DNA from: Ramlibacter albus
GTDB lineage: Bacteria; Pseudomonadota; Gammaproteobacteria; Burkholderiales; Burkholderiaceae_C
Reading direction: 5' to 3'
NCBI RefSeq assembly: GCF_014297445.1
Contig: NZ_JACORU010000001.1
Location: 1,178,001-1,242,000 of the forward strand
Length of the DNA: 64,000 nt
Shown here one piece after another: positions 1 through 64,000 of the stretch. Below the pieces are notes generated by a model, which saw only the letters and a list, made by a program, of their open reading frames with translations, was not told where the DNA came from and ran no database searches. The translations under genes were made by a program, and so were the position numbers. Every line of letters begins with the position of its first letter. The first letter of the stretch is position 1.

Positions 1-610
1 CGAAGAGCAGCGAGACCACCGTCATGATGATCAGCGGCGTCATGCCGGACTGGATGTCCTTCGCGTGCAGGAACTCGCGGCCGAACCAGATCACCACGAG
101 CAGGCCGATGAGGTTCAACCAGTGACGTGCCGGCAGCAGCAGCGGCTTGCCGCCGATGCGCCCGGAGAGCTTGCCGAACGCGATGATCGAGCCGGAGAAG
201 GTGACGGCGCCGATCAGGATGCCGATGTAGATCTCCATCTCGTGGATCGCCTTCTCGGCACCGGTGAACTCGATCGACGTGTCCACGTAGCTCGCGAAGC
301 CGACCAGGCAGGCCGCGAGGCCCACGAGGCTGTGCATCAGCGCGACCAGCTCGGGCATCTGCGTCATCTGCACCTTCTTCGCGGCGACGAGGCCGATGGC
401 CCCGCCGACGACGAGCGCGCCGATGATCCACGCGTACCCCGCGGCGGTGACGCGCGGGCCGAACACGGTGGCGACGACCGCGATGGCCATGCCGATGATG
501 CCGAACAGGTTGCCGCGCCGCGCCGTCTCCGGGTTGGACAGGCCGCCGAGGCTGAGGATGAAGAGGATGGTGGCGCCGATGTAGGAAACGGTCGCAAGGC
601 TCGAGGTCAT
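1..610 (-). CDS. pntB: NAD(P) transhydrogenase subunit beta, 3' end outside window
   Basis: Membrane subunit of the proton-translocating transhydrogenase, which uses the proton gradient to reduce NADP+ with NADH. The visible 203 residues begin MTSSLATVSYIGATILFILS and consist of successive hydrophobic helices, including the family-typical stretch around MPELVALMHSLVGLAACLVG; the NADP-binding domain III lies beyond the left edge. The start is the ATG 13 bases after the pntA stop and is preceded by an AAGGAAA ribosome site, so the two genes form one operon. Partial only because of the window boundary. Confidence 0.95.
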   Translation of the reverse strand, partial: MTSSLATVSYIGATILFILSLGGLSNPETARRGNLFGIIGMAIAVVATVFGPRVTAAGYAWIIGALVVGGAIGLVAAKKVQMTQMPELVALMHSLVGLAACLVGFASYVDTSIEFTGAEKAIHEMEIYIGILIGAVTFSGSIIAFGKLSGRIGGKPLLLPARHWLNLIGLLVVIWFGREFLHAKDIQSGMTPLIIMTVVSLLF

Positions 611-623
611 GTCCGTTTCCTTC

Positions 624-2207
624 TTACTTGTGGAACATCGCCAGCATGCGGCGCGTGACCGCGAAGCCGCCGAACATGTTGACGGCGGTGAGCGCGAGCG
701 CGAACACCGCGAGGCCGAGGATCAGCATGTTGGGGCGGTTGGCCGCGTCGCCGGTGAGCGGCGGCGCGATCTGCACCAGCGCGCCGATGGCGATGATCGA
801 GGAGATCGCGTTCGTCACCGACATCAGCGGTGTGTGCAGCGAAGGCGTCACGTTCCAGATCACCATGTAGCCCACGAAGCACGCCAGCACGAACACGGTG
901 AAGTGCGACAGGAAGCTCGCCGGCGCATACATGCCCACCAGCAGGAAGAGCAGGGCGCCGACGCCGAACACGATGGCGAGCGACTGGCCCGACATCGGCT
1001 CGCTCGCGCCATGCCCGTGGCCCTTCGCAGCCGGTGCGGCAACGGGCTTGGCGGCGGGCTTCGGTGCAACGGCCGGCAGCTTCGGCGGCGGCGCGGGCCA
1101 CGTGACCTCGCCCTCCTTGATGACCGTCAGGCCCCGGATGGCGTCGTCTTCCATGTTGACGTTGATGACGCCGTCCTTGGTCTTGCACAGCTCCTCCGTC
1201 AACCGCAGCAGGTTGTTGGAGTAGAGCGTGGAGGACTGCTTCGCGAGCCGGCTCGCGAGGTCGGTGTAGCCGATGATCGTGACGCCGTGGCGCACGACGG
1301 CTTCGCCGGGCACGCACAGCTCGCAGTTGCCGCCTTGCTCCGCGGCCATGTCCACGATGACGCTGCCCGGCTTCATGCTCTTCACCATCTCGGCGGTGAT
1401 CAGCCGGGGCGCGGGCTTGCCCGGGATGAGCGCGGTGGTGATGATGATGTCGGCGTCCTTGGCCTGCTGCGCGTACATCTCGCGCTGCGCGGCCTGGAAG
1501 CCTTCGCTCATCACCTTGGCGTAGCCGCCGCCGCCCGAGCCTTCTTCCTCGTAGTCCACCTTGACGAACTCGCCGCCGAGGGACTTCACCTGGTCGGCGA
1601 CTTCGGCGCGCGTGTCGTTGGCGCGCACGATGGCGCCGAGGTTGGCGGCCGTGCCGATGGCCGCGAGGCCCGCAACGCCGGCACCCGCGATGAACACCTT
1701 GGCGGGCGGTACCTTGCCCGCGGCCGTCACCTGGCCGTTGAAGAAGCGGCCGAAGGCATTGGCCGCTTCGATCACCGCGCGATAGCCGCTGATGCCGGCC
1801 ATCGAGGTGAGCGCGTCCATCTTCTGCGCGCGCGACAGCTGACGCGGCAGCGCGTCGATGGCAAGCACCGTCGCTTTCTTGGCGGCCAGCTGCTGCATCA
1901 GCTCGGGGTTCTGCGCGGGCCACACGAAGCCGATGAGCGTGCCGCCTTCGCGCAGCATCGCCACTTCGTCCGGCGTGGGCGGGCGCACCTTGAACACGAT
2001 GTCCGACTTGCCCCAGATGTCCGCCGCGATGGGCACGACCTGCGCGCCCGCGGCGCGATAGATGTCGTCGGCGAAATTCGCCGCGTCGCCGGCGCCGCTT
2101 TCCACCGCGACCGAGAAGCCCAGCTTCACCAGCTTCTCCACCACGTCCGGCACGGTCGCGACGCGCTTTTCGCCGGGCAGCGTTTCTTTCGGTACCCCAA
2201 TGAGCAT
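624..2207 (-). CDS. pntA: NAD(P) transhydrogenase subunit alpha, domains I and II fused
   Basis: NAD(H)-binding subunit of the transhydrogenase, first gene of the pntAB operon. The 527-residue protein starts MLIGVPKET. An alanine-dehydrogenase/PNT N-terminal domain is followed by a Rossmann fold with GAGVAG at about residues 175-180, then an Ala/Pro/Lys linker with GHGHG (about 370-400) and four C-terminal membrane helices. Many alphaproteobacteria split this chain into PntAA and PntAB; here it is fused as in E. coli, slightly longer because of the linker. An upstream in-frame ATG would add 12 poorly conserved residues; the chosen start has AGGAG seven bases upstream. Confidence 0.95.
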
Positions 2208-2343
2208 GGACCCTTCTCCTCGCAATGGCCTCGCGGCCGCCAAGCTGCCAGTCAGCCGGGCGACAGCTTACCCCATGTCATCACTCGCTCATCCGCAGCT
2301 AAGACACTGGAGCGACAAAAGCGTTTAGCCTTGAAGAACATCA

Positions 2344-3441
2344 ATGTTCGCCCTCTACGCCCTTTCGGCCGCGTTCCACCTGTACGTCGGCGCCCGGATC
2401 GTTCCCGCACTGCCGGGCCCGTGGGCGGCGGGCGCGTTCGTTCTCCTGCTCGTGGTGTCGGCCCTGTCGATGCCGCTCGGCCTCATCGCGCGCCGCTTCG
2501 CCCGGCCGCCCTTCGCGGACAAGCTCGCGTGGATCGGCCTGCTGTGCATGGGCCTGTTCTCGTCGCTGCTGGTCCTGACGTTCTTCCGCGACATCGCCTT
2601 GCTGTTCATCGGTACGCCCGAGTTCTGGCGCACGAGTGCCGAGCTGATCCCGCCGATTGCGCTGGTGCTCACGCTCATCGGGCTCGTGAATGCGCGCCGC
2701 ACCGCCGCGGTCAAGCGCGTCGAAGTGCCCATCGCGGGCCTGCCGCCTGCGCTCGACGGTTTCCGCATCGTGCAGATCAGCGACGTGCACGTCGGGCCGA
2801 CCATCAAGCAGCGCTACATCGAGCAGGTGGTCGAGCGCGTCAATGCCCTCAAGCCCGACGTCATCGCAGTGACGGGTGACCTCGTCGATGGCTCGGTCGC
2901 CGAGCTGCGGCAGCACGTCGCGCCGCTCGCGCAACTGCGCGCGAAGCACGGCGCCTTCTTCGTCACCGGCAACCACGAGTACTACTCGGGCGCGGACGCG
3001 TGGGTGCGCGAGGTGCGGCGCCTGGGCCTGCGCGTGCTGATGAACGAGCACGAAGTCATCGAACATGGCGGCAGCCGGCTCGTGCTGGCCGGCGTGCCCG
3101 ACTACGGCGCCGGCCACTTCGACACGTCGCACACCAGCGACCCGCGCCGCGCGCTCGAAGGCGCGCCCACCGGCGTGCCCAAGGTGCTGCTCGCGCACCA
3201 GCCGCGCAGCGCCCGAGCCGCGGCCGAAGCCGGCTTCGACCTGCAGCTGTCCGGCCACACGCACGGCGGCCAGTTCCTGCCGTGGAACCTGCTCGTGCCG
3301 CTGCAGCAGCCCTTCACGGCCGGGCTGCACCGGCTGGGCAACCTGTGGGTCTACGTCAGCCGTGGCACAGGCTACTGGGGTCCTCCCAAGCGAGTAGGCG
3401 CTCCCTCCGAGATCGGGGAGATCGTCCTCCGGGCGGCGTAG
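2344..3441 (+). CDS. membrane-anchored metallophosphoesterase (YaeI/calcineurin-like)
   Basis: A 365-residue protein with about four hydrophobic segments in the first 115 residues, then a calcineurin-like phosphoesterase domain. All dimetal motifs are visible: SDVH (146-149), GDLVDG (178-183), GNHE (209-212), a lone His in AHQPR (285) and GHTHGG (304-309). The family includes phosphodiesterases acting on lipids or nucleotides; the substrate cannot be told from sequence. It is divergent from pntA across a 136-bp gap and has only a weak ribosome site. UDP-diacylglucosamine hydrolase (LpxH) activity is unlikely because LpxH lacks the N-terminal membrane part. Confidence 0.85.
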   Translation: MFALYALSAAFHLYVGARIVPALPGPWAAGAFVLLLVVSALSMPLGLIARRFARPPFADKLAWIGLLCMGLFSSLLVLTFFRDIALLFIGTPEFWRTSAELIPPIALVLTLIGLVNARRTAAVKRVEVPIAGLPPALDGFRIVQISDVHVGPTIKQRYIEQVVERVNALKPDVIAVTGDLVDGSVAELRQHVAPLAQLRAKHGAFFVTGNHEYYSGADAWVREVRRLGLRVLMNEHEVIEHGGSRLVLAGVPDYGAGHFDTSHTSDPRRALEGAPTGVPKVLLAHQPRSARAAAEAGFDLQLSGHTHGGQFLPWNLLVPLQQPFTAGLHRLGNLWVYVSRGTGYWGPPKRVGAPSEIGEIVLRAA

Positions 3442-3512
3442 GTGCCGTTCCTACAGGCCAGTGGCGTGTTGTCCCACATGGCTGAGGTTGGGCCACCCGG
3501 AACACTGGGTTC

Positions 3513-4235
3513 ATGGCCCGTCTCGCATCGCTTTCCACCCCTTTGGCCGGCCCGCGCGCCGGCAACGTGAACTACCTGGGCGCCGCGCGGTGCCGCCGCC
3601 GCTTCGAGCTTTACTACCCCGAAGGCTTCGAGGACGAGACCTACCTCGTGGCCGAGCGCTCGTACAAGGAGCGCGCCACGCTGGAATGGAACCAGGAGCT
3701 CGGCCCCGCTGCCTTCCGCAAGCTGCTGGCGCGCGGCGAGTTCCGCCACATCGCCGACGTCGCCGTGCGCGTGGAGTCGCGCACCAACCTGCTCTTCTCG
3801 TTCGAGAAGATGGCGCTGCGCGACGCGGTGAAAACACCGGCCGGCGCGCGCCTGTTTGCCACCGAGCTGTATGCCTTCCTCTACGGGCCGGGTTCGCAGC
3901 AGCGCAAGTTCAACGACTGGCTGGAGGCCCTGCGCGACCTGCCGCAGTTGCGCAGCCCGGTTCTCACCTGGCCGATGGCGACCGTCTTCGGTTTCATCGC
4001 GCGGCCGGAAAAGCACATCTTCTTCAAACCGCGCGTCACGCAGCGTGCCGCGCGCGCCTACGCGTTCGACCTGCACTACGACGCCCGGCCGTCCTGGGCG
4101 GGCTACCAGCAGCTGCTGACTTTCGCCGCCGTGATCCGGCGCGACCTGGACCGGCGACCCGGCTTCAAGGCGCGGGACTTCATCGACCTGCAGTCCTTCA
4201 TCTGGGTGCAGGGCGCGGACGAGTACGGCGGATAA
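3513..4235 (+). CDS. conserved hypothetical protein, 240 aa
   Basis: Not recognised. A soluble 240-residue protein with no signal peptide or membrane segment, rich in aromatic and Arg residues (RRRFELYYPEGFEDETYLVA near residues 28-47; FIARPEKHIFFKPRVTQRAA near 165-184). The coding pattern (strong third-position GC) and clean ATG support a real gene. It lies alone between the metallophosphoesterase and a convergent membrane protein, so context does not suggest a role. Confidence 0.7.
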   Translation: MARLASLSTPLAGPRAGNVNYLGAARCRRRFELYYPEGFEDETYLVAERSYKERATLEWNQELGPAAFRKLLARGEFRHIADVAVRVESRTNLLFSFEKMALRDAVKTPAGARLFATELYAFLYGPGSQQRKFNDWLEALRDLPQLRSPVLTWPMATVFGFIARPEKHIFFKPRVTQRAARAYAFDLHYDARPSWAGYQQLLTFAAVIRRDLDRRPGFKARDFIDLQSFIWVQGADEYGG

Positions 4236-4239
4236 ATAG

Positions 4240-4314
4240 AGCCCCCACGCTCCCCGCTTCGCGAGGTTCGCTGCCCCCCGAGGGGGCGTTCATCGCCTTG
4301 GGGCGGCCCGGCGG
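4240..4314. repeat. GC-rich intergenic hairpin repeat of the Comamonadaceae type
   Basis: A run of C- and G-blocks in the short convergent gap, with a perfect hairpin GCCCCC/GGGGGC at 4273-4287 and a second G/C-rich arm (TTGGGGCGGCCC) following. From memory, near-identical elements recur between genes in Acidovorax and Variovorax genomes, often where transcription units converge, so it may work as a bidirectional terminator. Only one copy is seen here; the family assignment is inference. Confidence 0.5.
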
Positions 4315-4808
4315 CGATTCAGGCAGCGGATCGTTTCCTCCGCCAGGGGCAGCACGTTGAACAGCAGCACGCCGATGCCGGCGTAGAACACGTAGCCCTC
4401 CGGCAACGGCGCGCGGCGCAGCCGCAAGCCCTCGCTCGGCGACGCGATCACGAACAGCAGCGCGAACGCCACCAGCGGCAGCATCTCCATGAAGCTGTGC
4501 ACCACCTGCTCGATCGGCCGCACTTCGCGCCGGTCCACCGTGTAGCGCAGCTCCAGCCAAACCGTTACCTCGTGCAGCAGGAACACGAAGCCCACCCACA
4601 GCACGATCGTCGTGTTGACCTCGAAGATCATCACCGCGGCGATGCCCGAGCCGACCTGCGCGAACATCAGCCAGTGCACGAGGTTCTCGCGCAGGCCGCT
4701 GGTGGTTTCGATCTCGGTCGAGCGGTGGCAAAGCCAGTCCACGAAACCCGCGACGATGAGCAGCGGGAGCACGGCATACATCAGCAACCACGTCGCGGTC
4801 TGGTGCAT
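4290..4808 (-). CDS. multi-pass membrane protein of unknown function
   Basis: A 172-residue protein with about four hydrophobic helices (residues 7-25, 46-80, 108-125 and 143-158) separated by charged loops such as TVDRREVRPIEQVVH. Not a family I can name with certainty. It is upstream of and co-directional with nothing; exbD ends 10 bases before its start codon on the same strand side, so it may be the last gene after the exbBDD operon. Its last residues (NRRRAAPRR) and stop codon are encoded by the neighbouring GC-rich repeat, which suggests the original C-terminus was altered. Confidence 0.7.
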   Translation of the reverse strand: MHQTATWLLMYAVLPLLIVAGFVDWLCHRSTEIETTSGLRENLVHWLMFAQVGSGIAAVMIFEVNTTIVLWVGFVFLLHEVTVWLELRYTVDRREVRPIEQVVHSFMEMLPLVAFALLFVIASPSEGLRLRRAPLPEGYVFYAGIGVLLFNVLPLAEETIRCLNRRRAAPRR

Positions 4809-4818
4809 GCGTGCAAGG

Positions 4819-5244
4819 TTACTGGAACTGCTCCTCGCCCACGAGGCCGATCTTGGTCAACCCGATGCGCTGCGCGCTCGACAGTGCGGCCGCAACGGCG
4901 TCGTACTTCGCGCGCTTGTCGGGGCGCAGGTGGATCTCCGGCTGCTCCGTCTGGAACGCGGCATCGCGCAGGCGCGCTTCGAGGTCGGCGCGGTCGGCCA
5001 CCGCTTCGCCGTTCCACAACCAGCGGCCGTCGGCGGTGACGTCGAGCTGGACGATCACAGGCTGCGTCGGCGGCGGCGGCGCGCTCTTGCCCGGCATCTC
5101 GATGTTCACCGAATGCAGCTGGATCGGGATCGTGATGATGAGCATGACCAGCAGCACCAGCAGCACGTCGATCAGTGGCGTGGTGTTGATGTCGGCCATC
5201 GGCTCGGGCTCCTGCTCCGTGCCCGCCTTGATGTGAAGGCTCAT
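4819..5244 (-). CDS. exbD: ExbD/TolR-family proton-channel subunit (second copy)
   Basis: A 141-residue biopolymer-transport protein, a partner of ExbB that couples the proton gradient to outer-membrane receptors. It has a short cytoplasmic N-terminus, the conserved ADINTTPLIDVLLVLLVMLI helix containing the essential Asp, a proline linker (APPPPTQP) and a periplasmic domain ending KIGLVGEEQFQ. The ATG overlaps the stop of the upstream exbD by four bases (ATGA), so translation is coupled. It is clearly diverged from the first copy, which suggests a heteromeric rather than redundant ExbD pair. Confidence 0.93.
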   Translation of the reverse strand: MSLHIKAGTEQEPEPMADINTTPLIDVLLVLLVMLIITIPIQLHSVNIEMPGKSAPPPPTQPVIVQLDVTADGRWLWNGEAVADRADLEARLRDAAFQTEQPEIHLRPDKRAKYDAVAAALSSAQRIGLTKIGLVGEEQFQ

Positions 5245-5660
5245 CGCGGCGGCTCCGTCAGGAACCCGATGCGCTGGATGCCCATCTGCTGCGCGACGAA
5301 CACCACCTGACCCACGGCGTCGTAGTCGGCGCGCGCATCGGCGCGGATGTGCAGCTCGGGTTGCGGCTGCATGACGGCCATGCGAGCCAGTTGCTGCGCG
5401 AGCGCCTGTCGGTTGGGCAGCCGCGCATCGAACCAGTACACGCTGCCTTGCGCGTCCACCGTGACGATGGCGTTGCGCGGGTCCGTCTCGCGCGCCTGGT
5501 TGGGCTCGCGCGGCAGGCTCACCGCGATCGAGCTGTTGAACACCGGGATCGTGATCAGGAAGATGATCAGCAGCACCAGCATCACGTCCACCAGCGGCGT
5601 GGTGTTGATTTCGGCGAGGAGCTTGTCCTCGCCTTCGGCGCCCTGCTGGTAGTGGATCAT
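5241..5660 (-). CDS. exbD: ExbD/TolR-family proton-channel subunit (first copy)
   Basis: A 139-residue ExbD. The cytoplasmic head (MIHYQQGAEGEDKLLAE) leads into INTTPLVDVMLVLLIIFLIT with the key Asp, followed by a periplasmic domain (QPQPELHIRADARADYDAVG). The start codon overlaps the exbB stop (ATGA) and its own stop overlaps the next exbD in the same way, giving a tight exbB-exbD-exbD operon. Double-exbD arrangements occur in Xanthomonas and many Burkholderiales, where both copies can be needed for iron uptake. Confidence 0.94.
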   Translation of the reverse strand: MIHYQQGAEGEDKLLAEINTTPLVDVMLVLLIIFLITIPVFNSSIAVSLPREPNQARETDPRNAIVTVDAQGSVYWFDARLPNRQALAQQLARMAVMQPQPELHIRADARADYDAVGQVVFVAQQMGIQRIGFLTEPPR

Positions 5661-6418
5661 GCGGCGGGCTTCTGCGCGGCGCCGGCGGCGAGCAGCACGG
5701 TGTGCAGGTCGGAGCCGAAATTGCGCACGGTATCCATCGCCACCTTGTTGCGCCGCACGAGCCAGTTGTAGCCGAGCACCGCGGGCACGGCGACCGCAAG
5801 GCCGATCGCCGTCATGATCAGCGCCTCGCCCACGGGGCCCGCCACCTTGTCGATGGAGGCCTGCCCCGATGCGCCGATGCGCACCAGCGCGTTGTAGATG
5901 CCCCAGACCGTGCCGAACAGCCCCACGAACGGCGCGGTCGAACCCACGGTCGCCAGCACCGCCAGCCCTTCCTGGGTGCGGCTGTGGATCGTGCCGACCG
6001 CGCGCTCGATGCTCTGCGCCACCCAAGTGTTCAGGTCTACCTGGCCGATGAGGCCTTCGTGCTTGCGCGTGGCTTCCAGCGCCGCTTCGGCGATGTAGCG
6101 ATAGGCACTGTTCTTCTCCAGGAAGTCGGCGCCCTGCCGCACCGTGTTGGCCTTGAAGAACTTTTCGTTGGCCGCGCGGCCCTGCGCGCCCAGGCGGCCC
6201 TGCGCGATCAGCTTCGTGATCAGCACGTACCAGCTCGCGAGGGACATCAGCACGAGGATGACGATCGTGATGCGCGCGACCGGGTCGCCCTGCGCCCACA
6301 GCGCGGCCAGCCCGTACGGGTTGGAGGTCACCGCCGGCTGGATGGGCGGCAGCGATTGCGTCGCCGTGCCCAGGGCCGGCGAGGTGGCGGTCTGCAGGAA
6401 GAGGGCAAGGATGTGCAT
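5657..6418 (-). CDS. exbB: ExbB/MotA/TolQ-family proton channel
   Basis: First gene of the exbBDD operon; forms the pentameric inner-membrane channel around ExbD. The protein has an N-terminal helix (RITIVILVLMSLASWYVLI), a cytoplasmic loop with the family motif around AQSIERAVGTIHSRTQEGLA, and two C-terminal helices (STAPFVGLFGTVWGIYNAL; EALIMTAIGLAVAVPAVLGY). Length of about 253 residues is normal. I chose the ATG of MHILALF; an in-frame ATG three codons upstream (6427) is equally possible, and neither has a strong ribosome site. The gene is divergent from the NUDIX gene. No tonB is adjacent. Confidence 0.93.
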   Translation of the reverse strand: MHILALFLQTATSPALGTATQSLPPIQPAVTSNPYGLAALWAQGDPVARITIVILVLMSLASWYVLITKLIAQGRLGAQGRAANEKFFKANTVRQGADFLEKNSAYRYIAEAALEATRKHEGLIGQVDLNTWVAQSIERAVGTIHSRTQEGLAVLATVGSTAPFVGLFGTVWGIYNALVRIGASGQASIDKVAGPVGEALIMTAIGLAVAVPAVLGYNWLVRRNKVAMDTVRNFGSDLHTVLLAAGAAQKPAA

Positions 6419-6467
6419 GGGCGGCATTCTGGACCATTGCAGCGCAGGCGCTGCGCATAATGGCCCG

Positions 6468-6968
6468 ATGGACCAACGTTGGAAGCCCAGCGTGACGGTC
6501 GCAGCCGTGATGGAGCGCGGCGGCCGTTTCCTGCTGGTGGAGGAAGAGACCTCCGAGGGCCTGCGGCTGAACAACCCCGCCGGCCACCTGGAGCTCGGGG
6601 AGTCGCCGGCCGAAGGCTGCGCGCGCGAGGCGCTGGAGGAGACGGCGCACGTCTTTCGACCGACGCACAGCCTCGGTGTCTACCTCTCGCGCTTCCAGCG
6701 GCCCTCGACCGGCGAGGACATCACCTATGTGCGCTTCGCGTTCTGCGGCGAGGTCGGCGAGCACGTCGCGCATCGCGCGCTCGACACCGGCATCGTGCGC
6801 ACGCTGTGGATGACGCCCGAGGAGATCCGCGCGAGTGCGGAGCGGCACCGCAGCCCGCTGGTGGTTCGGTGCATGGAGGACTACCTGCGCGGCGTGCGGT
6901 ATCCGCTGGAGGTGGTTTACACGGACGCCGCGGTCAAGGCGCTCAGCGACTCGCCGCAGCCGCCCTGA
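6468..6968 (+). CDS. NUDIX hydrolase, NudJ-like
   Basis: A 166-residue NUDIX protein. The core lies at about 40-63: GHLELGESPAEGCAREALEE followed by TAHV, so the usual Gly after EET is Ala while the catalytic REALEE glutamates are kept. The N-terminus (WKPSVTVAAVMERGGRFLLV) resembles NudJ, which hydrolyses hydroxymethylpyrimidine pyrophosphate and nucleoside pyrophosphates. In many Burkholderiales this gene sits directly upstream of mnmA; here mnmA is 6.8 kb away, suggesting the pair was separated by inserted genes. Substrate is inferred only. Confidence 0.85.
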   Translation: MDQRWKPSVTVAAVMERGGRFLLVEEETSEGLRLNNPAGHLELGESPAEGCAREALEETAHVFRPTHSLGVYLSRFQRPSTGEDITYVRFAFCGEVGEHVAHRALDTGIVRTLWMTPEEIRASAERHRSPLVVRCMEDYLRGVRYPLEVVYTDAAVKALSDSPQPP

Positions 6969-7019
6969 ACTCGCGTTCGCTCGCGGGTGATCGCCCCGAA
7001 CAACCCGCGCCGCTGAGCG

Positions 7020-7577
7020 TTACGCCGGCCCCGCTCGATTCGGGGCCGGACGCCGGGGTGGACCGATCGCGTCGGCGAGCAGCGCGGCAATGCTTCGCAG
7101 CGCCTCGGCCTGCTCGAGCGCACGCAGCTGCGGCAACACCTCATGGCTGAAGCAGCACACGGTGCCGAACACCGCGCCGTCGGGCGTGACGATCGGCACC
7201 GCGACGTGGCCGGCGACCTTGCACGCGGCCGTCCCGGCGATCGACATCGCGAGCGGCTCGCGCGCGGTGTCGGGAATGACTTCGGGCAATCGGCCCTGCG
7301 CGACGTGCCAGCAGTACGACTCCTCCAGCGGGTCCGTTGCGCCCTGCGGCACCGCGTACTCGTCGGCCGCGTCCGCGTCGACCCACCGCACCACGCGCTT
7401 GCCGCCCACGAACTGCGAGACGAACACCACGTCCATGTCGAACGCACGGCGGATGCGCTGCAGGAAACCGGTGAGGGGCAGGTCGGCGCGCTGCTCGGCG
7501 CTGTCGGAGGTGACGGCGTAGAACTCGCCGTCGTCCGTGCGGATGAAACGCGCCGGGACATCAAGGGTCATCGCCAC
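7020..7577 (-). CDS. GAF-domain protein
   Basis: A 185-residue protein made of one GAF-type small-molecule-binding domain (residues about 30-165; motifs RAFDMDVVFVSQFVGGKRVV, ESYCWHVAQGRLPEVIPDTA and GHVAVPIVTPDGAVFGTVCC). It has no attached output domain, so it is probably a stand-alone sensor or regulator partner. Its stop region overlaps a 9-bp inverted repeat (7025-7049). The start could be either of two ATGs two codons apart (7577 or 7571). Confidence 0.8.
   Translation of the reverse strand: MAMTLDVPARFIRTDDGEFYAVTSDSAEQRADLPLTGFLQRIRRAFDMDVVFVSQFVGGKRVVRWVDADAADEYAVPQGATDPLEESYCWHVAQGRLPEVIPDTAREPLAMSIAGTAACKVAGHVAVPIVTPDGAVFGTVCCFSHEVLPQLRALEQAEALRSIAALLADAIGPPRRPAPNRAGPA
7025..7049. 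terminator. possible hairpin at the end of the GAF gene
   Basis: A perfect inverted repeat CCGGCCCCG/CGGGGCCGG with a 7-base loop, inside the last codons of the GAF gene and close to the convergent NUDIX gene end. There is no T-tract, so it could slow transcription or be only a by-product of Pro/Arg/Gly codons. Confidence 0.3.
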
Positions 7578-7638
7578 ATTGTCCCGGCAGGGCGAGGCGG
7601 CGGGGGGCGCCGCCTCCTCTGAATGGAGGAGAGGCTGC

Positions 7639-7893
7639 CTAGCGAGTGAGGTTCACGTTGTTGACCGCGGCCGACGCCACGATCGCCTGCGGGGCCGCCT
7701 GGCGATACCCGATCACCACCACGGTGGGCAGCTTCACGTAATTGACGGGGCGCGGCTCCTGGTAGCCGTTGCCCGGGCCGGCCGTGAAGACGACGAACGC
7801 ATACACCGCGGCGACAACGGCACCGAGCACGGGGCGGGCAGCCGCGTTGAAGCGGGGGAAGGCGGCAAGGGGCGACAGTTCGAAGTTCTTCAT
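7639..7893 (-). CDS. small membrane-anchored hypothetical protein, 84 aa
   Basis: Begins MKNFELSPLAAFPRFNAAAR and has one hydrophobic helix (VLGAVVAAVYAFVVFTAGPG, about 22-41) followed by a short exported tail ending VNNVNLTR. An excellent ribosome site (AGGAGGA, seven bases from the ATG) supports translation. It belongs to no family I can name; such short one-helix proteins are frequent in Comamonadaceae. It is divergent from the glycosyltransferase across a 213-bp gap that contains no other feature I can support. Confidence 0.65.
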   Translation of the reverse strand: MKNFELSPLAAFPRFNAAARPVLGAVVAAVYAFVVFTAGPGNGYQEPRPVNYVKLPTVVVIGYRQAAPQAIVASAAVNNVNLTR

Positions 7894-8106
7894 GGATTCC
7901 TCCTGGGGCAGGTTGGAATCTAGGCGTGCACACGGCCGGCCGCAGCCCGGTTGCGACGAACTCCGTCTGGCTGCGATGAACTGCAGTTGGGCGGAACGAA
8001 CCGCGCCGTACGGCCGGGTTCCGGCGCCCGCCCGCACCGACGAACGCGCTTGGCGCAGCCCGGCCTTGACCCTTACCCTGCCCGCCAAACAAGGCTGGAG
8101 GTTGTC

Positions 8107-9297
8107 ATGAGCATGGCGGGTCTGGCGCAGGGGATCTTCATCGCAACGGTGCTCGTCCTGGCCTGGGGCGTGTGGGGGCTGTCGCGCGTGCGCCGCGTGT
8201 CGCAGCTGCCGGACATGCTGCCTGCCGGCGCGCCGAAGGTGTCGGTGATCGTCGCGGCGCTGAACGAGGAGGCGACGATCGAGCCCGCGATGCGCTCGCT
8301 GCTCGCGCTGGACTACCCCAACCTCGAAATCGTGGCCGTGAACGACCGCTCGACGGACGGCACCGGCGCCATACTCGACCGCATGGCCGGGCAGGACCCG
8401 CGCCTGCGCGTGCTGCACATCGCGCAGCTGCCGCCGGGCTGGCTGGGCAAGAACCATGCGCTGCATGCCGCTGCTGCCGTCGCCAGTGGCGACATCCTGC
8501 TCTTCACCGACGCCGACGTCGTGTACGAGCGCAGCGCGTTGCGCCGCACGGTCGCGTACTTCGCCGCGAACGAGCTGGACCACCTGACGCTCTTCCCCGA
8601 CATGCATGCCCAAAGCGGCGCCGCCGGCGCGATGGTGCTCGGCGCGGCGATGTTCCTCCTGCTGCGGCACCCGATCTGGCTGCTGCGTCGCTCGAAGCGC
8701 GTGTACTTCGGCGCGGGCGCCTTCAACATGGTGCGCGCGAGCGCCTACCGCGCGTGGGGCGGCCACGAGCCGCTGAAGCTGGAGGTGCTGGACGACCTGA
8801 TGCTGGGCCGCCTCGTCAAGCGCCTCGGCCTGCGCCAGGACGCGCTGGTCTCGCCGGGCAGCGTGAAGGTGGAGTGGTATGCCGATGCGCCGGCGATGGT
8901 GAAGGGGCTGGAGAAGAACGGGTTCGCCAACATGGACTACAGCCTCGCCCATGTGGTGGCAAGCAGTGCGCTGATCCTGTTCGTGCGCTACTTTCCGTAT
9001 GTGGGGCTGGTTACCACGAGCGGCCGCACGTGGTGGTTCTGCCTGGGCGCGATCGTGGGCGACCTCGTCGCCCATGCGCACGCGCTGCGGCTGACCAGCC
9101 TGCACGCGCGGTGCCTGCTGTGGGTACCGCTCAACCCCGCGCTGATGGTCTACACCATGCTGCGCAGCACGTACATCACGCTGCGCAGCGGCGGCATCAC
9201 CTGGCGCGGCACCTTCTATCCGCTGGACGAATTGCGGCGGGCCCATGCGCAAGGGTCTGCGCAGCCCGCCGGCGAGGTCCAGGTCACTCCCCGGTGA
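8107..9297 (+). CDS. family 2 glycosyltransferase with membrane segments
   Basis: A 396-residue processive-type GT2 protein. It has an N-terminal membrane helix (8-27), a nucleotide-sugar domain with SVIVAALNEEATIEPAMRSL (46-65), the DXD motif FTDADVV (133-139) and EVLDDLMLGRLVKRLG further on, then two to three C-terminal hydrophobic segments. Hopanoid-associated HpnB proteins have this architecture, but no hopanoid genes are nearby, so the acceptor is unknown. GGAGGT lies upstream of the chosen ATG. Its last 14 bases overlap the convergent Bug gene. Confidence 0.85.
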   Translation: MSMAGLAQGIFIATVLVLAWGVWGLSRVRRVSQLPDMLPAGAPKVSVIVAALNEEATIEPAMRSLLALDYPNLEIVAVNDRSTDGTGAILDRMAGQDPRLRVLHIAQLPPGWLGKNHALHAAAAVASGDILLFTDADVVYERSALRRTVAYFAANELDHLTLFPDMHAQSGAAGAMVLGAAMFLLLRHPIWLLRRSKRVYFGAGAFNMVRASAYRAWGGHEPLKLEVLDDLMLGRLVKRLGLRQDALVSPGSVKVEWYADAPAMVKGLEKNGFANMDYSLAHVVASSALILFVRYFPYVGLVTTSGRTWWFCLGAIVGDLVAHAHALRLTSLHARCLLWVPLNPALMVYTMLRSTYITLRSGGITWRGTFYPLDELRRAHAQGSAQPAGEVQVTPR

Positions 9298-10249
9298 TCT
9301 TGCGCTCCTTCACGATCGCGCCCCACTGCTGCGACTCCTTCTGCATGAAAGCAGTGAGTTCGGGGCGTGACGTGGGGTGCGGCGTGAGGCCGTGCTTCTT
9401 CAGCTGCGCCACGACTTCGGGGTCCTTCAGCACCTTCACGATCTCGGCGTTCCAGCGGTCGAGGATCGCGGGCGGCGTCTTCGCGGACGCCACGAAAGCG
9501 TACCAGTTGAGCGCCTCGAAGCCGGGGAAGCCGGACTCCGCCACCGTCGGGATGTTGGGCAGGTAGTCGGGCCGCGTGAGGCCGGTGGTCGCCAGCGGCG
9601 TGATCTTGCCCGCCTCGATGTGCGGCAGCGCCGTGGGCGGCGCGGCGAAGTAGGCGGTGAAGCGGCCCGCGAGCAGGTCCGGCATGGCGGCCGAGCCGCC
9701 CTTGTACGGCACGTGCGTCATCTCCACGCCCGCTCGCTTGGCGAAGAGCTCGCCCGTGAGGTGCGATGCGGAGCCCGGCCCCGTGGACGCGAACGTCACG
9801 TTGCCGGGGCTCTTCTTCGCCGCGGCCACGAAGTCGGCCAGCGACTTGATGCCGGACTGCGCGTTGACCACCAGCACGTTCGGGAAGTGCACGCCACCGG
9901 AGATGGGCGCGAGGTCCTTGAACGGGTCGTAGCCCACCTTCATCATGTGCGGCGCGATCGTCAGCGGGCCGATCGAGCCGAAGAGGAGCTGCGTGCCGTC
10001 GCTCGGCCCTTGCGCGGTGAGCTGGTGCGCGATGTTGCCGCCGGCGCCGGCCTTGTTCTCCACCACGACCGACTGGCCGATGTTCTCGCCGAGCTTCTTC
10101 GCGATCAGGCGTGCGGCCGAGTCGGCCGCGCCGCCCGGTGCGAAGCCGACCATGAGGGTGACGGGGCGCTTGGGCGGGAAGTCCTGGGCGGCGGCGCTGC
10201 CGGCCACGGCCAGCACGGCCGCAGCGGCGATGAGGTGTCTTCTGTTCAT
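9284..10249 (-). CDS. Bug/TctC tripartite tricarboxylate binding protein
   Basis: A periplasmic receptor of 321 residues. It has a signal peptide (MNRRHLIAAAAVLAVAGSAA AQ) and the family pattern KRPVTLMVGFAPGGAADSAA (about 29-48), VVENKAGAGGN and DLLAGRFTAYFAAPPTALPH. Bug proteins bind carboxylates, and most in Burkholderiales have no cognate TctAB permease next to them, as here. CAGGAG precedes the start. The gene is solitary, so the ligand cannot be assigned. Confidence 0.92.
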   Translation of the reverse strand: MNRRHLIAAAAVLAVAGSAAAQDFPPKRPVTLMVGFAPGGAADSAARLIAKKLGENIGQSVVVENKAGAGGNIAHQLTAQGPSDGTQLLFGSIGPLTIAPHMMKVGYDPFKDLAPISGGVHFPNVLVVNAQSGIKSLADFVAAAKKSPGNVTFASTGPGSASHLTGELFAKRAGVEMTHVPYKGGSAAMPDLLAGRFTAYFAAPPTALPHIEAGKITPLATTGLTRPDYLPNIPTVAESGFPGFEALNWYAFVASAKTPPAILDRWNAEIVKVLKDPEVVAQLKKHGLTPHPTSRPELTAFMQKESQQWGAIVKERKITGE

Positions 10250-10336
10250 GGGTACTCCTGTTGTCTGCCGCCGATCAGACCACAAGCCGGCGGCCACAGC
10301 TTCCGTACTTGTTCGCGCAACGAAGGTTTGATGGTG

Positions 10337-11614
10337 CTACTTCGCGCACTTGTCGTTGAGCGCGCGCGAGATCACCACCGGCGCATTCAGCAGCCCGCCC
10401 ACGCGCTGGTCCTTCGGCGTGTGCAGGCAGTCGTCGCGGCCCGCGTCTTCGACACCTTGCGCGAGCGGGTCCTTGCGGTCGCGCCGCAACTGCGCGTTCG
10501 CGCGGTCGGCGAGGCTGCGCTCGTCCTTGCGGAACGGGCCGGGGTGCGGCGCGAGCGTGGGGCGCGGCGGGGGCGGAAGGATGATCGGCGCCGGCGGCAG
10601 CGCGGCGGCGGGAGCGGGCGGTGCGACCGCGGGTGCGCCCCAGCCGCCGCCGGGAGCTGCCGGCACCGGGACGATGACAGGTGTCGCCGTGCCGGCTGCC
10701 GGTGAGTTGGCGGGCACCGGCAGGTCGACCACCGGTCCTTGCAGCCGGGCGGGGGGTGCGGGCACGGCCGGGGCGGGCACTGCGGGCGCTGGCGCGGCCA
10801 CCGGTGCCGGAGGTGCGGGAACCGGCGCGGGCGGCGCTGCGACGGGCGCAGGGGGCGCAGGCACTGGGGCCGGTGCCGGTGCGGGCGCAGGCGGTGCGGG
10901 CACAGGCGCGGGCGCTGGCACCGGGGCAGGTGCGGGAACAGGCGCGGGTGCGGGTGCGGGTGCGGGTACCGGAGCCGGGGCGGGCACGGGCGCGGGAGCG
11001 GGAGCGGGAGCGGGTACTGGCGCCGGCGCGGGCGCAGGAACCGGTGCGGGCGCAGGTACCGGCGCGGGCGCAGGGGAAGGAACAGGTGCAGGCGTCGGAG
11101 GAGGCGTTGGAACCGGCGCAGGCGTCGGCGGCGGCGGTGCAGGCGTCGGCTCAGGCTCGCGAGGTTGGGGCAGTGGCACGGGCGGCGGCGCGACTGGTGG
11201 TACAGGCACCGGAACAGGCGGTGGCGTCGGTGCGGGTTCTTCCTTGACCGGTGTCGGTTCGGGCTGCTTGCGCCCGGCCTCCGGCTCGCGCGAACGCAAC
11301 GTGTCCGGCAGTTGCGTGGTCGTCTGCAGCGGCACGCTCGACTCCGGCGTGTTCGAGAACACGGGCAGCCGGTCCGACTGCCGCAGAACGAGCGGCGGCG
11401 CGGTGATGGCGCGGCTCGAAGAGGCAGCAGCGTTGGATGCGTTCGGGCTGATCGGCTGCACGTAGTGGTAGACCACGTAGCGCACCACCTGCTGCACCGG
11501 CTGGTACTGCAGCAGCGCCCACACCAGCGCGATGTGCAGCGCGATGGCGCTCGCAGCCGCCGTCGGCGAGGGCCGCGAGCGCGGCAGCGCGGGGTAGGAG
11601 GGCCGATAGAGCAT
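10337..11614 (-). CDS. TonB-like inner-membrane protein with a huge Pro/Ala repeat
   Basis: A 425-residue protein. It has a short Arg-containing N-terminus (MLYRPSYPALPRSRPSPTAA), one membrane helix (about 21-36), a spacer, then about 230 residues of Pro/Ala/Val repeats (PAPAPVPAPA type, about 120-350). The C-terminal 75 residues are charged and carry two cysteines (DDCLHTP and DKCAK-end). The helix plus periplasm-spanning proline region resembles TonB, but I do not see the TonB C-terminal domain (YP motif). It could span the periplasm and interact with the wall; function unknown. Solitary gene. Confidence 0.7.
   Translation of the reverse strand: MLYRPSYPALPRSRPSPTAAASAIALHIALVWALLQYQPVQQVVRYVVYHYVQPISPNASNAAASSSRAITAPPLVLRQSDRLPVFSNTPESSVPLQTTTQLPDTLRSREPEAGRKQPEPTPVKEEPAPTPPPVPVPVPPVAPPPVPLPQPREPEPTPAPPPPTPAPVPTPPPTPAPVPSPAPAPVPAPAPVPAPAPAPVPAPAPAPAPVPAPAPVPAPAPAPAPVPAPAPVPAPAPVPAPPAPAPAPAPVPAPPAPVAAPPAPVPAPPAPVAAPAPAVPAPAVPAPPARLQGPVVDLPVPANSPAAGTATPVIVPVPAAPGGGWGAPAVAPPAPAAALPPAPIILPPPPRPTLAPHPGPFRKDERSLADRANAQLRRDRKDPLAQGVEDAGRDDCLHTPKDQRVGGLLNAPVVISRALNDKCAK
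10780..11150. repeat. in-frame hexanucleotide-type tandem repeats (Pro/Ala coding)
   Basis: Short repeats such as GCGGGTGCGGGTGCGGGT and GCGGGAGCGGGAGCGGGAG appear on the plus strand and encode the PAPAPV tract of the TonB-like protein. Repeat units are multiples of three, so slippage would change tract length without shifting the frame. The same DNA produces long open frames on the other strand, which are not genes. Confidence 0.75.
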
Positions 11615-11664
11615 GGCGTCGGTGTGCGTCGCGATAATCGCACACCGACCGCAACCGCCGCGGG

Positions 11665-12654
11665 CTATTCAGGCGTGAGCGCCAGTTCCTTGATCAAGGC
11701 AAGCCACATCGGCATCTCCGCGGCGTAGCGCCTGCGCGATTCCTCCGCCGAATACGCAGGCTGGTCGGCGCCGAACGTCGCCAGCAGCGTGCGCATCTTC
11801 TCGGTACGCCCGGCCTCCTGGAACAGCGTGGAGATGCGCTCCACCACTTCCGGCGGCGTTCCGCCGGGCGCGAGGCAGCACTGGTAGCCCGCGATCCGGA
11901 CCGCGGGCGACGTCGCGCCCTGGTCCGCAAGCGATGCGACGCCCGGCAGGACCGGGCTGCGCCCGGGGATGGTCGCGATGGCGCGCGCGACGCCCTTCTG
12001 CACGAAAGGCATCGTGCTCAGGTGGTTGGTGATGCCGGCGTCGATGATGCCGGCGCCCAGGTCCATCAGCATCTGCGCGCTGCCTTTGTAGTGCACGATG
12101 TTCATGTCCAGGCCGTACTGCCGGTTCAGCTCGTGGAAGAGGATGTGCGGGTGCGTGCCGGGCCCGAAGGTGCCGACCGCCGGCTTCGGGCTCTTTCGCA
12201 CGTGGTCCACGAACTCGCGCAGGTTGGTCGCGCCCGTGCGGGTCGTGGAGACCGACAGCGTGAGGTTGCCGCCGGGCATGAAGGCGACGACCGACAGGTC
12301 CTTGTCCGGGTCGTACGGCAATGAGCGATACAGCACCCGGTTCTGGATCAGCGTCGTCGTGATCGTGAACAGCAGCGTGTGGCCGTCGGGGGCCGCCCGT
12401 TTCAACTCCGCGGCACCCACGCCACCGTTCATGCCCGGCTTGAAATCGAGGTACCAGGGCTGGCCCGTCTGCTGCGTCACGTACTCGCCATACGCGCGGG
12501 CGAAAGCCTCCGTCTGGCTGCCGCCGGGAAAGCCCATGACGACTCGGATCGGGCGCTGCGGCCAGGCAGCCTCCGCGGCGCGCAGGCCGGGCGCCATGAA
12601 GGGCGCACCGATCGCGGCGGCGAGGAAGGTTCGGCGCGGGATGCGGGCTTGCAT
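11665..12654 (-). CDS. Bug/TctC binding protein with Tat-like signal
   Basis: A 329-residue periplasmic receptor. The N-terminus [20 protein letters not shown] carries a twin-arginine pattern (RRTFL), unusual next to the Sec signals of the other Bug proteins here. The mature part has the family features [20 protein letters not shown] and [21 protein letters not shown] strong GAGGAGG site precedes the start. It lies 91 bp downstream of a LysR gene on the same strand, so that regulator probably controls it. Ligand unknown. Confidence 0.9.
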
Positions 12655-12745
12655 GGGGACCTCCTCCGCGACCGCGAACCGGGCCGCTGCATCGACTCTA
12701 GGAGACCGGTCCCCAAACCTCAAATGCGCGGGTGCAATGGGGCCA

Positions 12746-13702
12746 TCACGATTCGTGAAGGGGCGGCGGCACCGCATCGACAGGCAGCAGGTCCACGCCC
12801 TTCCAGCGGCCGGAGCGGACCAGGTCGCGAGCGACGTTCAACAACACCATGCGCGCGCCGAGCGCAGCCGGCGACAGCTCGCTGTCCGACAGGCTGCAAA
12901 GCCATGCGTTGCGGCGAGCGGCGGCGTCCATGATCTCGGCGAAGTGGAAGCGTTCGTCGGCCTCGCGTGCGGGGCCGAGCCCGGCCCAGGACGCGATGGC
13001 GGCGCCCATGCCTGCCGCGACCGCGTCCATGGTCAACGGGATCGAATCCACCTCCGCGACGATGAGCGGCTGGATGCGTGCCCGTGCGAATGCCGCGTCG
13101 ACGACGAAGCGCAGGCCCTTCGGGCCGATGTTCACCACCAGCGGCACGTCCTTCAGCTGCGCGAGCCGCACGCGCGCCGCCGGGCGGGGACCGGCCTGGC
13201 TGCGCGGGCGCACGAGGAAGAGCCGTTCGCTCACCAAGGGCTGGATCGTCCAGCCGCGGCCCTCCTGCGGCTGGAACAGCACCGTCATGTCGACCTGTCG
13301 CAGGTGGAGCTGGTTGCTGTTGAAGAAGGACTCCTGCAGGCGCACGGTGACGTCGGGGTAGCGTTCGCGCATCGCCAGCAGGAAGGGCAGCCCCAGCACG
13401 GACGTGATGGCCGGCGACAGGCCCACCCGCACGTTCCCCGCCAGCCGCGAATGCTGGGCCGCCCGGCTCGCCTGCTCCGCATGCCGCAGCGAGAGCTGCG
13501 CCTCGCGGAAGAAGGCAAGCCCCGCCTCGGTGGGCGTGACGCCCTTGCTGGTGCGGTGCAGGAGCCGGGTCGAGAGCTCGCCTTCGAGCCGGCTGATCTG
13601 CTGGCTCAGCGCGGACTGGACCAGCCCCAGGTCGTGCGCCGCGCTGCCCATGCTACCGAGCTCCACGACGCGGACGAAGTAGCGCAGCTGCCTGAGCTCC
13701 AT
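12746..13702 (-). CDS. LysR-family transcriptional regulator
   Basis: A 318-residue LTTR. The N-terminal winged helix ([20 protein letters not shown]; recognition region [17 protein letters not shown]) is followed by a substrate-binding domain. The resemblance to Cbl/NAC-type regulators with the MELRQLRYF start is general only. It is divergent from mnmA (48-bp gap) and upstream of the Tat-type Bug gene, its likely target. Confidence 0.9.
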
Positions 13703-13750
13703 CTTCACCACCTTCCGCAGGGGTTTGCGTGCGCTGGGATAATCGCACAC

Positions 13751-14890
13751 ATGGGTCGGAAGCCGCGCGTCGTTGTGGGTCTGAGCGGGGGCGTCGACTC
13801 CGCGGTCAGCGCGCACCTGTTGAAGCAACAGGGCTACGACGTCGTCGGCATCTTCATGAAGAACTGGGAAGACGACGACGACAGCGAGTACTGCTCCTCC
13901 AACGAGGACTTCGTCGACGCCGCCAGCGTGGCGGACGTGATCGGCATCGAGATCGAGCACGTCAACTTCGCCGCCGAATACAAGGACCGCGTCTTCGCCG
14001 AGTTCCTGCGCGAATACCAGGCCGGCCGCACGCCCAACCCCGACGTGCTGTGCAACGCGGAGATCAAGTTCAAGGCCTTCCTCGACCACGCGATGCGCCT
14101 GGGCGCGGAGAAGATCGCCACCGGCCACTACGCGCGGGTGCGCGAGCGCAGCGGCCGGTTCGAGCTGCTCAAGGGCCTGGACGACACCAAGGACCAGAGC
14201 TACTTCCTGCACCGGCTGAACCAGGCGCAGCTGTCCAAGACGCTGTTCCCGGTCGGCGAAATCCGCAAGACGGAAGTGCGGCGCATCGCCGCCGAGATCG
14301 GGCTGCCCAACGCGAAGAAGAAGGATTCGACCGGCATCTGCTTCATCGGCGAGCGGCCGTTCCGCGAGTTCCTCAATCGCTACATCGCGAAGGAGCCGGG
14401 GCCGATCAAGGACGAGAAGGGCCGCACGATCGGCAGGCACGTGGGCCTGAGCTTCTACACGCTGGGGCAGCGGCAGGGGCTGGGCATCGGCGGCATCAAG
14501 GAGAAGGGTGCGCAGCGCGGTGGCGGCGAACACGCCCCGTGGTTCGTCGCGCGCAAGGACATCGAGAAGAACACGCTGTGGGTGGTGCAGGGGCACGACC
14601 ATCCGTGGCTGCTGTCGCCGTCGCTGCACGCGGATGACGCGAGCTGGATCGCGGGCGAGCCACCAGCTCCGGGCGAGTACGGCGCGAAGACGCGCTATCG
14701 GCAGGCGGATGCGGCCTGCACGTTGTCGGCCGCTGAAGGTGGCGCGTTCAACCTGGAATTCGCGGACCCGCAATGGGCGGTGACGCCCGGCCAATCCGCC
14801 GTGCTGTACGACGGCGAAGTGTGTCTCGGCGGCGGTGTGATCGCAGCCGCCGCGGCCGTCACTCCTCGACCTTCCGGTCTTCCTGCTTAG
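13751..14890 (+). CDS. mnmA: tRNA-specific 2-thiouridylase
   Basis: Installs sulfur at C2 of the wobble uridine (s2U34) of tRNA-Lys, -Glu and -Gln using the TusE relay and ATP. The 379-residue protein has the PP-loop GLSGGVDS (10-17), the catalytic Cys in [10 protein letters not shown] (Cys101), the second Cys in DSTGICFIG (Cys197), and [15 protein letters not shown] for tRNA binding. Length is family-typical; about 15 C-terminal residues ([16 protein letters not shown]) look lineage-specific. Solitary, transcribed away from the LysR gene. Confidence 0.97.
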
Positions 14891-14946
14891 CCTGCTGCAT
14901 CGCCTCGGGCTCCAGCTTCTCGGCGAAGCTGTTCGGGCTCCCGGCC

Positions 14947-15369
14947 TCAAGGCCGGTAACGGTACAGCGCCGCGTGCTCCATCGTGTACTCGGCAAGCGG
15001 CCCCACCTGAACCTGCATCGGGTCCAGCTGCTCGGCGGGTTTCATGTACGCGAAGGCCTGGCGGACCTCCGAGACGGCGTCGCGGCGGCGGATGCCGATC
15101 AGCACGCGGCGGTAGCCATCGGGTTCGTTCACCCGCTCCAGCGCGTCCATCGCCGCGAGTGCCGTCGCGTCCACTTCGAACACCTGGCCCACGACCTCGT
15201 GCCCCGTGCCCGGCGTGTCGATCATCCACGGCACGTGCCGCTCGCCGACGAGGTACATCGGGTAGCGCTCCTGCGTGACGAAGTCGCCCACCACGCGCCG
15301 CCCGGTGTTGAAGCCGAAGTTGGGGAAGCCTTGCTTGAGCGTGCCGAAGACGAAGACGAGGTGGGCCAT
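14947..15369 (-). CDS. gamma-glutamylcyclotransferase-like (AIG2/GGACT family)
   Basis: A 140-residue protein with the substrate-binding VFGTLKQG motif (residues 7-14) and a catalytic-type Glu in ALERVNEPDGYRR (about 77-89), as in the GGCT fold that releases 5-oxoproline from gamma-glutamyl amines. Exact substrate unknown. It is immediately downstream of the low-GC island and convergent with mnmA. Confidence 0.8.
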   Translation of the reverse strand: MAHLVFVFGTLKQGFPNFGFNTGRRVVGDFVTQERYPMYLVGERHVPWMIDTPGTGHEVVGQVFEVDATALAAMDALERVNEPDGYRRVLIGIRRRDAVSEVRQAFAYMKPAEQLDPMQVQVGPLAEYTMEHAALYRYRP

Positions 15370-15382
15370 GGCGCGTAGTCGC

Positions 15383-15844
15383 CTACTTTCTGATATCCCG
15401 AAAGGTCGGAACGGCCTTCTCCTGGTCTTCAGTCAGAGTGCGGAATCCGCTCTGGATCGCTGCCAACTCTGGGCAACTCTCACCGGTGCGCCCCCGCACT
15501 GCATAGAGGCAGTCGACCTCCCTCGTGCCGCCTTTCTGGAATTGGCTGTATCGATGGACCGCGCCACGTCGAAATTCGATCTGCAAGGCGGGGTCTCCCT
15601 CGGCGCTGAACATCGTCTGGCAGCCCTCGAAACTTCCTGGAACTGACCTCGGGAAAACATAGACGGCAGTGCCGTGGACAAAACTGACTCCGGCGGTCGG
15701 GGGCGGTCGGGTGATTCTGCAGGTTTCCGGTGTGTCCGCTGTGACAGCGTCCATGGAATGGCATGCGCAGATCGCCAGCACGGAGAAGGCCAAAACCAAG
15801 ACTCGGGTGTGGCGTTGCGTCCATGCTATTGAGAACACTGACAT
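15383..15844 (-). CDS. small exported protein overlapping the Rhs gene; immunity candidate
   Basis: A 153-residue protein with an N-terminal hydrophobic signal (LVLAFSVLAICACHS); the Cys is in an imperfect lipobox, so it may be a lipoprotein. The mature part has four to five cysteines (ETCRITRPPP, EGCQTMFSAEG, VDCLYAVRGR, ESCPEL) that could form disulfides. The start lies inside the end of the Rhs gene (19-bp overlap), the usual place of a cognate immunity gene. No family recognised; the immunity role is inference from position and export. Confidence 0.6.
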   Translation of the reverse strand: MSVFSIAWTQRHTRVLVLAFSVLAICACHSMDAVTADTPETCRITRPPPTAGVSFVHGTAVYVFPRSVPGSFEGCQTMFSAEGDPALQIEFRRGAVHRYSQFQKGGTREVDCLYAVRGRTGESCPELAAIQSGFRTLTEDQEKAVPTFRDIRK

Positions 15845-17796
15845 TTCACCTTGTATTCGTCAATCAACTCACGAGAGGCTTGAACGGCGCGGTCATACGT
15901 TTCCGGTGACGCAACAACATCCCCCGCAATATGCGAAGCGCCAGGACTGCCGCCGGACCAGGGCTGGAAGCCGCGATGCCCTCTCGCAAAACCATCCTGC
16001 ACAGCGTGAAGCGCGCGGGCCAGGCCCGCGAGTGTGCACTGTGCAAGATGTTGCTCGACGTATTCTCGGTGCAGTTGACGAGCTTCGCCAGCGGTCTGGC
16101 CGTTGGAGCCATCGCTCATCGCATGCCAGTAGGCGTTTTCAGGCCGCTGGCTGCCCGGCTGGAAGTCGACCAGCGCGGTCGCCATCGGCAGGTCCTTGAA
16201 CGCCGGGTCGGAGCCAACCGCCTGCGTGGTTATCCAGACGTGCCCTGCGAAGTCGAAGAGGCCCGACGGATCGACTCGGCGCAGCGGGTCCTGACGTGCG
16301 TAGTTGAAGCCATTGGGGCCTCCCCTCAAGCCGATCGGGTCGAACTGCGTGTAACGCCCATCGAGCGGCCGATACCACCGCCGGAAGTTGTACGCGAGGT
16401 TCGACTCCTCGTCCCAGTACTGCCCCGGAAACCGCAGGTTGTACTCGACCGGCGGCTTCGTCGCCCTCACGATGGATTGCCCATCGATGGTGGTGATCGC
16501 GAGCACGCCCGTTGGCTTGTTGTTGCCGAAAGCCGAGTACGGCCACTGCCACACGGGTTTGTTGTCGGCATCGGTGATCAGGCGCGGTGTGCCGAGGTGG
16601 TCCGCGTGGACGGCATAGAGCTTGCCGTTCCTGTACATCCCGATGGGAATCGGGTCGCCGTTCATGATCGGCAGCCAGATGTACTCCGTGACACCGCGTC
16701 CCTGGGCCGAGCCCGTGTCGTACTCGCCGAGCAGCGCCCATTGCGGCAACAGCCCATCCGCGTAGACGAAGGCTTGCCCGATGCCGCGTGTGGGGCCCTT
16801 GACGAACAACCACCCGAAGTTCTTTCGCAGCCAGTTGACGAAGCCGTTCGCGAGCGTCGTCTCGTTCGGGAGCGTCTCCTCCGGCTCCGGCTCCGGCTCG
16901 GACCGGAACACCCGTTGGCCCAGATAGTTGTGCAGGTAACGGATACGAGCTGCCTCGCCATCCTTGGCAATGACGACCTGCGCCAGTGCGTTCGTGTCGT
17001 CGTACTCGAATGTGCGGATGCCGTCGCTGACGAGCGCGCCGTTCGCATCGAGGGTGTAGCGGGTCGATGCCGTCGAAGTGGAAACCGGTTTGCCGTTGCG
17101 CGTCCTGACGAGCGTCTGCGTGAAACCAAGCTGCCGGTTGCTGCCGCCGTCGATATTCGAAGATCGCGTCGTGCTCTGTGTGAATCCGGGTTGGTCGAAT
17201 GCGGCGTCGAGATCGACGTCGCTGCTCTGTGTCTCGACGGCCAGCAGCCGGTTGCCGTTGGGGTCGTACGAGAAAGTGCTCTCGGCGCCTGTTCGCGAAA
17301 ACCGGGTCAGGCGATGGCGTGCGTCATAACCGGCGCTCCAATGAACCGGGTACTTGTACAGCTCGGCCACCGTCGTTGTGCCGCTCGTGACCGACCGCGT
17401 TGCCCACAGGTCCTGCCGGACGCCGACGATCCGCCCGGCCGCGTCGTACTCGTACGAGGAGAACTCCGTCGAAGTGAGGCGGCCATCCAGGTTGAAGGAG
17501 CGCGAAGCCGTGTCGCCGTTCCACCAGGTCCACTTCGCCGGCTGTTTCAGCGGAGTTTGCGAAAGGTCCGTCACGAACGGCGTCGGCGCCTTGCGCCCGG
17601 GTACCTGCACATCGATGCCGACGACGCGGCCCTTGACGCGCTTGTACGTCACCACCAACCCGCTGTGATAGGTGACCGCCTTGAGGTCGCCATGCTCGTA
17701 CTCGTACCCGGTGCGCGCACTGAACTGCGCTTGCGCAGGTTGCGTGAGACAGGTTGCGAGCAGCGCCAGCGCCGCGATCGAACTGCGAAATTCCAT
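15826..17796 (-). CDS. secreted Rhs/YD-repeat protein with putative metal-dependent hydrolase C-terminus
   Basis: A 656-residue protein with a Sec signal (LALLATCLTQPAQAQ), scattered YD repeats (YEYDAAGRIVGVRQ, FSYDPNGNRLLAVE, YTLDANGALVSDG) and the conserved Rhs core (YAVHADHLGTPRLITDADNK; GQYWDEESNLAYNFRRWYRP; DPIGLRGGPNGFNYARQDP) ending DPSGL at about 513. The last 143 residues are a separate domain with WHAMSDG, ALHAVQDGFARGH and SHIAGD, a His/Asp pattern like zinc-dependent phospholipase C proteins. Rhs proteins deliver such C-terminal toxins. GGGAGAAG precedes the start. It is shorter than the 1,400-residue type VI Rhs proteins and, unlike them, carries its own signal. GC content is lower than its neighbours. 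Confidence 0.85.
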   Translation of the reverse strand: MEFRSSIAALALLATCLTQPAQAQFSARTGYEYEHGDLKAVTYHSGLVVTYKRVKGRVVGIDVQVPGRKAPTPFVTDLSQTPLKQPAKWTWWNGDTASRSFNLDGRLTSTEFSSYEYDAAGRIVGVRQDLWATRSVTSGTTTVAELYKYPVHWSAGYDARHRLTRFSRTGAESTFSYDPNGNRLLAVETQSSDVDLDAAFDQPGFTQSTTRSSNIDGGSNRQLGFTQTLVRTRNGKPVSTSTASTRYTLDANGALVSDGIRTFEYDDTNALAQVVIAKDGEAARIRYLHNYLGQRVFRSEPEPEPEETLPNETTLANGFVNWLRKNFGWLFVKGPTRGIGQAFVYADGLLPQWALLGEYDTGSAQGRGVTEYIWLPIMNGDPIPIGMYRNGKLYAVHADHLGTPRLITDADNKPVWQWPYSAFGNNKPTGVLAITTIDGQSIVRATKPPVEYNLRFPGQYWDEESNLAYNFRRWYRPLDGRYTQFDPIGLRGGPNGFNYARQDPLRRVDPSGLFDFAGHVWITTQAVGSDPAFKDLPMATALVDFQPGSQRPENAYWHAMSDGSNGQTAGEARQLHREYVEQHLAQCTLAGLARALHAVQDGFARGHRGFQPWSGGSPGASHIAGDVVASPETYDRAVQASRELIDEYKVKCQCSQ

Positions 17797-17929
17797 TCGC
17801 TTCTCCCTGAGGTTCGGCGCGAATGTACTGGCCGTTGGATTCAGGGACAAGCCGCGGGTTGTACCCGCGCCACTTCATACTTCCGGAGGATGGTGGCAGC
17901 TCGTTCTCTGCCTTATCGCGCCTGCAGAA

Positions 17930-18178
17930 CTAGTTGGTTCCCGCGCAGCCCTGTGGCTTGTAGACGCGCTCGGTGGACGCCGGGTACTTCGCGAGCTTGT
18001 TCGCGGGCCGCCTCGGCCGCGTCACGAGTTCACCGCCGCAATTCGGGCAGGTGCCTTTGAGCTTGCCGTCCGCGCACGTTGCGCAGAACGTGCACTCGAA
18101 CGTGCAGATGCGCGCCTCGGTGGTGTCCGGCGGCAGGTCGGTGTTGCAGCATTCGCAGTTGGGGCGAAGTTGGAGCAT
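17930..18178 (-). CDS. DUF1272 zinc-ribbon-like protein
   Basis: An 82-residue protein, MLQLRPNCECCNTDLPPDTT at the start, with cysteine pairs CECC, CTFCATC and CPNCGGELVTRPRRP that match the DUF1272 family and probably bind one or two zinc ions. Function of the family is unknown. It follows the DUF1697 gene after nine bases and is probably co-transcribed with it. Confidence 0.88.
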   Translation of the reverse strand: MLQLRPNCECCNTDLPPDTTEARICTFECTFCATCADGKLKGTCPNCGGELVTRPRRPANKLAKYPASTERVYKPQGCAGTN

Positions 18179-18187
18179 CGTGTCACC

Positions 18188-18703
18188 TCACGCTTTGGCG
18201 CACTTCTGGACCGTGTCCCAGGTGCGCGTCGTCACTTCCTTGCCGAAGGTCTTCTCGATCAGGTTCATGAAGGCCGGGTTGTTCTGCTGCGGCACATAAG
18301 CGGTGAAGATGTCGCGGTCCTTCATCTCGAGGATGCGCGCTTCTTCGAACTCGATGGGCAGCTTCGGTTTAGTCGCGGGCGCCTCGCGCACGAACGACAC
18401 GACCCGCTTCGCATCCTTCGGAAACTTGTGCTTCGCGTACGGGTCGGCGGCGATGAGCGACTCCAGATGCTCCACGGAGCGGACGATCGTGTAGAAGCTC
18501 TTGCCGAGCTCCTTCGTCATCGCCGCCTCCGCCTTTTTCTCGAGGGCTGTGTCAGTTGACTTGCGGGAGTCGAAAACGACGTTGCCGCTCGAGAGGACGG
18601 TCTTCACATGGGTGAAGCCCGCCGATTCGAAAGCTGCCTTGAGCTGCGGCATCTTTGCGTTCATGGGGCTCACGCCCCGCAGGAACGCAACGTAGCGCGG
18701 CAT
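18188..18703 (-). CDS. DUF1697 family protein
   Basis: A 171-residue soluble protein. It starts MPRYVAFLRGVSPMNAKMPQ and contains VKTVLSSGNVVFDSRKS, both hallmarks of DUF1697 (ferredoxin-like fold, function unknown). It lies two bases after the ssb stop, so the order ssb, DUF1697, DUF1272 may be one transcript. Confidence 0.9.
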   Translation of the reverse strand: MPRYVAFLRGVSPMNAKMPQLKAAFESAGFTHVKTVLSSGNVVFDSRKSTDTALEKKAEAAMTKELGKSFYTIVRSVEHLESLIAADPYAKHKFPKDAKRVVSFVREAPATKPKLPIEFEEARILEMKDRDIFTAYVPQQNNPAFMNLIEKTFGKEVTTRTWDTVQKCAKA

Positions 18704-18705
18704 CG

Positions 18706-19233
18706 TCAGAACGGAATATCGTCGTCCATGTCATCGAAGCCCGTCGAAGGCTTCGACGCGGGCTTGCCGCCGCCTTGGCCACCCTGCGGCGGGCGCGAAC
18801 CACCGCCGCCGCCACCGCCACCACCCGCAGGCGCACGGCGCTGGTAACCACCACCGCCACCGCCTTCTTCATCCCCACCGCGCGGCCCACCCATGCCTTC
18901 GCGGCCGCCGAGCATCTGCATCTCGGTCGCGATGATGTCGGTGGCGTTCTTCTCGATGCCGTCCTTGTCCGTGTACTTGCGGTACGTGATGCGGCCCTCG
19001 ATGTAGATCGGCGTGCCCTTCTTCACGTACTCCCCGACGATCTCGGCAAGCCGGTCGAAGAAGGTGACGCGGTGCCACTCGGTCTGCTCGACGGTTTCGC
19101 CGCTGGTCTTGTCCTTGCGGCGCGAGCTGGTGGCGATGCTCACGTTGGCGACGGCCTGGCCGGAGGGCAGGTAGCGGATCTCGGGGTCCCGGCCGCAGTT
19201 GCCGACCAGGATGACTTTGTTGACGGATGCCAT
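18706..19233 (-). CDS. ssb: single-stranded DNA-binding protein
   Basis: A 175-residue SSB. The OB fold spans residues 4-110 ([40 protein letters not shown]), followed by a flexible Gly-rich linker with up to nine consecutive glycines and the acidic tip DDDIPF that recruits repair and replication proteins. Normal length. Located 27 bp downstream of an MFS gene; no LexA-type box was seen. Confidence 0.98.
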
Positions 19234-19260
19234 GAGAACTTTCCTCGTGTGTTGTCTCGA

Positions 19261-20469
19261 TTATGTCGCCTGGGCCTCGTCCGCCAGCACCTCCTCGGCC
19301 GAATTCCTCCCTTGCGGCGCGCGCATGGGCCAAGCCACGACCAGCCACACCGCCATCATGGCGGCGCACGCGGCAAAGAGCCCGTGCATACCAACGTTTC
19401 TAACGAGCAGCCCGCCGACCGCGCCGCCCGCAAAAAATCCCAAGGACTGCAGGGTGTTGTACACACCGAGCGCCGTGCCGCGCGCATGGGGAGGAGCCAG
19501 GCGCGAAGCCATGCTGGGCTGGCTGGCCTCCAGGACGTTGAAGCCGCAGAAGAAGAGGAAGAGCAGCACGGCGAGCGACGCGACGCCCGGCGCGCTCGAC
19601 ACCCACAGCAAGCCCAGCTGCACCAGCAGGATGAGCCCGACCGACGCCAGGAACACCGCGCGCAGGTAGCCGCGCCGCTCCAGCGGGAACAGCGTGAAAC
19701 CCATCACGAAGAAGGAGGCCACCACCGCCGGCAGGTACACGTACCAGTGCTCGCTCTTGGGCAGGCCCGCCGCCACCAGCATGCCGGGCACCGCGACCCA
19801 CATCGCCAGCTGCACGGCATGCAGCACGAACACGCCGACGTCCAGCCGCACGAGCGGGCCGTGCGCCAGCACTTCCGAGATGCGCCCACGCGGCGTGTCC
19901 TTGTGCTGCAGCGGCTCCGGCGGCGTCCACCACAGCACGATGCCGATGCAGCCCAGCGCGAGCCCGCCCGTCACGGTGAAGAGGCCGGCCAGCCCGATGC
20001 GCGCGGCCAGCATGGGCGCCGCCACCAGCGACAGCGCGAACATCAGCCCGATGCTCGCGCCCACCATCGCCATGGCCTTGGTGCGCACTTCGTCGCGGGT
20101 CTGGTCCGCGAGCAGTGCCGTCACGGCGGCCGACACCGCGCCGGCACCCTGCAACGAGCGGCCGATGATCAGGCCCATGAGGCTGCCCGACGCAGCCGCG
20201 ACGAAGCTGCCGATGGCGAAGACGAGCAGCCCGAGGCTGATCACCTTCTTGCGGCCGAACCGGTCCGACGCCATGCCGAAGGGGATCTGCAGCACGCCCT
20301 GCGTCAAGCCGTAGATCCCCATCGCCAGACCGACGAGCGACGGGTCGTTGCCGCCGGGGTAGCGCGCCGCTTCGAGCGCGAACACCGGCAGCACGAGGAA
20401 CAGCCCCAGCATGCGCGAGGCGAAGATGGCCGCGAGCGACGCGCTGGCGCGCCGCTCGGTGGCGGTCAT
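19261..20469 (-). CDS. MFS transporter, 12-TM exporter type
   Basis: A 402-residue major facilitator protein. It has an N-terminal AIFASRMLGLFLVLPVFALE, the loop motif GMASDRFGRKKVISLGLLVF (motif A), and further paired helices through VWLVVAWPM. Drug-efflux-like permeases of this type are commonly next to ssb in Comamonadaceae. Substrate unknown. The ATG chosen (MTATERR) has no strong ribosome site; an in-frame GTG at 20511 could add 14 residues. Confidence 0.9.
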   Translation of the reverse strand: MTATERRASASLAAIFASRMLGLFLVLPVFALEAARYPGGNDPSLVGLAMGIYGLTQGVLQIPFGMASDRFGRKKVISLGLLVFAIGSFVAAASGSLMGLIIGRSLQGAGAVSAAVTALLADQTRDEVRTKAMAMVGASIGLMFALSLVAAPMLAARIGLAGLFTVTGGLALGCIGIVLWWTPPEPLQHKDTPRGRISEVLAHGPLVRLDVGVFVLHAVQLAMWVAVPGMLVAAGLPKSEHWYVYLPAVVASFFVMGFTLFPLERRGYLRAVFLASVGLILLVQLGLLWVSSAPGVASLAVLLFLFFCGFNVLEASQPSMASRLAPPHARGTALGVYNTLQSLGFFAGGAVGGLLVRNVGMHGLFAACAAMMAVWLVVAWPMRAPQGRNSAEEVLADEAQAT

Positions 20470-20507
20470 GCGGGTGGAAGAAAGGGCGGCGGCGCGCGAG
20501 GGTTCGG

Positions 20508-21647
20508 TCACGGGGGCGTGGATGCAAGAAGCAGGCCCTGGCCGGGCCGGCGAACCTTGCATTTTGACGCCTCCGGCGGCGGCACAGCTTCGATGAGGAC
20601 ACTGTCGCCGAATTCATGGGTGAGGTAGCCGTGGGCGTCCAGCTCCGCCGCGGCGCGCTGCAGCAGGGCGTCGGGCGCGAAGGCGCGCAGGAGTTCGTAG
20701 TGGCTCGTGCCGGGCTCGTGCGTGCCGCTGACGATGGCGTCGACCGCGCGCAGGCGGGTGTGCGGGCCGATGCGCTGGTCGGCGATGCCTGCGCCGTGGG
20801 GCGGCGCTGGCCCGGCTTCTGCGCACGTGGCGGCTGCAATCCCTGGGCGCGAGGCCGCGTGCTCCAACGCTCGGACCACGGTCGTGCCCAGCGCAACAAC
20901 GCGGCCACAGTTCCACCGCGTCTCGCGGATGGCGTCGGCAGTCGCACGCGGGATGAAGTACGGCTCTGGCAGTGGAAGGCGTGCATCGAGCTCGTCGTCG
21001 CCGGTGGACGACAGGCCGGCCGCATGCGTGAGCGTCGCGAAGCCGATCCCACGCGACTTCAGCTCGCGCAGCAATGCCCAGTCGAGCACGAAGCCCGCCG
21101 ACGGGGGCTCGAACGCAACGGGCACCGCAGCGACGCGCGTCCACACATCCCACAACGCCAGCGGCTGCGCCATGTGCGCGTACTGCACCGGCTTGCCGTG
21201 CCGCGCGAGGCCGGCCCAGATCGCGTCCGCCGTGCCGTCGAAGCGGATAGCGACCAGGCGCGGGTGCGAGCACGTGCGCAGCACCGTCGCCGATAACGGC
21301 CCGAGGTGCAGGCGGTCGCCCGGCGCGACTGTGGGCGGCAAAGGCCGGTGCTCGGTGGGCGTGCGGTAATCGCCTTCGCCGAAGAGCACCGCCGTGAACC
21401 CGTGCACGTCGTCCACGGCAAGCGATGGCCGTGCCGCGAGCCGCACCTCGATCTCGCGCCCCGTCGCCACGTGCACGCCCCGCAGGCTGGCCGGCAGCGT
21501 GGCCGCGTCGTTGGCCACGAGCAGGTCGCCGGGCTGCAGGACCTGCGCGAGGCTCGTGCGCGACTCGTGCGCGATGCCGCCATGGCGGTCCACCACCAGC
21601 AGCTTCGCGTCGCGCGGACGCTGAACGGGTTGCGTTGCGGCCTTCAT
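20508..21647 (-). CDS. QueA-like protein (SAM:tRNA ribosyltransferase-isomerase family), divergent
   Basis: A 379-residue homologue of QueA, which transfers the ribosyl moiety of SAM to 7-deazaguanine in tRNA. Recognisable blocks are LLVVDRHGGIAHESR, LLVANDAATLPASLRGVHV, AGFVLDWALLREL, ATLTHAAGLSS and SGTHEPGTSHYELLRAFAP. It is longer and more diverged than housekeeping QueA, and no tgt, yajC or secD is adjacent. Its ATG overlaps the stop of an SDR gene (ATGA), so the two are coupled. Possible roles are tRNA modification by a paralogue or a SAM-dependent step on another deazapurine; undecided. Confidence 0.8.
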   Translation of the reverse strand: MKAATQPVQRPRDAKLLVVDRHGGIAHESRTSLAQVLQPGDLLVANDAATLPASLRGVHVATGREIEVRLAARPSLAVDDVHGFTAVLFGEGDYRTPTEHRPLPPTVAPGDRLHLGPLSATVLRTCSHPRLVAIRFDGTADAIWAGLARHGKPVQYAHMAQPLALWDVWTRVAAVPVAFEPPSAGFVLDWALLRELKSRGIGFATLTHAAGLSSTGDDELDARLPLPEPYFIPRATADAIRETRWNCGRVVALGTTVVRALEHAASRPGIAAATCAEAGPAPPHGAGIADQRIGPHTRLRAVDAIVSGTHEPGTSHYELLRAFAPDALLQRAAAELDAHGYLTHEFGDSVLIEAVPPPEASKCKVRRPGQGLLLASTPP

Positions 21648-22351
21648 GCAGGCACCGCTTCTTCCGCGATGACCCCGGCAATGCGCGCGAGGAGTTCGTT
21701 GGCGGACACTGCGGGCTGCTTGAGCGACGCGCGATCCGCATCCGGCAATGCAAGCGCATGCAGCGGCGTGTCCATGTCCCCCGGATCGTGCGCGATCAGC
21801 CGCACGCCATGCTCGCGCAACTCCTCGTCCCACACACGCGTCATGTGTGCCAGCGCCGCCTTGCTCGCGCTGTACGCGCCCCAGCCGGCGTAGGCGTTCA
21901 CGGCCGCGTCGCTCGTGATGTTGACGACCACCGCGGGCCGGCCCTGTCGGGCCGACGAAGCGAGCGCACCCAGCAGTGCCTTCGTGAGGCGAAACGGCCC
22001 GAGCACGTTGGTGGCGAGCGCTGCCTCGAAGTCCTCGCATTCCGTGTCCGCCAGCGGCGCGAGCGGCACCGGGCCGAGCGAGGACGCGTTGTTCACCAGC
22101 ACGTCCACGCCGCCCAGCACGCCCGCGACCTGCAGCGCGATGGGGTGCGTCGCGAGTTTGTCCGCCACGTCGCCCGCGATGCCGTGCGTCCCGGGCAGCG
22201 ATGCCGCGACGGCGCGCACGCGCTGCGCATCTCGCGCGACGAAAGCCACCTTCGCGCCGGCGGCATGCAGCTGTTCGACAAGGGCGAGGCCCAGCCCCGA
22301 CGTGCCGCCGGTGACGGCGACCTTCAGGCCGCGAAAGGTTTCGTTGTGCAT
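21644..22351 (-). CDS. short-chain dehydrogenase/reductase
   Basis: A 235-residue classical SDR: cofactor motif TGGTSGLG (14-21), structural NNAS near residue 91, and catalytic YSASK preceded by NITSDAA. Substrate unknown. AGGAGAACGC precedes the chosen ATG. It is coupled to the QueA-like gene downstream and divergent from the XRE-cupin regulator, which likely represses this pair. Confidence 0.9.
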   Translation of the reverse strand: MHNETFRGLKVAVTGGTSGLGLALVEQLHAAGAKVAFVARDAQRVRAVAASLPGTHGIAGDVADKLATHPIALQVAGVLGGVDVLVNNASSLGPVPLAPLADTECEDFEAALATNVLGPFRLTKALLGALASSARQGRPAVVVNITSDAAVNAYAGWGAYSASKAALAHMTRVWDEELREHGVRLIAHDPGDMDTPLHALALPDADRASLKQPAVSANELLARIAGVIAEEAVPA

Positions 22352-22447
22352 TGCGTTCTCCTGGTTGGATGACTGCACGATAGGGACGCACCGCCAACCT
22401 TTCGAGCTTCATGTCCAACGCATTGGCAAGGCTCTCTTTCGCCGACA

Positions 22448-23020
22448 ATGCGCGCGATGACGGACGCCGCCTCCTCGCACCTCGCCCGCAACCTCGTGAG
22501 CCTGCGCCACACGCGCGCGCTCACGCAGGACGGCCTGGCGAAACAGGCGGGTGTGCCGCGCTCCACCATCGCCAACCTCGAATCCGGCGAGGGCAATCCT
22601 TCCCTTGCAGTGCTCGTGAAGGTGGCCGCCGCGCTCGGCGTACCCATCGACGAGCTGCTCGCCTCGCCACGCGCGAAGGTGCGGCACTGGCAGGCGGGGG
22701 AGGTCCAGCAGCAGTCCAAGGGCCGCGGCGTCACGATCCATCCGCTCCTGCCCGAGCCTGTGCCCGACGCCCTCGCCGAGGTCATGGAGTTCGCGCCGGG
22801 AGCCGTCATGGGCGGCACGCCCCACCTGCCGGGCACGCGCGAGTTCTTCACCTGCCTCAGCGGCAAGGTCAACATCATGGTGGCGGGTGAAAGGTTTGCC
22901 GTGGCGGCCGGCGAGGTGCTCGGCTTCCCCGGCAACGTGCCCCACTCGTACCAGAACGCGGACGCCACGGCGCCCGCCCGCGGCGTCTCGGTGGTGGTGC
23001 TCGCAAAGGCAGGGGTCTGA
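22448..23020 (+). CDS. XRE-cupin transcriptional regulator
   Basis: A 190-residue protein. It has an N-terminal helix-turn-helix (RALTQDGLAKQAGVPRSTIA, about 23-42; ESGEGNPSLAVLVKVAAALG) and a C-terminal cupin sensor domain (FAPGAVMGGTPHLPGTREFF; VPHSYQN). Such regulators sense a small molecule in the cupin and control an adjacent gene; the divergent SDR-QueA-like pair, 96 bp away, is the obvious target. A start three codons downstream is also possible. Confidence 0.88.
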   Translation: MRAMTDAASSHLARNLVSLRHTRALTQDGLAKQAGVPRSTIANLESGEGNPSLAVLVKVAAALGVPIDELLASPRAKVRHWQAGEVQQQSKGRGVTIHPLLPEPVPDALAEVMEFAPGAVMGGTPHLPGTREFFTCLSGKVNIMVAGERFAVAAGEVLGFPGNVPHSYQNADATAPARGVSVVVLAKAGV

Positions 23021-23024
23021 AGCC

Positions 23025-23052
23025 TACAATTTAGGGTTTCGCGCGTGAAACC
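23025..23052 (+). promoter_or_regulatory. putative -10 element and leader hairpin of uvrA
   Basis: TACAAT (23025-23030) is a good -10 hexamer, followed by GGTTTC-GCGCGT-GAAACC (23035-23052), a 6-bp stem that would lie at the mRNA 5' end. No LexA box (CTGT-N8-ACAG) is visible. The -35 is not clear. Confidence 0.35.
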
Positions 23053-23091
23053 TTGAACCAAGAAGTCGACGGCAAATACCTCGGGCATGCC

Positions 23092-25941
<2,850 letters not shown>

Positions 25942-25948
25942 CCGCCTC

Positions 25949-26392
25949 ATGTCCTCGATCACGCTGCGCTTCCTGGCCGAGCCTTCCACCGTCAACTTCG
26001 GTGGCAACGTGCACGGCGGCACCGTGATGAAGTGGATCGACGAGGCGGGGTATGCCTGTGCCAGCAGCTGGGCGAAGCGCTATTGCGTCACGGTGTACGT
26101 CGGCGGCATCCGCTTCCACCGGCCCATCCGCATCGGCGATCTCGTGGAAGTGGAGGCGCGCATCGCCTACACGGGCACCAGCAGCATGAACATCGCCGTG
26201 GAAGTGCGCAGCGGCGACATCAAGACGGGGCAGCTGCACACGACGACCGAATGCCTGATCGTGTTCGTGTCGGTCGATGCGAGCGGCAAGCCGGTGCCGG
26301 TGGACCCGTGGCAGCCTTTGACGCCGGCCGACGTGGCGCTCGCGGCCCGCGCGAAGGCGCAGCTGGACGCTTCGCGCGCCACCGCGCACTGA
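25949..26392 (+). CDS. acyl-CoA thioesterase, hotdog fold (YciA-like)
   Basis: A 147-residue single hotdog domain with NFGGNVHGGTVMKWIDEAGY (about 17-36), the conserved Asp of YciA/BACH-type thioesterases, and RIGDLVEVEARIAYTGTSSM. It hydrolyses acyl-CoA to free acid and CoA; chain length specificity unknown. It starts eight bases after uvrA and may be co-transcribed. Confidence 0.9.
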   Translation: MSSITLRFLAEPSTVNFGGNVHGGTVMKWIDEAGYACASSWAKRYCVTVYVGGIRFHRPIRIGDLVEVEARIAYTGTSSMNIAVEVRSGDIKTGQLHTTTECLIVFVSVDASGKPVPVDPWQPLTPADVALAARAKAQLDASRATAH

Positions 26393-26490
26393 CCAGCTTG
26401 GGCCTCCGACCCCAGCGTACGGGCTGTTCCTACAGCGCCTGCGCCCCGCACCTCCCTAAGCTGGCCCTTCACGCCAAAAAGGGAGAAAAC

Positions 26491-26745
26491 ATGTCGATCA
26501 TCGGAACCATCATCGTCGGCTTCATCGTCGGGCTGATCGCCCGCGCGCTCAAGCCCGGCAACGACCGCATGGGCATCATCATGACCACGCTGCTCGGCAT
26601 TGCCGGCGCGTTCATTGCCCGCTTCGCGGGGCAGGCCATGGGCCTCTACACGGCCAACGAGCCGGCCGGCTGGATCGCATCGGTGATCGGCGCGATCGTG
26701 CTGCTGTTCATCTTCGCGATGTTCCGCGGCCGCGGCCGCTACTGA
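26491..26745 (+). CDS. GlsB/YeaQ/YmgE family membrane protein
   Basis: An 84-residue protein with three helices and the family pattern IIGTIIVGFIVGLIARALKP (3-22), AGWIASVIGAIVLLFIFAMF near the end. The family is stress-associated and often called transglycosylase-associated, without known activity. GGGAGAAAAC gives a strong ribosome site. The last seven bases overlap a convergent gene. Confidence 0.92.
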   Translation: MSIIGTIIVGFIVGLIARALKPGNDRMGIIMTTLLGIAGAFIARFAGQAMGLYTANEPAGWIASVIGAIVLLFIFAMFRGRGRY

Positions 26746-27206
26746 GGGCAGGGCACCTTGAGCATCGGGAACTCGATCTTGCGCGGGTTCCCGTTGCGCA
26801 CGCCTTCGATGTGCGCGGCCAGCTTGCCGGGTGCCTCGAGGCGGTAGACGATCTTCTGCGGGAACTCGTGCGCCGGGTTCTCGAAGACCACCTGCTGCGC
26901 GTTCAGCTCGACGACCTTGAAGTTGTCGGGCGGCCGCCCCGCCGGTTGCGCGAAGAACGCGTACGCGCCGTCCTCGCGCCGCGCGATGCGCATGAACTCC
27001 CATGTGACGGTCTTGCCGCCGCGCACGGTGCGGCTCACGCCCATCATCGTGTCGCCCGCCAGCGGCATCCATTGCTCGCCGGAGCCGGGCTCGCCGTTCT
27101 CGGCTTTCCAGCAGCCGGCCAGCCAGGACAGCGGCGCGAGCGAGTCCTGGGCACGGGCGCTGCCAGCGACCAGCAGCACGGCGGCAACCACGGCAGCGGT
27201 TCTCAT
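26739..27206 (-). CDS. exported DUF6265-type protein
   Basis: A 155-residue protein with a Sec signal (TAAVVAAVLLVAGSARAQ) and the motif LSWLAGCWKAENGEPGSGEQ, followed by WMPLAGDTMMGVSRTVR and FENPAHEFPQKIVYRLE, typical of the DUF6265 lipocalin-like family. Function unknown; probably periplasmic. Convergent with the GlsB gene. Confidence 0.85.
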   Translation of the reverse strand: MRTAAVVAAVLLVAGSARAQDSLAPLSWLAGCWKAENGEPGSGEQWMPLAGDTMMGVSRTVRGGKTVTWEFMRIARREDGAYAFFAQPAGRPPDNFKVVELNAQQVVFENPAHEFPQKIVYRLEAPGKLAAHIEGVRNGNPRKIEFPMLKVPCPQ

Positions 27207-27245
27207 GCCGCGATGCTACGACGCGAAAGCGCCGGTTGAAAGGGC

Positions 27246-28073
27246 TCAGCCGCCGCGCGCCGCCTGTAGCTGGTCGCGCGTCTTCATCGCCGCGTCGCGC
27301 GCGGCGTCCATGAAGTCGTCGCCCTTGCCGGCGTAGAGGATCGCGCGCGACGAGTTCACGACGATCGGGGCATTCGCGCGCCAGCCGGCCTTCACGGTGG
27401 CGATGGCGTCACCGCCTTGCGCACCGATGCCAGGGATCAGCAGCGGCACGGTGGGCGCGATCTGCCGCACGCGTTCGATCTCGGCAGGGTAGGTGGCGCC
27501 CACCACCAGCCCGAGCTGCCCGTTCGTGTTCCAGTGCGTCTGCGCGAGCTTCGCGATGTGCTCGTAGAGGCGCGGCTGGCCGGGCAAGCCCGCGAGCTGC
27601 TGGTTCTGCAGGTCGTCGCCGCCCGGGTTGGAGGTGCGGCACAGCAGGAACGCGCCCTTGCCGCGGTACTGCAGGTAGGGCTGCACGGAGTCGAAGCCCA
27701 TGAAGGGCGACAGCGTGACGGCGTCGGCGCCGTAGCGCTCGAACGCCTCCTTCGCGTACTGCTCCGCGGTGGAGCCGATGTCGCCCCGCTTGGCATCGAG
27801 GATCACCGGCACGTGCGGCGCCACCTGGCGGATGTGCATCACCAAACGCTCGAGCTGGTCCTCGGCGCGGTGGGCCGCGAAGTAGGCGATCTGCGGCTTG
27901 AACGCGATCACGAGGTCCGCGGTGGCATCGACGATGCGGGCGCAGAAGTCGTGGATCTTCGAAGCGTCACCGGCCATGCGGCCCGGCAAGCGCGAAGGCT
28001 CCGGGTCGAGGCCCACGCAGAGCATCGAGCGGTTGCGCTGCTGCGCATCCGCGAGCATCTCGAGGAAGGTCAT
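27246..28073 (-). CDS. pyrF: orotidine 5'-phosphate decarboxylase
   Basis: Last step of UMP synthesis. A 275-residue type 2 enzyme with [15 protein letters not shown] (17-31), the catalytic [19 protein letters not shown] (from residue 93) and GIGAQGGDA phosphate-binding region. The start MTFLEML is preferred over an upstream in-frame ATG that adds nine poorly conserved residues. Divergent from the DMT transporter. Confidence 0.97.
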
Positions 28074-28109
28074 GCAGGGGATTTTAGTTGCGGGCCACAA
28101 TCACCGCCC

Positions 28110-29003
28110 ATGCACCGGCTGTCCCGACAACAACTCGTCCTCCTCGTCGCCCTCACCCTCGTGTGGGGCATCAATTGGCCGATCATGAAGCTGGGCGTGG
28201 CGGACTACCCGCCGCTGACGTTCCGCGCGCTGTCCCTCGTCCTGGGCGTGCCGGTGCTGGCGCTGGCGCTGGTGGTGCTGAAAGTGCCCTTCCGGATCCC
28301 GCGCGAGCACTGGCGGGAGCTGCTGGTGCTGGCCGCGACCAACATGTTCGTCTGGCACGCCTGCATCATCCTCGCGCTGCGCGAGCTCTCCAGCGGCCGC
28401 GCGGCGATCCTCGGCTACACGATGCCCATCTTCTCGGCGGTGATCGGCGCGGCGCTGTTCGCCAACCGGTTGCCGGGGCGGGCCTGGGGTGGCGTGGCCG
28501 CGGCGGCGCTGGGTGTCGCGCTGCTGCTGTGGCACGAGTTCACCAACCTGGCCGGCCGCCCCGTGGGCGTGGTGCTGGCGCTCGTCGCCGCCGCGGTGTG
28601 GGCGCTGGGCACGCAGCTGCTGCGCCGCACGCGCATCGACGTGCCGACGCTGGCGATCTCGTTCTGGATGACGGTGCTCACCGCGGTCGTGATGAGCGTG
28701 CTGGCGACCACCTTCGAACGCGCGCAATGGCGGATGCCGGGGACGGCGGCCACCAACGCGATCCTCTTCAACGCCGTGCTGATCTTCGGCTTCGCCCATG
28801 CCGCGTGGTTCTACCTTGCGCGCGGGCTGCCGCCGGTGGCGTCGACGCTCAGCGTGATGCTCATCCCGGTGCTTGGCGTGTTCAGCGGCGCCGTGTGGCT
28901 GCGCGAGGCCGTGCACTGGCAGGACTGGGCCGCCGTGGCGCTGATGATGGTGGCGATCGCGTCGGTACTGTGGCCTACGCGGGCGGCAACACCAGAAGAG
29001 TAG
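28110..29003 (+). CDS. DMT-superfamily (EamA) transporter
   Basis: A 297-residue protein with ten hydrophobic helices in two EamA repeats, starting LVLLVALTLVWGINWPIMKL. Family members export amino acids or metabolites; substrate unknown. Its 3' end overlaps the convergent HupE gene by 29 bases. Confidence 0.92.
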   Translation: MHRLSRQQLVLLVALTLVWGINWPIMKLGVADYPPLTFRALSLVLGVPVLALALVVLKVPFRIPREHWRELLVLAATNMFVWHACIILALRELSSGRAAILGYTMPIFSAVIGAALFANRLPGRAWGGVAAAALGVALLLWHEFTNLAGRPVGVVLALVAAAVWALGTQLLRRTRIDVPTLAISFWMTVLTAVVMSVLATTFERAQWRMPGTAATNAILFNAVLIFGFAHAAWFYLARGLPPVASTLSVMLIPVLGVFSGAVWLREAVHWQDWAAVALMMVAIASVLWPTRAATPEE

Positions 29004-30033
29004 CGAGCAGCAGCACGCCGAGGCCGGCGGCGCTCCACGACGTCGCGCGGGCGATGCGCGGTTGCGTGAACATCGGGACCGCCCGGCGCAGCAGCGCCAG
29101 CGCGAGCAGCGCGGCAGCCACGAACATGAGTTGCCCCACCTCCACGCCGAGGTTGAACCCGGCGAGCTGCAGCCACTTCGAGCCCGTGCCGCCCAGCTCG
29201 CCCAGCGCACGCGCGAAGCCGAGCCCATGGACCAGCCCGCATGCGAAGACGATCGCGCTGCGCTGCGCGAGGCGCACTTCGCCGCCGCGCAGGTTGATCC
29301 ACGCCATCAGCACGATGCTGGCCGCGATCATCGGTTCGGCGATGCTTGCCGGCACCGTCACCCAACCTAGTACGCCGAGCGTCAGCGTCACGCTGTGCGC
29401 CACCGTGAAGCTCGTGACCACCGCGGCCCAGTAACGCCAACCTGCGCCGACCACCAGCACGGTGAGCAGGAAGATCAGGTGGTCCGCGCCCAGCAGGATG
29501 TGCTCGGCGCCCATGCCGACGAAGCGAAGCAGCGTGGCGACCGAGCCCTCGAAGAAGCGATGCTGCGAGTAGTGCGCCGTCAGCAGCACGGCCTCGGTTT
29601 CGTTCCCGCGCTGCGCCTGCAGCATCAGCGGCGCGCCGGTGCGCTCCAGCCAAGGCATGGCCAGTGTGACGTCGCGCGGCGGCGTGTCCCACACCACACG
29701 CAGCATGGTCACGACGTAGTCGGAGTCGGTACGTTCGCCGAGCTCGTGCTTGCCGGGCAGCATGGCCTGGCTCACGAGCACGCGACCCGCCTGCCCGTCG
29801 CTGCGCAGCTCGATGAGCGAAGGCAGCTGCTGCTCCATCTGCGCCCGCAGTCGCGCGTGTTCGGCGGGGCCGATGCGGTCGCCGGCGACGGCGAAGGCCC
29901 GCACCGGCACGGCGACCATCGCGAACGCGCCCGCGTCGTCGAACTTCACCGCGCCCTGGCCCTGTGGCATCAGGTGCGCCGCAGCGCGGCCGCACAGCAG
30001 CGCGAAGGCGAGGAGCAGGAGCCAGCGTCGCAT
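28975..30033 (-). CDS. HupE/UreJ-type membrane protein
   Basis: A 352-residue protein with a signal peptide ending RAAAHLMPQG, a periplasmic domain of about 150 residues and a C-terminal membrane part with conserved metal-type His motifs: GAEHILLGADHLIFLL, SFTVAHSVTLTLG, GLVHGLGFARA. HupE/UreJ proteins are thought to transport nickel or cobalt; this longer type (HupE_UreJ_2) is of unproven function. It starts four bases after the YHYH gene and is co-transcribed with it. Confidence 0.88.
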   Translation of the reverse strand: MRRWLLLLAFALLCGRAAAHLMPQGQGAVKFDDAGAFAMVAVPVRAFAVAGDRIGPAEHARLRAQMEQQLPSLIELRSDGQAGRVLVSQAMLPGKHELGERTDSDYVVTMLRVVWDTPPRDVTLAMPWLERTGAPLMLQAQRGNETEAVLLTAHYSQHRFFEGSVATLLRFVGMGAEHILLGADHLIFLLTVLVVGAGWRYWAAVVTSFTVAHSVTLTLGVLGWVTVPASIAEPMIAASIVLMAWINLRGGEVRLAQRSAIVFACGLVHGLGFARALGELGGTGSKWLQLAGFNLGVEVGQLMFVAAALLALALLRRAVPMFTQPRIARATSWSAAGLGVLLLATLLVLPPA

Positions 30034-30037
30034 GGCT

Positions 30038-31579
30038 TCAGCGGGTTCCGGTCGTCGGCGTGCCCTTCAGGCACCGGCCCATGTACGGCCACGTGTCGGT
30101 GATGAAGTAGTGGTAGATGCCATTCGGGAACTCCGGCGTCACGCCCGTGCGGCCGTTGCATTCGTCGAGGTCGCCGGAGCCCGCGGAGTACTCGTAGTCC
30201 TGCGTGAACATCCCCATGGGGTAGCTCGTGGTGGACGGCCGGCCGGTGCTGGGCGTCGTCTTCAGGCGGTAGCTGGAGGTGATCACCTTCAGCGAGCTGG
30301 AAGCGCTGGTGGCCGTGCTGTAGCCGTAGCGCGCGTAGATCGGGAAGCCGTCGAGCGCGAAGCCCACGAGCCGCATGACGGTGCCGCCGCCCAGCCGCGT
30401 GAGGAAGCCCTCGGGCATGCCGTGGTAGTGGTACGAGCCGTCGGGCTGCACGTGGGCGTTGTTGCTGTCCAGGCCCAGGTTCATCACCGTCTGGCCGAGC
30501 GCCTCGATGTTCCATGTGCCGGTGTTGCCGTCGGCGGTGCACGTGACCGTGCTGCCGGAGACGGCGCACGTGGCGGCGGTGGCCGGGTCCATCTTGATGC
30601 TGTTGAGGGCGTACCCGATGACGTGCACGTTGCTCGTGACCGAGGCGGCGATGGCCGGGATCAGCGGCATCGCGGCGTTCACGGTGACGGCCGCGATGGC
30701 GCTCGGGTTGTTCGCGTTCGGGAAGGTGCCGGTGGAATGGTCCGGGATGCCGTTGCCCGTCACCGTACGCTGCGTGCTGCTGCACGACCAGCTCGCGGTG
30801 CTGGTCTTGTTCACCGAAGCGCTGCTGTTGAACGCGCTGTAGCTGTAGCTGCACTGCACGCCGGCGGTGCTGCTGCTGGAGCTGGTGCTGCCGGAGGTGC
30901 CGCCCGTGCTCGTGGTCGACGAACCGGTGGAGCCGGTGCTGGACCCCGGTGTAGTGCTCGTCGTGCTGGTGGTGGTGCCCGACGTACTGCCGGTCGACGT
31001 CGTCGTCGAACCCGTGGTGGTGGTCGACCCCGTTCCAGTCGTCGTCGTGCCGCCTGTGGACGTGCTCGTGGTGCAAGTCGTCGGTGCCACCGAGCAGTTG
31101 AACGCGCTCAGCGCGCCCAGGCGCACGAGGTTGTTGCCGGTGATCGGCCCCAGCACGTACACCGCGGGCGTGGCCTCGGTCGTCACGCCGATGTAGTTGC
31201 CGGAGTTGGGGTAGTAGCGCACGTTGTAGATGCCGATCGTCGCGCTGACCTTGCCCGCGGGCGGGAAGAACGTGGCGAATTGCGCCTCGGCCCAGTCCAT
31301 CAGCTGCGTGGCCGTGATCGTGGCCGCCGTGGTGGTCTGCAGCACCTGCGCCTGCGCCGTCGGCCGGATCAGCGGCGTGCTGCGCACGCACTCGGTGCCG
31401 ACCAACTGGTAATCGCCGCTGGCCAGGCCCGCCGTGTCGCACGCGGACAGCGCAACGCGCGCTGCCATGGGCGAGGGCATCGACAGCCCGCTGGTCGTGT
31501 CGGTACTGCCGCCCCCGCATGCCGTGAGCATCGCGGCGGCGATCGTGGCGGCGCAGGCCGCGAACGTGCGCATGACCAT
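30038..31579 (-). CDS. YHYH-domain lipoprotein with Ser/Thr-rich linker
   Basis: A 513-residue exported protein. Lipobox MLTAC places the lipidated Cys at residue 21. An N-terminal globular part (TATQLMDWAEAQFATFFPPA; YYPNSGNYIGVTT) is followed by a long Thr/Ser/Gly linker, then a YHYH domain with DGSYHYHGMPEG, GFALDGFPIYARYG and NGIYHYFIT. YHYH proteins probably bind a metal through these His residues. GGAGAAAGCG precedes the start. The pairing with a HupE-type protein downstream suggests a metal-related pair on the cell surface. Confidence 0.88.
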   Translation of the reverse strand: MVMRTFAACAATIAAAMLTACGGGSTDTTSGLSMPSPMAARVALSACDTAGLASGDYQLVGTECVRSTPLIRPTAQAQVLQTTTAATITATQLMDWAEAQFATFFPPAGKVSATIGIYNVRYYPNSGNYIGVTTEATPAVYVLGPITGNNLVRLGALSAFNCSVAPTTCTTSTSTGGTTTTGTGSTTTTGSTTTSTGSTSGTTTSTTSTTPGSSTGSTGSSTTSTGGTSGSTSSSSSTAGVQCSYSYSAFNSSASVNKTSTASWSCSSTQRTVTGNGIPDHSTGTFPNANNPSAIAAVTVNAAMPLIPAIAASVTSNVHVIGYALNSIKMDPATAATCAVSGSTVTCTADGNTGTWNIEALGQTVMNLGLDSNNAHVQPDGSYHYHGMPEGFLTRLGGGTVMRLVGFALDGFPIYARYGYSTATSASSSLKVITSSYRLKTTPSTGRPSTTSYPMGMFTQDYEYSAGSGDLDECNGRTGVTPEFPNGIYHYFITDTWPYMGRCLKGTPTTGTR

Positions 31580-31761
31580 CGCTTTCTCCTCTCTCCATGA
31601 AATGGGCCGGATTCTGGCCGCCAAGTGTGGAGGAACCATGGAGCTTAGGGAAGGGCCCTAAGCGCCTTAGGTTTCCGGCCTGCGCCGGCACGGCCAACGA
31701 CCTAGGGCGAAGGGGTGTTTGGCTTACCTGCGCAAAGGCTGCAAACGGTGTCATCGAGGGC

Positions 31762-33399
31762 ATGGAAAACGCCCTCTTCACCGACCTGGTTTACGAGCCT
31801 TCCGCCACCCCCGCATGGACCTGCGTCTGCGGCGGTTGCGGCGGCAGCAGCGGCCTCGGCGCGGGGGGCAACACCCCCGGCGACTACGCCACCACGCCGG
31901 TGGACAACGCGTACCGCTACGTCGCGCAGGCCGCCGCGCAGGGCAACGGCGGCGTCGCGCCGCTGATGGCCGGCAGCAAGTGGACGAGCATCGACGCGGG
32001 CACGCAGAAGACGGTGGTCACCTTTTCTTTCGCCGACCCGCGCACCTCGGTGTTCAACTACGCCGGCGGCGAGAACTACGCGGCGACGCTGAAGGCCTTC
32101 TCGGACGCCGACAAGTCGCTGGTGCGCGCCATCCTCGAGAAGATCGCCGCCGTCTGCAACGTGCAGTTCGTCGAGGTCGCGGACAACGCCACGCAGTGCG
32201 GCGTGGTGCGCTATGGCTATTCCAGCCAGCCGGCCGCGATGAACTACGCCGGTTTCGCGTTCTACCCCTCGGCTGCGGCAATCGGCGGCGACGTGTGGAT
32301 CGACACCAACCAGAGCAAGGCCGAATGGGATTTCTACCGGCCCAACCTGCTGCTGCACGAGACGCTCCACGCGCTGGGCCTGAAGCACCCCTTCAGCGGC
32401 ACGGACCGCCTCGCAGCCGACCAGGACATCATCCCGAACACCGTGATGAGCTACTCCGCCGTGGCCGGCAGCAGCTCCGGCTCGCTGTCGCAGTACCCGG
32501 CCGAGCCCATGGTGTACGACGTCGCCGCGCTGCAGTACCTCTACGGCGCATCCAACGCGAATTCGGGCAACACCACCTACGACCTGGCCTCCGCGGAATT
32601 CCAGGGCGGCTTCCACACCGTCTGGGATGCGGCGGGCATCGACACCCTCGACGCCAGCCGTGTCGGCCGTGGTGTCACGCTGGACCTCACGCCCGGCAGC
32701 CACAGCGAAGTCGGCCGCGGCGTCACCGCGCAGGCCTACAAGGCCGACGGCACCAGCACCACCACCAGCTACAGCGCCACGCTGACGATCGCGCAGGGCG
32801 CCATCATCGAGAACGCCGTCGGCAGCGCGTATGCCGACCGCATCACGGCGAACGCCGCGTCCAACCGCATCGACGGCGGCGCGGGCACCGACACGGTGGT
32901 CTACACGGGCGGCCGCAGCGGTTACGAAGTGGTCCGCGCGGGCGCCACGACGACCGTGCGCGACGCGAACGGCACCGACACGCTGGTGAACGTGGAGCGC
33001 CTGCAGTTCGGCGACGCACGCGTCGCGCTCGACATCGACGGTAATGCGGGGAGCGCGGCCAAGCTGCTCGGCGCGGTGTACGGCGCCGGCGCGCTCTCGA
33101 ATGCTTCGCTCGTTGGCAGCACACTTGCGCAACTCGATGGCGGCGTCGATCGCCTGCAGGTGGCGCAGCGGGCGCTGGACGCGAAGCTCGGCGCGCACGC
33201 TTCGAGCACCGCCGTCATCGACCTGCTGTTCCAGAACCTGCTGGGCCGCAATGCAACCGCCGCGCAGCACGCCGAGCTGGACGTGCTGGTGGACGTGTTC
33301 GGCGCCGCGCCGCTCACGCTCGCGGCCGCGGAACTGCCGGTCAACCAGGAACAGGTGAACCTCGTGGGCCTTTCGGCCCACGGGCTCGCCTACGCCTGA
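31762..33399 (+). CDS. serralysin-like (M10) secreted metalloprotease
   Basis: A 545-residue protein without a Sec signal, as expected for type I secretion. The N-terminus has a Cys cluster (TCVCGGCGGSSG, about 25-36), followed by an M10 domain with the zinc site HETLHALGLKH (199-209) and Met-turn NTVMSYS. The C-terminal half carries serralysin-type beta-roll remnants (NAASNRIDGGAGTDTVVYTG) and a DUF4214-like end (LLFQNLLGRNATAAQHAELD). Only one RTX nonapeptide is visible. Convergent with an RTX gene four bases away; no type I transporter nearby. Confidence 0.85.
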   Translation: MENALFTDLVYEPSATPAWTCVCGGCGGSSGLGAGGNTPGDYATTPVDNAYRYVAQAAAQGNGGVAPLMAGSKWTSIDAGTQKTVVTFSFADPRTSVFNYAGGENYAATLKAFSDADKSLVRAILEKIAAVCNVQFVEVADNATQCGVVRYGYSSQPAAMNYAGFAFYPSAAAIGGDVWIDTNQSKAEWDFYRPNLLLHETLHALGLKHPFSGTDRLAADQDIIPNTVMSYSAVAGSSSGSLSQYPAEPMVYDVAALQYLYGASNANSGNTTYDLASAEFQGGFHTVWDAAGIDTLDASRVGRGVTLDLTPGSHSEVGRGVTAQAYKADGTSTTTSYSATLTIAQGAIIENAVGSAYADRITANAASNRIDGGAGTDTVVYTGGRSGYEVVRAGATTTVRDANGTDTLVNVERLQFGDARVALDIDGNAGSAAKLLGAVYGAGALSNASLVGSTLAQLDGGVDRLQVAQRALDAKLGAHASSTAVIDLLFQNLLGRNATAAQHAELDVLVDVFGAAPLTLAAAELPVNQEQVNLVGLSAHGLAYA

Positions 33400-33402
33400 G
33401 CG

Positions 33403-34572
33403 TCAGACGACCCTGACGTCGGTGGCGGCGTTCAGGTCGCTCACGCCGAGCAGCTTGAGGGACCAGCTCGGGTCGGAGACCAGCGTCACCTGCGTGTCGA
33501 GCACGCCGTCGGCGTTGAGGTCGAGCGTGTTGACGCGGAAGTTCAGGGCGTTGGCAATGGTCAGGCCGGAAAGCACCAGCTTGTCGCCTTGCGCACGGTT
33601 GAAGTCGGTAATCGTGTCCGAGCCGGGGCCGCTGAACACGCCCGTGCTCGTGCCGAACGCGAGCCTGAATTCGTCGGCGCCCTCGCCACCCGTGAGGATG
33701 TCGTTCCCGGCGAAGCCGGTGATGGTGTCGTTGCCCATCCCGCCCACGAGCAGGTCGGCGCCGAGCGTGCCGTTGAGGATGAGCCCGCTCGACGTGGGCG
33801 GCAGGTTGACCTGCAGGTCCTGCAGCCCCAGGCCGGTGTAGTTGGACAGCGTGAGCGAGAAGGACGGGTCGTTCACGAGCGTGATCTTCGTGTCGAGCCG
33901 GCCGTCGCCGGTGACGTCGGCCACCTGCACGCGGAAGTCGCCGACGTTCTCGAGCGTGATGCCGCTGATGGCCAGCTTGTCGCCGTCGGCACGGCTGAAG
34001 TCGGTGATGAGGTCGTTGCCTTCGCCCATGAGCGCGGAGCGCGAGCCGCCGGTGAAGTCGGACCAGTAGAAGCGCTGCTGCGTGTGGTTGCCGGTCACCA
34101 CCTGGATGTCCTCGCGGTGGCCGAACATCGCGGCGACCTGCGTGTCGCTCATGCCTTCGATGAAGGCGGCGTCGCCGTCGTGGTCCTCGTCGTGATCGTC
34201 GTCGTCATGCTCGTCGCCCACGAAGCCGTCGCGGTCGTTCTGCATCAGCCCCACGCTGATCTGCCCGTCGCCATTGACGTCGCGTCCGATGCCGAAGTCC
34301 CGCACCAGCGAGTGCAGCCACGCGCCGTAGGCCTGCGAGAACTGCGACTGCGTCGTCACGCCGTCGGCCAGCGGCGACAGGCCGTTGGCCGCCAGGTAGG
34401 CGGAGAAGCTGGAGGTGCCGCCCGCCACCATGCGCGAGCCGAAGTTGATGACGAACTGGTCGCTGCCGAGCCCGCCGGTCAGGACGTCGTTGCCGGCGCC
34501 CCCGGTGAGGATGTCGTTGCCCGCCGTACCGATGAGCGTGTCGTTGCCGGATGTGCCGTTGAAGATAGCCAT
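33403..34572 (-). CDS. RTX calcium-binding protein
   Basis: A 389-residue protein with N-terminal RTX nonapeptides (GTSGNDTLIGTAGNDILTGG onward to about 40) and a second RTX block near 280-310 (GGMGNDTITGFAGNDILTGG). EF-hand-like loops are also present (DVNGDGQISVG; DVTGDGRLDTK; DLNADGVLDTQ). An unusual acidic-His patch GDEHDDDDHDEDHDGDA lies near residue 120. Probably secreted by a type I system encoded elsewhere and folded by calcium. No catalytic domain seen. Confidence 0.85.
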   Translation of the reverse strand: MAIFNGTSGNDTLIGTAGNDILTGGAGNDVLTGGLGSDQFVINFGSRMVAGGTSSFSAYLAANGLSPLADGVTTQSQFSQAYGAWLHSLVRDFGIGRDVNGDGQISVGLMQNDRDGFVGDEHDDDDHDEDHDGDAAFIEGMSDTQVAAMFGHREDIQVVTGNHTQQRFYWSDFTGGSRSALMGEGNDLITDFSRADGDKLAISGITLENVGDFRVQVADVTGDGRLDTKITLVNDPSFSLTLSNYTGLGLQDLQVNLPPTSSGLILNGTLGADLLVGGMGNDTITGFAGNDILTGGEGADEFRLAFGTSTGVFSGPGSDTITDFNRAQGDKLVLSGLTIANALNFRVNTLDLNADGVLDTQVTLVSDPSWSLKLLGVSDLNAATDVRVV

Positions 34573-34776
34573 TTCGAAGTTCTCCCGAACGAAAGTTGCT
34601 GGTGCGTGAAGCCTACGCAGCCGCAGCGATACACGGGGTTAGCAAGGCGTTAGCGATGGTGTGGGCCGGCAAGGGCGAATGCGGCCGACGCGCACATGCG
34701 CCGCGCGCCGACAACCGCCCGACGGCATGCTCTCCTACAGGCGCAGGGTGAGCTCAACCATTAACATCCGGTGGTC

Positions 34777-36567
34777 ATGCAGTCCAAGCCGTCCGAACCC
34801 CCGGAGCCCGACAGCGACGTCGAGGAATCGACGATCTTCTGGCTGCGCATGGCGATGCTGCTGTCGCTGCTCATCCCGTGGGCCGTGTTCGCCGCCGTCG
34901 CGCTGTACGCGCACGACACCAGCCTGTACGAGGCGCAGCGTCGCATGGAGCGCATCGCCAGCATCGCCCACGAGCAGGCGCTGCGCGCCTACGAGACGCA
35001 GAAGCAGCCGGCCCCCGAGACCTTCACCGCCTTCTACCGCGAGCTCGCCAACAGCGAGGAGGGCACGATGCTGAGCATCGTGGGGCAGGACGGCCGCGTG
35101 ATCGCCCGCTGGCCGCTGATGCGCGAGGGCGAGCTGCGGGCGTCGCCCGGCGGCCCGCTGATGACGGCCATCGCGCGCGGCGAGAACCGGGGGCTGCTGC
35201 GCGGCGTGTCCCGCCTCGACGGCGTCAAGCGCATCGGCGCGTTCCGGCAGGTGGGCCGCTACCCCGTGTACGTCGTCGCGGGCAGCGACGAGGAAACGGC
35301 GCTGGGCAGCTGGCGGCGCCAGCTCTACGCGCTGGCGGCATTCATCCTGCCGCTGTCGCTGTGCCTGGCCTTCATCAGCTGGCAGGCGCTGCGCCGCACG
35401 CAACGCCACATCGAGGCGTCGCGCGCGCTGCACCGCGAGGCGCACGAGCGGCAGAAGGTGGAGGCCGCGCTGCGCCAGTCGCAGAAGCTGGAGGCCATGG
35501 GCCACCTCACCGGCGGCGTGGCGCACGACTTCAACAACCTGCTGATGGTGGTCAACCTCAACGCCACGCTGCTCAAGCAGAAGGTGGGCGAGGCGCAGCA
35601 GCGGCAGATCGAGGCCATCGAACGCGCGGTGGCCGCCGGCAAGAAGCTCACGCGGCAGCTGCTGGCCTTCTCGCGCCGCCAGCCGCTGGTGCCGCGCGTG
35701 GTGGACCTCACCGAGCTGATGCCGGCATTGGAAGACCTGATCCGCCCGGCGCTGGGCAGCAGCATCGGGCTGGAGATGAACGTGGCGGCCGGCACACGGC
35801 CGGTGAAGATCGACACGGGCGAGTTCGAGCTGGCGCTGATCAACCTCGCGATCAATGCGCGCGACGCGATGCCCGACGGCGGCATGCTGAACATCACGGC
35901 GGGCAACGAGGGCGAGTCGGTGGAGATCGCCGTGCGCGACACCGGCACGGGCATCGCACCGGAGAACATGGAGCGGGTGTTCGAGCCCTTCTTCACGACC
36001 AAGCCCGTGGGCTCCGGCACCGGCCTGGGCCTGAGCCAGGTGTACGGCCTGTGCGCGCGGGCCGGCGGCAGTGCGCGCATCGAAAGCCAGGTGGGCAAGG
36101 GCACCACGGTGTTCCTGCGGTTCCCCGCGGCCATCGCCGAAACTGCGGAGCCCGGCGCGGCGAACGACGGCGTGGGCCAGCCGCTGGAGAAACTGTCGCT
36201 GCGCGTGCTGATGGTGGAAGACAACCGCGACGTCGCCATGGCCACGCGCGAGCTGCTCGAAGGTGCGGGCTGCCGCGTCGTGCACGCCGTGCAGCCCGAC
36301 GAGGCGCTGGAGGTGCTGGGGCGCGACCAGCGGTTCGACCTGGTGCTCACCGACATCGTCATGCCCGGCGGCATGGACGGCCTGCAGTTCCAGGCCGAGC
36401 TGCGGCGGCTTTATCCCAAGCTGCCGGTGGTGCTGATGACCGGCTACGCGGAGAAGCTGGGCGAGGCCGAGGCCAAGAACCTCGTCGTGCTGCCCAAGCC
36501 TTTCGACGCGGGGCTGCTGGTGCGCACGCTGCGCGAGCAGCAGGCGCGAGCGGCCGAGACGGCCTGA
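34777..36567 (+). CDS. hybrid sensor histidine kinase with receiver domain
   Basis: A 596-residue membrane kinase. It has TM1 (24-45), a periplasmic sensor of about 140 residues, TM2 (184-202), a HisKA with the phosphoacceptor His250 (GHLTGGVAHDFNN), a HATPase (NLAINARDAMPDGG; GTGIAPENMERVFEPFFTTK; GSGTGLGLSQVYG), and a C-terminal receiver with Asp526 in LVLTDIVMPGG and VVLPKPF. No output regulator is adjacent, so phosphorelay partners are elsewhere. ATG at 34777 is used; a GTG two codons earlier is in frame. Confidence 0.93.
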   Translation: MQSKPSEPPEPDSDVEESTIFWLRMAMLLSLLIPWAVFAAVALYAHDTSLYEAQRRMERIASIAHEQALRAYETQKQPAPETFTAFYRELANSEEGTMLSIVGQDGRVIARWPLMREGELRASPGGPLMTAIARGENRGLLRGVSRLDGVKRIGAFRQVGRYPVYVVAGSDEETALGSWRRQLYALAAFILPLSLCLAFISWQALRRTQRHIEASRALHREAHERQKVEAALRQSQKLEAMGHLTGGVAHDFNNLLMVVNLNATLLKQKVGEAQQRQIEAIERAVAAGKKLTRQLLAFSRRQPLVPRVVDLTELMPALEDLIRPALGSSIGLEMNVAAGTRPVKIDTGEFELALINLAINARDAMPDGGMLNITAGNEGESVEIAVRDTGTGIAPENMERVFEPFFTTKPVGSGTGLGLSQVYGLCARAGGSARIESQVGKGTTVFLRFPAAIAETAEPGAANDGVGQPLEKLSLRVLMVEDNRDVAMATRELLEGAGCRVVHAVQPDEALEVLGRDQRFDLVLTDIVMPGGMDGLQFQAELRRLYPKLPVVLMTGYAEKLGEAEAKNLVVLPKPFDAGLLVRTLREQQARAAETA

Positions 36568-36584
36568 CGTCTACACTGCGGCCG

Positions 36585-37334
36585 GTGAAGGCCGCCCTGC
36601 GTTTTCTCCTTCTTGCGTTGGTCGCGTTGCCTGCGAAGGCGGGCGAGGTGTCCGTTGCCGTCGCCGCGAACTTCACGGTACCGATGCAGCAGGTCGCGGT
36701 GGCGTTCGAGCGTGCGACGGGCCACAAGGCCAGGCTCGCATTCGGGTCCACCGGCCGCTTCTACGCGCAGGTGAAGAACGGTGCGCCGTTCCAGGTGCTG
36801 CTGGCCGCCGACGAGGAAACGCCGGCACGCCTGGAGCGGGAAGGCTTGGCAGTTGCCGGCTCGCGCTTCACGTATGCGATCGGGCGCCTCGTGCTGTGGA
36901 GCGCAACGCCGGGTGTCGTCGACGAGCAGGGCGCCGTGCTGAAGCGGCCGGATGTGTCGCGCCTTGCCATCGCCGACCCGAAGCTCGCACCATATGGTGC
37001 TGCCGCCGTCGAGACGCTCACCGGGCTGAATCTCCTTGCGGCCTGGCAGCCGCGCCTCGTGCAAGGGGAGAGCATCGCGCAGGCCCACCAGTTCGTCGCC
37101 ACCGGCAATGCGCCCATCGGCTTTGTCGCCCTGTCGCAGGTGATGGTCGATGGCCGCGTGGCGAAGGGTTCCGCGTGGGTGGTGCCCGAACGCCTGCACT
37201 CGCCGATCCGGCAGGACGCGGTGCTGCTCGTGTCCGGCAAGGACAACCCTGCGGCCGCGGCGCTGATGCAGTTCCTTCGCGGCGGCGCGGCGCGCGCGAT
37301 CGTACGCGCGCATGGGTACGCGCCGGCGTCCTAA
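36585..37334 (+). CDS. modA: ModA-like molybdate/oxyanion-binding protein
   Basis: A 249-residue periplasmic binding protein with a signal peptide (FLLLALVALPAKAGE) and ModA features VAVAANFTVPMQQVAVAFER, GSTGRFYAQVKNGAPFQVLL, ADEETPARLEREG and GYAPAS at the end. It starts at a GTG 17 bases after the kinase gene. No modB/modC lies next to it, so it may serve a distant permease; other oxyanions (tungstate) are possible. Confidence 0.85.
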   Translation: MKAALRFLLLALVALPAKAGEVSVAVAANFTVPMQQVAVAFERATGHKARLAFGSTGRFYAQVKNGAPFQVLLAADEETPARLEREGLAVAGSRFTYAIGRLVLWSATPGVVDEQGAVLKRPDVSRLAIADPKLAPYGAAAVETLTGLNLLAAWQPRLVQGESIAQAHQFVATGNAPIGFVALSQVMVDGRVAKGSAWVVPERLHSPIRQDAVLLVSGKDNPAAAALMQFLRGGAARAIVRAHGYAPAS

Positions 37335-37396
37335 AATCCTAGCCCAAAGCGCGTAAAGAGCCACTTTCCCCAGCGTTACTCCTAGAAAACCAGGCC

Positions 37397-37672
37397 GTGA
37401 AATCACTACCCCGTCATCCGGAGCCGCTGATTGAATCCGCTGTTGAATTCGGCGCAGCCCTTCGTGCGGCACGAGCCGCCGCGGGGGTCAACTTGATTGA
37501 CGCTGCTGCGCAGCTCGGGATCGCCAAACAAACGTTGGCGAATCTCGAAACTGGCCAAGGTGGTGTCGCCCTTGACACGGCGTTTCGCGCCGCCGCGGAG
37601 TTCGGGTTGAGCCTGTTCGCCGTCCCGAAAGCGCGCCGCGAGAGTGTTCGCCGTGCAATCGAGCGAATCTGA
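37397..37672 (+). CDS. orphan XRE-family HTH protein, HipB-like
   Basis: A 91-residue DNA-binding protein (GTG start) with FGAALRAARAAAGVNLIDAA, QLGIAKQTLANLETGQGG and AEFGLSLFAVPKARRESVRR, like the HipB antitoxin. HipB normally precedes hipA, which is absent; the next gene is an unrelated lyase on the other strand. Its codon use is more AT-rich than its neighbours, suggesting acquisition or a remnant of a toxin-antitoxin pair. Confidence 0.65.
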   Translation: MKSLPRHPEPLIESAVEFGAALRAARAAAGVNLIDAAAQLGIAKQTLANLETGQGGVALDTAFRAAAEFGLSLFAVPKARRESVRRAIERI

Positions 37673-37686
37673 ATCCGAGTGAGGCG

Positions 37687-39039
37687 TTACCTCACAGCCC
37701 GCTGCGCCAGCACACGGTCCACCATCACCCCCGCCTGCCCGAGGTTCCGGCCCGGGTCGCAGAACCCCTCGAGCTGCGCCCGCGTGACGTGCTTCGAGAT
37801 CTCCGGGTGGGCGGCCAGGAAGTCGATCAGCGGGCGGTTCTCCGAGATGGCCTGGCGGCACAGGTCGTAGACAAGGTCGTGCGCATACTCGCGGCCGATG
37901 TACGGGCCCAGGCCCATCATCACCGCCTCGGACATCACCAGGCCGTTGGTCATGTCGATGTTGGCACGCATGCGCGTGGCGTCCACCTCGAGCCCCTTCA
38001 GCACGAACTTCGCCTGCTTGAGCGCGCCCGACATCAGGCAGAAGATTTCCGGCAGCACCACCCACTCGATCTCCCACGGACCGGTGGAGCGCTCATGGTC
38101 GGCGACCATGGCGTCCATCAGCGCAGCCGCATGCTGCCGCGCAACCGAGATGTTCGCGTGGATGTACAGGCACGAAATCGGGTTGCGCTTCTGCGGCATG
38201 GTCGACGACGAGCCGCGGCCGGGCGCGTAGGGCTCGAACACCTCGGCCACTTCGGTTTGCATCATCAGCTTGACGTCCATCGCGATCTTGCCGAGCGAGC
38301 CGCCCACGAGGCCGAGGAACGCGCCGACTTCCGCGATCGTGTCGCGCACCGTGTGCCATGAGATGAGGGGCTGCGCGAGGCCAAGCTCCTTCATGAGCGC
38401 GGCCTGCGTTTCCATCGCGCCTTTTTCCAGCGACGACAACGTGCCCGAGGCGCCGCCGAACTCGCCCATGAGCACGCGCGGCTTCAGTTGCTGCAGGCGC
38501 TCGCGGTGGCGGTCGATGCCCGCCAGGATCGACGCCATCTTGTAGCCGAACGTGATCGGCGTGGCCTGCTGCAGGTTCGAGCGGCCGATGATCGGCGTGT
38601 CGCGGTACTTGCGCGCGAGCGCGGCGAGTGCCTCGCCGATCTCGTCCAGGTCTCGCTCCACGAGTGCGAGGCTCTCGCGAATCTGCAGCACTGTGGCGGT
38701 GTCCGTGATGTCCTGCGTGGTGGCGCCCCAGTGGCAGTACTCGCCGAGCCCGCCGCGGCAATTCGCGTTGATCTGGTTGACCACCGCGATGATCGGGTAG
38801 CCGATCTGCTCGGTCTTCGCCTTGAGCTTCGCCCAGTCGATCTGCGAGAGCTCGCAGTTCTTCACGATCTCGTCGGCGGCTTCCTGGGGGATGATGCCGA
38901 GCTGCCCCTGCACCTTGGCGAGGGCGCGCTCGATGTCGAGGTACTTGGCGGTGCGGTTCTCGTCGGACCAGACGTCGCGCATGCGCGCGTCGCTGAACAT
39001 GTCGCCGAAGATGCGCGAGTCGATGATGGTGGAGGCCAT
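37687..39039 (-). CDS. PurB/PcaB-family lyase (fumarase/aspartase superfamily)
   Basis: A 450-residue lyase. It carries the superfamily signature GSSSTMPQKRNP, the preceding HWGATTQDITDTA and SNLQQATPITFGYKMA, and the C-terminal lyase cap. The superfamily performs reversible beta-elimination releasing fumarate or a related diacid (adenylosuccinate lyase) or cycloisomerisation (carboxymuconate). It is the last gene of the prpF-bug-hydratase-CoA-transferase operon, so a catabolic diacid is a better guess than purine synthesis. 22 bases separate it from the CoA-transferase gene. Confidence 0.85.
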   Translation of the reverse strand: MASTIIDSRIFGDMFSDARMRDVWSDENRTAKYLDIERALAKVQGQLGIIPQEAADEIVKNCELSQIDWAKLKAKTEQIGYPIIAVVNQINANCRGGLGEYCHWGATTQDITDTATVLQIRESLALVERDLDEIGEALAALARKYRDTPIIGRSNLQQATPITFGYKMASILAGIDRHRERLQQLKPRVLMGEFGGASGTLSSLEKGAMETQAALMKELGLAQPLISWHTVRDTIAEVGAFLGLVGGSLGKIAMDVKLMMQTEVAEVFEPYAPGRGSSSTMPQKRNPISCLYIHANISVARQHAAALMDAMVADHERSTGPWEIEWVVLPEIFCLMSGALKQAKFVLKGLEVDATRMRANIDMTNGLVMSEAVMMGLGPYIGREYAHDLVYDLCRQAISENRPLIDFLAAHPEISKHVTRAQLEGFCDPGRNLGQAGVMVDRVLAQRAVR

Positions 39040-39061
39040 GGTGTTCGTCTTTCTCTCGATG

Positions 39062-40252
39062 TCAGACTGCCTGCGCTGCGTGCAGGCGCTGGATGTCCGC
39101 GGCGCCGTAGCCCAGCTCCGCGAGGATTGCGTCGGTATGTTCGCCCAACGCGGGCACCGGGTCCATGCGCGGCGGCACGTCCCAGCTGCCGGGTGGCAGC
39201 ATCGCGGGCAGCGGCCCCTTCGGTGAACCGATCTCGGTCCAGCGGCCACGGGCCTTCAGCTGCGGGTGCGACCACACTTCGCGCATCGTGTTGACCTGCG
39301 CGTTGGCGATCTGCGCGGCTTCGAGGCGCTCGAGCACCTGCGCGGCGGTGAGCGACGAGAACGCATCGACGATGATCGCCCGCAGCGCGTCGCGCTCGGC
39401 CACGCGCTTGTAGTTGGCGGTGAAGCGCGCATCGGTGGCGAGCGCCGGCTGCAGCAGGACCTTCTCGCAGAAGGCCATCCACTCGCGCTCGTTCTGCAGG
39501 CCGAGCATCACGACGCCGCCGTCGCCCGCGGGGAACGGCCCGTACGGGTAGATCGTCGCGTGCGCCGCACCGGTGCGCGGCGGCGGCTCGGCGCCCTCGA
39601 ACGCGTAGTACAGCGGGTAGCTGGTCCACTCGGCGAGCGACTCCAGCATCGAGATGTCGATGCGCTGCCCCTTGCCGGTCTGGCCACGCTGCAACAGCGC
39701 CGCGAGGATGTTCGTGTACGCGTACATGCCGGCGGCGATGTCCGCGATGGAAGGGCCGGCCTTGCACGGCTCGTCGGGCGTGCCGGTCACCGACACGAAA
39801 CCCGCCTCGCTCTGGATCAGCAGGTCGTAGGCTTTCTTGTCGCGATAGGGGCCGGGGTTATCCGGGTCGTCGCCATAGCCCGAGATGTCGCAGACGATGA
39901 GGCCGGGCTTGAGCTTCGACAATCGCTCATAGCCGAGGCCGAGGCGTGCCGCCGCGCCGGGCGCCAGGTTCTGCACCACCACGTCGGCCTTCTCGATGAC
40001 GAGGCGCTCCAGCACCTTCGCGGCCTCGGCGTGCTTCACGTCGAGCGTCAGGCTTTCCTTGGAACGGTTCGTCCAGACGAAGTGCGAGGCGAGGCCGCGC
40101 ACGCGCTGGTCGTAGCCGCGCGCGAAGTCACCCGAGCCCGGCCGTTCGATCTTGATGACGCGCGCGCCGAGGTCGGCCAGCTGGCGCGTGGCGAACGGCG
40201 CGGCGATCGCGTGTTCGAGCGTGACGACGGTGAGGCCCTTTAGGGGTTGCAT
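39062..40252 (-). CDS. CaiB/BaiF-family CoA-transferase
   Basis: A 396-residue class III CoA-transferase with the catalytic Asp171 in GPSIADIAAGMYA, plus SKESLTLDVKHAEAAKVLER, VVVQNLAPGAAARLGLGYER and YGPFPAGDGGVVMLG. It probably activates a diacid as its CoA ester, using succinyl-CoA or similar as donor. It sits between a hydratase and a lyase in one operon (gap to hydratase 12 bp). Donor and acceptor are inferred. Confidence 0.92.
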   Translation of the reverse strand: MQPLKGLTVVTLEHAIAAPFATRQLADLGARVIKIERPGSGDFARGYDQRVRGLASHFVWTNRSKESLTLDVKHAEAAKVLERLVIEKADVVVQNLAPGAAARLGLGYERLSKLKPGLIVCDISGYGDDPDNPGPYRDKKAYDLLIQSEAGFVSVTGTPDEPCKAGPSIADIAAGMYAYTNILAALLQRGQTGKGQRIDISMLESLAEWTSYPLYYAFEGAEPPPRTGAAHATIYPYGPFPAGDGGVVMLGLQNEREWMAFCEKVLLQPALATDARFTANYKRVAERDALRAIIVDAFSSLTAAQVLERLEAAQIANAQVNTMREVWSHPQLKARGRWTEIGSPKGPLPAMLPPGSWDVPPRMDPVPALGEHTDAILAELGYGAADIQRLHAAQAV

Positions 40253-40264
40253 GGTCAGGTTCCT

Positions 40265-41125
40265 TCAGCGAAGCGTCGCGACCGCGTCCATCGTGAGCCA
40301 GCCCTCATGGTCCTGCGCCCACAGCTTGATCGTCTTGCCGTCCGGCTGCACCTGCCCGTTGACGCGGAAGGGGTGCAGGTCGAACGTCGGCCGCACCGCT
40401 CGGAAGCGGAACGTCGCCACGTCGGCGCCGGGCGCGTTCCTGCGCACCAGGTCCATGAGCAGCGTCGCGATCAGCGGGCCGTGGACGATGAGGCCCGGGT
40501 AGCCCTCCACTTCCGTCACGTACTTGCGGTCGTAGTGGATGCGGTGGCCGTTGAACGTCAACGCCGAATAGCGGAACAGCAGCACGTCGTCGGGCACGAT
40601 CTCGCGCTGCCACGCCGCGCCCGTGGGCGCCGGTTGCGGCGGCGGCTCGACGTCGTCCGCGCGCTTGGGCTCGCGGTAAACGATGTCGTGGAATTCCACG
40701 ATCGCCGGGTCGGCAGCGCCGTTGCAGCGCACTTCGTGGCGAACCTTCACGAACACGAGCTTGCCCGTGCGGCCGTCCTTCTCCGTCACGTCGGCGATGG
40801 TGGAGGTGCGCTCCACGGCGTCACCCACGCGCACCGGCGAGCGGAACTCGAACTGGCTGCCAGCCCACATGCGCCGCGGCAGCGGCACGGGGGGCAGGAA
40901 GCCGCCGCGCTTCGCATGGCCGTCGGCGCCGATCTCGCTCTGGCGATGCAGCGGCAGGAAGTAGAGCCAGTGCCACAAGGGATGCAGCGCGTCGCCGTCG
41001 GCGGCCAGCGCGGCCTCGTGGTCCAGCGTGGCGTTCAGCGCATTGACCGGCGTTGCGCCGATGCGGTCCCGCACCGTCTCGCTGCGGCCGACCCACGCTC
41101 GCAGGTCGTTGGAAGCGGCTTCCAT
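40265..41125 (-). CDS. HTD2/MaoC-type hydratase (mesaconyl-/itaconyl-CoA hydratase-like)
   Basis: A 286-residue protein with two hotdog halves. The N-terminal half has MWAGSQFEFRSPVRVGDAVE; the C-terminal half has FRYSALTFNGHRIHYDRKYV and GLIVHGPLIATLLMDLVRRN, the pattern of FAS1-like/HTD2 hydratases that include mesaconyl-C4-CoA and itaconyl-CoA hydratases. It follows the Bug gene after five bases and precedes the CoA-transferase. Together they suggest activation and hydration of an unsaturated diacid. Confidence 0.88.
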   Translation of the reverse strand: MEAASNDLRAWVGRSETVRDRIGATPVNALNATLDHEAALAADGDALHPLWHWLYFLPLHRQSEIGADGHAKRGGFLPPVPLPRRMWAGSQFEFRSPVRVGDAVERTSTIADVTEKDGRTGKLVFVKVRHEVRCNGAADPAIVEFHDIVYREPKRADDVEPPPQPAPTGAAWQREIVPDDVLLFRYSALTFNGHRIHYDRKYVTEVEGYPGLIVHGPLIATLLMDLVRRNAPGADVATFRFRAVRPTFDLHPFRVNGQVQPDGKTIKLWAQDHEGWLTMDAVATLR

Positions 41126-41130
41126 CGCGC

Positions 41131-42090
41131 TCACTCCGCCGTCAGCTTGGCGCGCTGCACAACGCCCTTCCACTTGGCCAGCTCGCTCTTCACGAGCTCG
41201 CCGAAGCGCTCCGGCGTGCTGGTCTCGACTTCGGCGCCGTGTTCCTGGATGCGCTTGATGGTCTCCTTGTCGGCCAGCACCTGGTTCAGCGCCTTGTTGA
41301 TCTGGTCGATGACGGGCTTGGGCGTCTTGGCCGGCGCGAAGAAGCCGTACCACTGCTGCACGTCCACACCGTCCACGCCGGCTTCCTTCAGCGTCGGCAC
41401 GTCGGGCAGCAGCGGCGAGCGCTTCGGGCCCGCGACCGCGAGGGCCTTCAGCTTGCCCGACTTCACGTACGGCATCGCCGTGAACAGGCTCGGGAACATG
41501 AACTGCGTCTGCCCGCCGATGGTGTCCGTGATGGCCGGGGCCGAGCCGCGGTACGGCGCACCGATCATCTTCACGCCGGCGTTCAGCTTGAAGAGCTCGG
41601 CGGCGAAGTGCGGCGCGGTGCCGTTGCCGGCCGACGCGTAGGCGAACTTGTCCGGCTTGGCCTTCAGCTGCGTCACCAGGTCCTTCACGTCCTTCACCGC
41701 GACCGTGGGGTTGGCGACCATCAAGGTGGGCGAGTTCGCCACCAGGCCGATGGGCGCGAAGTCCGCGACCGGGTCGTAGCGCAGCTTCTGCAGCGCGGGG
41801 TTCATCGCGTGCGTCGCGATGTAGCCGAACATCAGCGTGTGGCCGTCGGCCGGGGCGCGTGCGACGAATTCGCTCGCGATGGCGCCGTTCGCGCCGGCGC
41901 GGTTGTCCACGATGATCTGCTGGCCCAGCAGCGGCCCCAGCTTCTGCGCGATGGTGCGCGCCATGGCGTCGTTGCCGCCGCCGGCGGCCGTCGGCACCAC
42001 CAGCGTGATGGGCTTCTCGGGGTAGGCCGCCATGGCGGGCGTGGCGGCGATCATGGCCGCGGCAACGGCGGGCGCGATGAAGCGTTTCAT
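41131..42090 (-). CDS. Bug/TctC binding protein of the catabolic operon
   Basis: A 319-residue periplasmic receptor with signal peptide MKRFIAPAVAAAMIAATPA MAA and TctC features (YPEKPITLVVPTAAGGGNDA, VDNRAGANGAIASEFVARAP, MIGAPYRGSAPAITDTIGGQ). It has its own ribosome site (GAAGGAGACAAACCC then ATG). Unusually, the prpF frame runs straight into it without a stop, so a 685-residue fusion is also open. Its place in the operon suggests it captures the pathway substrate. Confidence 0.92.
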   Translation of the reverse strand: MKRFIAPAVAAAMIAATPAMAAYPEKPITLVVPTAAGGGNDAMARTIAQKLGPLLGQQIIVDNRAGANGAIASEFVARAPADGHTLMFGYIATHAMNPALQKLRYDPVADFAPIGLVANSPTLMVANPTVAVKDVKDLVTQLKAKPDKFAYASAGNGTAPHFAAELFKLNAGVKMIGAPYRGSAPAITDTIGGQTQFMFPSLFTAMPYVKSGKLKALAVAGPKRSPLLPDVPTLKEAGVDGVDVQQWYGFFAPAKTPKPVIDQINKALNQVLADKETIKRIQEHGAEVETSTPERFGELVKSELAKWKGVVQRAKLTAE

Positions 42091-43188
42091 GGGTTTGTCT
42101 CCTTCGGGAACGTTCGAAAACACATAGGGTGGGAGGTGCAGGTCGCCCTGCAGGATCTTTCGCGCGGTGCGCACGAGCGCGGCGCGCTGCACGCGCGCCT
42201 CGTCGCCCGCACCTTCGACGGTGACTTCGATCTCGATGCGGCCTTGCGGGTGCAGCACGGCGATGGAACGCACGCCGGCGCGGCGCGTGCGGCCGCTCGC
42301 GACGGTGCCGGGCAGCGCGAAGGCCGTGGCGACACCGATCGCGCCCGTCACCGCGTGCGATGCGTGGCAGCGGCGCGGCGTGAAGTAACGCGAGGTGATG
42401 CTGTCCGCGTCGTCGCCGTCGCTGGCGATCACCGGCTTGGGCACGACGCTGCCGGACACGTCGCCCAGGCCCATCGCTTCGCCTGCGGCGCAGCGGATCT
42501 TTTCGATGCGTGCCATCAGTGCCGCATCGGCATCGAGCTCGGCGGGCAACTCGCGGCCGGTGAGGCCGAGGTCACGGGCGCGCATGATCACCAGCGGCAT
42601 GGCGGCATCGATGCAGGTCACCTCGATGCCTTCGATCGTGTCGATTCTGTGGCCGGTGGGGAACAGCGAGCCAGTCACCGCACCCCAAGCGTCCAGGAAA
42701 TTCAGGCGGATGGGCGCGGCCGTGCCCGCCACGCCGTCGATGCCGGTGTCGCCGTCGTATTGCACGCGGCGGCCGGGCGTCTGCACGGTCACGTCGATGC
42801 GCGAGCGCGTGTTCACGTTGAACACCCGAACGGTCGTCTCACCTTCCTTTACGGCAACGAGCCCCTGCTCGATGGCAAACGGCGCGACGCCGGAGAGCAT
42901 GTTCCCGCAGTTCGGCCGCGTGTCGACCGACTTCTGGCCCACGCCGACTTGCGCGAAGAGGTAGTCCACGTCGCAACCCGGTTGCGACGACTTCGAGACG
43001 ATCGCGACCTTGCTGGTCAGCGTGCTGCCGCCGCCCACGCCGTCCACCTGCAGCAGGTCCGACGCACCGATGGCGCCGATGAGCGCTTCGTCGCGGGCCG
43101 TCTCGTCCGCGGGCAGCCACTCGCGCAGGAAGAAGGGCCCGCGCGACGTGCCGGCGCGCATCAGAACACAGGGGATGGTTCGTTGCAT
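42091..43188 (-). CDS. PrpF-like isomerase; frame continues into bug without a stop
   Basis: About 366 residues of the PrpF/4-oxalomesaconate tautomerase family: MQRTIPCVLMRAGTSRGPFF at the start, RPNCGNMLSG and PRRCHASHAVTGAIGVATAF. These enzymes move double bonds in 2-methylaconitate or oxalomesaconate using paired base residues. The family ends near LHLPPYVFS; here no stop follows and the frame reads NVPEGDKPMKRF into the Bug signal peptide. No Shine-Dalgarno is seen; a 7-bp hairpin (43189-43206) abuts the ATG. First gene of the operon. Confidence 0.88.
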
Positions 43189-43206
43189 GGGCCGAATGAT
43201 CGGCCC
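43189..43206 (-). promoter_or_regulatory. hairpin abutting the prpF start codon
   Basis: A perfect inverted repeat GGGCCGA/TCGGCCC with a 4-base loop ends one base before the ATG and occupies the place where a ribosome site would be. A second perfect palindrome ATTCAC-AAA-GTGAAT lies at 43211-43225. Both are in the untranslated leader or promoter of the operon. Confidence 0.4.
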
Positions 43207-43221
43207 GGCGATTCACAAAGT

Positions 43222-43247
43222 GAATTGCATCTTTCAGATCAACTGAT
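43222..43247 (-). promoter_or_regulatory. LysR-type operator upstream of prpF (copy 1)
   Basis: Read toward prpF it contains TTGATCTGAAAGATGCAA. It matches 25 of 26 positions of the element at 44203-44228, which is placed the same way relative to the porin. The core ATCTT-T-(A/C)AGAT is a near palindrome and contains a T-N11-A pattern typical of LysR sites. TTGATC may also serve as -35. Confidence 0.7.
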
Positions 43248-43259
43248 GCGCCACCAACA

Positions 43260-44168
43260 TCAGTGGGCGCGACGCTTGCGGCGCAACTCGAGAAAGAGGT
43301 CGAACAGCTGCTGCGCCGCGGGTGACAGGCTGCGGCTGCGGCGGCGGATCAGGCCCATCTTGCGGGTGACCACCGGGTCGACGAGCGGCACACTGACGAG
43401 CAGGGGGTGGTCGGCCGCCGGCATGGCCATCGCCGGGACCGCGGCGACGCCCAGCCCCGCTTCGACAAGGCCGAGGGCCGTGGTCACGTGCTGCGTCTCG
43501 TAAGCCGCCACCGGCCGCTTCTTCACGCTCGCGAGCGCCTGGTCCAGCAGCAGCCGGTTGCCCGACGAGCGGCTGACCGAAATGAAGTCGTGCGCCTGCA
43601 GGGCCTCCCACGACACGCGCTTCATGCGGGCCACGGGGTGGTCGCGGCGGCATGCGGCGACGAAACGCTCCTCCGCGATGGCCGTGAACTCCAGCTCGGC
43701 TTCCTGCACGCCCATGAAGTTCAGGCCGAAGTCCGCCTCGCCGCGCGCCACGGTGGCCAGCACTTCGTTGGCACCGGCGTCGAGCAGCTTCACGCGCACG
43801 TTGGGGCTGCGCTCGTGGAAATCGTGCAGCACGCGAGAGAGGTAGTAGTTGACGGTGGACGGCACGCAGGCCACGGTGACTTCGCTCATGCGCGTGGCCG
43901 CCGCGCCCTTGATCCCGAGCAGGGTGTGATCGAGTTCGTCCAGCAGCTCCCGCACCTTGCGCTCGAAGTCGCGGCCGACGGCCGTCAGCGTGACGCGCCG
44001 CGTGGTGCGCTCCAGCAGCCGCACGCCCAGCGCCTCTTCCAGCTTGTCGATGCGGCGGCTGAACGCCGGCTGCGACAGGTGCACGGCGTCGGCGGCGCGC
44101 CGGAAGTTGGCCAGTTCCGCCACCGTGCGGAAGGCGACGAGGTCGTTCAGGTCGAAGTGCATCGGCAT
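43260..44168 (-). CDS. LysR-family regulator of the porin and prpF operon
   Basis: A 302-residue LTTR: HTH region FRTVAELANFRRAADAVHLS followed by QPAFSRRIDKLEEALGVRLL, then a ligand-binding domain (VNYYLSRVLHDFHERSPNVR). GGGGAG lies six bases before the chosen ATG. The gene is flanked by two inverted copies of one palindromic element, in front of the catabolic operon downstream and of the porin on the other side, so it most likely regulates both and its own promoter region. Confidence 0.92.
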   Translation of the reverse strand: MPMHFDLNDLVAFRTVAELANFRRAADAVHLSQPAFSRRIDKLEEALGVRLLERTTRRVTLTAVGRDFERKVRELLDELDHTLLGIKGAAATRMSEVTVACVPSTVNYYLSRVLHDFHERSPNVRVKLLDAGANEVLATVARGEADFGLNFMGVQEAELEFTAIAEERFVAACRRDHPVARMKRVSWEALQAHDFISVSRSSGNRLLLDQALASVKKRPVAAYETQHVTTALGLVEAGLGVAAVPAMAMPAADHPLLVSVPLVDPVVTRKMGLIRRRSRSLSPAAQQLFDLFLELRRKRRAH

Positions 44169-44202
44169 CGCGGGCTCCCCGGCGCATTGATGCGCCATGG
44201 CT

Positions 44203-44228
44203 ATCAGTTGATCTTAAAGATGCAATTC
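44203..44228 (+). promoter_or_regulatory. LysR-type operator upstream of the porin (copy 2)
   Basis: Contains TTGATCTTAAAGATGCAA; the core ATCTT-T-AAGAT (read on the minus strand) is a perfect palindrome. It lies 54 bases before the porin start and 34 bases from the lysR start. It differs from copy 1 at a single base. Confidence 0.7.
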
Positions 44229-44282
44229 CGTTTTGCAATGCCGGCCGCGAAGATCGAGCTCATCAACATTGGAGATAACCGC

Positions 44283-45455
44283 ATGAAGAGAAACCTCGTG
44301 GCCCTCGGCCTGCTCGCCGCCGCCGGCACCGCCTCCGCGCAATCCTCGGTGACCCTCGGGGGCATCATCGACACCGGCGTCACCTTCGGCCGCGGCAGCG
44401 TGGCCGACCGGGTGCAGCTGACGAGCGGCAACATGGCCACGTCGCGGCTGATCTTCCGCGGCACCGAAGACCTGGGCGGCGGGCTGTCCGCGTCGTTCTG
44501 GCTCGAAGCCGGCCTGAACATCGACGACGGCAGCGGCCAGGCCACCAACACCAACAACCAGACCAGCGGCGGCAACTTGAGCTGCACGGTCGCGACGACC
44601 ACCACGACGGCCACCACGGCCAACCCCGCGATCGCCGGCACCGCGCTCACCTCCACGTCCACCAGCACGAGCACCTGCACGCCCGCGATCAACGGCGCGC
44701 AAGGCATGACGTTCAACCGCCGTTCGACGGTGAGCCTGGCCGGCGGCTGGGGCGAGGTGCGCCTGGGCCGCGACTACGTGCCGCAGTACTGGAACCGCAG
44801 CGTCTTCGACCCCTTCGGCATCGTCGGCGTCGGCCAGACGGTGATCAGCAACCTCAACATCACCGGCATCACGTCGGTGCGTGCATCCAACAGCATCGGC
44901 TACCTGCTGCCCGGCTCGCTGGGCGGCTGGTACGGCCAGGCGATGTACCACCTCGGCGAGAACGCGGGCAACGTCGGCGTGACCAAGCGCGACGGCTCGG
45001 GCTACGGCGTTCGCATCGGCTATGCCGCGGGCCCTTTCAACATCGCTGCCGCCACCGGCTACACGCGCTATGCCGCGGGTGCGGTGCACCAGAGCAACAT
45101 CGGCGGCCGCTGGGACTTCGCCATGGTCAAGCTGATGGCGCAGTACGAGCGCGAGCGCGCGGGTTTGCGTGAAGCGGACGGCTGGCTCGTGGGCGGCCTC
45201 GTGCCGGTCGGTGCGGGCGAAGTGCGCGTGTCGTACTCCCGCTTCCACATCGACCCGCCCGGCAACGTGGCGGAGCCGCGCGCGACCAAGATCGCGCTGG
45301 GCTACGTGCACAACCTGAGCAAGCGCACCGCGCTGTACGCCACCTATGCGCGCGTGCGCAACAGCGCCGGCGGCACGCTGGGCCTCGGCGGTGCGACGAC
45401 GGCTGCCAACCAGGGCTCGAGCGGGCTGGACCTGGGCATTCGCCACACCTTCTGA
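44283..45455 (+). CDS. outer-membrane porin (Gram-negative, Burkholderiales type)
   Basis: A 390-residue beta-barrel porin with a signal peptide (KRNLVALGLLAAAGTASAQ), SSVTLGGIIDTGVTFGRGSV at the mature start, NRRSTVSLAGGWGEVRLGRD and a C-terminal Phe in GLDLGIRHTF for Bam recognition. A Thr/Ser-rich loop with two Cys (SCTVATTTTTATTANPAIAG region) is a probable extracellular or constriction loop. Its operator suggests it admits the substrate of the prpF operon. Confidence 0.93.
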   Translation: MKRNLVALGLLAAAGTASAQSSVTLGGIIDTGVTFGRGSVADRVQLTSGNMATSRLIFRGTEDLGGGLSASFWLEAGLNIDDGSGQATNTNNQTSGGNLSCTVATTTTTATTANPAIAGTALTSTSTSTSTCTPAINGAQGMTFNRRSTVSLAGGWGEVRLGRDYVPQYWNRSVFDPFGIVGVGQTVISNLNITGITSVRASNSIGYLLPGSLGGWYGQAMYHLGENAGNVGVTKRDGSGYGVRIGYAAGPFNIAAATGYTRYAAGAVHQSNIGGRWDFAMVKLMAQYERERAGLREADGWLVGGLVPVGAGEVRVSYSRFHIDPPGNVAEPRATKIALGYVHNLSKRTALYATYARVRNSAGGTLGLGGATTAANQGSSGLDLGIRHTF

Positions 45456-45486
45456 CCGGCGCCATGGAGTGCCGGCGAACGGCACC

Positions 45487-45500
45487 CTGACGGCCATCAA
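45487..45500 (+). promoter_or_regulatory. weak FNR-like box
   Basis: CTGACGGCCATCAA: a perfect ATCAA half and a degenerate left half. CAGAGT, a weak -10, begins 21 bases downstream. It lies before a 20-residue ORF and the YqaA-like gene, outside the main FNR cluster. Confidence 0.35.
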
Positions 45501-45533
45501 CCTCGCGTCCCGGCATTGCGCCAGAGTGAATGC

Positions 45534-45596
45534 ATGGGACCGAGAACCATCGTCATCGCGCTCATGGCCGCGGCCGGTGCGGCGCTCGTTCGCTGA
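45534..45596 (+). CDS. possible 20-residue leaderless peptide
   Basis: ATG followed by GPRTIVIALMAAAGAALVR and a stop, a hydrophobic peptide. The ATG is seven bases after the last base of the weak -10 CAGAGT, so a transcript from it would begin at the ATG. It could be a leader peptide of the YqaA-like gene 14 bases downstream, or chance. Confidence 0.2.
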   Translation: MGPRTIVIALMAAAGAALVR

Positions 45597-45609
45597 AGGC
45601 GGCCGCCCG

Positions 45610-46095
45610 ATGCCGGCCTGGTTGCACGCAATCCTCGCGGCACTCGCGTTGCCCGAGTACGGCTTGACGGGGCTGTTCCTGGTCTGCCTGCTGTCCGCCA
45701 CGTTGCTGCCACTGGGCTCGCTGCCGGCCGTGTTCGGCCTGCTCAAGCTCAACCCGGACCTGTTCTGGCCCGCGATGTTCGTGGCGACGGCAGGCAACGT
45801 GGCCGGCGGCGTGATCAACTGGTCCATGGGCTGGGGCGCGCGCTCCCTGGCCGACCGCTACACACGCTCGCGCTGGCACGAGCGCGCGTTGCGCATGCTC
45901 ACGCGCATGGGCCCCAAGGCCTGCCTCTTCGCGTGGTTGCCCATCGTGGGTGACCCGCTGTGCGCCGTGGCCGGCTGGCTGCGCATGCCGCTCCGGGCCT
46001 GCACGGCTTACATGGCCGTCGGCATGTTCGCGCGCTACGTCACCATCGCGGGCGGCCTGCTGCAGGTGTTCCCCGGCCGCTGGCTGCCGCAATAG
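45610..46095 (+). CDS. YqaA/DedA-like membrane protein
   Basis: A 161-residue protein with about four helices and LVCLLSATLLPLGSLPAVFG, GNVAGGVINWSMGWG and KACLFAWLPIVGDPLCAVAG, the SNARE-associated/VTT-type pattern of YqaA. DedA-family proteins act in lipid or ion homeostasis. Convergent with the exporter genes (5-bp gap). Confidence 0.85.
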   Translation: MPAWLHAILAALALPEYGLTGLFLVCLLSATLLPLGSLPAVFGLLKLNPDLFWPAMFVATAGNVAGGVINWSMGWGARSLADRYTRSRWHERALRMLTRMGPKACLFAWLPIVGDPLCAVAGWLRMPLRACTAYMAVGMFARYVTIAGGLLQVFPGRWLPQ

Positions 46096-46100
46096 GGCCC

Positions 46101-47303
<1,203 letters not shown>

Positions 47304-47305
47304 CG

Positions 47306-49672
47306 TCATTCCCTCGTCTTGAGCGCGGCCACCATGTCCAGCCGGTCCACGTGCCGGCGCACCACCAGCGCGCTCGCCACGCCCGCGGCGACCACCGCGA
47401 GCGCCGCCCACGCATACGTGCGCGGCTGGATCGCCACCGGGAACTGGAACTGGTCCGACTTCACGAGCGCCACCACGCCGTGCGTGAGGCCCCAGCCGAG
47501 CAGCATGCCCAGCGGCAGCGCCACCGCGATCGCGATGGCGAGCTCGCCCAGCAGCAGCATCGACACCTCCGCGCGCGTGAAGCCCAGCACGCGCAGGCTC
47601 GCGAGCTCCCACGTGCGCTCGGACAGCGCGATGCGCGCGTTGTTGTAGACCACGCCCACCGCGATCACCACCGCGAACACCGTGAGGATGCCGCTCATCA
47701 CCCGCACGTTGCGCGCGCTGATCTCCTGCATGTTGCGCACCATCGTCGCCTTGGCGAACGCGCCCGCCACCCTGGGCAGCTGCTGCGTGCGCTCCAGCAC
47801 CTGCGGCACGCGGCCGGGCAGCACGCGCAGGCTGAAGAAGTTGGCCAGGTCGCCGTCGCCCAGCAGCCGGTTGAGCGCATCGCGCTCCATGAAGGCGTTC
47901 AGGCCCATCATGTCGCCCACCGTTCGCTCGAGCACCACGCGGCGCACTTCGCGCGCGCCCTCGCGCACTTCCACGGTGAACTCGTCGCCCGCGCGCAGCC
48001 GCAGCTTCGCCGCGAGCCGGTCCGTCATCAGCACGCCGTGCACGCCCGGCGCGACGGCGCGGCCGGAGATGTCGATCACGTGCAGCAGCTGCGACCGCGG
48101 CGCCTCGCCTTCGAGCAGGCCTTTCTCGGCGACCGCGCCGTGGATGAAGCGCACCTCCAGCCGGCGGCCTGCCTCCACCTGCAGCACGCCCGGGATGCGC
48201 GCGAGCTCGCGGCCGGCGGACGCGTTCACCGAGTCGGTGGTCCACACGATGATGTCGCTGCGCATGCCGCGGTTGAACTGCGTGTCGACGATGGCATCGA
48301 TGGCGTCGCGGAAGAAGTTGCCCATGATCACGATCGCCACCGCCGCCGCGATGCCGCCCACGGTGATGAAGGCGCGCAGCGGCCGCCGCTCGATGTTGCG
48401 CGCGATCATCCGCAGCGCCGGGCTGGGCCGCAGGCGCGGCAGGCGCTCCAGCAGCGCGCGGCGATACCTGCCCGGCGCGGGCGGGCGCATGGCTTCGGCC
48501 GGCGACAGCTTCACCGTCGCGGCGATGGCCGTGAGCGTGCCCAGCACCGCGGTGGCGGCAACGATGCCGAACGCGGTGAGTGCGAGCGCAGGGTCGATGC
48601 GGTGGTCCAGCACCGGGAAGCGGAACATCTGCGCGTAGATCGCGACGATCAGCTCGCCGAGCCAGCGCCCGAGCGCGATGCCGAGCGCGCAGCCGGCCAG
48701 CACCATCGGCGAGACCAGCTTGAGGTAGTGCAGGGCGATCGCGCGGTTGCCGTAGCCGAGCGCCTTCAGTGCCGCCACCTGCTCGCGCTGGGTGGCGACC
48801 AACCGCGCGGTCACGACGTGCAGCAGGAAGCCCGCGACGGCGAGGAAGATCGCGGGCAGCACGGTGCCGATCACCTGCTGCTCGCGGATCTCGTTGTCCA
48901 GCATGGCGTGCGAGGGCTGCGCCTCGCGCCCGTGCGCGGGCGAGCCGCCGTAGCGCACCAGCGCGCGCGTCACCGCGTCGAGCACCGCGGGCTCCGAAGC
49001 GCCCGGCGCGAGCTTGATCGCGACGCGGGTGAATGCGCCCGTCATGTCGCTGGCGGCCGCGAGCGCGTCGTGGTCCACCCAGAACACGCCGAAGGCGCGC
49101 AGGTCCGGCATGCCGAAGAGGCCGCCGAAGATGTATTCCGGCGACAGGGCCGTGCCGGTGATGCGCAAGGTGTGCAGCCGTCCGTTGAAGAGGGCGGAGA
49201 CGGTGTCGCCCGGCCGCAGGCGGTGCGCCTGCGCGAAGCTCTCGGTGGCCACCGCTTCCATCTCGCTGCCGCCGTGCGTGCGCGCGTCGGGCCAGCGGCC
49301 CGTGCGCAGCACCAGCCTGTTCAGCCGATGCGGTTCGCGCGCGTTCACGCCGATCAGTTGCCCGATGACCGGGTCGGGGCTTCCGGGCACCGTCACGCGC
49401 GCCCACGATTCCACGGTGGCCTGCACGTCCACCACGCCGGGCAGTTCCGCGAGCCGCCGCGCGGTCGCCTGCGGCGCGCGGTGCACCATCGTGAACACGT
49501 CGGCGAAGCGCGCGCTCGCGTAGAAGGCATCGCGCGCCTGCGCGAGCGAATCCACCGCCGACAGGCTGGCGATGAAGCCGCCGACGCCGCTGGCCACCAC
49601 CAGCGCAATGGTGAGCGCCTGGCTCCACAGCAGGCGCAGGTCGCGCAGCACCTTGCGGTCCAGGGCGTTCAT
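47306..49672 (-). CDS. ABC exporter permease, FtsX/MacB type
   Basis: A 788-residue permease with an N-terminal helix, a large periplasmic domain, three helices with FtsX signatures (AIFLAVAGFLLHVVTARLVA; QREQVAALKALGYGNRAIAL), a second FtsX unit (YNNARIALSERTWELASLRV, LGFTRAEVSMLLLGELAIAI). It follows the ATPase after four bases. With a single permease carrying two FtsX units it resembles LolCDE/DevBCA-like exporters; substrate unknown. Confidence 0.92.
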   Translation of the reverse strand: MNALDRKVLRDLRLLWSQALTIALVVASGVGGFIASLSAVDSLAQARDAFYASARFADVFTMVHRAPQATARRLAELPGVVDVQATVESWARVTVPGSPDPVIGQLIGVNAREPHRLNRLVLRTGRWPDARTHGGSEMEAVATESFAQAHRLRPGDTVSALFNGRLHTLRITGTALSPEYIFGGLFGMPDLRAFGVFWVDHDALAAASDMTGAFTRVAIKLAPGASEPAVLDAVTRALVRYGGSPAHGREAQPSHAMLDNEIREQQVIGTVLPAIFLAVAGFLLHVVTARLVATQREQVAALKALGYGNRAIALHYLKLVSPMVLAGCALGIALGRWLGELIVAIYAQMFRFPVLDHRIDPALALTAFGIVAATAVLGTLTAIAATVKLSPAEAMRPPAPGRYRRALLERLPRLRPSPALRMIARNIERRPLRAFITVGGIAAAVAIVIMGNFFRDAIDAIVDTQFNRGMRSDIIVWTTDSVNASAGRELARIPGVLQVEAGRRLEVRFIHGAVAEKGLLEGEAPRSQLLHVIDISGRAVAPGVHGVLMTDRLAAKLRLRAGDEFTVEVREGAREVRRVVLERTVGDMMGLNAFMERDALNRLLGDGDLANFFSLRVLPGRVPQVLERTQQLPRVAGAFAKATMVRNMQEISARNVRVMSGILTVFAVVIAVGVVYNNARIALSERTWELASLRVLGFTRAEVSMLLLGELAIAIAVALPLGMLLGWGLTHGVVALVKSDQFQFPVAIQPRTYAWAALAVVAAGVASALVVRRHVDRLDMVAALKTRE

Positions 49673-49676
49673 CGCA

Positions 49677-50387
49677 TCACCACGAAAGCTCCGCGGGCGT
49701 GAGCCGGCGCGCGGGCACCTCGATGCTCGCGATGCGGCCGTCGGCCAGCTTCACCACGCGGTCGGCCATCGCCGAGATCGCCGCGTTGTGCGTGATCACC
49801 ACTGCCGTTGTCCCGAGGTTGCGGTTGATGTCCGCGATGACCTCCAGCACCAGCTTGCCGGTCGCGTAGTCCAGCGCGCCGGTCGGTTCGTCGCACAGCA
49901 GCAGCTGCGGGCGCTTGGCGATGGCGCGCGCGATCGCCACGCGCTGCTGCTCGCCCCCGGACAGCTGCGAGGGGAAGTGGTCGCGCCGCGGCGAGAGCGC
50001 CACCAGCGCGAGCGCTTCGTCCACCGGCATCGGGTCGGCCGCGATGTCGGTGACGAGCGCCACGTTCTCCGCGACGGTCAGGCTCGGGATGAGGTTGTAG
50101 AACTGGAAGACGAAGCCGACGTGCTCGCGCCGGTAGCGGGTGAGCGCTTCTTCCGTGGCATCGGTGAGGCGGTGGTCCTGGAACACCACCTCGCCGCTGG
50201 TGGGCCGGTCCAGCCCGCCCAGGATGTTCAGCAGCGTCGACTTGCCGCTGCCCGACGCCCCGAGCAGCACGATGAACTCGCCGGCGCGCACGTCGAGGTC
50301 CACGTCGGCGAGTGCGCGTACCGCCGCGTCGCCGGTGCCGTAGGTGCGGCAGAGCGAGCGGGCGCGCAGGACGGGGTCGGGTTCCAT
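49677..50387 (-). CDS. ABC exporter ATPase (MacB/LolD type)
   Basis: A 236-residue ATPase with Walker [11 protein letters not shown]-loop [10 protein letters not shown], signature [16 protein letters not shown], Walker [13 protein letters not shown] and H-loop THN. First gene of the exporter operon. Its ATG lies one base downstream of the T-tract of an intrinsic terminator, and no ribosome site is visible between them, so expression must use read-through or a promoter inside the terminator region. Confidence 0.94.
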
Positions 50388-50388
50388 G

Positions 50389-50415
50389 AAAAAAAAAGCG
50401 GGCCGCGAGGCCCGC
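50389..50415 (-). terminator. intrinsic terminator abutting an ABC ATPase start codon
   Basis: On the minus strand GCGGGCC-TCGC-GGCCCGC followed by nine T. A perfect 7-bp stem; the T run ends one base before the ATG of the ATPase gene. It terminates transcription of the small Lys/Ala-rich gene upstream. Confidence 0.85.
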
Positions 50416-50459
50416 AATGACCAAGCTCGGGATGGGAGCCTGGGACGTCGTTCCCCGTT

Positions 50460-50795
50460 CTACTTTTCGCCCGAGGTCGTCTGGCCCTTCTTCACCGCGT
50501 CCGTGGCGTTGGCCTTGCGGTTCGCCGCCGCGGTCTTGCGTTCCTCCTTCGTGGCGACCTTCGCCACGCCGGCGGACTCGGGGCCGGTGCCGCCGGGCAC
50601 GTCCACCTTCGCCTGCTTCGTGCCTTCGGCCTTGCGGGCGGCCTTGGCCGCGGCCTTCTCGGACTTGGTGGCCTTCTTCGTGGGGGCGGCGCGCGATTGC
50701 GCCTCGTCCACTTCGCCCTTGCCCTGGGCGAATGCGCCGGTGGTGGCCATGAGCGAGGCCAGCGCGGCGGCGATCAGCAGTTTGGTCTTGATCAT
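50460..50795 (-). CDS. small exported Lys/Ala-rich protein
   Basis: A 111-residue protein with a Sec signal (LLIAAALASLMATTGAFAQ) and a mature region of repeated Lys/Ala/Glu/Thr (KKATKSEKAAAKAARKAEG; KEERKTAAANRKA), probably disordered and strongly basic. AAGGAG precedes the start. A predicted FNR-type box lies 61 bases upstream with AACACT as a possible -10. It could bind nucleic acid or envelope polymers; unknown. Confidence 0.7.
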   Translation of the reverse strand: MIKTKLLIAAALASLMATTGAFAQGKGEVDEAQSRAAPTKKATKSEKAAAKAARKAEGTKQAKVDVPGGTGPESAGVAKVATKEERKTAAANRKANATDAVKKGQTTSGEK

Positions 50796-50855
50796 CGATT
50801 TCTCCTTGGTTGGGCTTCGATGGCTTCAGTGTTCTCGCTGCGTGCGGTCCGTAGC

Positions 50856-50869
50856 TTGTTGCCCATCAA
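50856..50869. promoter_or_regulatory. FNR-type box between divergent genes
   Basis: TTGTTGCCCATCAA. AAGAAT begins 21 bases downstream on the plus side and AACACT 22 bases away on the minus side, matching the spacing of FNR-activated promoters. The plus-strand transcript would begin at or next to the ATG at 50903. Confidence 0.55.
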
Positions 50870-50902
50870 CATCCGCGTGCGCGGCCCGCCAAGAATGACT
50901 CC

Positions 50903-52360
50903 ATGAACGCGCGAAACAAGCAGCAACTGGTCGACGCCCTCGCCCGCCGGGTGGGGGGCGAGTGGATCGAAACACCGATCTCGTGGGTGGTGCTCGGCGC
51001 CGGCGAAGCCCTCAAGCTGAAGAAGCCGCTGAAACTGCCCTTCCTCGATTACAGCCGCATCGGGCAGCGGCAGCGCTGCTGCCTGGAGGAGGTGCGCATC
51101 AACCGGCGCACGGCCCCCGGCCTGTACCTGGGCGTGAGCCGCATCACCGGCACCGCCGACGCGCCGCGCGTCGACGGCGCGGGGCGGGCGCTGGAGTACG
51201 CAGTGCGGATGCGCCGCTTCGAGCAGGCGGCGCTGCTCGGGGCTATGGCACGGCAGGGCCGCCTGGACACCGCCACTGTGGACCGCCTCGCGCACAACGT
51301 CGCGCGCTTCCACGTGAACGCCCAGCCCGTGCCCATGACCGAAGCCTGGGTGGCGGCAAGCGGTGCCTTGCGGCGCGCGCTCGCGGCGCTCGACGGCGTG
51401 CGAGACCTCGCCGGCCGCGGCGAGGCGATGGCAATCGCCGCATGGCTGGACGCCGAGACTGTGCGCCTCATGCCGCTGTGGCAGCAGCGCGCCCGCCACG
51501 GCTGCGTGCGGGACGGCCACGGCGACCTGCACCTGGACAACATCGTGCTGCTGGACGGCGAGCCGGTGCCCTTCGACGCCATCGAGTTCGACCCGGCGCT
51601 GCGCCGCATCGACATCGCGGAGGACATGGCCTTCACCTTCATGGACCTGCACACGCGGGCCGGCCCGGCACTCGCATGGCGCTTCCTCAACGGCTGGCTG
51701 GAATGGACGGGCGACTACGAAGCCCTGGGCCTGCTGCGCATGGCGGTCGTCTACCGCGCCCTCGTGCGTGCGCGCGTGGAAAGCGCGCGCGGCAACGACG
51801 CGCTCGCCCGCACCTACCTCGCCACCGCGCTGCGCCAGATGCGCGAGCCGGTGCCCGCGCTCTACATCACGCACGGCCTGCCCGGCTCGGGCAAGTCCAC
51901 CGCGGCGGCCCGCCTCGCGCAAACGCTGGGCGCCGTGCGCGTGCGTTCCGACGTCGAGCGCAAGCGCCTGTTCGGGTTGTGGATGGACGAGAGTTCGCGC
52001 GATGCGGCCAAGGACATCTACACGCCGAAAGCGACGCGCCAGACGTACGAGCGCCTGCGCACGCTGGCGCGCGGCGCGATCACGGCCGGCTACCCGGTGG
52101 TGATCGACGCCGCCTTCCTCAAGCGCGAGGAGCGCAGCCGCGCGCGCGAGGTGGCCACCGAGTACCACGTGCCGTTCCACATCGTCGAATGCGACGCGCC
52201 GCTGGCCGTCCTGCGCGAGCGGCTGGCAGCGCGCACCGGCGACGCGTCCGAAGCCACGGCCGCCGTGCTGGACAAGCTGCGGCGTGGCGCAGAACCCCTG
52301 GCCGCGGCCGAGGCCGCCCTCGTCGAAGCACCACCTGCAACCCTGGAGACCTCCTCATGA
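50903..52360 (+). CDS. aminoglycoside-phosphotransferase/P-loop kinase fusion
   Basis: A 485-residue protein of two domains: an APH-like kinase (DGHGDLHLDN, 204-213; DAIEFDPALRRIDIAEDM) and a C-terminal P-loop kinase (GLPGSGKST, 325-333; VVIDAAFLKREERSRAREVA). Such fusions are common in Burkholderiales stress loci; substrate unknown and antibiotic resistance should not be assumed. Its ATG is at the predicted transcription start, so the mRNA may be leaderless. It overlaps the BON gene by ATGA. Confidence 0.85.
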   Translation: MNARNKQQLVDALARRVGGEWIETPISWVVLGAGEALKLKKPLKLPFLDYSRIGQRQRCCLEEVRINRRTAPGLYLGVSRITGTADAPRVDGAGRALEYAVRMRRFEQAALLGAMARQGRLDTATVDRLAHNVARFHVNAQPVPMTEAWVAASGALRRALAALDGVRDLAGRGEAMAIAAWLDAETVRLMPLWQQRARHGCVRDGHGDLHLDNIVLLDGEPVPFDAIEFDPALRRIDIAEDMAFTFMDLHTRAGPALAWRFLNGWLEWTGDYEALGLLRMAVVYRALVRARVESARGNDALARTYLATALRQMREPVPALYITHGLPGSGKSTAAARLAQTLGAVRVRSDVERKRLFGLWMDESSRDAAKDIYTPKATRQTYERLRTLARGAITAGYPVVIDAAFLKREERSRAREVATEYHVPFHIVECDAPLAVLRERLAARTGDASEATAAVLDKLRRGAEPLAAAEAALVEAPPATLETSS

Positions 52361-52785
52361 AGACCGATGCCCAACTCAAGTCCGACGTCGTCGCCGAACT
52401 GGCGTGGGACCCTGCCGTCAACTCGACGCACATAGGCGTCGCCGTCGAGGACGGTGTCGTCACGCTCAGCGGCTCGCTCGACTCGCTGGCCGAGAAGTAC
52501 GCCGCCGAGAAGGCCGTGCGACGCATCGCCGGCGTGCGCGGCATCACCAACTCGGTGACGGTCAAGGGCCTCGCGAACGCGGGCGACATCCGCGAAGAGA
52601 TCGCCGGTGCGCTCGCACGGCACGCGAAGCGCGAAGCCACGCACATCGCGGTCGATGTGGACGGCGGCGTGGTCACCCTCACCGGCGAAGTGGACTCGCT
52701 GCCCGAGCACGACGCCGTCGTGGGCACGGCCTTCGCGGCCAAGGGCGTGTCGCGCGTGGTCGACCGCCTGCACGTCGTGCACTGA
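52357..52785 (+). CDS. BON-domain protein (OsmY-like)
   Basis: A 142-residue protein with two BON domains, each with the pattern GVAVEDGVVTLSGSLDSL and IAVDVDGGVVTLTGEVDSLP. No Sec signal is present, so it is probably cytoplasmic, unlike OsmY. BON domains bind phospholipid or polymers. Translationally coupled to the upstream kinase. Confidence 0.9.
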   Translation: MKTDAQLKSDVVAELAWDPAVNSTHIGVAVEDGVVTLSGSLDSLAEKYAAEKAVRRIAGVRGITNSVTVKGLANAGDIREEIAGALARHAKREATHIAVDVDGGVVTLTGEVDSLPEHDAVVGTAFAAKGVSRVVDRLHVVH

Positions 52786-52842
52786 AGGTTGCCGCTGCAC
52801 CCCGCGGGTTCGTGAAATGCCACGAAATCCTGCGGGTGGGCC

Positions 52843-53628
52843 TCAAGCGTATGCGCGCGCGGCGCGCAGCGCGTCCATGTCCAGCACCTGGATGCGGCGC
52901 CGCTCGACGCTCACGATGCCGCGGCGCGCGAAGGCCGAGAGCGTGCGGCTGACGGTCTCCAGCGTCGTGCCGAGGTAGCTGCCGATGTCGGCGCGCGTCA
53001 TGCGCAGGTTGAACTCGCGCGGCGAGTAGCCGCGCTCCTGCATGCGTTCGGACAGCTGCACCAGGAAGGCCGCGACGCGTTCCTCGGCGTGCGAGTGCGC
53101 GATCAGCGCGAGCAGCTTGTGGTCGCGCACGAGCTCGCTGCCGGCGATGCGCACCAAGTGCTCGCGCAGCGTGCGCGACTCGGCCGAGACGTCGCTCAGC
53201 TGCGAATACGGGATGGCGCAGATCTCGGCGTTCTCCAGCGCCGTCAACGTGGTCGGGTGCGCGCCGGTGGCCGTCGCGTCCAGGCCCACCACGTCGCCCG
53301 GCAGGTGGAACGCCACTACCTGCTCGCGCCCGTCGGGCAGCACGATGGTCGACTTGAAGCTGCCGAAGCGCACCGCGTACACGAAGAGGAAGCGGTCGCC
53401 CACGCGGTAGACGGCCTGGCCCTTGCGCGCGCGGCGGCGGCCCAGGGCGAGGCGCGCGAAGTGCACCGTCTCCCATTCCGTGGTGCCGGACGTGAGGCAG
53501 CGCACCTTCACCGGGCAGTTCGCGCACTGGCTTGCCGGGTTGTCGTGCGACGGCGCGCATGCGCCGGTGAAATCGAGGTGGCCGGCGGCGGGGGCCGGGT
53601 AGGTGGCGGTACCGGAGGTGAAGTCCAT
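52843..53628 (-). CDS. fnr: FNR-type oxygen-sensing regulator
   Basis: A 261-residue Crp/Fnr protein. It has cysteines at 24, 35, 38 and 44 (CANCPVKVRC gives the C-x2-C-x5-C spacing of E. coli FNR) and Cys137 in ENAEICAIP, so it can hold an oxygen-labile [4Fe-4S] cluster. The HTH contains LETVSRTLSAF, whose E-x-x-S-R contacts read TTGAT. This matches the boxes found around it. The gene has a possible box upstream (53730-53743). Confidence 0.93.
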   Translation of the reverse strand: MDFTSGTATYPAPAAGHLDFTGACAPSHDNPASQCANCPVKVRCLTSGTTEWETVHFARLALGRRRARKGQAVYRVGDRFLFVYAVRFGSFKSTIVLPDGREQVVAFHLPGDVVGLDATATGAHPTTLTALENAEICAIPYSQLSDVSAESRTLREHLVRIAGSELVRDHKLLALIAHSHAEERVAAFLVQLSERMQERGYSPREFNLRMTRADIGSYLGTTLETVSRTLSAFARRGIVSVERRRIQVLDMDALRAARAYA

Positions 53629-53729
53629 CGCGTGCTCGCTGCGTTGTGTGCTGCATCGATGCTCGCCGTGGGCGCGGTCGCGGCGCTATGTACATGTACC
53701 TAGCCGGCGATAGGCAGTTCCGCGCCGGT

Positions 53730-53743
53730 TTGCGCTGGATCAA
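53730..53743 (-). promoter_or_regulatory. FNR-type box upstream of fnr
   Basis: TTGCGCTGGATCAA, with one perfect half. It lies 102 bases before fnr and suggests autoregulation; no -10 at the expected spacing is evident. Confidence 0.4.
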
Positions 53744-53756
53744 ATTTCGCGGCGCG

Positions 53757-54398
53757 TCAGAGCCGGTTCGATGCGTACGCGATCAGCTCCGCGCCGGTGC
53801 GCAGGCCCAGTTTGCGCTTGATGTTGGCGCGGTGGATGTCCACGGTGCGCGCGCTCAGGTCGAGCGCGGCGGCGATCTCCTTGGTCGTTCGCCCGAGCTT
53901 GAGCTGCTCCAGCACCTCGAGCTCGCGCACGCTCAGCCCCTCCTGCGGTGCCGCCGCCGCTTCGGCCGCCGGGCGGTTGCGCTGCAGCACGCGGTTGAGC
54001 AGCCGCGCCCCCAGGCGTGGGCTGATCCACGTGCCGCCTTCCAGCACTTCGAGCGCGGCCGGGATGATGATCGAGTGCGCGGTCTCCTTCATGAGGTAGC
54101 CGCGCGCGCCGAGCGCCAGCACCTGCTCGCCATAGAGCATCTCGTCCTGCATGGAGATGACCAGCGTGGGGCGCGGCAACTGCGCGGCGATCACCGCACG
54201 AACGGTGTCCAGGCCCGCGGAATCGGCGAGGCCCATGTCGGTGATCACGAGGTCGGGCTGGTGCTGCGCGATAAGGGCGAGCCCCTCCTGCAGCGTGGCC
54301 GCGGAGCCCGCCAGCGCCAGCTGCGGCGCCGCGCGCACGAGCGTCTCGAGGCCGAAGCGCACGATGTCGTGGTCGTCGATGAGAACAACGGTCTTCAT
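53757..54398 (-). CDS. NarL/FixJ-family response regulator, orphan
   Basis: A 213-residue regulator: receiver with Asp8/Asp9 and phosphoacceptor Asp54 (LVITDMGLADS), then a LuxR-type HTH (LSVRELEVLEQLKLGRTTKE; ALDLSARTVDIHRANIKRKL). No histidine kinase is adjacent. It lies beside fnr in the same orientation, as response regulators do in other low-oxygen loci. Confidence 0.93.
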   Translation of the reverse strand: MKTVVLIDDHDIVRFGLETLVRAAPQLALAGSAATLQEGLALIAQHQPDLVITDMGLADSAGLDTVRAVIAAQLPRPTLVISMQDEMLYGEQVLALGARGYLMKETAHSIIIPAALEVLEGGTWISPRLGARLLNRVLQRNRPAAEAAAAPQEGLSVRELEVLEQLKLGRTTKEIAAALDLSARTVDIHRANIKRKLGLRTGAELIAYASNRL

Positions 54399-54440
54399 GG
54401 GGTTTCAGTGAAGACGTTAGCAGCCGGCCCCGGGCGGGCG

Positions 54441-54454
54441 TTGACCTGGCGCAA
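54441..54454 (-). promoter_or_regulatory. FNR-type box upstream of the response regulator
   Basis: TTGACCTGGCGCAA; a weak -10 (TAACGT) follows after 21 bases on the minus strand. Confidence 0.45.
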
Positions 54455-54467
54455 TGGCGACGCGAAC

Positions 54468-54481
54468 CTGACAGCCATCAA
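54468..54481 (+). promoter_or_regulatory. FNR-type box upstream of the membrane protein and Hsp20
   Basis: CTGACAGCCATCAA; TATCCT follows after 22 bases, which puts the start of transcription near 54516, 26 bases before the ATG. Confidence 0.5.
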
Positions 54482-54541
54482 GCCCGCAGGTTGCACCGCT
54501 ACCTATCCTGCATCGAACGACAACGGCGACAGGAGCAGGCG

Positions 54542-54949
54542 ATGGACCGCATCACGCATACCCGGCAAGCGTGGCAGGCGCGCCTGTTGTGGCCGTGGCT
54601 GCTCGGCGCGGCTGCAACCCTGGCCGGCGGCTGGCTGTCGTCGGCGCTGTCGGCGGTGCACGGGCTGCCCGGCTTCGCGGCCACGCTGCTGTTGCTTCTG
54701 GCGCTGTATGGCGTGGCCGCCGTGCTCGCCCGCGTGCAGGCGGCCGGCCCCACGGCCGCGATCGCCGGCGTGTTCTACCTGGGCATCCCGGTTGGCCTCG
54801 TCATCGACGCCATGCTCGAACGCACATCGGGCGGTGCGCCGCGCGAACTCTTTCCCTACGAGCTGGCCATCTGGTGCGCTTATGCGGCACTGCCGGTTGC
54901 AGTGGGCATGGCCATCGGCAGCTGGTGGCACTCGCGCCACCCCACGTGA
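54542..54949 (+). CDS. four-helix membrane protein
   Basis: A 135-residue integral membrane protein with helices near 16-36, 42-60, 68-88 and 108-128. No family recognised. AGGAGCAGGCG precedes the start. It lies 29 bases upstream of the Hsp20 gene and is probably co-transcribed. Confidence 0.7.
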   Translation: MDRITHTRQAWQARLLWPWLLGAAATLAGGWLSSALSAVHGLPGFAATLLLLLALYGVAAVLARVQAAGPTAAIAGVFYLGIPVGLVIDAMLERTSGGAPRELFPYELAIWCAYAALPVAVGMAIGSWWHSRHPT

Positions 54950-54978
54950 TTCCACAACCACCGAGAAAGGATGACACC

Positions 54979-55407
54979 ATGGGCAACCTCAAGCTCCTCG
55001 ACCCACTGTTCGGCGACACGTTCGACAGCGCGATGCGCCGCTTCTTCGCTGCCGCCCCGCTCGAGGGCGACGCACCCGCCTCGAAGATGAAGATCGACGT
55101 GACCGAGAACGCCGACGGCTACCTCGTCAAGGCCGACCTGCCCGGCATGAAGAAGGAAGACATCTCCGTGCGCGTGGATGGCAACTTCGTGCAGATCGAC
55201 GCCCAGTCGGGCACCGAGAAGGAGACCAGGGGCAACGGCGACAAGCTGCTGTGCCGCGAGCGCACCTGGGGTGCCGTCTCGCGCGCATTCACGCTCGCAA
55301 GCGACATCGACGAGAGCATGGTCGATGCGAGGTACGCGGACGGCGTGCTGACCCTCCGGCTGCCGCGCAAGGCGGGCAACGCGACGAAGAAGATCACGGT
55401 GAACTGA
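54979..55407 (+). CDS. small heat-shock protein, Hsp20/alpha-crystallin
   Basis: A 142-residue chaperone with an alpha-crystallin domain: KIDVTENADGYLVKADLPGM (38-57) and GVLTLRLPRK (signature G-x-L near the end). It prevents aggregation of unfolded proteins without ATP. Located in the FNR cluster, as Hsp20 genes are in other low-oxygen loci. Confidence 0.95.
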   Translation: MGNLKLLDPLFGDTFDSAMRRFFAAAPLEGDAPASKMKIDVTENADGYLVKADLPGMKKEDISVRVDGNFVQIDAQSGTEKETRGNGDKLLCRERTWGAVSRAFTLASDIDESMVDARYADGVLTLRLPRKAGNATKKITVN

Positions 55408-55431
55408 GCGCGATGCGCCCGCGCGGCCGCG

Positions 55432-57198
55432 TCAGCGCTGGAACACGTAGCTGCCCGGCGCGGCGGCCCGTTCAGCCGGCGGCAACAGCGGCGTAACGGC
55501 GCGCGCGGGCACCCTCGCATCCGACGAATGCCGCCGCAGCCAGCGGTGCCACTCGGGCCACCACGAGCCCGCGTGCCGCACGCTCGCGTCCAGCCACTTC
55601 TGCGGGTCCACCGGCGCGGCATGGCGGCGCGTGCGCGCCATCCGGTAGCTCGCCTCGGGGCTGGCCGCCGGGCCGCCCGGCGGGTTGACGATGCCGACGT
55701 TGTGGCCGCCCGACGTCAGCACGAACTCGATCGGCGCGTCGACGAGGTGGTGCACCTTGTAGACGGACCGCCACGGCGAAACGTGGTCGCGCTCGGTGGC
55801 CACGACGAACATCGGCGCGGCGATCGTCTCCAGGTCCACCGCCTCGCCGTCGAAGCGGTAGCGCCCCTCGGACAGCTCGTTGCGCAGGTACAGCTGCCGC
55901 AGGTACTCCGCATGCATGCGCGCCGGCATGCGCGTGGCATCCGCGTTCCAGGCGCGCAGGGCTGTCATCGGCGTGGTGGCGCCGCGCAGGTACTCGTGCA
56001 CGAGCTTGGACCACACCAGGTCCTTGGAGTTGATCAGCTGGAAGGCCCCGGCCATCTGCACGCCATCGAGGTAGCCGCGCTCGGCCATCACGTCCTCGAG
56101 GAATGCGACCTGGCTTTCGTCCATGAAGAGGCCCAGCTCGCCGGGCTCGTGGAAGTCCACCTGCGCCGCGACGAGGGTCACCGTCTTGAGCGACTCGTCG
56201 TGCCGGCCCGCCAGCACGGCGGCCACGATGGCCAGCAGCGTGCCGCCGAGGCAGTAGCCCATCGCGTGCACGTGCGCGCGTGGGCAGAGCCTGCGCACGG
56301 CGGCGATCGCGTCGAGCACGGCCTGCACGTAGTCCTGCAGGCCGAGGCCGGCGTCCTCGCTGCCCGGGTTGCGCCACGAGAGCATGAACACCGTGTGCCC
56401 CTGCGCCACGAAGTAGCGCGCCAGCGAGTCGTGCGGCGTGAGGTCGAGGATGTAGAACTTCATGATCCACGACGGCACCACGAAGACCGGCTCGCGGTCC
56501 ACGCGCGGCGTCACCGGGTCGTACTGCAGCAGCTCGACGAGGTGGTTGCGCCACACCACCTTGCCGGGCGTGATGGCGACGTCACGTCCCGGCTCGAACG
56601 CCTCGACGCCGCGCGGCCGCCCGCCGGTGGCAAGCGCGGTGAAGTCGTGCAGCCAGTTGGTGAACCCGCTCGCGAGGTTCAGGCCGCCCGAGCGCGCCGT
56701 GTGCGACAGCACCTCCGGGTTGGTCGCCACGAAGTTCGAGGGCGACCACATGTCGAGCCACTGGCGCGCGACGAAGGAGGCCACCTCCTCGTGGTGGCGC
56801 GAGACGCCGTGCACGCCGTGCGTCGCCTCGTCCCACCAGCGCTCCTGCAGCAGGAAGCCCTGCGCGATGGCGCTGAACGGCAGCGCGTGCCATTGCGCGT
56901 CCTTGAAGCGCTTGTCCGCCTCGCGCGGCTCGACGCAGGGGATGCACTCGAGGCCGCGCGACTGCGTTGCCACGTACGCCAGCCACTGCGCGGCCTTGCG
57001 CATCGCGCTGGAGCCCAGCTCCACCTGCTTGGCGGGCGAGGCGGCGATGTGCAGCAGCCAGTCCGCATACGCCTGCACGAGCGACGCCGGCGAGATGCCG
57101 TTGAAGAGCCGCGTGAGGGCTACCTTCAGCGGCAGGTCGAGCGGTGCGGGGCCGATTGCGGCGGAGCCGGTGAGCGTCGTGGTGGCGGTTGTGGTCAT
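55432..57198 (-). CDS. phaC: class I poly(3-hydroxyalkanoate) synthase
   Basis: Polymerises hydroxyacyl-CoA into PHA granules. The 588-residue protein has PHA synthase blocks WWDEATHGVHGVSRHHEEVA, PVFVVPSWIMKFYILDL, catalytic Cys in GYCLGGTL (about residue 316), Asp in ERDHVSPW and His in SGGHNVGIVNPPGG. ATG at 57198 is used; the GTG one codon upstream overlaps the stop of a 39-residue ORF. It lies at the end of a flavodoxin, mini-ORF, phaC operon. The phaA/phaB genes are not here. Confidence 0.95.
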   Translation of the reverse strand: MTTTATTTLTGSAAIGPAPLDLPLKVALTRLFNGISPASLVQAYADWLLHIAASPAKQVELGSSAMRKAAQWLAYVATQSRGLECIPCVEPREADKRFKDAQWHALPFSAIAQGFLLQERWWDEATHGVHGVSRHHEEVASFVARQWLDMWSPSNFVATNPEVLSHTARSGGLNLASGFTNWLHDFTALATGGRPRGVEAFEPGRDVAITPGKVVWRNHLVELLQYDPVTPRVDREPVFVVPSWIMKFYILDLTPHDSLARYFVAQGHTVFMLSWRNPGSEDAGLGLQDYVQAVLDAIAAVRRLCPRAHVHAMGYCLGGTLLAIVAAVLAGRHDESLKTVTLVAAQVDFHEPGELGLFMDESQVAFLEDVMAERGYLDGVQMAGAFQLINSKDLVWSKLVHEYLRGATTPMTALRAWNADATRMPARMHAEYLRQLYLRNELSEGRYRFDGEAVDLETIAAPMFVVATERDHVSPWRSVYKVHHLVDAPIEFVLTSGGHNVGIVNPPGGPAASPEASYRMARTRRHAAPVDPQKWLDASVRHAGSWWPEWHRWLRRHSSDARVPARAVTPLLPPAERAAAPGSYVFQR

Positions 57199-57317
57199 CA
57201 CAGCGCCTGCGCCTGCGCCAGCGACAGCAGCACCGTGGCCGCCGTGGCGGCGATCACCGTCGCGATGTAGCGCACCAGTCCCGCGCGGGCGCGGCGGCGG
57301 CCGGCGCGCGGCGTCAT
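57198..57317 (-). CDS. 39-residue one-helix mini-protein between flavodoxin and phaC
   Basis: MTPRAGRRRARAGLVRYIAT leads into a hydrophobic helix (VIAATAATVLLSLAQAQAL). Its ATG overlaps the stop of the flavodoxin-like gene (ATGA) and its TGA overlaps the phaC start (GTGATG), so translation of all three is linked. A basic N-terminus with a helix suggests a membrane or granule-bound peptide, or a coupling ORF. Confidence 0.5.
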   Translation of the reverse strand: MTPRAGRRRARAGLVRYIATVIAATAATVLLSLAQAQAL

Positions 57318-57835
57318 CCCGCCAGCGGCGACCATGCGGTGTCGGCCGGCTGCCGCCTGTTGCCGCCCGGCCGCAGCGCGTCGGCGAATTCCTGCACGCG
57401 CTGCGTGGCCGCCCCGTCCTCGACCTCCTTCTGCGTGATGCCGGCCGTGAGCACGGGCTGCCGGCCGAGGATGTGCGCGACCTCCCGGGCCGCCAGGCTT
57501 GCGCCGGCGCCGCCCATCGTCATCAGCACCGCCACATGCTGCAAGGTGTCCCGGTGACCATGGACGAAGCTGCGCATCGGCCCGCTCAGCGAGAACGCCC
57601 AGACGGGGGAGACCAGCACGACGGTGCGGAAGTCGGCGGGGTTCGGCCCGTTGTAGTTGATCCGGGGGTGCAGGCGCAGCACCGACTCGAGCACGCAGCG
57701 CAGCGGGCCGCGGCCCGCGAGCGCGAACTTCTCGTGGACCTCGCCGACCGGCCAGCCCTGCTGGTCCGCCAGGAGGCGGGCGACGCGTCGCGACACGCCG
57801 GTGTGGGAATAGAAGACGATGAGGGTGCTGTCCAT
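57314..57835 (-). CDS. flavodoxin-like protein
   Basis: A 173-residue protein with a flavodoxin phosphate-binding loop (LIVFYSHTGVSRRVA, 6-20) and VLVSPVWAFSLSGPMRSFV followed by LMTMGGAGAS. Flavin-binding electron carrier or NAD(P)H-dependent reductase. AAGGAG precedes the start. First gene of the phaC operon; an FNR box lies 121 bases upstream. Confidence 0.85.
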   Translation of the reverse strand: MDSTLIVFYSHTGVSRRVARLLADQQGWPVGEVHEKFALAGRGPLRCVLESVLRLHPRINYNGPNPADFRTVVLVSPVWAFSLSGPMRSFVHGHRDTLQHVAVLMTMGGAGASLAAREVAHILGRQPVLTAGITQKEVEDGAATQRVQEFADALRPGGNRRQPADTAWSPLAG

Positions 57836-57955
57836 CGCGGCTCCTTGGCGGTCCGGTGCCGCGAGCTGCACGCCGGCACCCGCACGCGCGGCCGCCGAGA
57901 AGATCGCAGTCCACCAGTCCATGCATTCATGCTGGCCGCGCCACGCGGCGCGTGG

Positions 57956-57969
57956 TTGAGCGCCATCAA
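57956..57969. promoter_or_regulatory. FNR-type box between flavodoxin and phasin genes
   Basis: TTGAGCGCCATCAA (one mismatch from TTGAT-N4-ATCAA). CAGAAT begins 22 bases downstream on the plus side and CAGCAT 21 bases away on the minus side, so it may drive both PHA transcripts. Confidence 0.6.
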
Positions 57970-58027
57970 CATCGCGCCGCCGGCCGCTGCCCAGAATCGT
58001 CTCGTCCCGACTGAAAAGGAGCCCCCG

Positions 58028-58453
58028 ATGAAACCTGCCAGACAACCGCAGGCCGCCGCGCCCAACCTCCTGGCCGCATTCAACTGGCCGCGCGCCGCCG
58101 GCGGCTTCGAAACCTTCGCCGAGTTCCCCCGCCAGCAGGCCGCCGTGGCCTGCGAGGCCGCCTGCGCTGTGTTCCGCGGCTTCGAGGCGATCCGCAAGGT
58201 GCAGGAGCAGGCGGCGCACCAGGCGCAGGTGCGCCACGCGGCCGCGGCCGAGAAGTTGCGCCGGCCGGTCAAGCCGGCCGAGCTGTTCGCCCTGCAGGCG
58301 GACCTCGCGCGCTTCGACATGGAGGCCGCCTTGCGTTACTGGCAATCGCTCGCCGCCGCGGCCGTGGAGATGCAGACCGACGTGGCGGGCTGCTGCACTC
58401 ACCTGGTCGACGCCGGCAAGGTGCTGGAGACGGCGCACAGCCTGGAGCCCTGA
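58028..58453 (+). CDS. phasin-like protein
   Basis: A 141-residue Ala/Gln-rich helical protein (VACEAACAVFRGFEAIRKVQ; EKLRRPVKPAELFALQADLA; RYWQSLAAAAVEMQTDVAGC) matching the phasin fold that coats PHA granules. AAAGGAG is upstream. It lies divergent from the phaC operon, and 10 bases from the P-type ATPase. Confidence 0.8.
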   Translation: MKPARQPQAAAPNLLAAFNWPRAAGGFETFAEFPRQQAAVACEAACAVFRGFEAIRKVQEQAAHQAQVRHAAAAEKLRRPVKPAELFALQADLARFDMEAALRYWQSLAAAAVEMQTDVAGCCTHLVDAGKVLETAHSLEP

Positions 58454-58463
58454 GGACGGCGCC

Positions 58464-61004
58464 ATGGCCGGCCTGGGCACGCGCGAGGCGCTGGCGCGCC
58501 TGCGCGAGCACGGGCTGAACGAGATCGACGCCACCGAAAGGCGCGGCTGGGGCGCCACGCTGCGCGAGGTCGCCGCCGAGCCGATGTTCGTGCTGCTCGT
58601 CGCCGGCGCGTTGCTGTACCTCGTCATCGGCGAGCTGTCGCAAGGGCTGCTGCTCGCGGTGTTCGCCGCGGTGACCGTGGGCATGGTGATCCTGCAGGAG
58701 CGCCGCAGCGAGCGCGCGCTCGACGCGCTGCGCTCGCTGGCCGCGCCGCACGCGCGCGTCTTCCGCGACGGCACGCTGCAGCGCATACCCGCGCGCGACA
58801 TGGTGCCGGGCGATGTGTTCACCGTCGGCGAAGGCGAGCGCGTGCCGGCCGACGCCGTGCTGCGCGAAGGCCACCAGCTCTCGGTGGACGAGTCGCTGCT
58901 CACGGGCGAATCCGTGGCCGTCGCGAAGCACCCGCACGCCGAGCGCGCGACGGGAGACGCGGGCGCGGGCACCGAAGACGCGGCGCTGTATGCGAGCACG
59001 CTCGTGGTCGCCGGGCACGGCATCGCCGAAGTGGTGGCGACCGGCCGCCACACGCGCGCGGGTGGCATCGGCGTCTCGCTCGCCTCGATCGCCACCTCGG
59101 CCACGCCGCTGCAGCTGCACATGCGGCGCATCGTGCGGCTGCTGGGGGCAGGCGCACTCGCGATGAGCGCCGTGCTGGCCGCGTGGCATGGCATCGTGCG
59201 CGGCGAGTGGACGCAGGGCATCCTCGCGGGCATCGCCGCCGCGATGGCGATGCTGCCCGAGGAGTTCCCGATGGCGCTCGCCGTGTTTCTTGCGCTGGGC
59301 GCGTGGCGGCTTGCAGGCGTGAAAGTGCTTGCGCGCCGCCCGGCAGTGATCGAGGCGCTGGGCGGCGCCACCGTGCTGTGCGTCGACAAGACCGGCACGC
59401 TCACCGAGAACCGCATGCGCGTGCGCCGCCTCGTCACCGCGGACGACGACGTGGCGCTGGGCGACGGCCTGCGGCCGCCCGAACACATGCACGCCGTGCT
59501 CGATTTCGCGGCGCTCGCCTCGCGGCGCGGCGCGCTCGAGCCGATGGACCGGGCGATCTTCACGGAAGCGGATGCCTGGCTCGGCCACATGGCGGCGCTG
59601 CGCGAAGGCTGGCAGCTCGCGCACGAATTCCCCGTCACGCCCGAGTTGCCGGCGACGTCGCAGGCCTGGGTGGATGGCGACGGCGCGCACAGCATCGCCG
59701 CGAAAGGTGCGCCCGAAGCGATCGCGCACCTGTGCCACCTGGACGAGGCCGCGACGCGGCGCGTGCTGGCGCAGGCCGCGGCGCTGGCGGCCGAGGGCCT
59801 GCGCGTGCTGGGCGTGGCGCGCGCGAGCGAGACGCACGACAGCGGCCACGCGCGCGTGCTGCACGACTACGCGTTCGAGTGGGTGGGGCTGGTGGCGCTG
59901 GAGGACCCGCTGCGCGCCAGCGTGCCGGCCGCCGTCGCGCAAGCCCACGCCGCGGGCATCGCGGTGGTGATGATCACGGGCGACCACGCTGCGACCGCGC
60001 TCGCCATCGCGCGGCAGGCCGGCATCGCCGCCGAAGCGGGCGTGCTGACGGGCGACGCGCTCGCCGCGATGGACGATGCGCGGCTGCGCCACGCGGTGCG
60101 CGCGGTGCGCGTCTTCGCGCGCGTGACGCCGCAGCAGAAGCTGCGCCTCGTGCGCGCCCTGCGCGCCAACGGCGAAGTGGTGGCGATGACGGGCGACGGC
60201 GTGAACGACGCGCCGGCGCTGAAGGCCGCGCACATCGGCATCGCCATGGGCGTGCGCGGCACCGACGTCGCGCGCGAAGCCGCCGGGCTGGTGCTGCTGG
60301 AGGAGGACTTCGGCCACATCGTCGACGCGGTGCGCATGGGCCGCCGCATCTCCGACAACCTGCGCAACGTCACGACCTACATCGCCGCGATCCACGTGCC
60401 CATCGCGGGCCTGTCGCTCGTGCCCGTGGTGGCGGGCCTGCCGCCGCTGATGCTGCCCGCGCACGTGGTGCTGACCGAGATGGTGATCGACCCCGTGTGC
60501 TCCTTTGCGTTCGAAGGCGCGCCCGAGCGCGCGGACGTGATGCGCCGCCCGCCGCGCGAGGCCGCCGCCGGCTTCTTCGGGCGCGAGATGGTGCTGCAGG
60601 CGCTGCTGCAGGGCGGGCTGCTGTTCGCCGCCGCGTTCGCCACCTACCTCGCGGCCCTGCGGCACGGCCCGCCCGATGCGGCGCGCGCCGCGGCGCTGGT
60701 CGCGCTGACGGTGGGCAACCTCGGGCTGGTGTGGCTCAACGCGAGCCGCGGCGCGAGCTGGCGCGCCATCTTCGGCGCGGGCTACCCGGCGTTCTGGGCG
60801 GTCACCGCGTTCGCCACGGTGACGCTCGGCGCGGGCATCGCCGTTCCGTCGCTCGGCGCGCTGCTGCAGCTCGCACCACCCGGCGGCGCCGCGGCCGCGC
60901 TGGCGTGCGTGGCGGGCGCGGGCAGCGTGCTGCTCGCGGCGGCGTTGCAAGGCCGCCTGCGCTTCAATGCGCCATCAGCACCGGCAAGGTCATCGACTGC
61001 ATGA
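58464..61004 (+). CDS. cation-translocating P-type ATPase
   Basis: An 846-residue P-type ATPase with actuator LTGES (about 148-152), membrane motif LPEEFPMALAVFLAL, phosphorylation DKTGTLTENR (Asp308), KGAPEAI, MITGDH and MTGDGVNDAP. It lacks N-terminal heavy-metal-binding domains, so it belongs to the P2/P3-like group; calcium, magnesium or another cation is possible. It follows the phasin gene after 10 bases. The 3' end overlaps the USP gene by 41 bases. Confidence 0.93.
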   Translation: MAGLGTREALARLREHGLNEIDATERRGWGATLREVAAEPMFVLLVAGALLYLVIGELSQGLLLAVFAAVTVGMVILQERRSERALDALRSLAAPHARVFRDGTLQRIPARDMVPGDVFTVGEGERVPADAVLREGHQLSVDESLLTGESVAVAKHPHAERATGDAGAGTEDAALYASTLVVAGHGIAEVVATGRHTRAGGIGVSLASIATSATPLQLHMRRIVRLLGAGALAMSAVLAAWHGIVRGEWTQGILAGIAAAMAMLPEEFPMALAVFLALGAWRLAGVKVLARRPAVIEALGGATVLCVDKTGTLTENRMRVRRLVTADDDVALGDGLRPPEHMHAVLDFAALASRRGALEPMDRAIFTEADAWLGHMAALREGWQLAHEFPVTPELPATSQAWVDGDGAHSIAAKGAPEAIAHLCHLDEAATRRVLAQAAALAAEGLRVLGVARASETHDSGHARVLHDYAFEWVGLVALEDPLRASVPAAVAQAHAAGIAVVMITGDHAATALAIARQAGIAAEAGVLTGDALAAMDDARLRHAVRAVRVFARVTPQQKLRLVRALRANGEVVAMTGDGVNDAPALKAAHIGIAMGVRGTDVAREAAGLVLLEEDFGHIVDAVRMGRRISDNLRNVTTYIAAIHVPIAGLSLVPVVAGLPPLMLPAHVVLTEMVIDPVCSFAFEGAPERADVMRRPPREAAAGFFGREMVLQALLQGGLLFAAAFATYLAALRHGPPDAARAAALVALTVGNLGLVWLNASRGASWRAIFGAGYPAFWAVTAFATVTLGAGIAVPSLGALLQLAPPGGAAAALACVAGAGSVLLAAALQGRLRFNAPSAPARSSTA

Positions 61005-61806
61005 TGGTGCGCGACACGCCGCCGAGCACCCACTCGCGCGCGCGGCTGTGGCCCCAGCAGCCCATCACGAGCAGGTCGGCGCCGAGGTCGGCACAGCGCG
61101 ACAGGAGCAGCTCGCCCACGTCCGCCGGCTCCTCCTCGCCTTGCGGCTGGATGTCGGCGTCGATGCCGTGCAGGCGCAGCAGGTTGGCCAGGTCCAGGTG
61201 CGCGCCGCGCACGTGGGTGTGCCACTTGCCCCAGGTGAGCACGACGACGCGGCTCGCGCGCTGCAGCAGCGGCATGGCGGCGGTGAGGGCGCGTGCCGAT
61301 TCGCGCGTCTCCTTCCACGCCACGGCGACCGTGTCGAAGGACGACGGCAGCTCGCCGCTGTGCGGCAGCACCAGCGCCGGGCGGCCGCTGCCGATCACCA
61401 CCGACTCCACGAACCCCGGGGGCACGCGCGAGCCGTCGCGGTCCTGCGCGTCGTACTGGCCCAGCACCAGCAGGTCGGCATAGAACGCCTGCTGCAGGAA
61501 GCCGGCGGCGGTGGGCAGTTCGTCGACCACGGCCCACGTGGCGCGCGGCCCGCCGTCGGCCAGCGCGGTCTCGAACCGGTCGCGGGCGGCGCGCACGAGG
61601 CTCTCGTCGAGCTGGCGCAGTTCCGCGATGGCGATCGGCCCGAGCTCCGGCGCGTACGGCAGGTCGACGTAGCTGGGCATCGTCGCGTGGACGGCGGCGA
61701 CCCATGCGCCCTGCTGCCGTGCGACGGCGCGGGCGAGCGCCAGGCGTGCGCCGCTGCGCTGCGTGTTGTCGATGTGGACGAGGATCTGGCGGTAGGCGGT
61801 CTTCAT
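60964..61806 (-). CDS. tandem universal stress protein
   Basis: A 280-residue protein with two USP domains. The C-terminal one has the ATP-type loop MGCWGHSRAREWVLGGVSRT; the first lacks a clear loop (VLGQYDAQDRDGSRVPPGFV). USPs are typical of low-oxygen loci. Preceded by CAGGAG; a perfect FNR consensus lies 45 bases upstream. Confidence 0.93.
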   Translation of the reverse strand: MKTAYRQILVHIDNTQRSGARLALARAVARQQGAWVAAVHATMPSYVDLPYAPELGPIAIAELRQLDESLVRAARDRFETALADGGPRATWAVVDELPTAAGFLQQAFYADLLVLGQYDAQDRDGSRVPPGFVESVVIGSGRPALVLPHSGELPSSFDTVAVAWKETRESARALTAAMPLLQRASRVVVLTWGKWHTHVRGAHLDLANLLRLHGIDADIQPQGEEEPADVGELLLSRCADLGADLLVMGCWGHSRAREWVLGGVSRTIMQSMTLPVLMAH

Positions 61807-61851
61807 GGCAATGCTCCTGCTTCCAGTCTGGGCCGCGCCCGCCCGGCGACG

Positions 61852-61865
61852 TTGATGGCCATCAA
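61852..61865. promoter_or_regulatory. perfect FNR box between divergent genes
   Basis: TTGATGGCCATCAA, an exact TTGAT-N4-ATCAA palindrome, between the USP gene and the yqjD-like gene. CAGACT (minus) and AACACT (plus) lie 21-22 bases away on either side. Confidence 0.75.
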
Positions 61866-61918
61866 GCCGCGTGGCGCGCCCCCCGCCAACACTGGTGGTA
61901 CATCGACAGGAGGACACC

Positions 61919-62239
61919 ATGGACGACGTGACACGCAACCTGCAGGAAGACCCCCACAGCCTCACCCGCGACCTGAGGGCCGTGGTCGACGACGCCGACG
62001 CGCTGCTGCGCCACGCCGTGCGCGATGCCGGCGCCGGCTACAGCGACGCGCGCGCGCGGCTCGAGCAAAGCCTCTCGGCCGCGAAGGACCAGCTCGCCAC
62101 GATGGAGCGCGCCGTCGCCGGGCGCGTGCGCGACGCGGGGCGCGCCACCGACACGTACGTGCACGAGCACCCGTGGTCGGCCGTCGGCATCGGCGCCGGC
62201 ATCGGCGTGCTGGTCGGGCTGCTCATCGGCCGCAGGTAA
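61919..62239 (+). CDS. DUF883/YqjD-ElaB-like membrane-anchored protein
   Basis: A 106-residue protein. It has a helical N-terminal part (DLRAVVDDADALLRHAVRDA; DARARLEQSLSAAKDQLATM) and a C-terminal helix VHEHPWSAVGIGAGIGVLVG that tethers it to the membrane. The E. coli homologues bind ribosomes in stationary phase. AGGAGG is a very strong ribosome site. First gene of a trio with yqjE- and yqjK-like genes. Confidence 0.9.
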   Translation: MDDVTRNLQEDPHSLTRDLRAVVDDADALLRHAVRDAGAGYSDARARLEQSLSAAKDQLATMERAVAGRVRDAGRATDTYVHEHPWSAVGIGAGIGVLVGLLIGRR

Positions 62240-62249
62240 GGCCTTCGGC

Positions 62250-62612
62250 GTGGACAGCGTGCGGCGTCTGGCCGCCACCGTCCTGCTGCTCGCGCGCCAG
62301 CGGCTGGAGCTCGCCGCGCTCGACTTCGAGGAAGAGGTCCTGCGCGCCGGCATCGCGCTGCTGGCGGTGCTCGCGGTTGCGGCGCTTGGCGCGCTGTGCC
62401 TCGCCGCGCTCGCGGCGTTCGTCGTCGTGTGGTGGTGGGACACCGCGCGCCTGCAGGCGCTGCTGGGCGTCGCGGCCGTGTTCGGCGGCGCGGCGGCCTG
62501 CATCGCCTGGCGTTTGAAGCGCGCGCTCGATGCGAAGCCGCCCTTCCTGCACGGCACGCTGCAGGAGCTTCGCAAGGACGGGGAGCAGCTCGCGCCCCGG
62601 GCCGCGCCATGA
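62250..62612 (+). CDS. YqjE-like membrane protein (phage-holin-like family)
   Basis: A 120-residue protein with RQRLELAALDFEEEVLRAGI, then two helices (LLAVLAVAALGALCLAALAA; LLGVAAVFGGAAACIAW). GTG start, 10 bases after the yqjD-like gene. The order matches yqjD-yqjE-yqjK of E. coli. Confidence 0.8.
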   Translation: MDSVRRLAATVLLLARQRLELAALDFEEEVLRAGIALLAVLAVAALGALCLAALAAFVVVWWWDTARLQALLGVAAVFGGAAACIAWRLKRALDAKPPFLHGTLQELRKDGEQLAPRAAP

Positions 62613-62643
62613 AGCGCGCTGCCTCCCACCGGAGCGCGGTGCG

Positions 62644-62904
62644 ATGAGCCGGCTCGCGCTCGTCCAGGCGCGGCGCGATCGGCTGCGCGCCGACATGCAG
62701 GCCACGCGCCTTGCGCTCGCGCGCGCGGGCGGCGAGCTCGGCTCGCTCTGGCGCGCCGGGCTGCTGTCGTTTTCGCTCAGCCGCCTCATCGCGGGCGCCG
62801 GACGCTGGCGCAAGCTGGCCGTCGCGGCGCTCGCCGCCTTCGCGGTCGTGCGTGCGCTGCGCGGCGGCGAGCGGCAGCAGGCCACGGGCCGCACGCAGAC
62901 GTAG
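62644..62904 (+). CDS. YqjK-like small protein
   Basis: An 86-residue Arg/Ala-rich protein with a predicted helical region (ALVQARRDRLRADMQATRLA) and a weak membrane segment (WRKLAVAALAAFAVVRAL). Identified mainly from position behind yqjD/yqjE homologues; function unknown. Confidence 0.65.
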   Translation: MSRLALVQARRDRLRADMQATRLALARAGGELGSLWRAGLLSFSLSRLIAGAGRWRKLAVAALAAFAVVRALRGGERQQATGRTQT

Positions 62905-62930
62905 CTGCGGCCGGGCGCCGATGCAGCGGC

Positions 62931-64000
62931 TCAGCGCGCGATGCGCCGCACGGCGATGTAGAGCGGCGCGCGGTTGCGCCACACGAGCAGCGCGACGACG
63001 TCGCGGTCGCGTGCAGCGTCGAGCGCGGCATCGAACGCATCGGGCGTCGTCACGTCCGTGCCGTTGACCGCCGTGATGCGGTCCCCCGGTTCCAGCCCCG
63101 CGAGCAGGCCGGAACCCGCCGCGCGCTCGACGTAGACACCGGCCGGCATCTGCTGCGTGGCCGCCGCGCTCGCGATGCCCAGGCCCAGGCGCCGCTCGGG
63201 CCCCTCGGCCTCGCGTTGCGGCGGGCCGCCGCTCGGCTCCGAACCCGCCATCGTGCGCACCGCCACGACGTGCCGCGACCGGCCGCGCCACACCTGCAGG
63301 CGCACCACGCCGCCCGGCGCCGCCGCGACCGCGTCTTCGAGGGCCGCTTCGTCATCGACGGCCGCGCCGCCCGCGCCGAGCACGACGTCGCCCGGCCGCA
63401 AACCGGAGAGCGCGGCTGCGCTGCCGGCGCGCACATTCGCCACCAGCACACCGTGCGAGTCCGCCAGGCCGAAGGCCTCGGCGAGCGGCGCCGTCAGCGG
63501 CTGCGTGACGATGCCCATCTCGCGCTGCGGGTACCGGCCCTGGCGCAGCGCGGCGGCGACCTTCAGCACGCGGGCGATCGGCACGGCGAACGAGACGCCG
63601 ACGTAGATGCCGGTGTCGGAGTAGATCATCGAGCTCATGCCCACCACGCGCCCCTGCGTGTCGAACAGCGGCCCGCCCGAGCTGCCGGGGTTGAGCGCCA
63701 CGTCGGTCTGGATCAGCGGCGCGGCGTGCACGCCGGGCAGCTGCCGCAGCGGCGCGCTCACCACGCCGGAGGTGACCGTGCGCTCGAAGCCGAAGGGCGA
63801 GCCGAGCGCGGCGAGTGCGTCGCCCGCGCAGAGCTGCACGTCCGCCGCGATGTCCGCGACGGGCAGCCCCGAGACCTGCACCTTCAGCAGCGCGACGTCG
63901 TTGCGCAGGTCGGAGCCGACGACCCGCGCCGGCAGCTGGCGCCCGTCCGCCAGCTCCACGAAAGCCTGCTGCGCGCGGTACACCGCGTGCGCTGTCGAGA
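62931..64000 (-). CDS. HtrA/DegP-type serine protease, 5' end outside window
   Basis: Trypsin-like protease with two PDZ domains. The catalytic triad is visible: His at the right edge (STAHAVYRA, codon at 63987-63989), Asp in LRNDVALLKV and Ser in NPGSSGGPLF (Ser replaces the usual Asn of GNSGGP). PDZ domains follow (ALSGLRPGDVVLGAGGAAVD; GLLAGLEPGDRITAVNGTDV). Acts on misfolded periplasmic or membrane proteins. The start and any signal sequence are beyond the window edge; a GTG at 63983 is internal. Confidence 0.92.
   Translation of the reverse strand, partial: STAHAVYRAQQAFVELADGRQLPARVVGSDLRNDVALLKVQVSGLPVADIAADVQLCAGDALAALGSPFGFERTVTSGVVSAPLRQLPGVHAAPLIQTDVALNPGSSGGPLFDTQGRVVGMSSMIYSDTGIYVGVSFAVPIARVLKVAAALRQGRYPQREMGIVTQPLTAPLAEAFGLADSHGVLVANVRAGSAAALSGLRPGDVVLGAGGAAVDDEAALEDAVAAAPGGVVRLQVWRGRSRHVVAVRTMAGSEPSGGPPQREAEGPERRLGLGIASAAATQQMPAGVYVERAAGSGLLAGLEPGDRITAVNGTDVTTPDAFDAALDAARDRDVVALLVWRNRAPLYIAVRRIAR

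Follow-up and report, generated by a model that had tools for sequence, protein, structure and literature searches.

Two nearly identical, inverted elements on either side of a lysR gene of Ramlibacter albus are very probably complete LysR-type operator-promoter units, by which a single regulator would control both a porin and a catabolic operon for one acid. The elements are located in a stretch of 64,000 nucleotides (nt), the whole of which is referred to as the window. Judging from the enzyme families encoded, the common ligand is probably an unsaturated di- or tricarboxylate.

Twin elements on either side of lysR

The elements and the genes around them are the following:

37687..39039, minus strand: lyase of the adenylosuccinate lyase / carboxymuconate cycloisomerase superfamily (profile match; scanned from a longer ORF start at 39249)
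39062..40252, minus strand: family III CoA-transferase (CaiB; profile match)
40265..41107, minus strand: MaoC-like hydratase, FAS1_DH region (extent of the homology with relatives; start approximate)
41131..43188, minus strand: a single ORF encoding PrpF and the TctC/Bug solute receptor
43196..43224, minus strand: predicted prpF promoter TTCACT-N17-GATCAT, 7 nt upstream of the prpF ATG
43217-43247 and 44203-44233: arms of an inverted repeat (31 nt, 90% complementary, 955 nt apart)
43222..43247, minus strand: predicted left 26-bp operator core, pointing to prpF
43242..43264, minus strand: predicted left recognition dyad ACTGAT-N11-ATCAGT, overlapping the lysR stop codon
43260..44168, minus strand: lysR, LysR-type regulator (Pfam HTH_1 5.2e-22, LysR_substrate 6.8e-47; scanned from a longer ORF start at 44198)
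44186..44208, plus strand: predicted right recognition dyad ATTGAT-N11-ATCAGT
44203..44228, plus strand: predicted right 26-bp operator core, pointing to the porin
44226..44254, plus strand: predicted porin promoter TTCCGT-N17-GAAGAT
44229..44264, plus strand: putative relic prpF leader between the right operator and the porin ribosome-binding site, assigned by flank identity to locus L178
44283..45455, plus strand: porin of the Gram-negative porin family (Pfam Porin_4 4.9e-60)

The Pfam scan in the window covered six cluster ORFs. Past the left element, the operon order is prpF-Bug, MaoC, CaiB, and lyase; the porin lies past the right element. The conserved start codon of lysR is the ATG at 44166-44168, and its stop codon is at 43260-43262. 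PrpF is of the 4-oxalomesaconate-tautomerase type (NCBIfam OMA_tautomer, 492 bits at a cut-off of 440).

As an earlier note on this DNA had claimed, a 26-bp element occurs twice with one mismatch, inverted around lysR: the cores at 43222-43247 (minus strand) and 44203-44228 (plus strand) have 25 of 26 bases in common. Each faces outward from lysR, the left one toward the prpF ATG at 43188 (distance 33 nt) and the right one toward the porin ATG at 44283 (54 nt). The note had also considered such a pair unlikely by chance, which was confirmed by an expectation of approximately 3e-7 in 1.3 kb of DNA of the same composition. The own genome (6.15 Mb) was searched with a 25-base pattern, allowing 3 mismatches, and with a less strict 26-base motif, allowing 2; each matched at these two places only, and a reversed control pattern gave zero matches.

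Two further claims concerned the makeup of the element. The palindrome ATCTT-T-AAGAT, which it was said to contain, did not hold up as its defining feature: in the window, a perfect ATCTT-N-AAGAT is present in the right copy only, and among the relatives described below it is found in 12 of 75 upstream sites. The palindrome was therefore rejected as the operator. The proposed T-N11-A pattern was found as a conserved dyad, but this dyad is partly outside the 26-bp element that was said to contain it.

The site and its regulator in related genomes

Searches of the genus, the family, and genome contigs recovered this orthologue at 82 loci besides the window, with identical lysR DNA kept once. Ramlibacter, Aquabacterium, Albitalea, Rhizobacter, and Piscinibacter were among the taxa matched. 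Excluded from the counts were LysR homologues of approximately 50% identity (L049-L052, L094), weaker matches (L096-L112), and L228, the stretch of which contains no LysR orthologue. The window itself was excluded from the counts over 82, 75, 74, and 8 loci. A site was counted when it had at most 2 mismatches and pointed away from lysR.

Such a site is located upstream of lysR in 75 of the 82 loci. A divergent prpF (56 loci) or Bug gene (16 loci) starts within 400 nt of lysR in 72/82 loci, and site and divergent gene occur together in 68/82. In seven of the 75 loci, the site is present but neither prpF nor Bug starts that close (L201, L203, L080, L086, L089, L090, and L091). An upstream site within 2 mismatches is missing from the other seven (L191, L197, L204, L206, L209, L213, and L225); in the L191 genome, the site is found at an unlinked prpF instead, and L197 carries one copy at prpF and another, containing 1 mismatch, at MaoC. 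The sites, with their conserved architecture, are restricted to these genes, and the recognition-helix core of LysR is near-invariant: the residues of SQPAFSRRI, its sequence in the window, are 97-100% conserved in the 82 loci. The median identity of the window LysR to these proteins is 83% in the winged helix-turn-helix and 69% in the effector domain.

Genome-wide searches were performed with the exact motif ATCARTYGWT-N9-GCAATTC. It gave 43 matches in 36 of 399 family genomes, while the reversed motif gave none in the same 399. Within 250 nt of lysR lie 38 of the 43 matches, 33 of them upstream and 5 downstream of the gene, one of the latter being that of the window. The five matches elsewhere precede prpF (L260, L197), the MaoC-CaiB-lyase genes (L261, L192), or an unlinked porin (L228). 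In an order sample, one match was obtained in 299 genomes other than the own one, 8 of which are family members; this sole order-level match, L263, falls inside a 518-codon open frame (L263 was inspected for open frames only).

These data also bear on whether a regulator other than this LysR uses the sites. A LysR orthologue was found in 58 of the 399 family genomes, and 22 of these 58 have no exact site, which speaks for another regulator. Against it, all 36 genomes with an exact site contain the orthologue (E below 1e-110), and this holds even in L260, where prpF with its site is approximately 830 kb away from lysR. In addition, the dyad has the T-N11-A form of LysR-type sites. We therefore regard a different regulator as very unlikely.

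A second site at lysR-adjacent porins

In 8 of the 82 loci, the gene immediately after lysR is a porin gene on the same strand (L033, L035, L172, L174, L180, L181, L182, and L088). All eight have a second site after lysR that points at the porin, versus 0 of the 74 others. Fisher's test for this association gave 2.8e-11 with kinship ignored. On the tree, the correlation corresponds to approximately five changes, with one independent pair on supported branches and five on all branches, too few for a phylogenetic sign test to reach 0.05. In 19 further loci, a porin gene lies on the operon strand approximately 3.3 kb from lysR and may share the prpF promoter.

The porins with a site are no single close group: identity to the window porin is 66% for L033, 30-35% for the seven other lysR-adjacent porins, and 28% for the unlinked porin of L228. 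Another porin, with 64% identity to that of the window, is encoded elsewhere in its genome (G000:C23:355683-356864), and the own-genome pattern search found no operator there.

The earlier note had predicted that one LysR serves outer-membrane entry, periplasmic capture, and breakdown of one compound. Since the relatives keep the element along with the genes, both upstream of lysR (75/82) and at the porin (8/8 versus 0/74), the comparison supports this reading of a shared LysR wiring.

Predicted operator-promoter architecture

A scan of positions 43100-44400 for sigma-70 promoters and terminators found nothing, and the promoter at the twin sites is visible only through alignment. In a core-anchored alignment, the 75 upstream sites have in common the dyad ATTGAT-N11-ATCAAT, TGCAATTCACA, and, 17 nt further on, a -10 box with A2 and T6. 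The full unit spans approximately 69 bp, in which the dyad is followed by an activation half that covers the -35 box and then by the -10 box. The -10 box (A2, T6) at 17-nt spacing is present in 74/75 upstream sites and in 8/8 porin sites of the relatives; the dyad arms match at 5 to 6 of 6 positions in 54/75 and 8/8, respectively.

The start of prpF was compared with the -10 box at 43186-43201 of the window and at the equivalent place of 52 relatives. The -10 box ends 6 to 8 nt before the prpF start, and the first ATG is found there in 48 of 52 prpF-first loci. Of the four others, L173 and L224 have their first ATG in another reading frame and a further ATG at 7 nt (read by eye), and L207 and L208 have a GTG 7 nt after the -10 box. 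Because the start codon follows the conserved -10 box at this short distance, the prpF mRNA is predicted to be leaderless across the family. The same distance places the dyad center at -65 from the predicted transcription start, which is the classical LysR position. In the ordinary LysR-type layout, the regulator gene and its target operon are divergent, with a recognition binding site (RBS) near -65 and an activation binding site (ABS) near -35. If the predicted -10 and -35 boxes are right, the RBS of the window would be near -65 and the ABS would overlap the -35 box.

We propose the following mechanism. The LysR protein encoded between the two units would bind the ATTGAT-N11-ATCAAT dyad, a recognition site centered 65 bp before the predicted start. 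When bearing its ligand, it would also occupy the half next to TGCAATTC, which overlaps the -35 box, and would so recruit RNA polymerase to the -10 box seventeen bases downstream. One unit would drive the prpF-Bug-MaoC-CaiB-lyase operon and the other one the porin, and a single regulator would thereby govern how one organic acid enters through the outer membrane, is captured in the periplasm, and is broken down. Binding and activation by LysR are here predictions from sequence comparison.

The reversed lysR and the history of the layout

In the window, lysR is reversed: prpF follows lysR and the porin is divergent from it, a layout present in 1 of 83 loci. Neither a prpF following lysR nor a divergent porin was found in the 82 other loci. 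Both window copies appear to be prpF-type promoters. The right flank (44229-44254) is identical at 24 of 26 positions to the prpF leader of L178, whereas the best porin-type leader reaches 10/26; as a control, the best of 2000 shuffles reached 17/26 (mean, 11). The left flank matches the prpF leader of L037 at 21/26 and the best porin-type leader at 13/26. At 44262-44264, 7 nt after the -10 box, where prpF genes start, the sequence reads ATC. The right copy would thus be a relic prpF leader with a porin behind it. The earlier note had spoken of a duplicated operator; a simple local duplication is improbable, because the left and right flanks are each most like the prpF leader of another locus and the orientation of lysR is reversed.

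The favored explanation of the layout, toward which we lean slightly, is that the pair did not arise by local duplication: a lysR from another lineage would have arrived reversed, bringing along a divergent prpF promoter of its own. The porin would then have come to lie downstream of the incoming promoter, and the older lysR would have disappeared, while the older prpF promoter remained in place. This is compatible with one regulator serving both promoters. It agrees with the unique tandem arrangement of lysR and prpF, with the divergent porin, and with the origin of the two flanks in different prpF leaders. It also agrees with the relationships of the proteins: of the residues found only in L036-L039, the window has 1/9 in LysR versus 53/55 in the lyase, 4/5 in CaiB, and 1/1 in PrpF, and in trees, PrpF and CaiB group with L036-L039 (SH-aLRT 97 and 99), whereas LysR does not. 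On the other hand, an AU test does not reject a grouping of LysR with these loci (p 0.43). The window LysR is a long branch with a weakly supported place, and no close donor was found, the best match to any locus compared being 81%. Furthermore, Bug (1/4) and MaoC (0/2) also lack most or all of the private residues, the operon being a mosaic in any case, and the genus contains several LysR types, which makes the native one uncertain. As to the mosaic, which extends over 37687-44168, PrpF, CaiB, and the lyase are 89-94% identical to L036-L039, and Bug and MaoC are 93% identical to Ramlibacter sp. WS9 (L035/L067).

Alternatively, lysR could have been flipped by recombination between inverted operators in an L033-like ancestor, where lysR lay between two sites with prpF beyond one and the porin beyond the other. 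This unflipped arrangement is seen in L033, which has two outward sites and the 66% identical porin, and near identity over 26-31 bp suffices for rare recombination. Under this scenario, lysR could in principle still flip, with both operators kept in either orientation. However, if the flip had occurred within the core, the right flank should be porin-type, and the flank found is prpF-type (24 versus 10 of 26). For this reason a simple flip is disfavored, and since the window LysR is also not especially close to that of L033 (81%), we consider this history unlikely. The inverted arms flanking a single gene could also suggest the ends of a small mobile element carrying lysR. This idea was rejected as highly improbable, because only two copies were found in the genome within the mismatch limits searched, the same kind of site stands singly before prpF or Bug in most relatives, and the conserved columns are those of an operator and promoter.

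Returning to the arrival of a reversed lysR, the newcomer could have read the old prpF promoter, because the operator and the recognition helix are nearly frozen in the family. The twin operator may then be the fossil of a regulator replacement by promoter capture, with the 69-bp cassette handed to porins and split-off operons and with a leaderless prpF mRNA. We offer this combined account tentatively, with confidence just short of even.

The PrpF-Bug ORF and a CitE-like gene in relatives

PrpF, a cytoplasmic enzyme, and the periplasmic Bug receptor are encoded by one uninterrupted ORF in 49 of the 68 loci with Bug after prpF, including the window (41131-43188, minus strand), L033, L035-L039, and L172-L174. 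The fusion state changed approximately three times on the PrpF tree. An internal signal-peptide-like stretch is kept in 36/49 fused ORFs (31 detected by pattern and 5 by eye); in the window, it begins at 42090 (read by eye). A stretch resembling a ribosome-binding site before a start codon near the junction is present in 38/49. Candidate products are one chain (685 residues in the window), two chains, or a chain cut by signal peptidase. In 13 fused ORFs (L043-L047, L183, L187, L197, L205, L215, L216, L080, and L089), the linker shows no signal peptide, and these are therefore likely to be real cytoplasmic PrpF-Bug fusions. Ten of the 13 loci have a second Bug divergent from lysR, which is a candidate for transport.

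In L036, a CitE-like (HpcH/HpaI) gene is located between CaiB and the lyase (14200-15012). Many relatives have CitE-sized gaps at this place, and the gene is missing in some others. The gap in the window (39040-39061, approximately 20 nt) does not fit a CitE-like gene, and the best HpcH/HpaI relative in the own genome (52%) is encoded elsewhere.

Comparison with known systems

Clusters for the degradation of itaconate and mesaconate encode a CoA-transferase, a MaoC-type hydratase, and a CitE lyase (PMC12290011, as far as its available text goes). All three families are present in relatives such as L036, as CaiB, MaoC/FAS1_DH, and HpcH/HpaI. Unlike the clusters described in that text, the window adds PrpF, Bug, and the adenylosuccinate-type lyase and has no CitE-like gene at the CaiB-lyase gap.

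In the literature covered, which left out most subscription journals, we found no description of this cluster, of the cassette, of the reversed layout, or of a PrpF-TctC fusion; the available parts of PMC5373536 and PMC6449761 do not treat the cluster. A guess from raw sequence has led to a family-wide, testable regulon with an exact predicted operator, promoter, and member genes. It offers a route to the substrate, since any porin or operon bearing the site becomes a candidate for the same pathway. It also provides a natural example in which to study how a porin is brought into a regulon, and how one regulator might replace another and still reach the same target genes.

The LigB type is the dioxygenase family of the gallate enzyme. 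No LigB-type dioxygenase was found in the window; six matches are present in the genome, the nearest approximately 35 kb beyond the window. GalB and GalC types were not found among the six cluster ORFs scanned. The label of a gallate regulon was rejected, since the window contains no LigB-type dioxygenase and its enzyme content differs.

The GalR regulon of Pseudomonas putida, which serves gallate, comprises galT, galA, galP, galR, galB, galC, and galD (PMC9942251). In the available part of that report, two intergenic regions were compared, and an RBS with T-N11-A and an ABS were predicted by alignment, the sites being uncharacterized. Like that regulon, the window clusters a LysR-type regulator, a 4-oxalomesaconate tautomerase (GalD there), and an outer-membrane porin (GalP there); in the window the three are neighbors, and the sites suggest their common control. 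In contrast to the GalR regulon, the window set includes Bug, MaoC, CaiB, and the adenylosuccinate-type lyase, joined in some relatives by the CitE-like gene, and lysR itself lies between the two sites. As far as the available text of PMC9942251 describes it, the closest regulatory arrangement known is that of GalR in P. putida.

The ordinary divergent LysR layout is that of the 68/82 relatives in which a site is combined with a divergent prpF or Bug gene at most 400 nt from lysR. The window differs from it by its reversed lysR and by a second full predicted operator that would serve the porin. The proposed mechanism is conventional and its wiring of a kind already known (compare GalR), and it is the history that is unusual.
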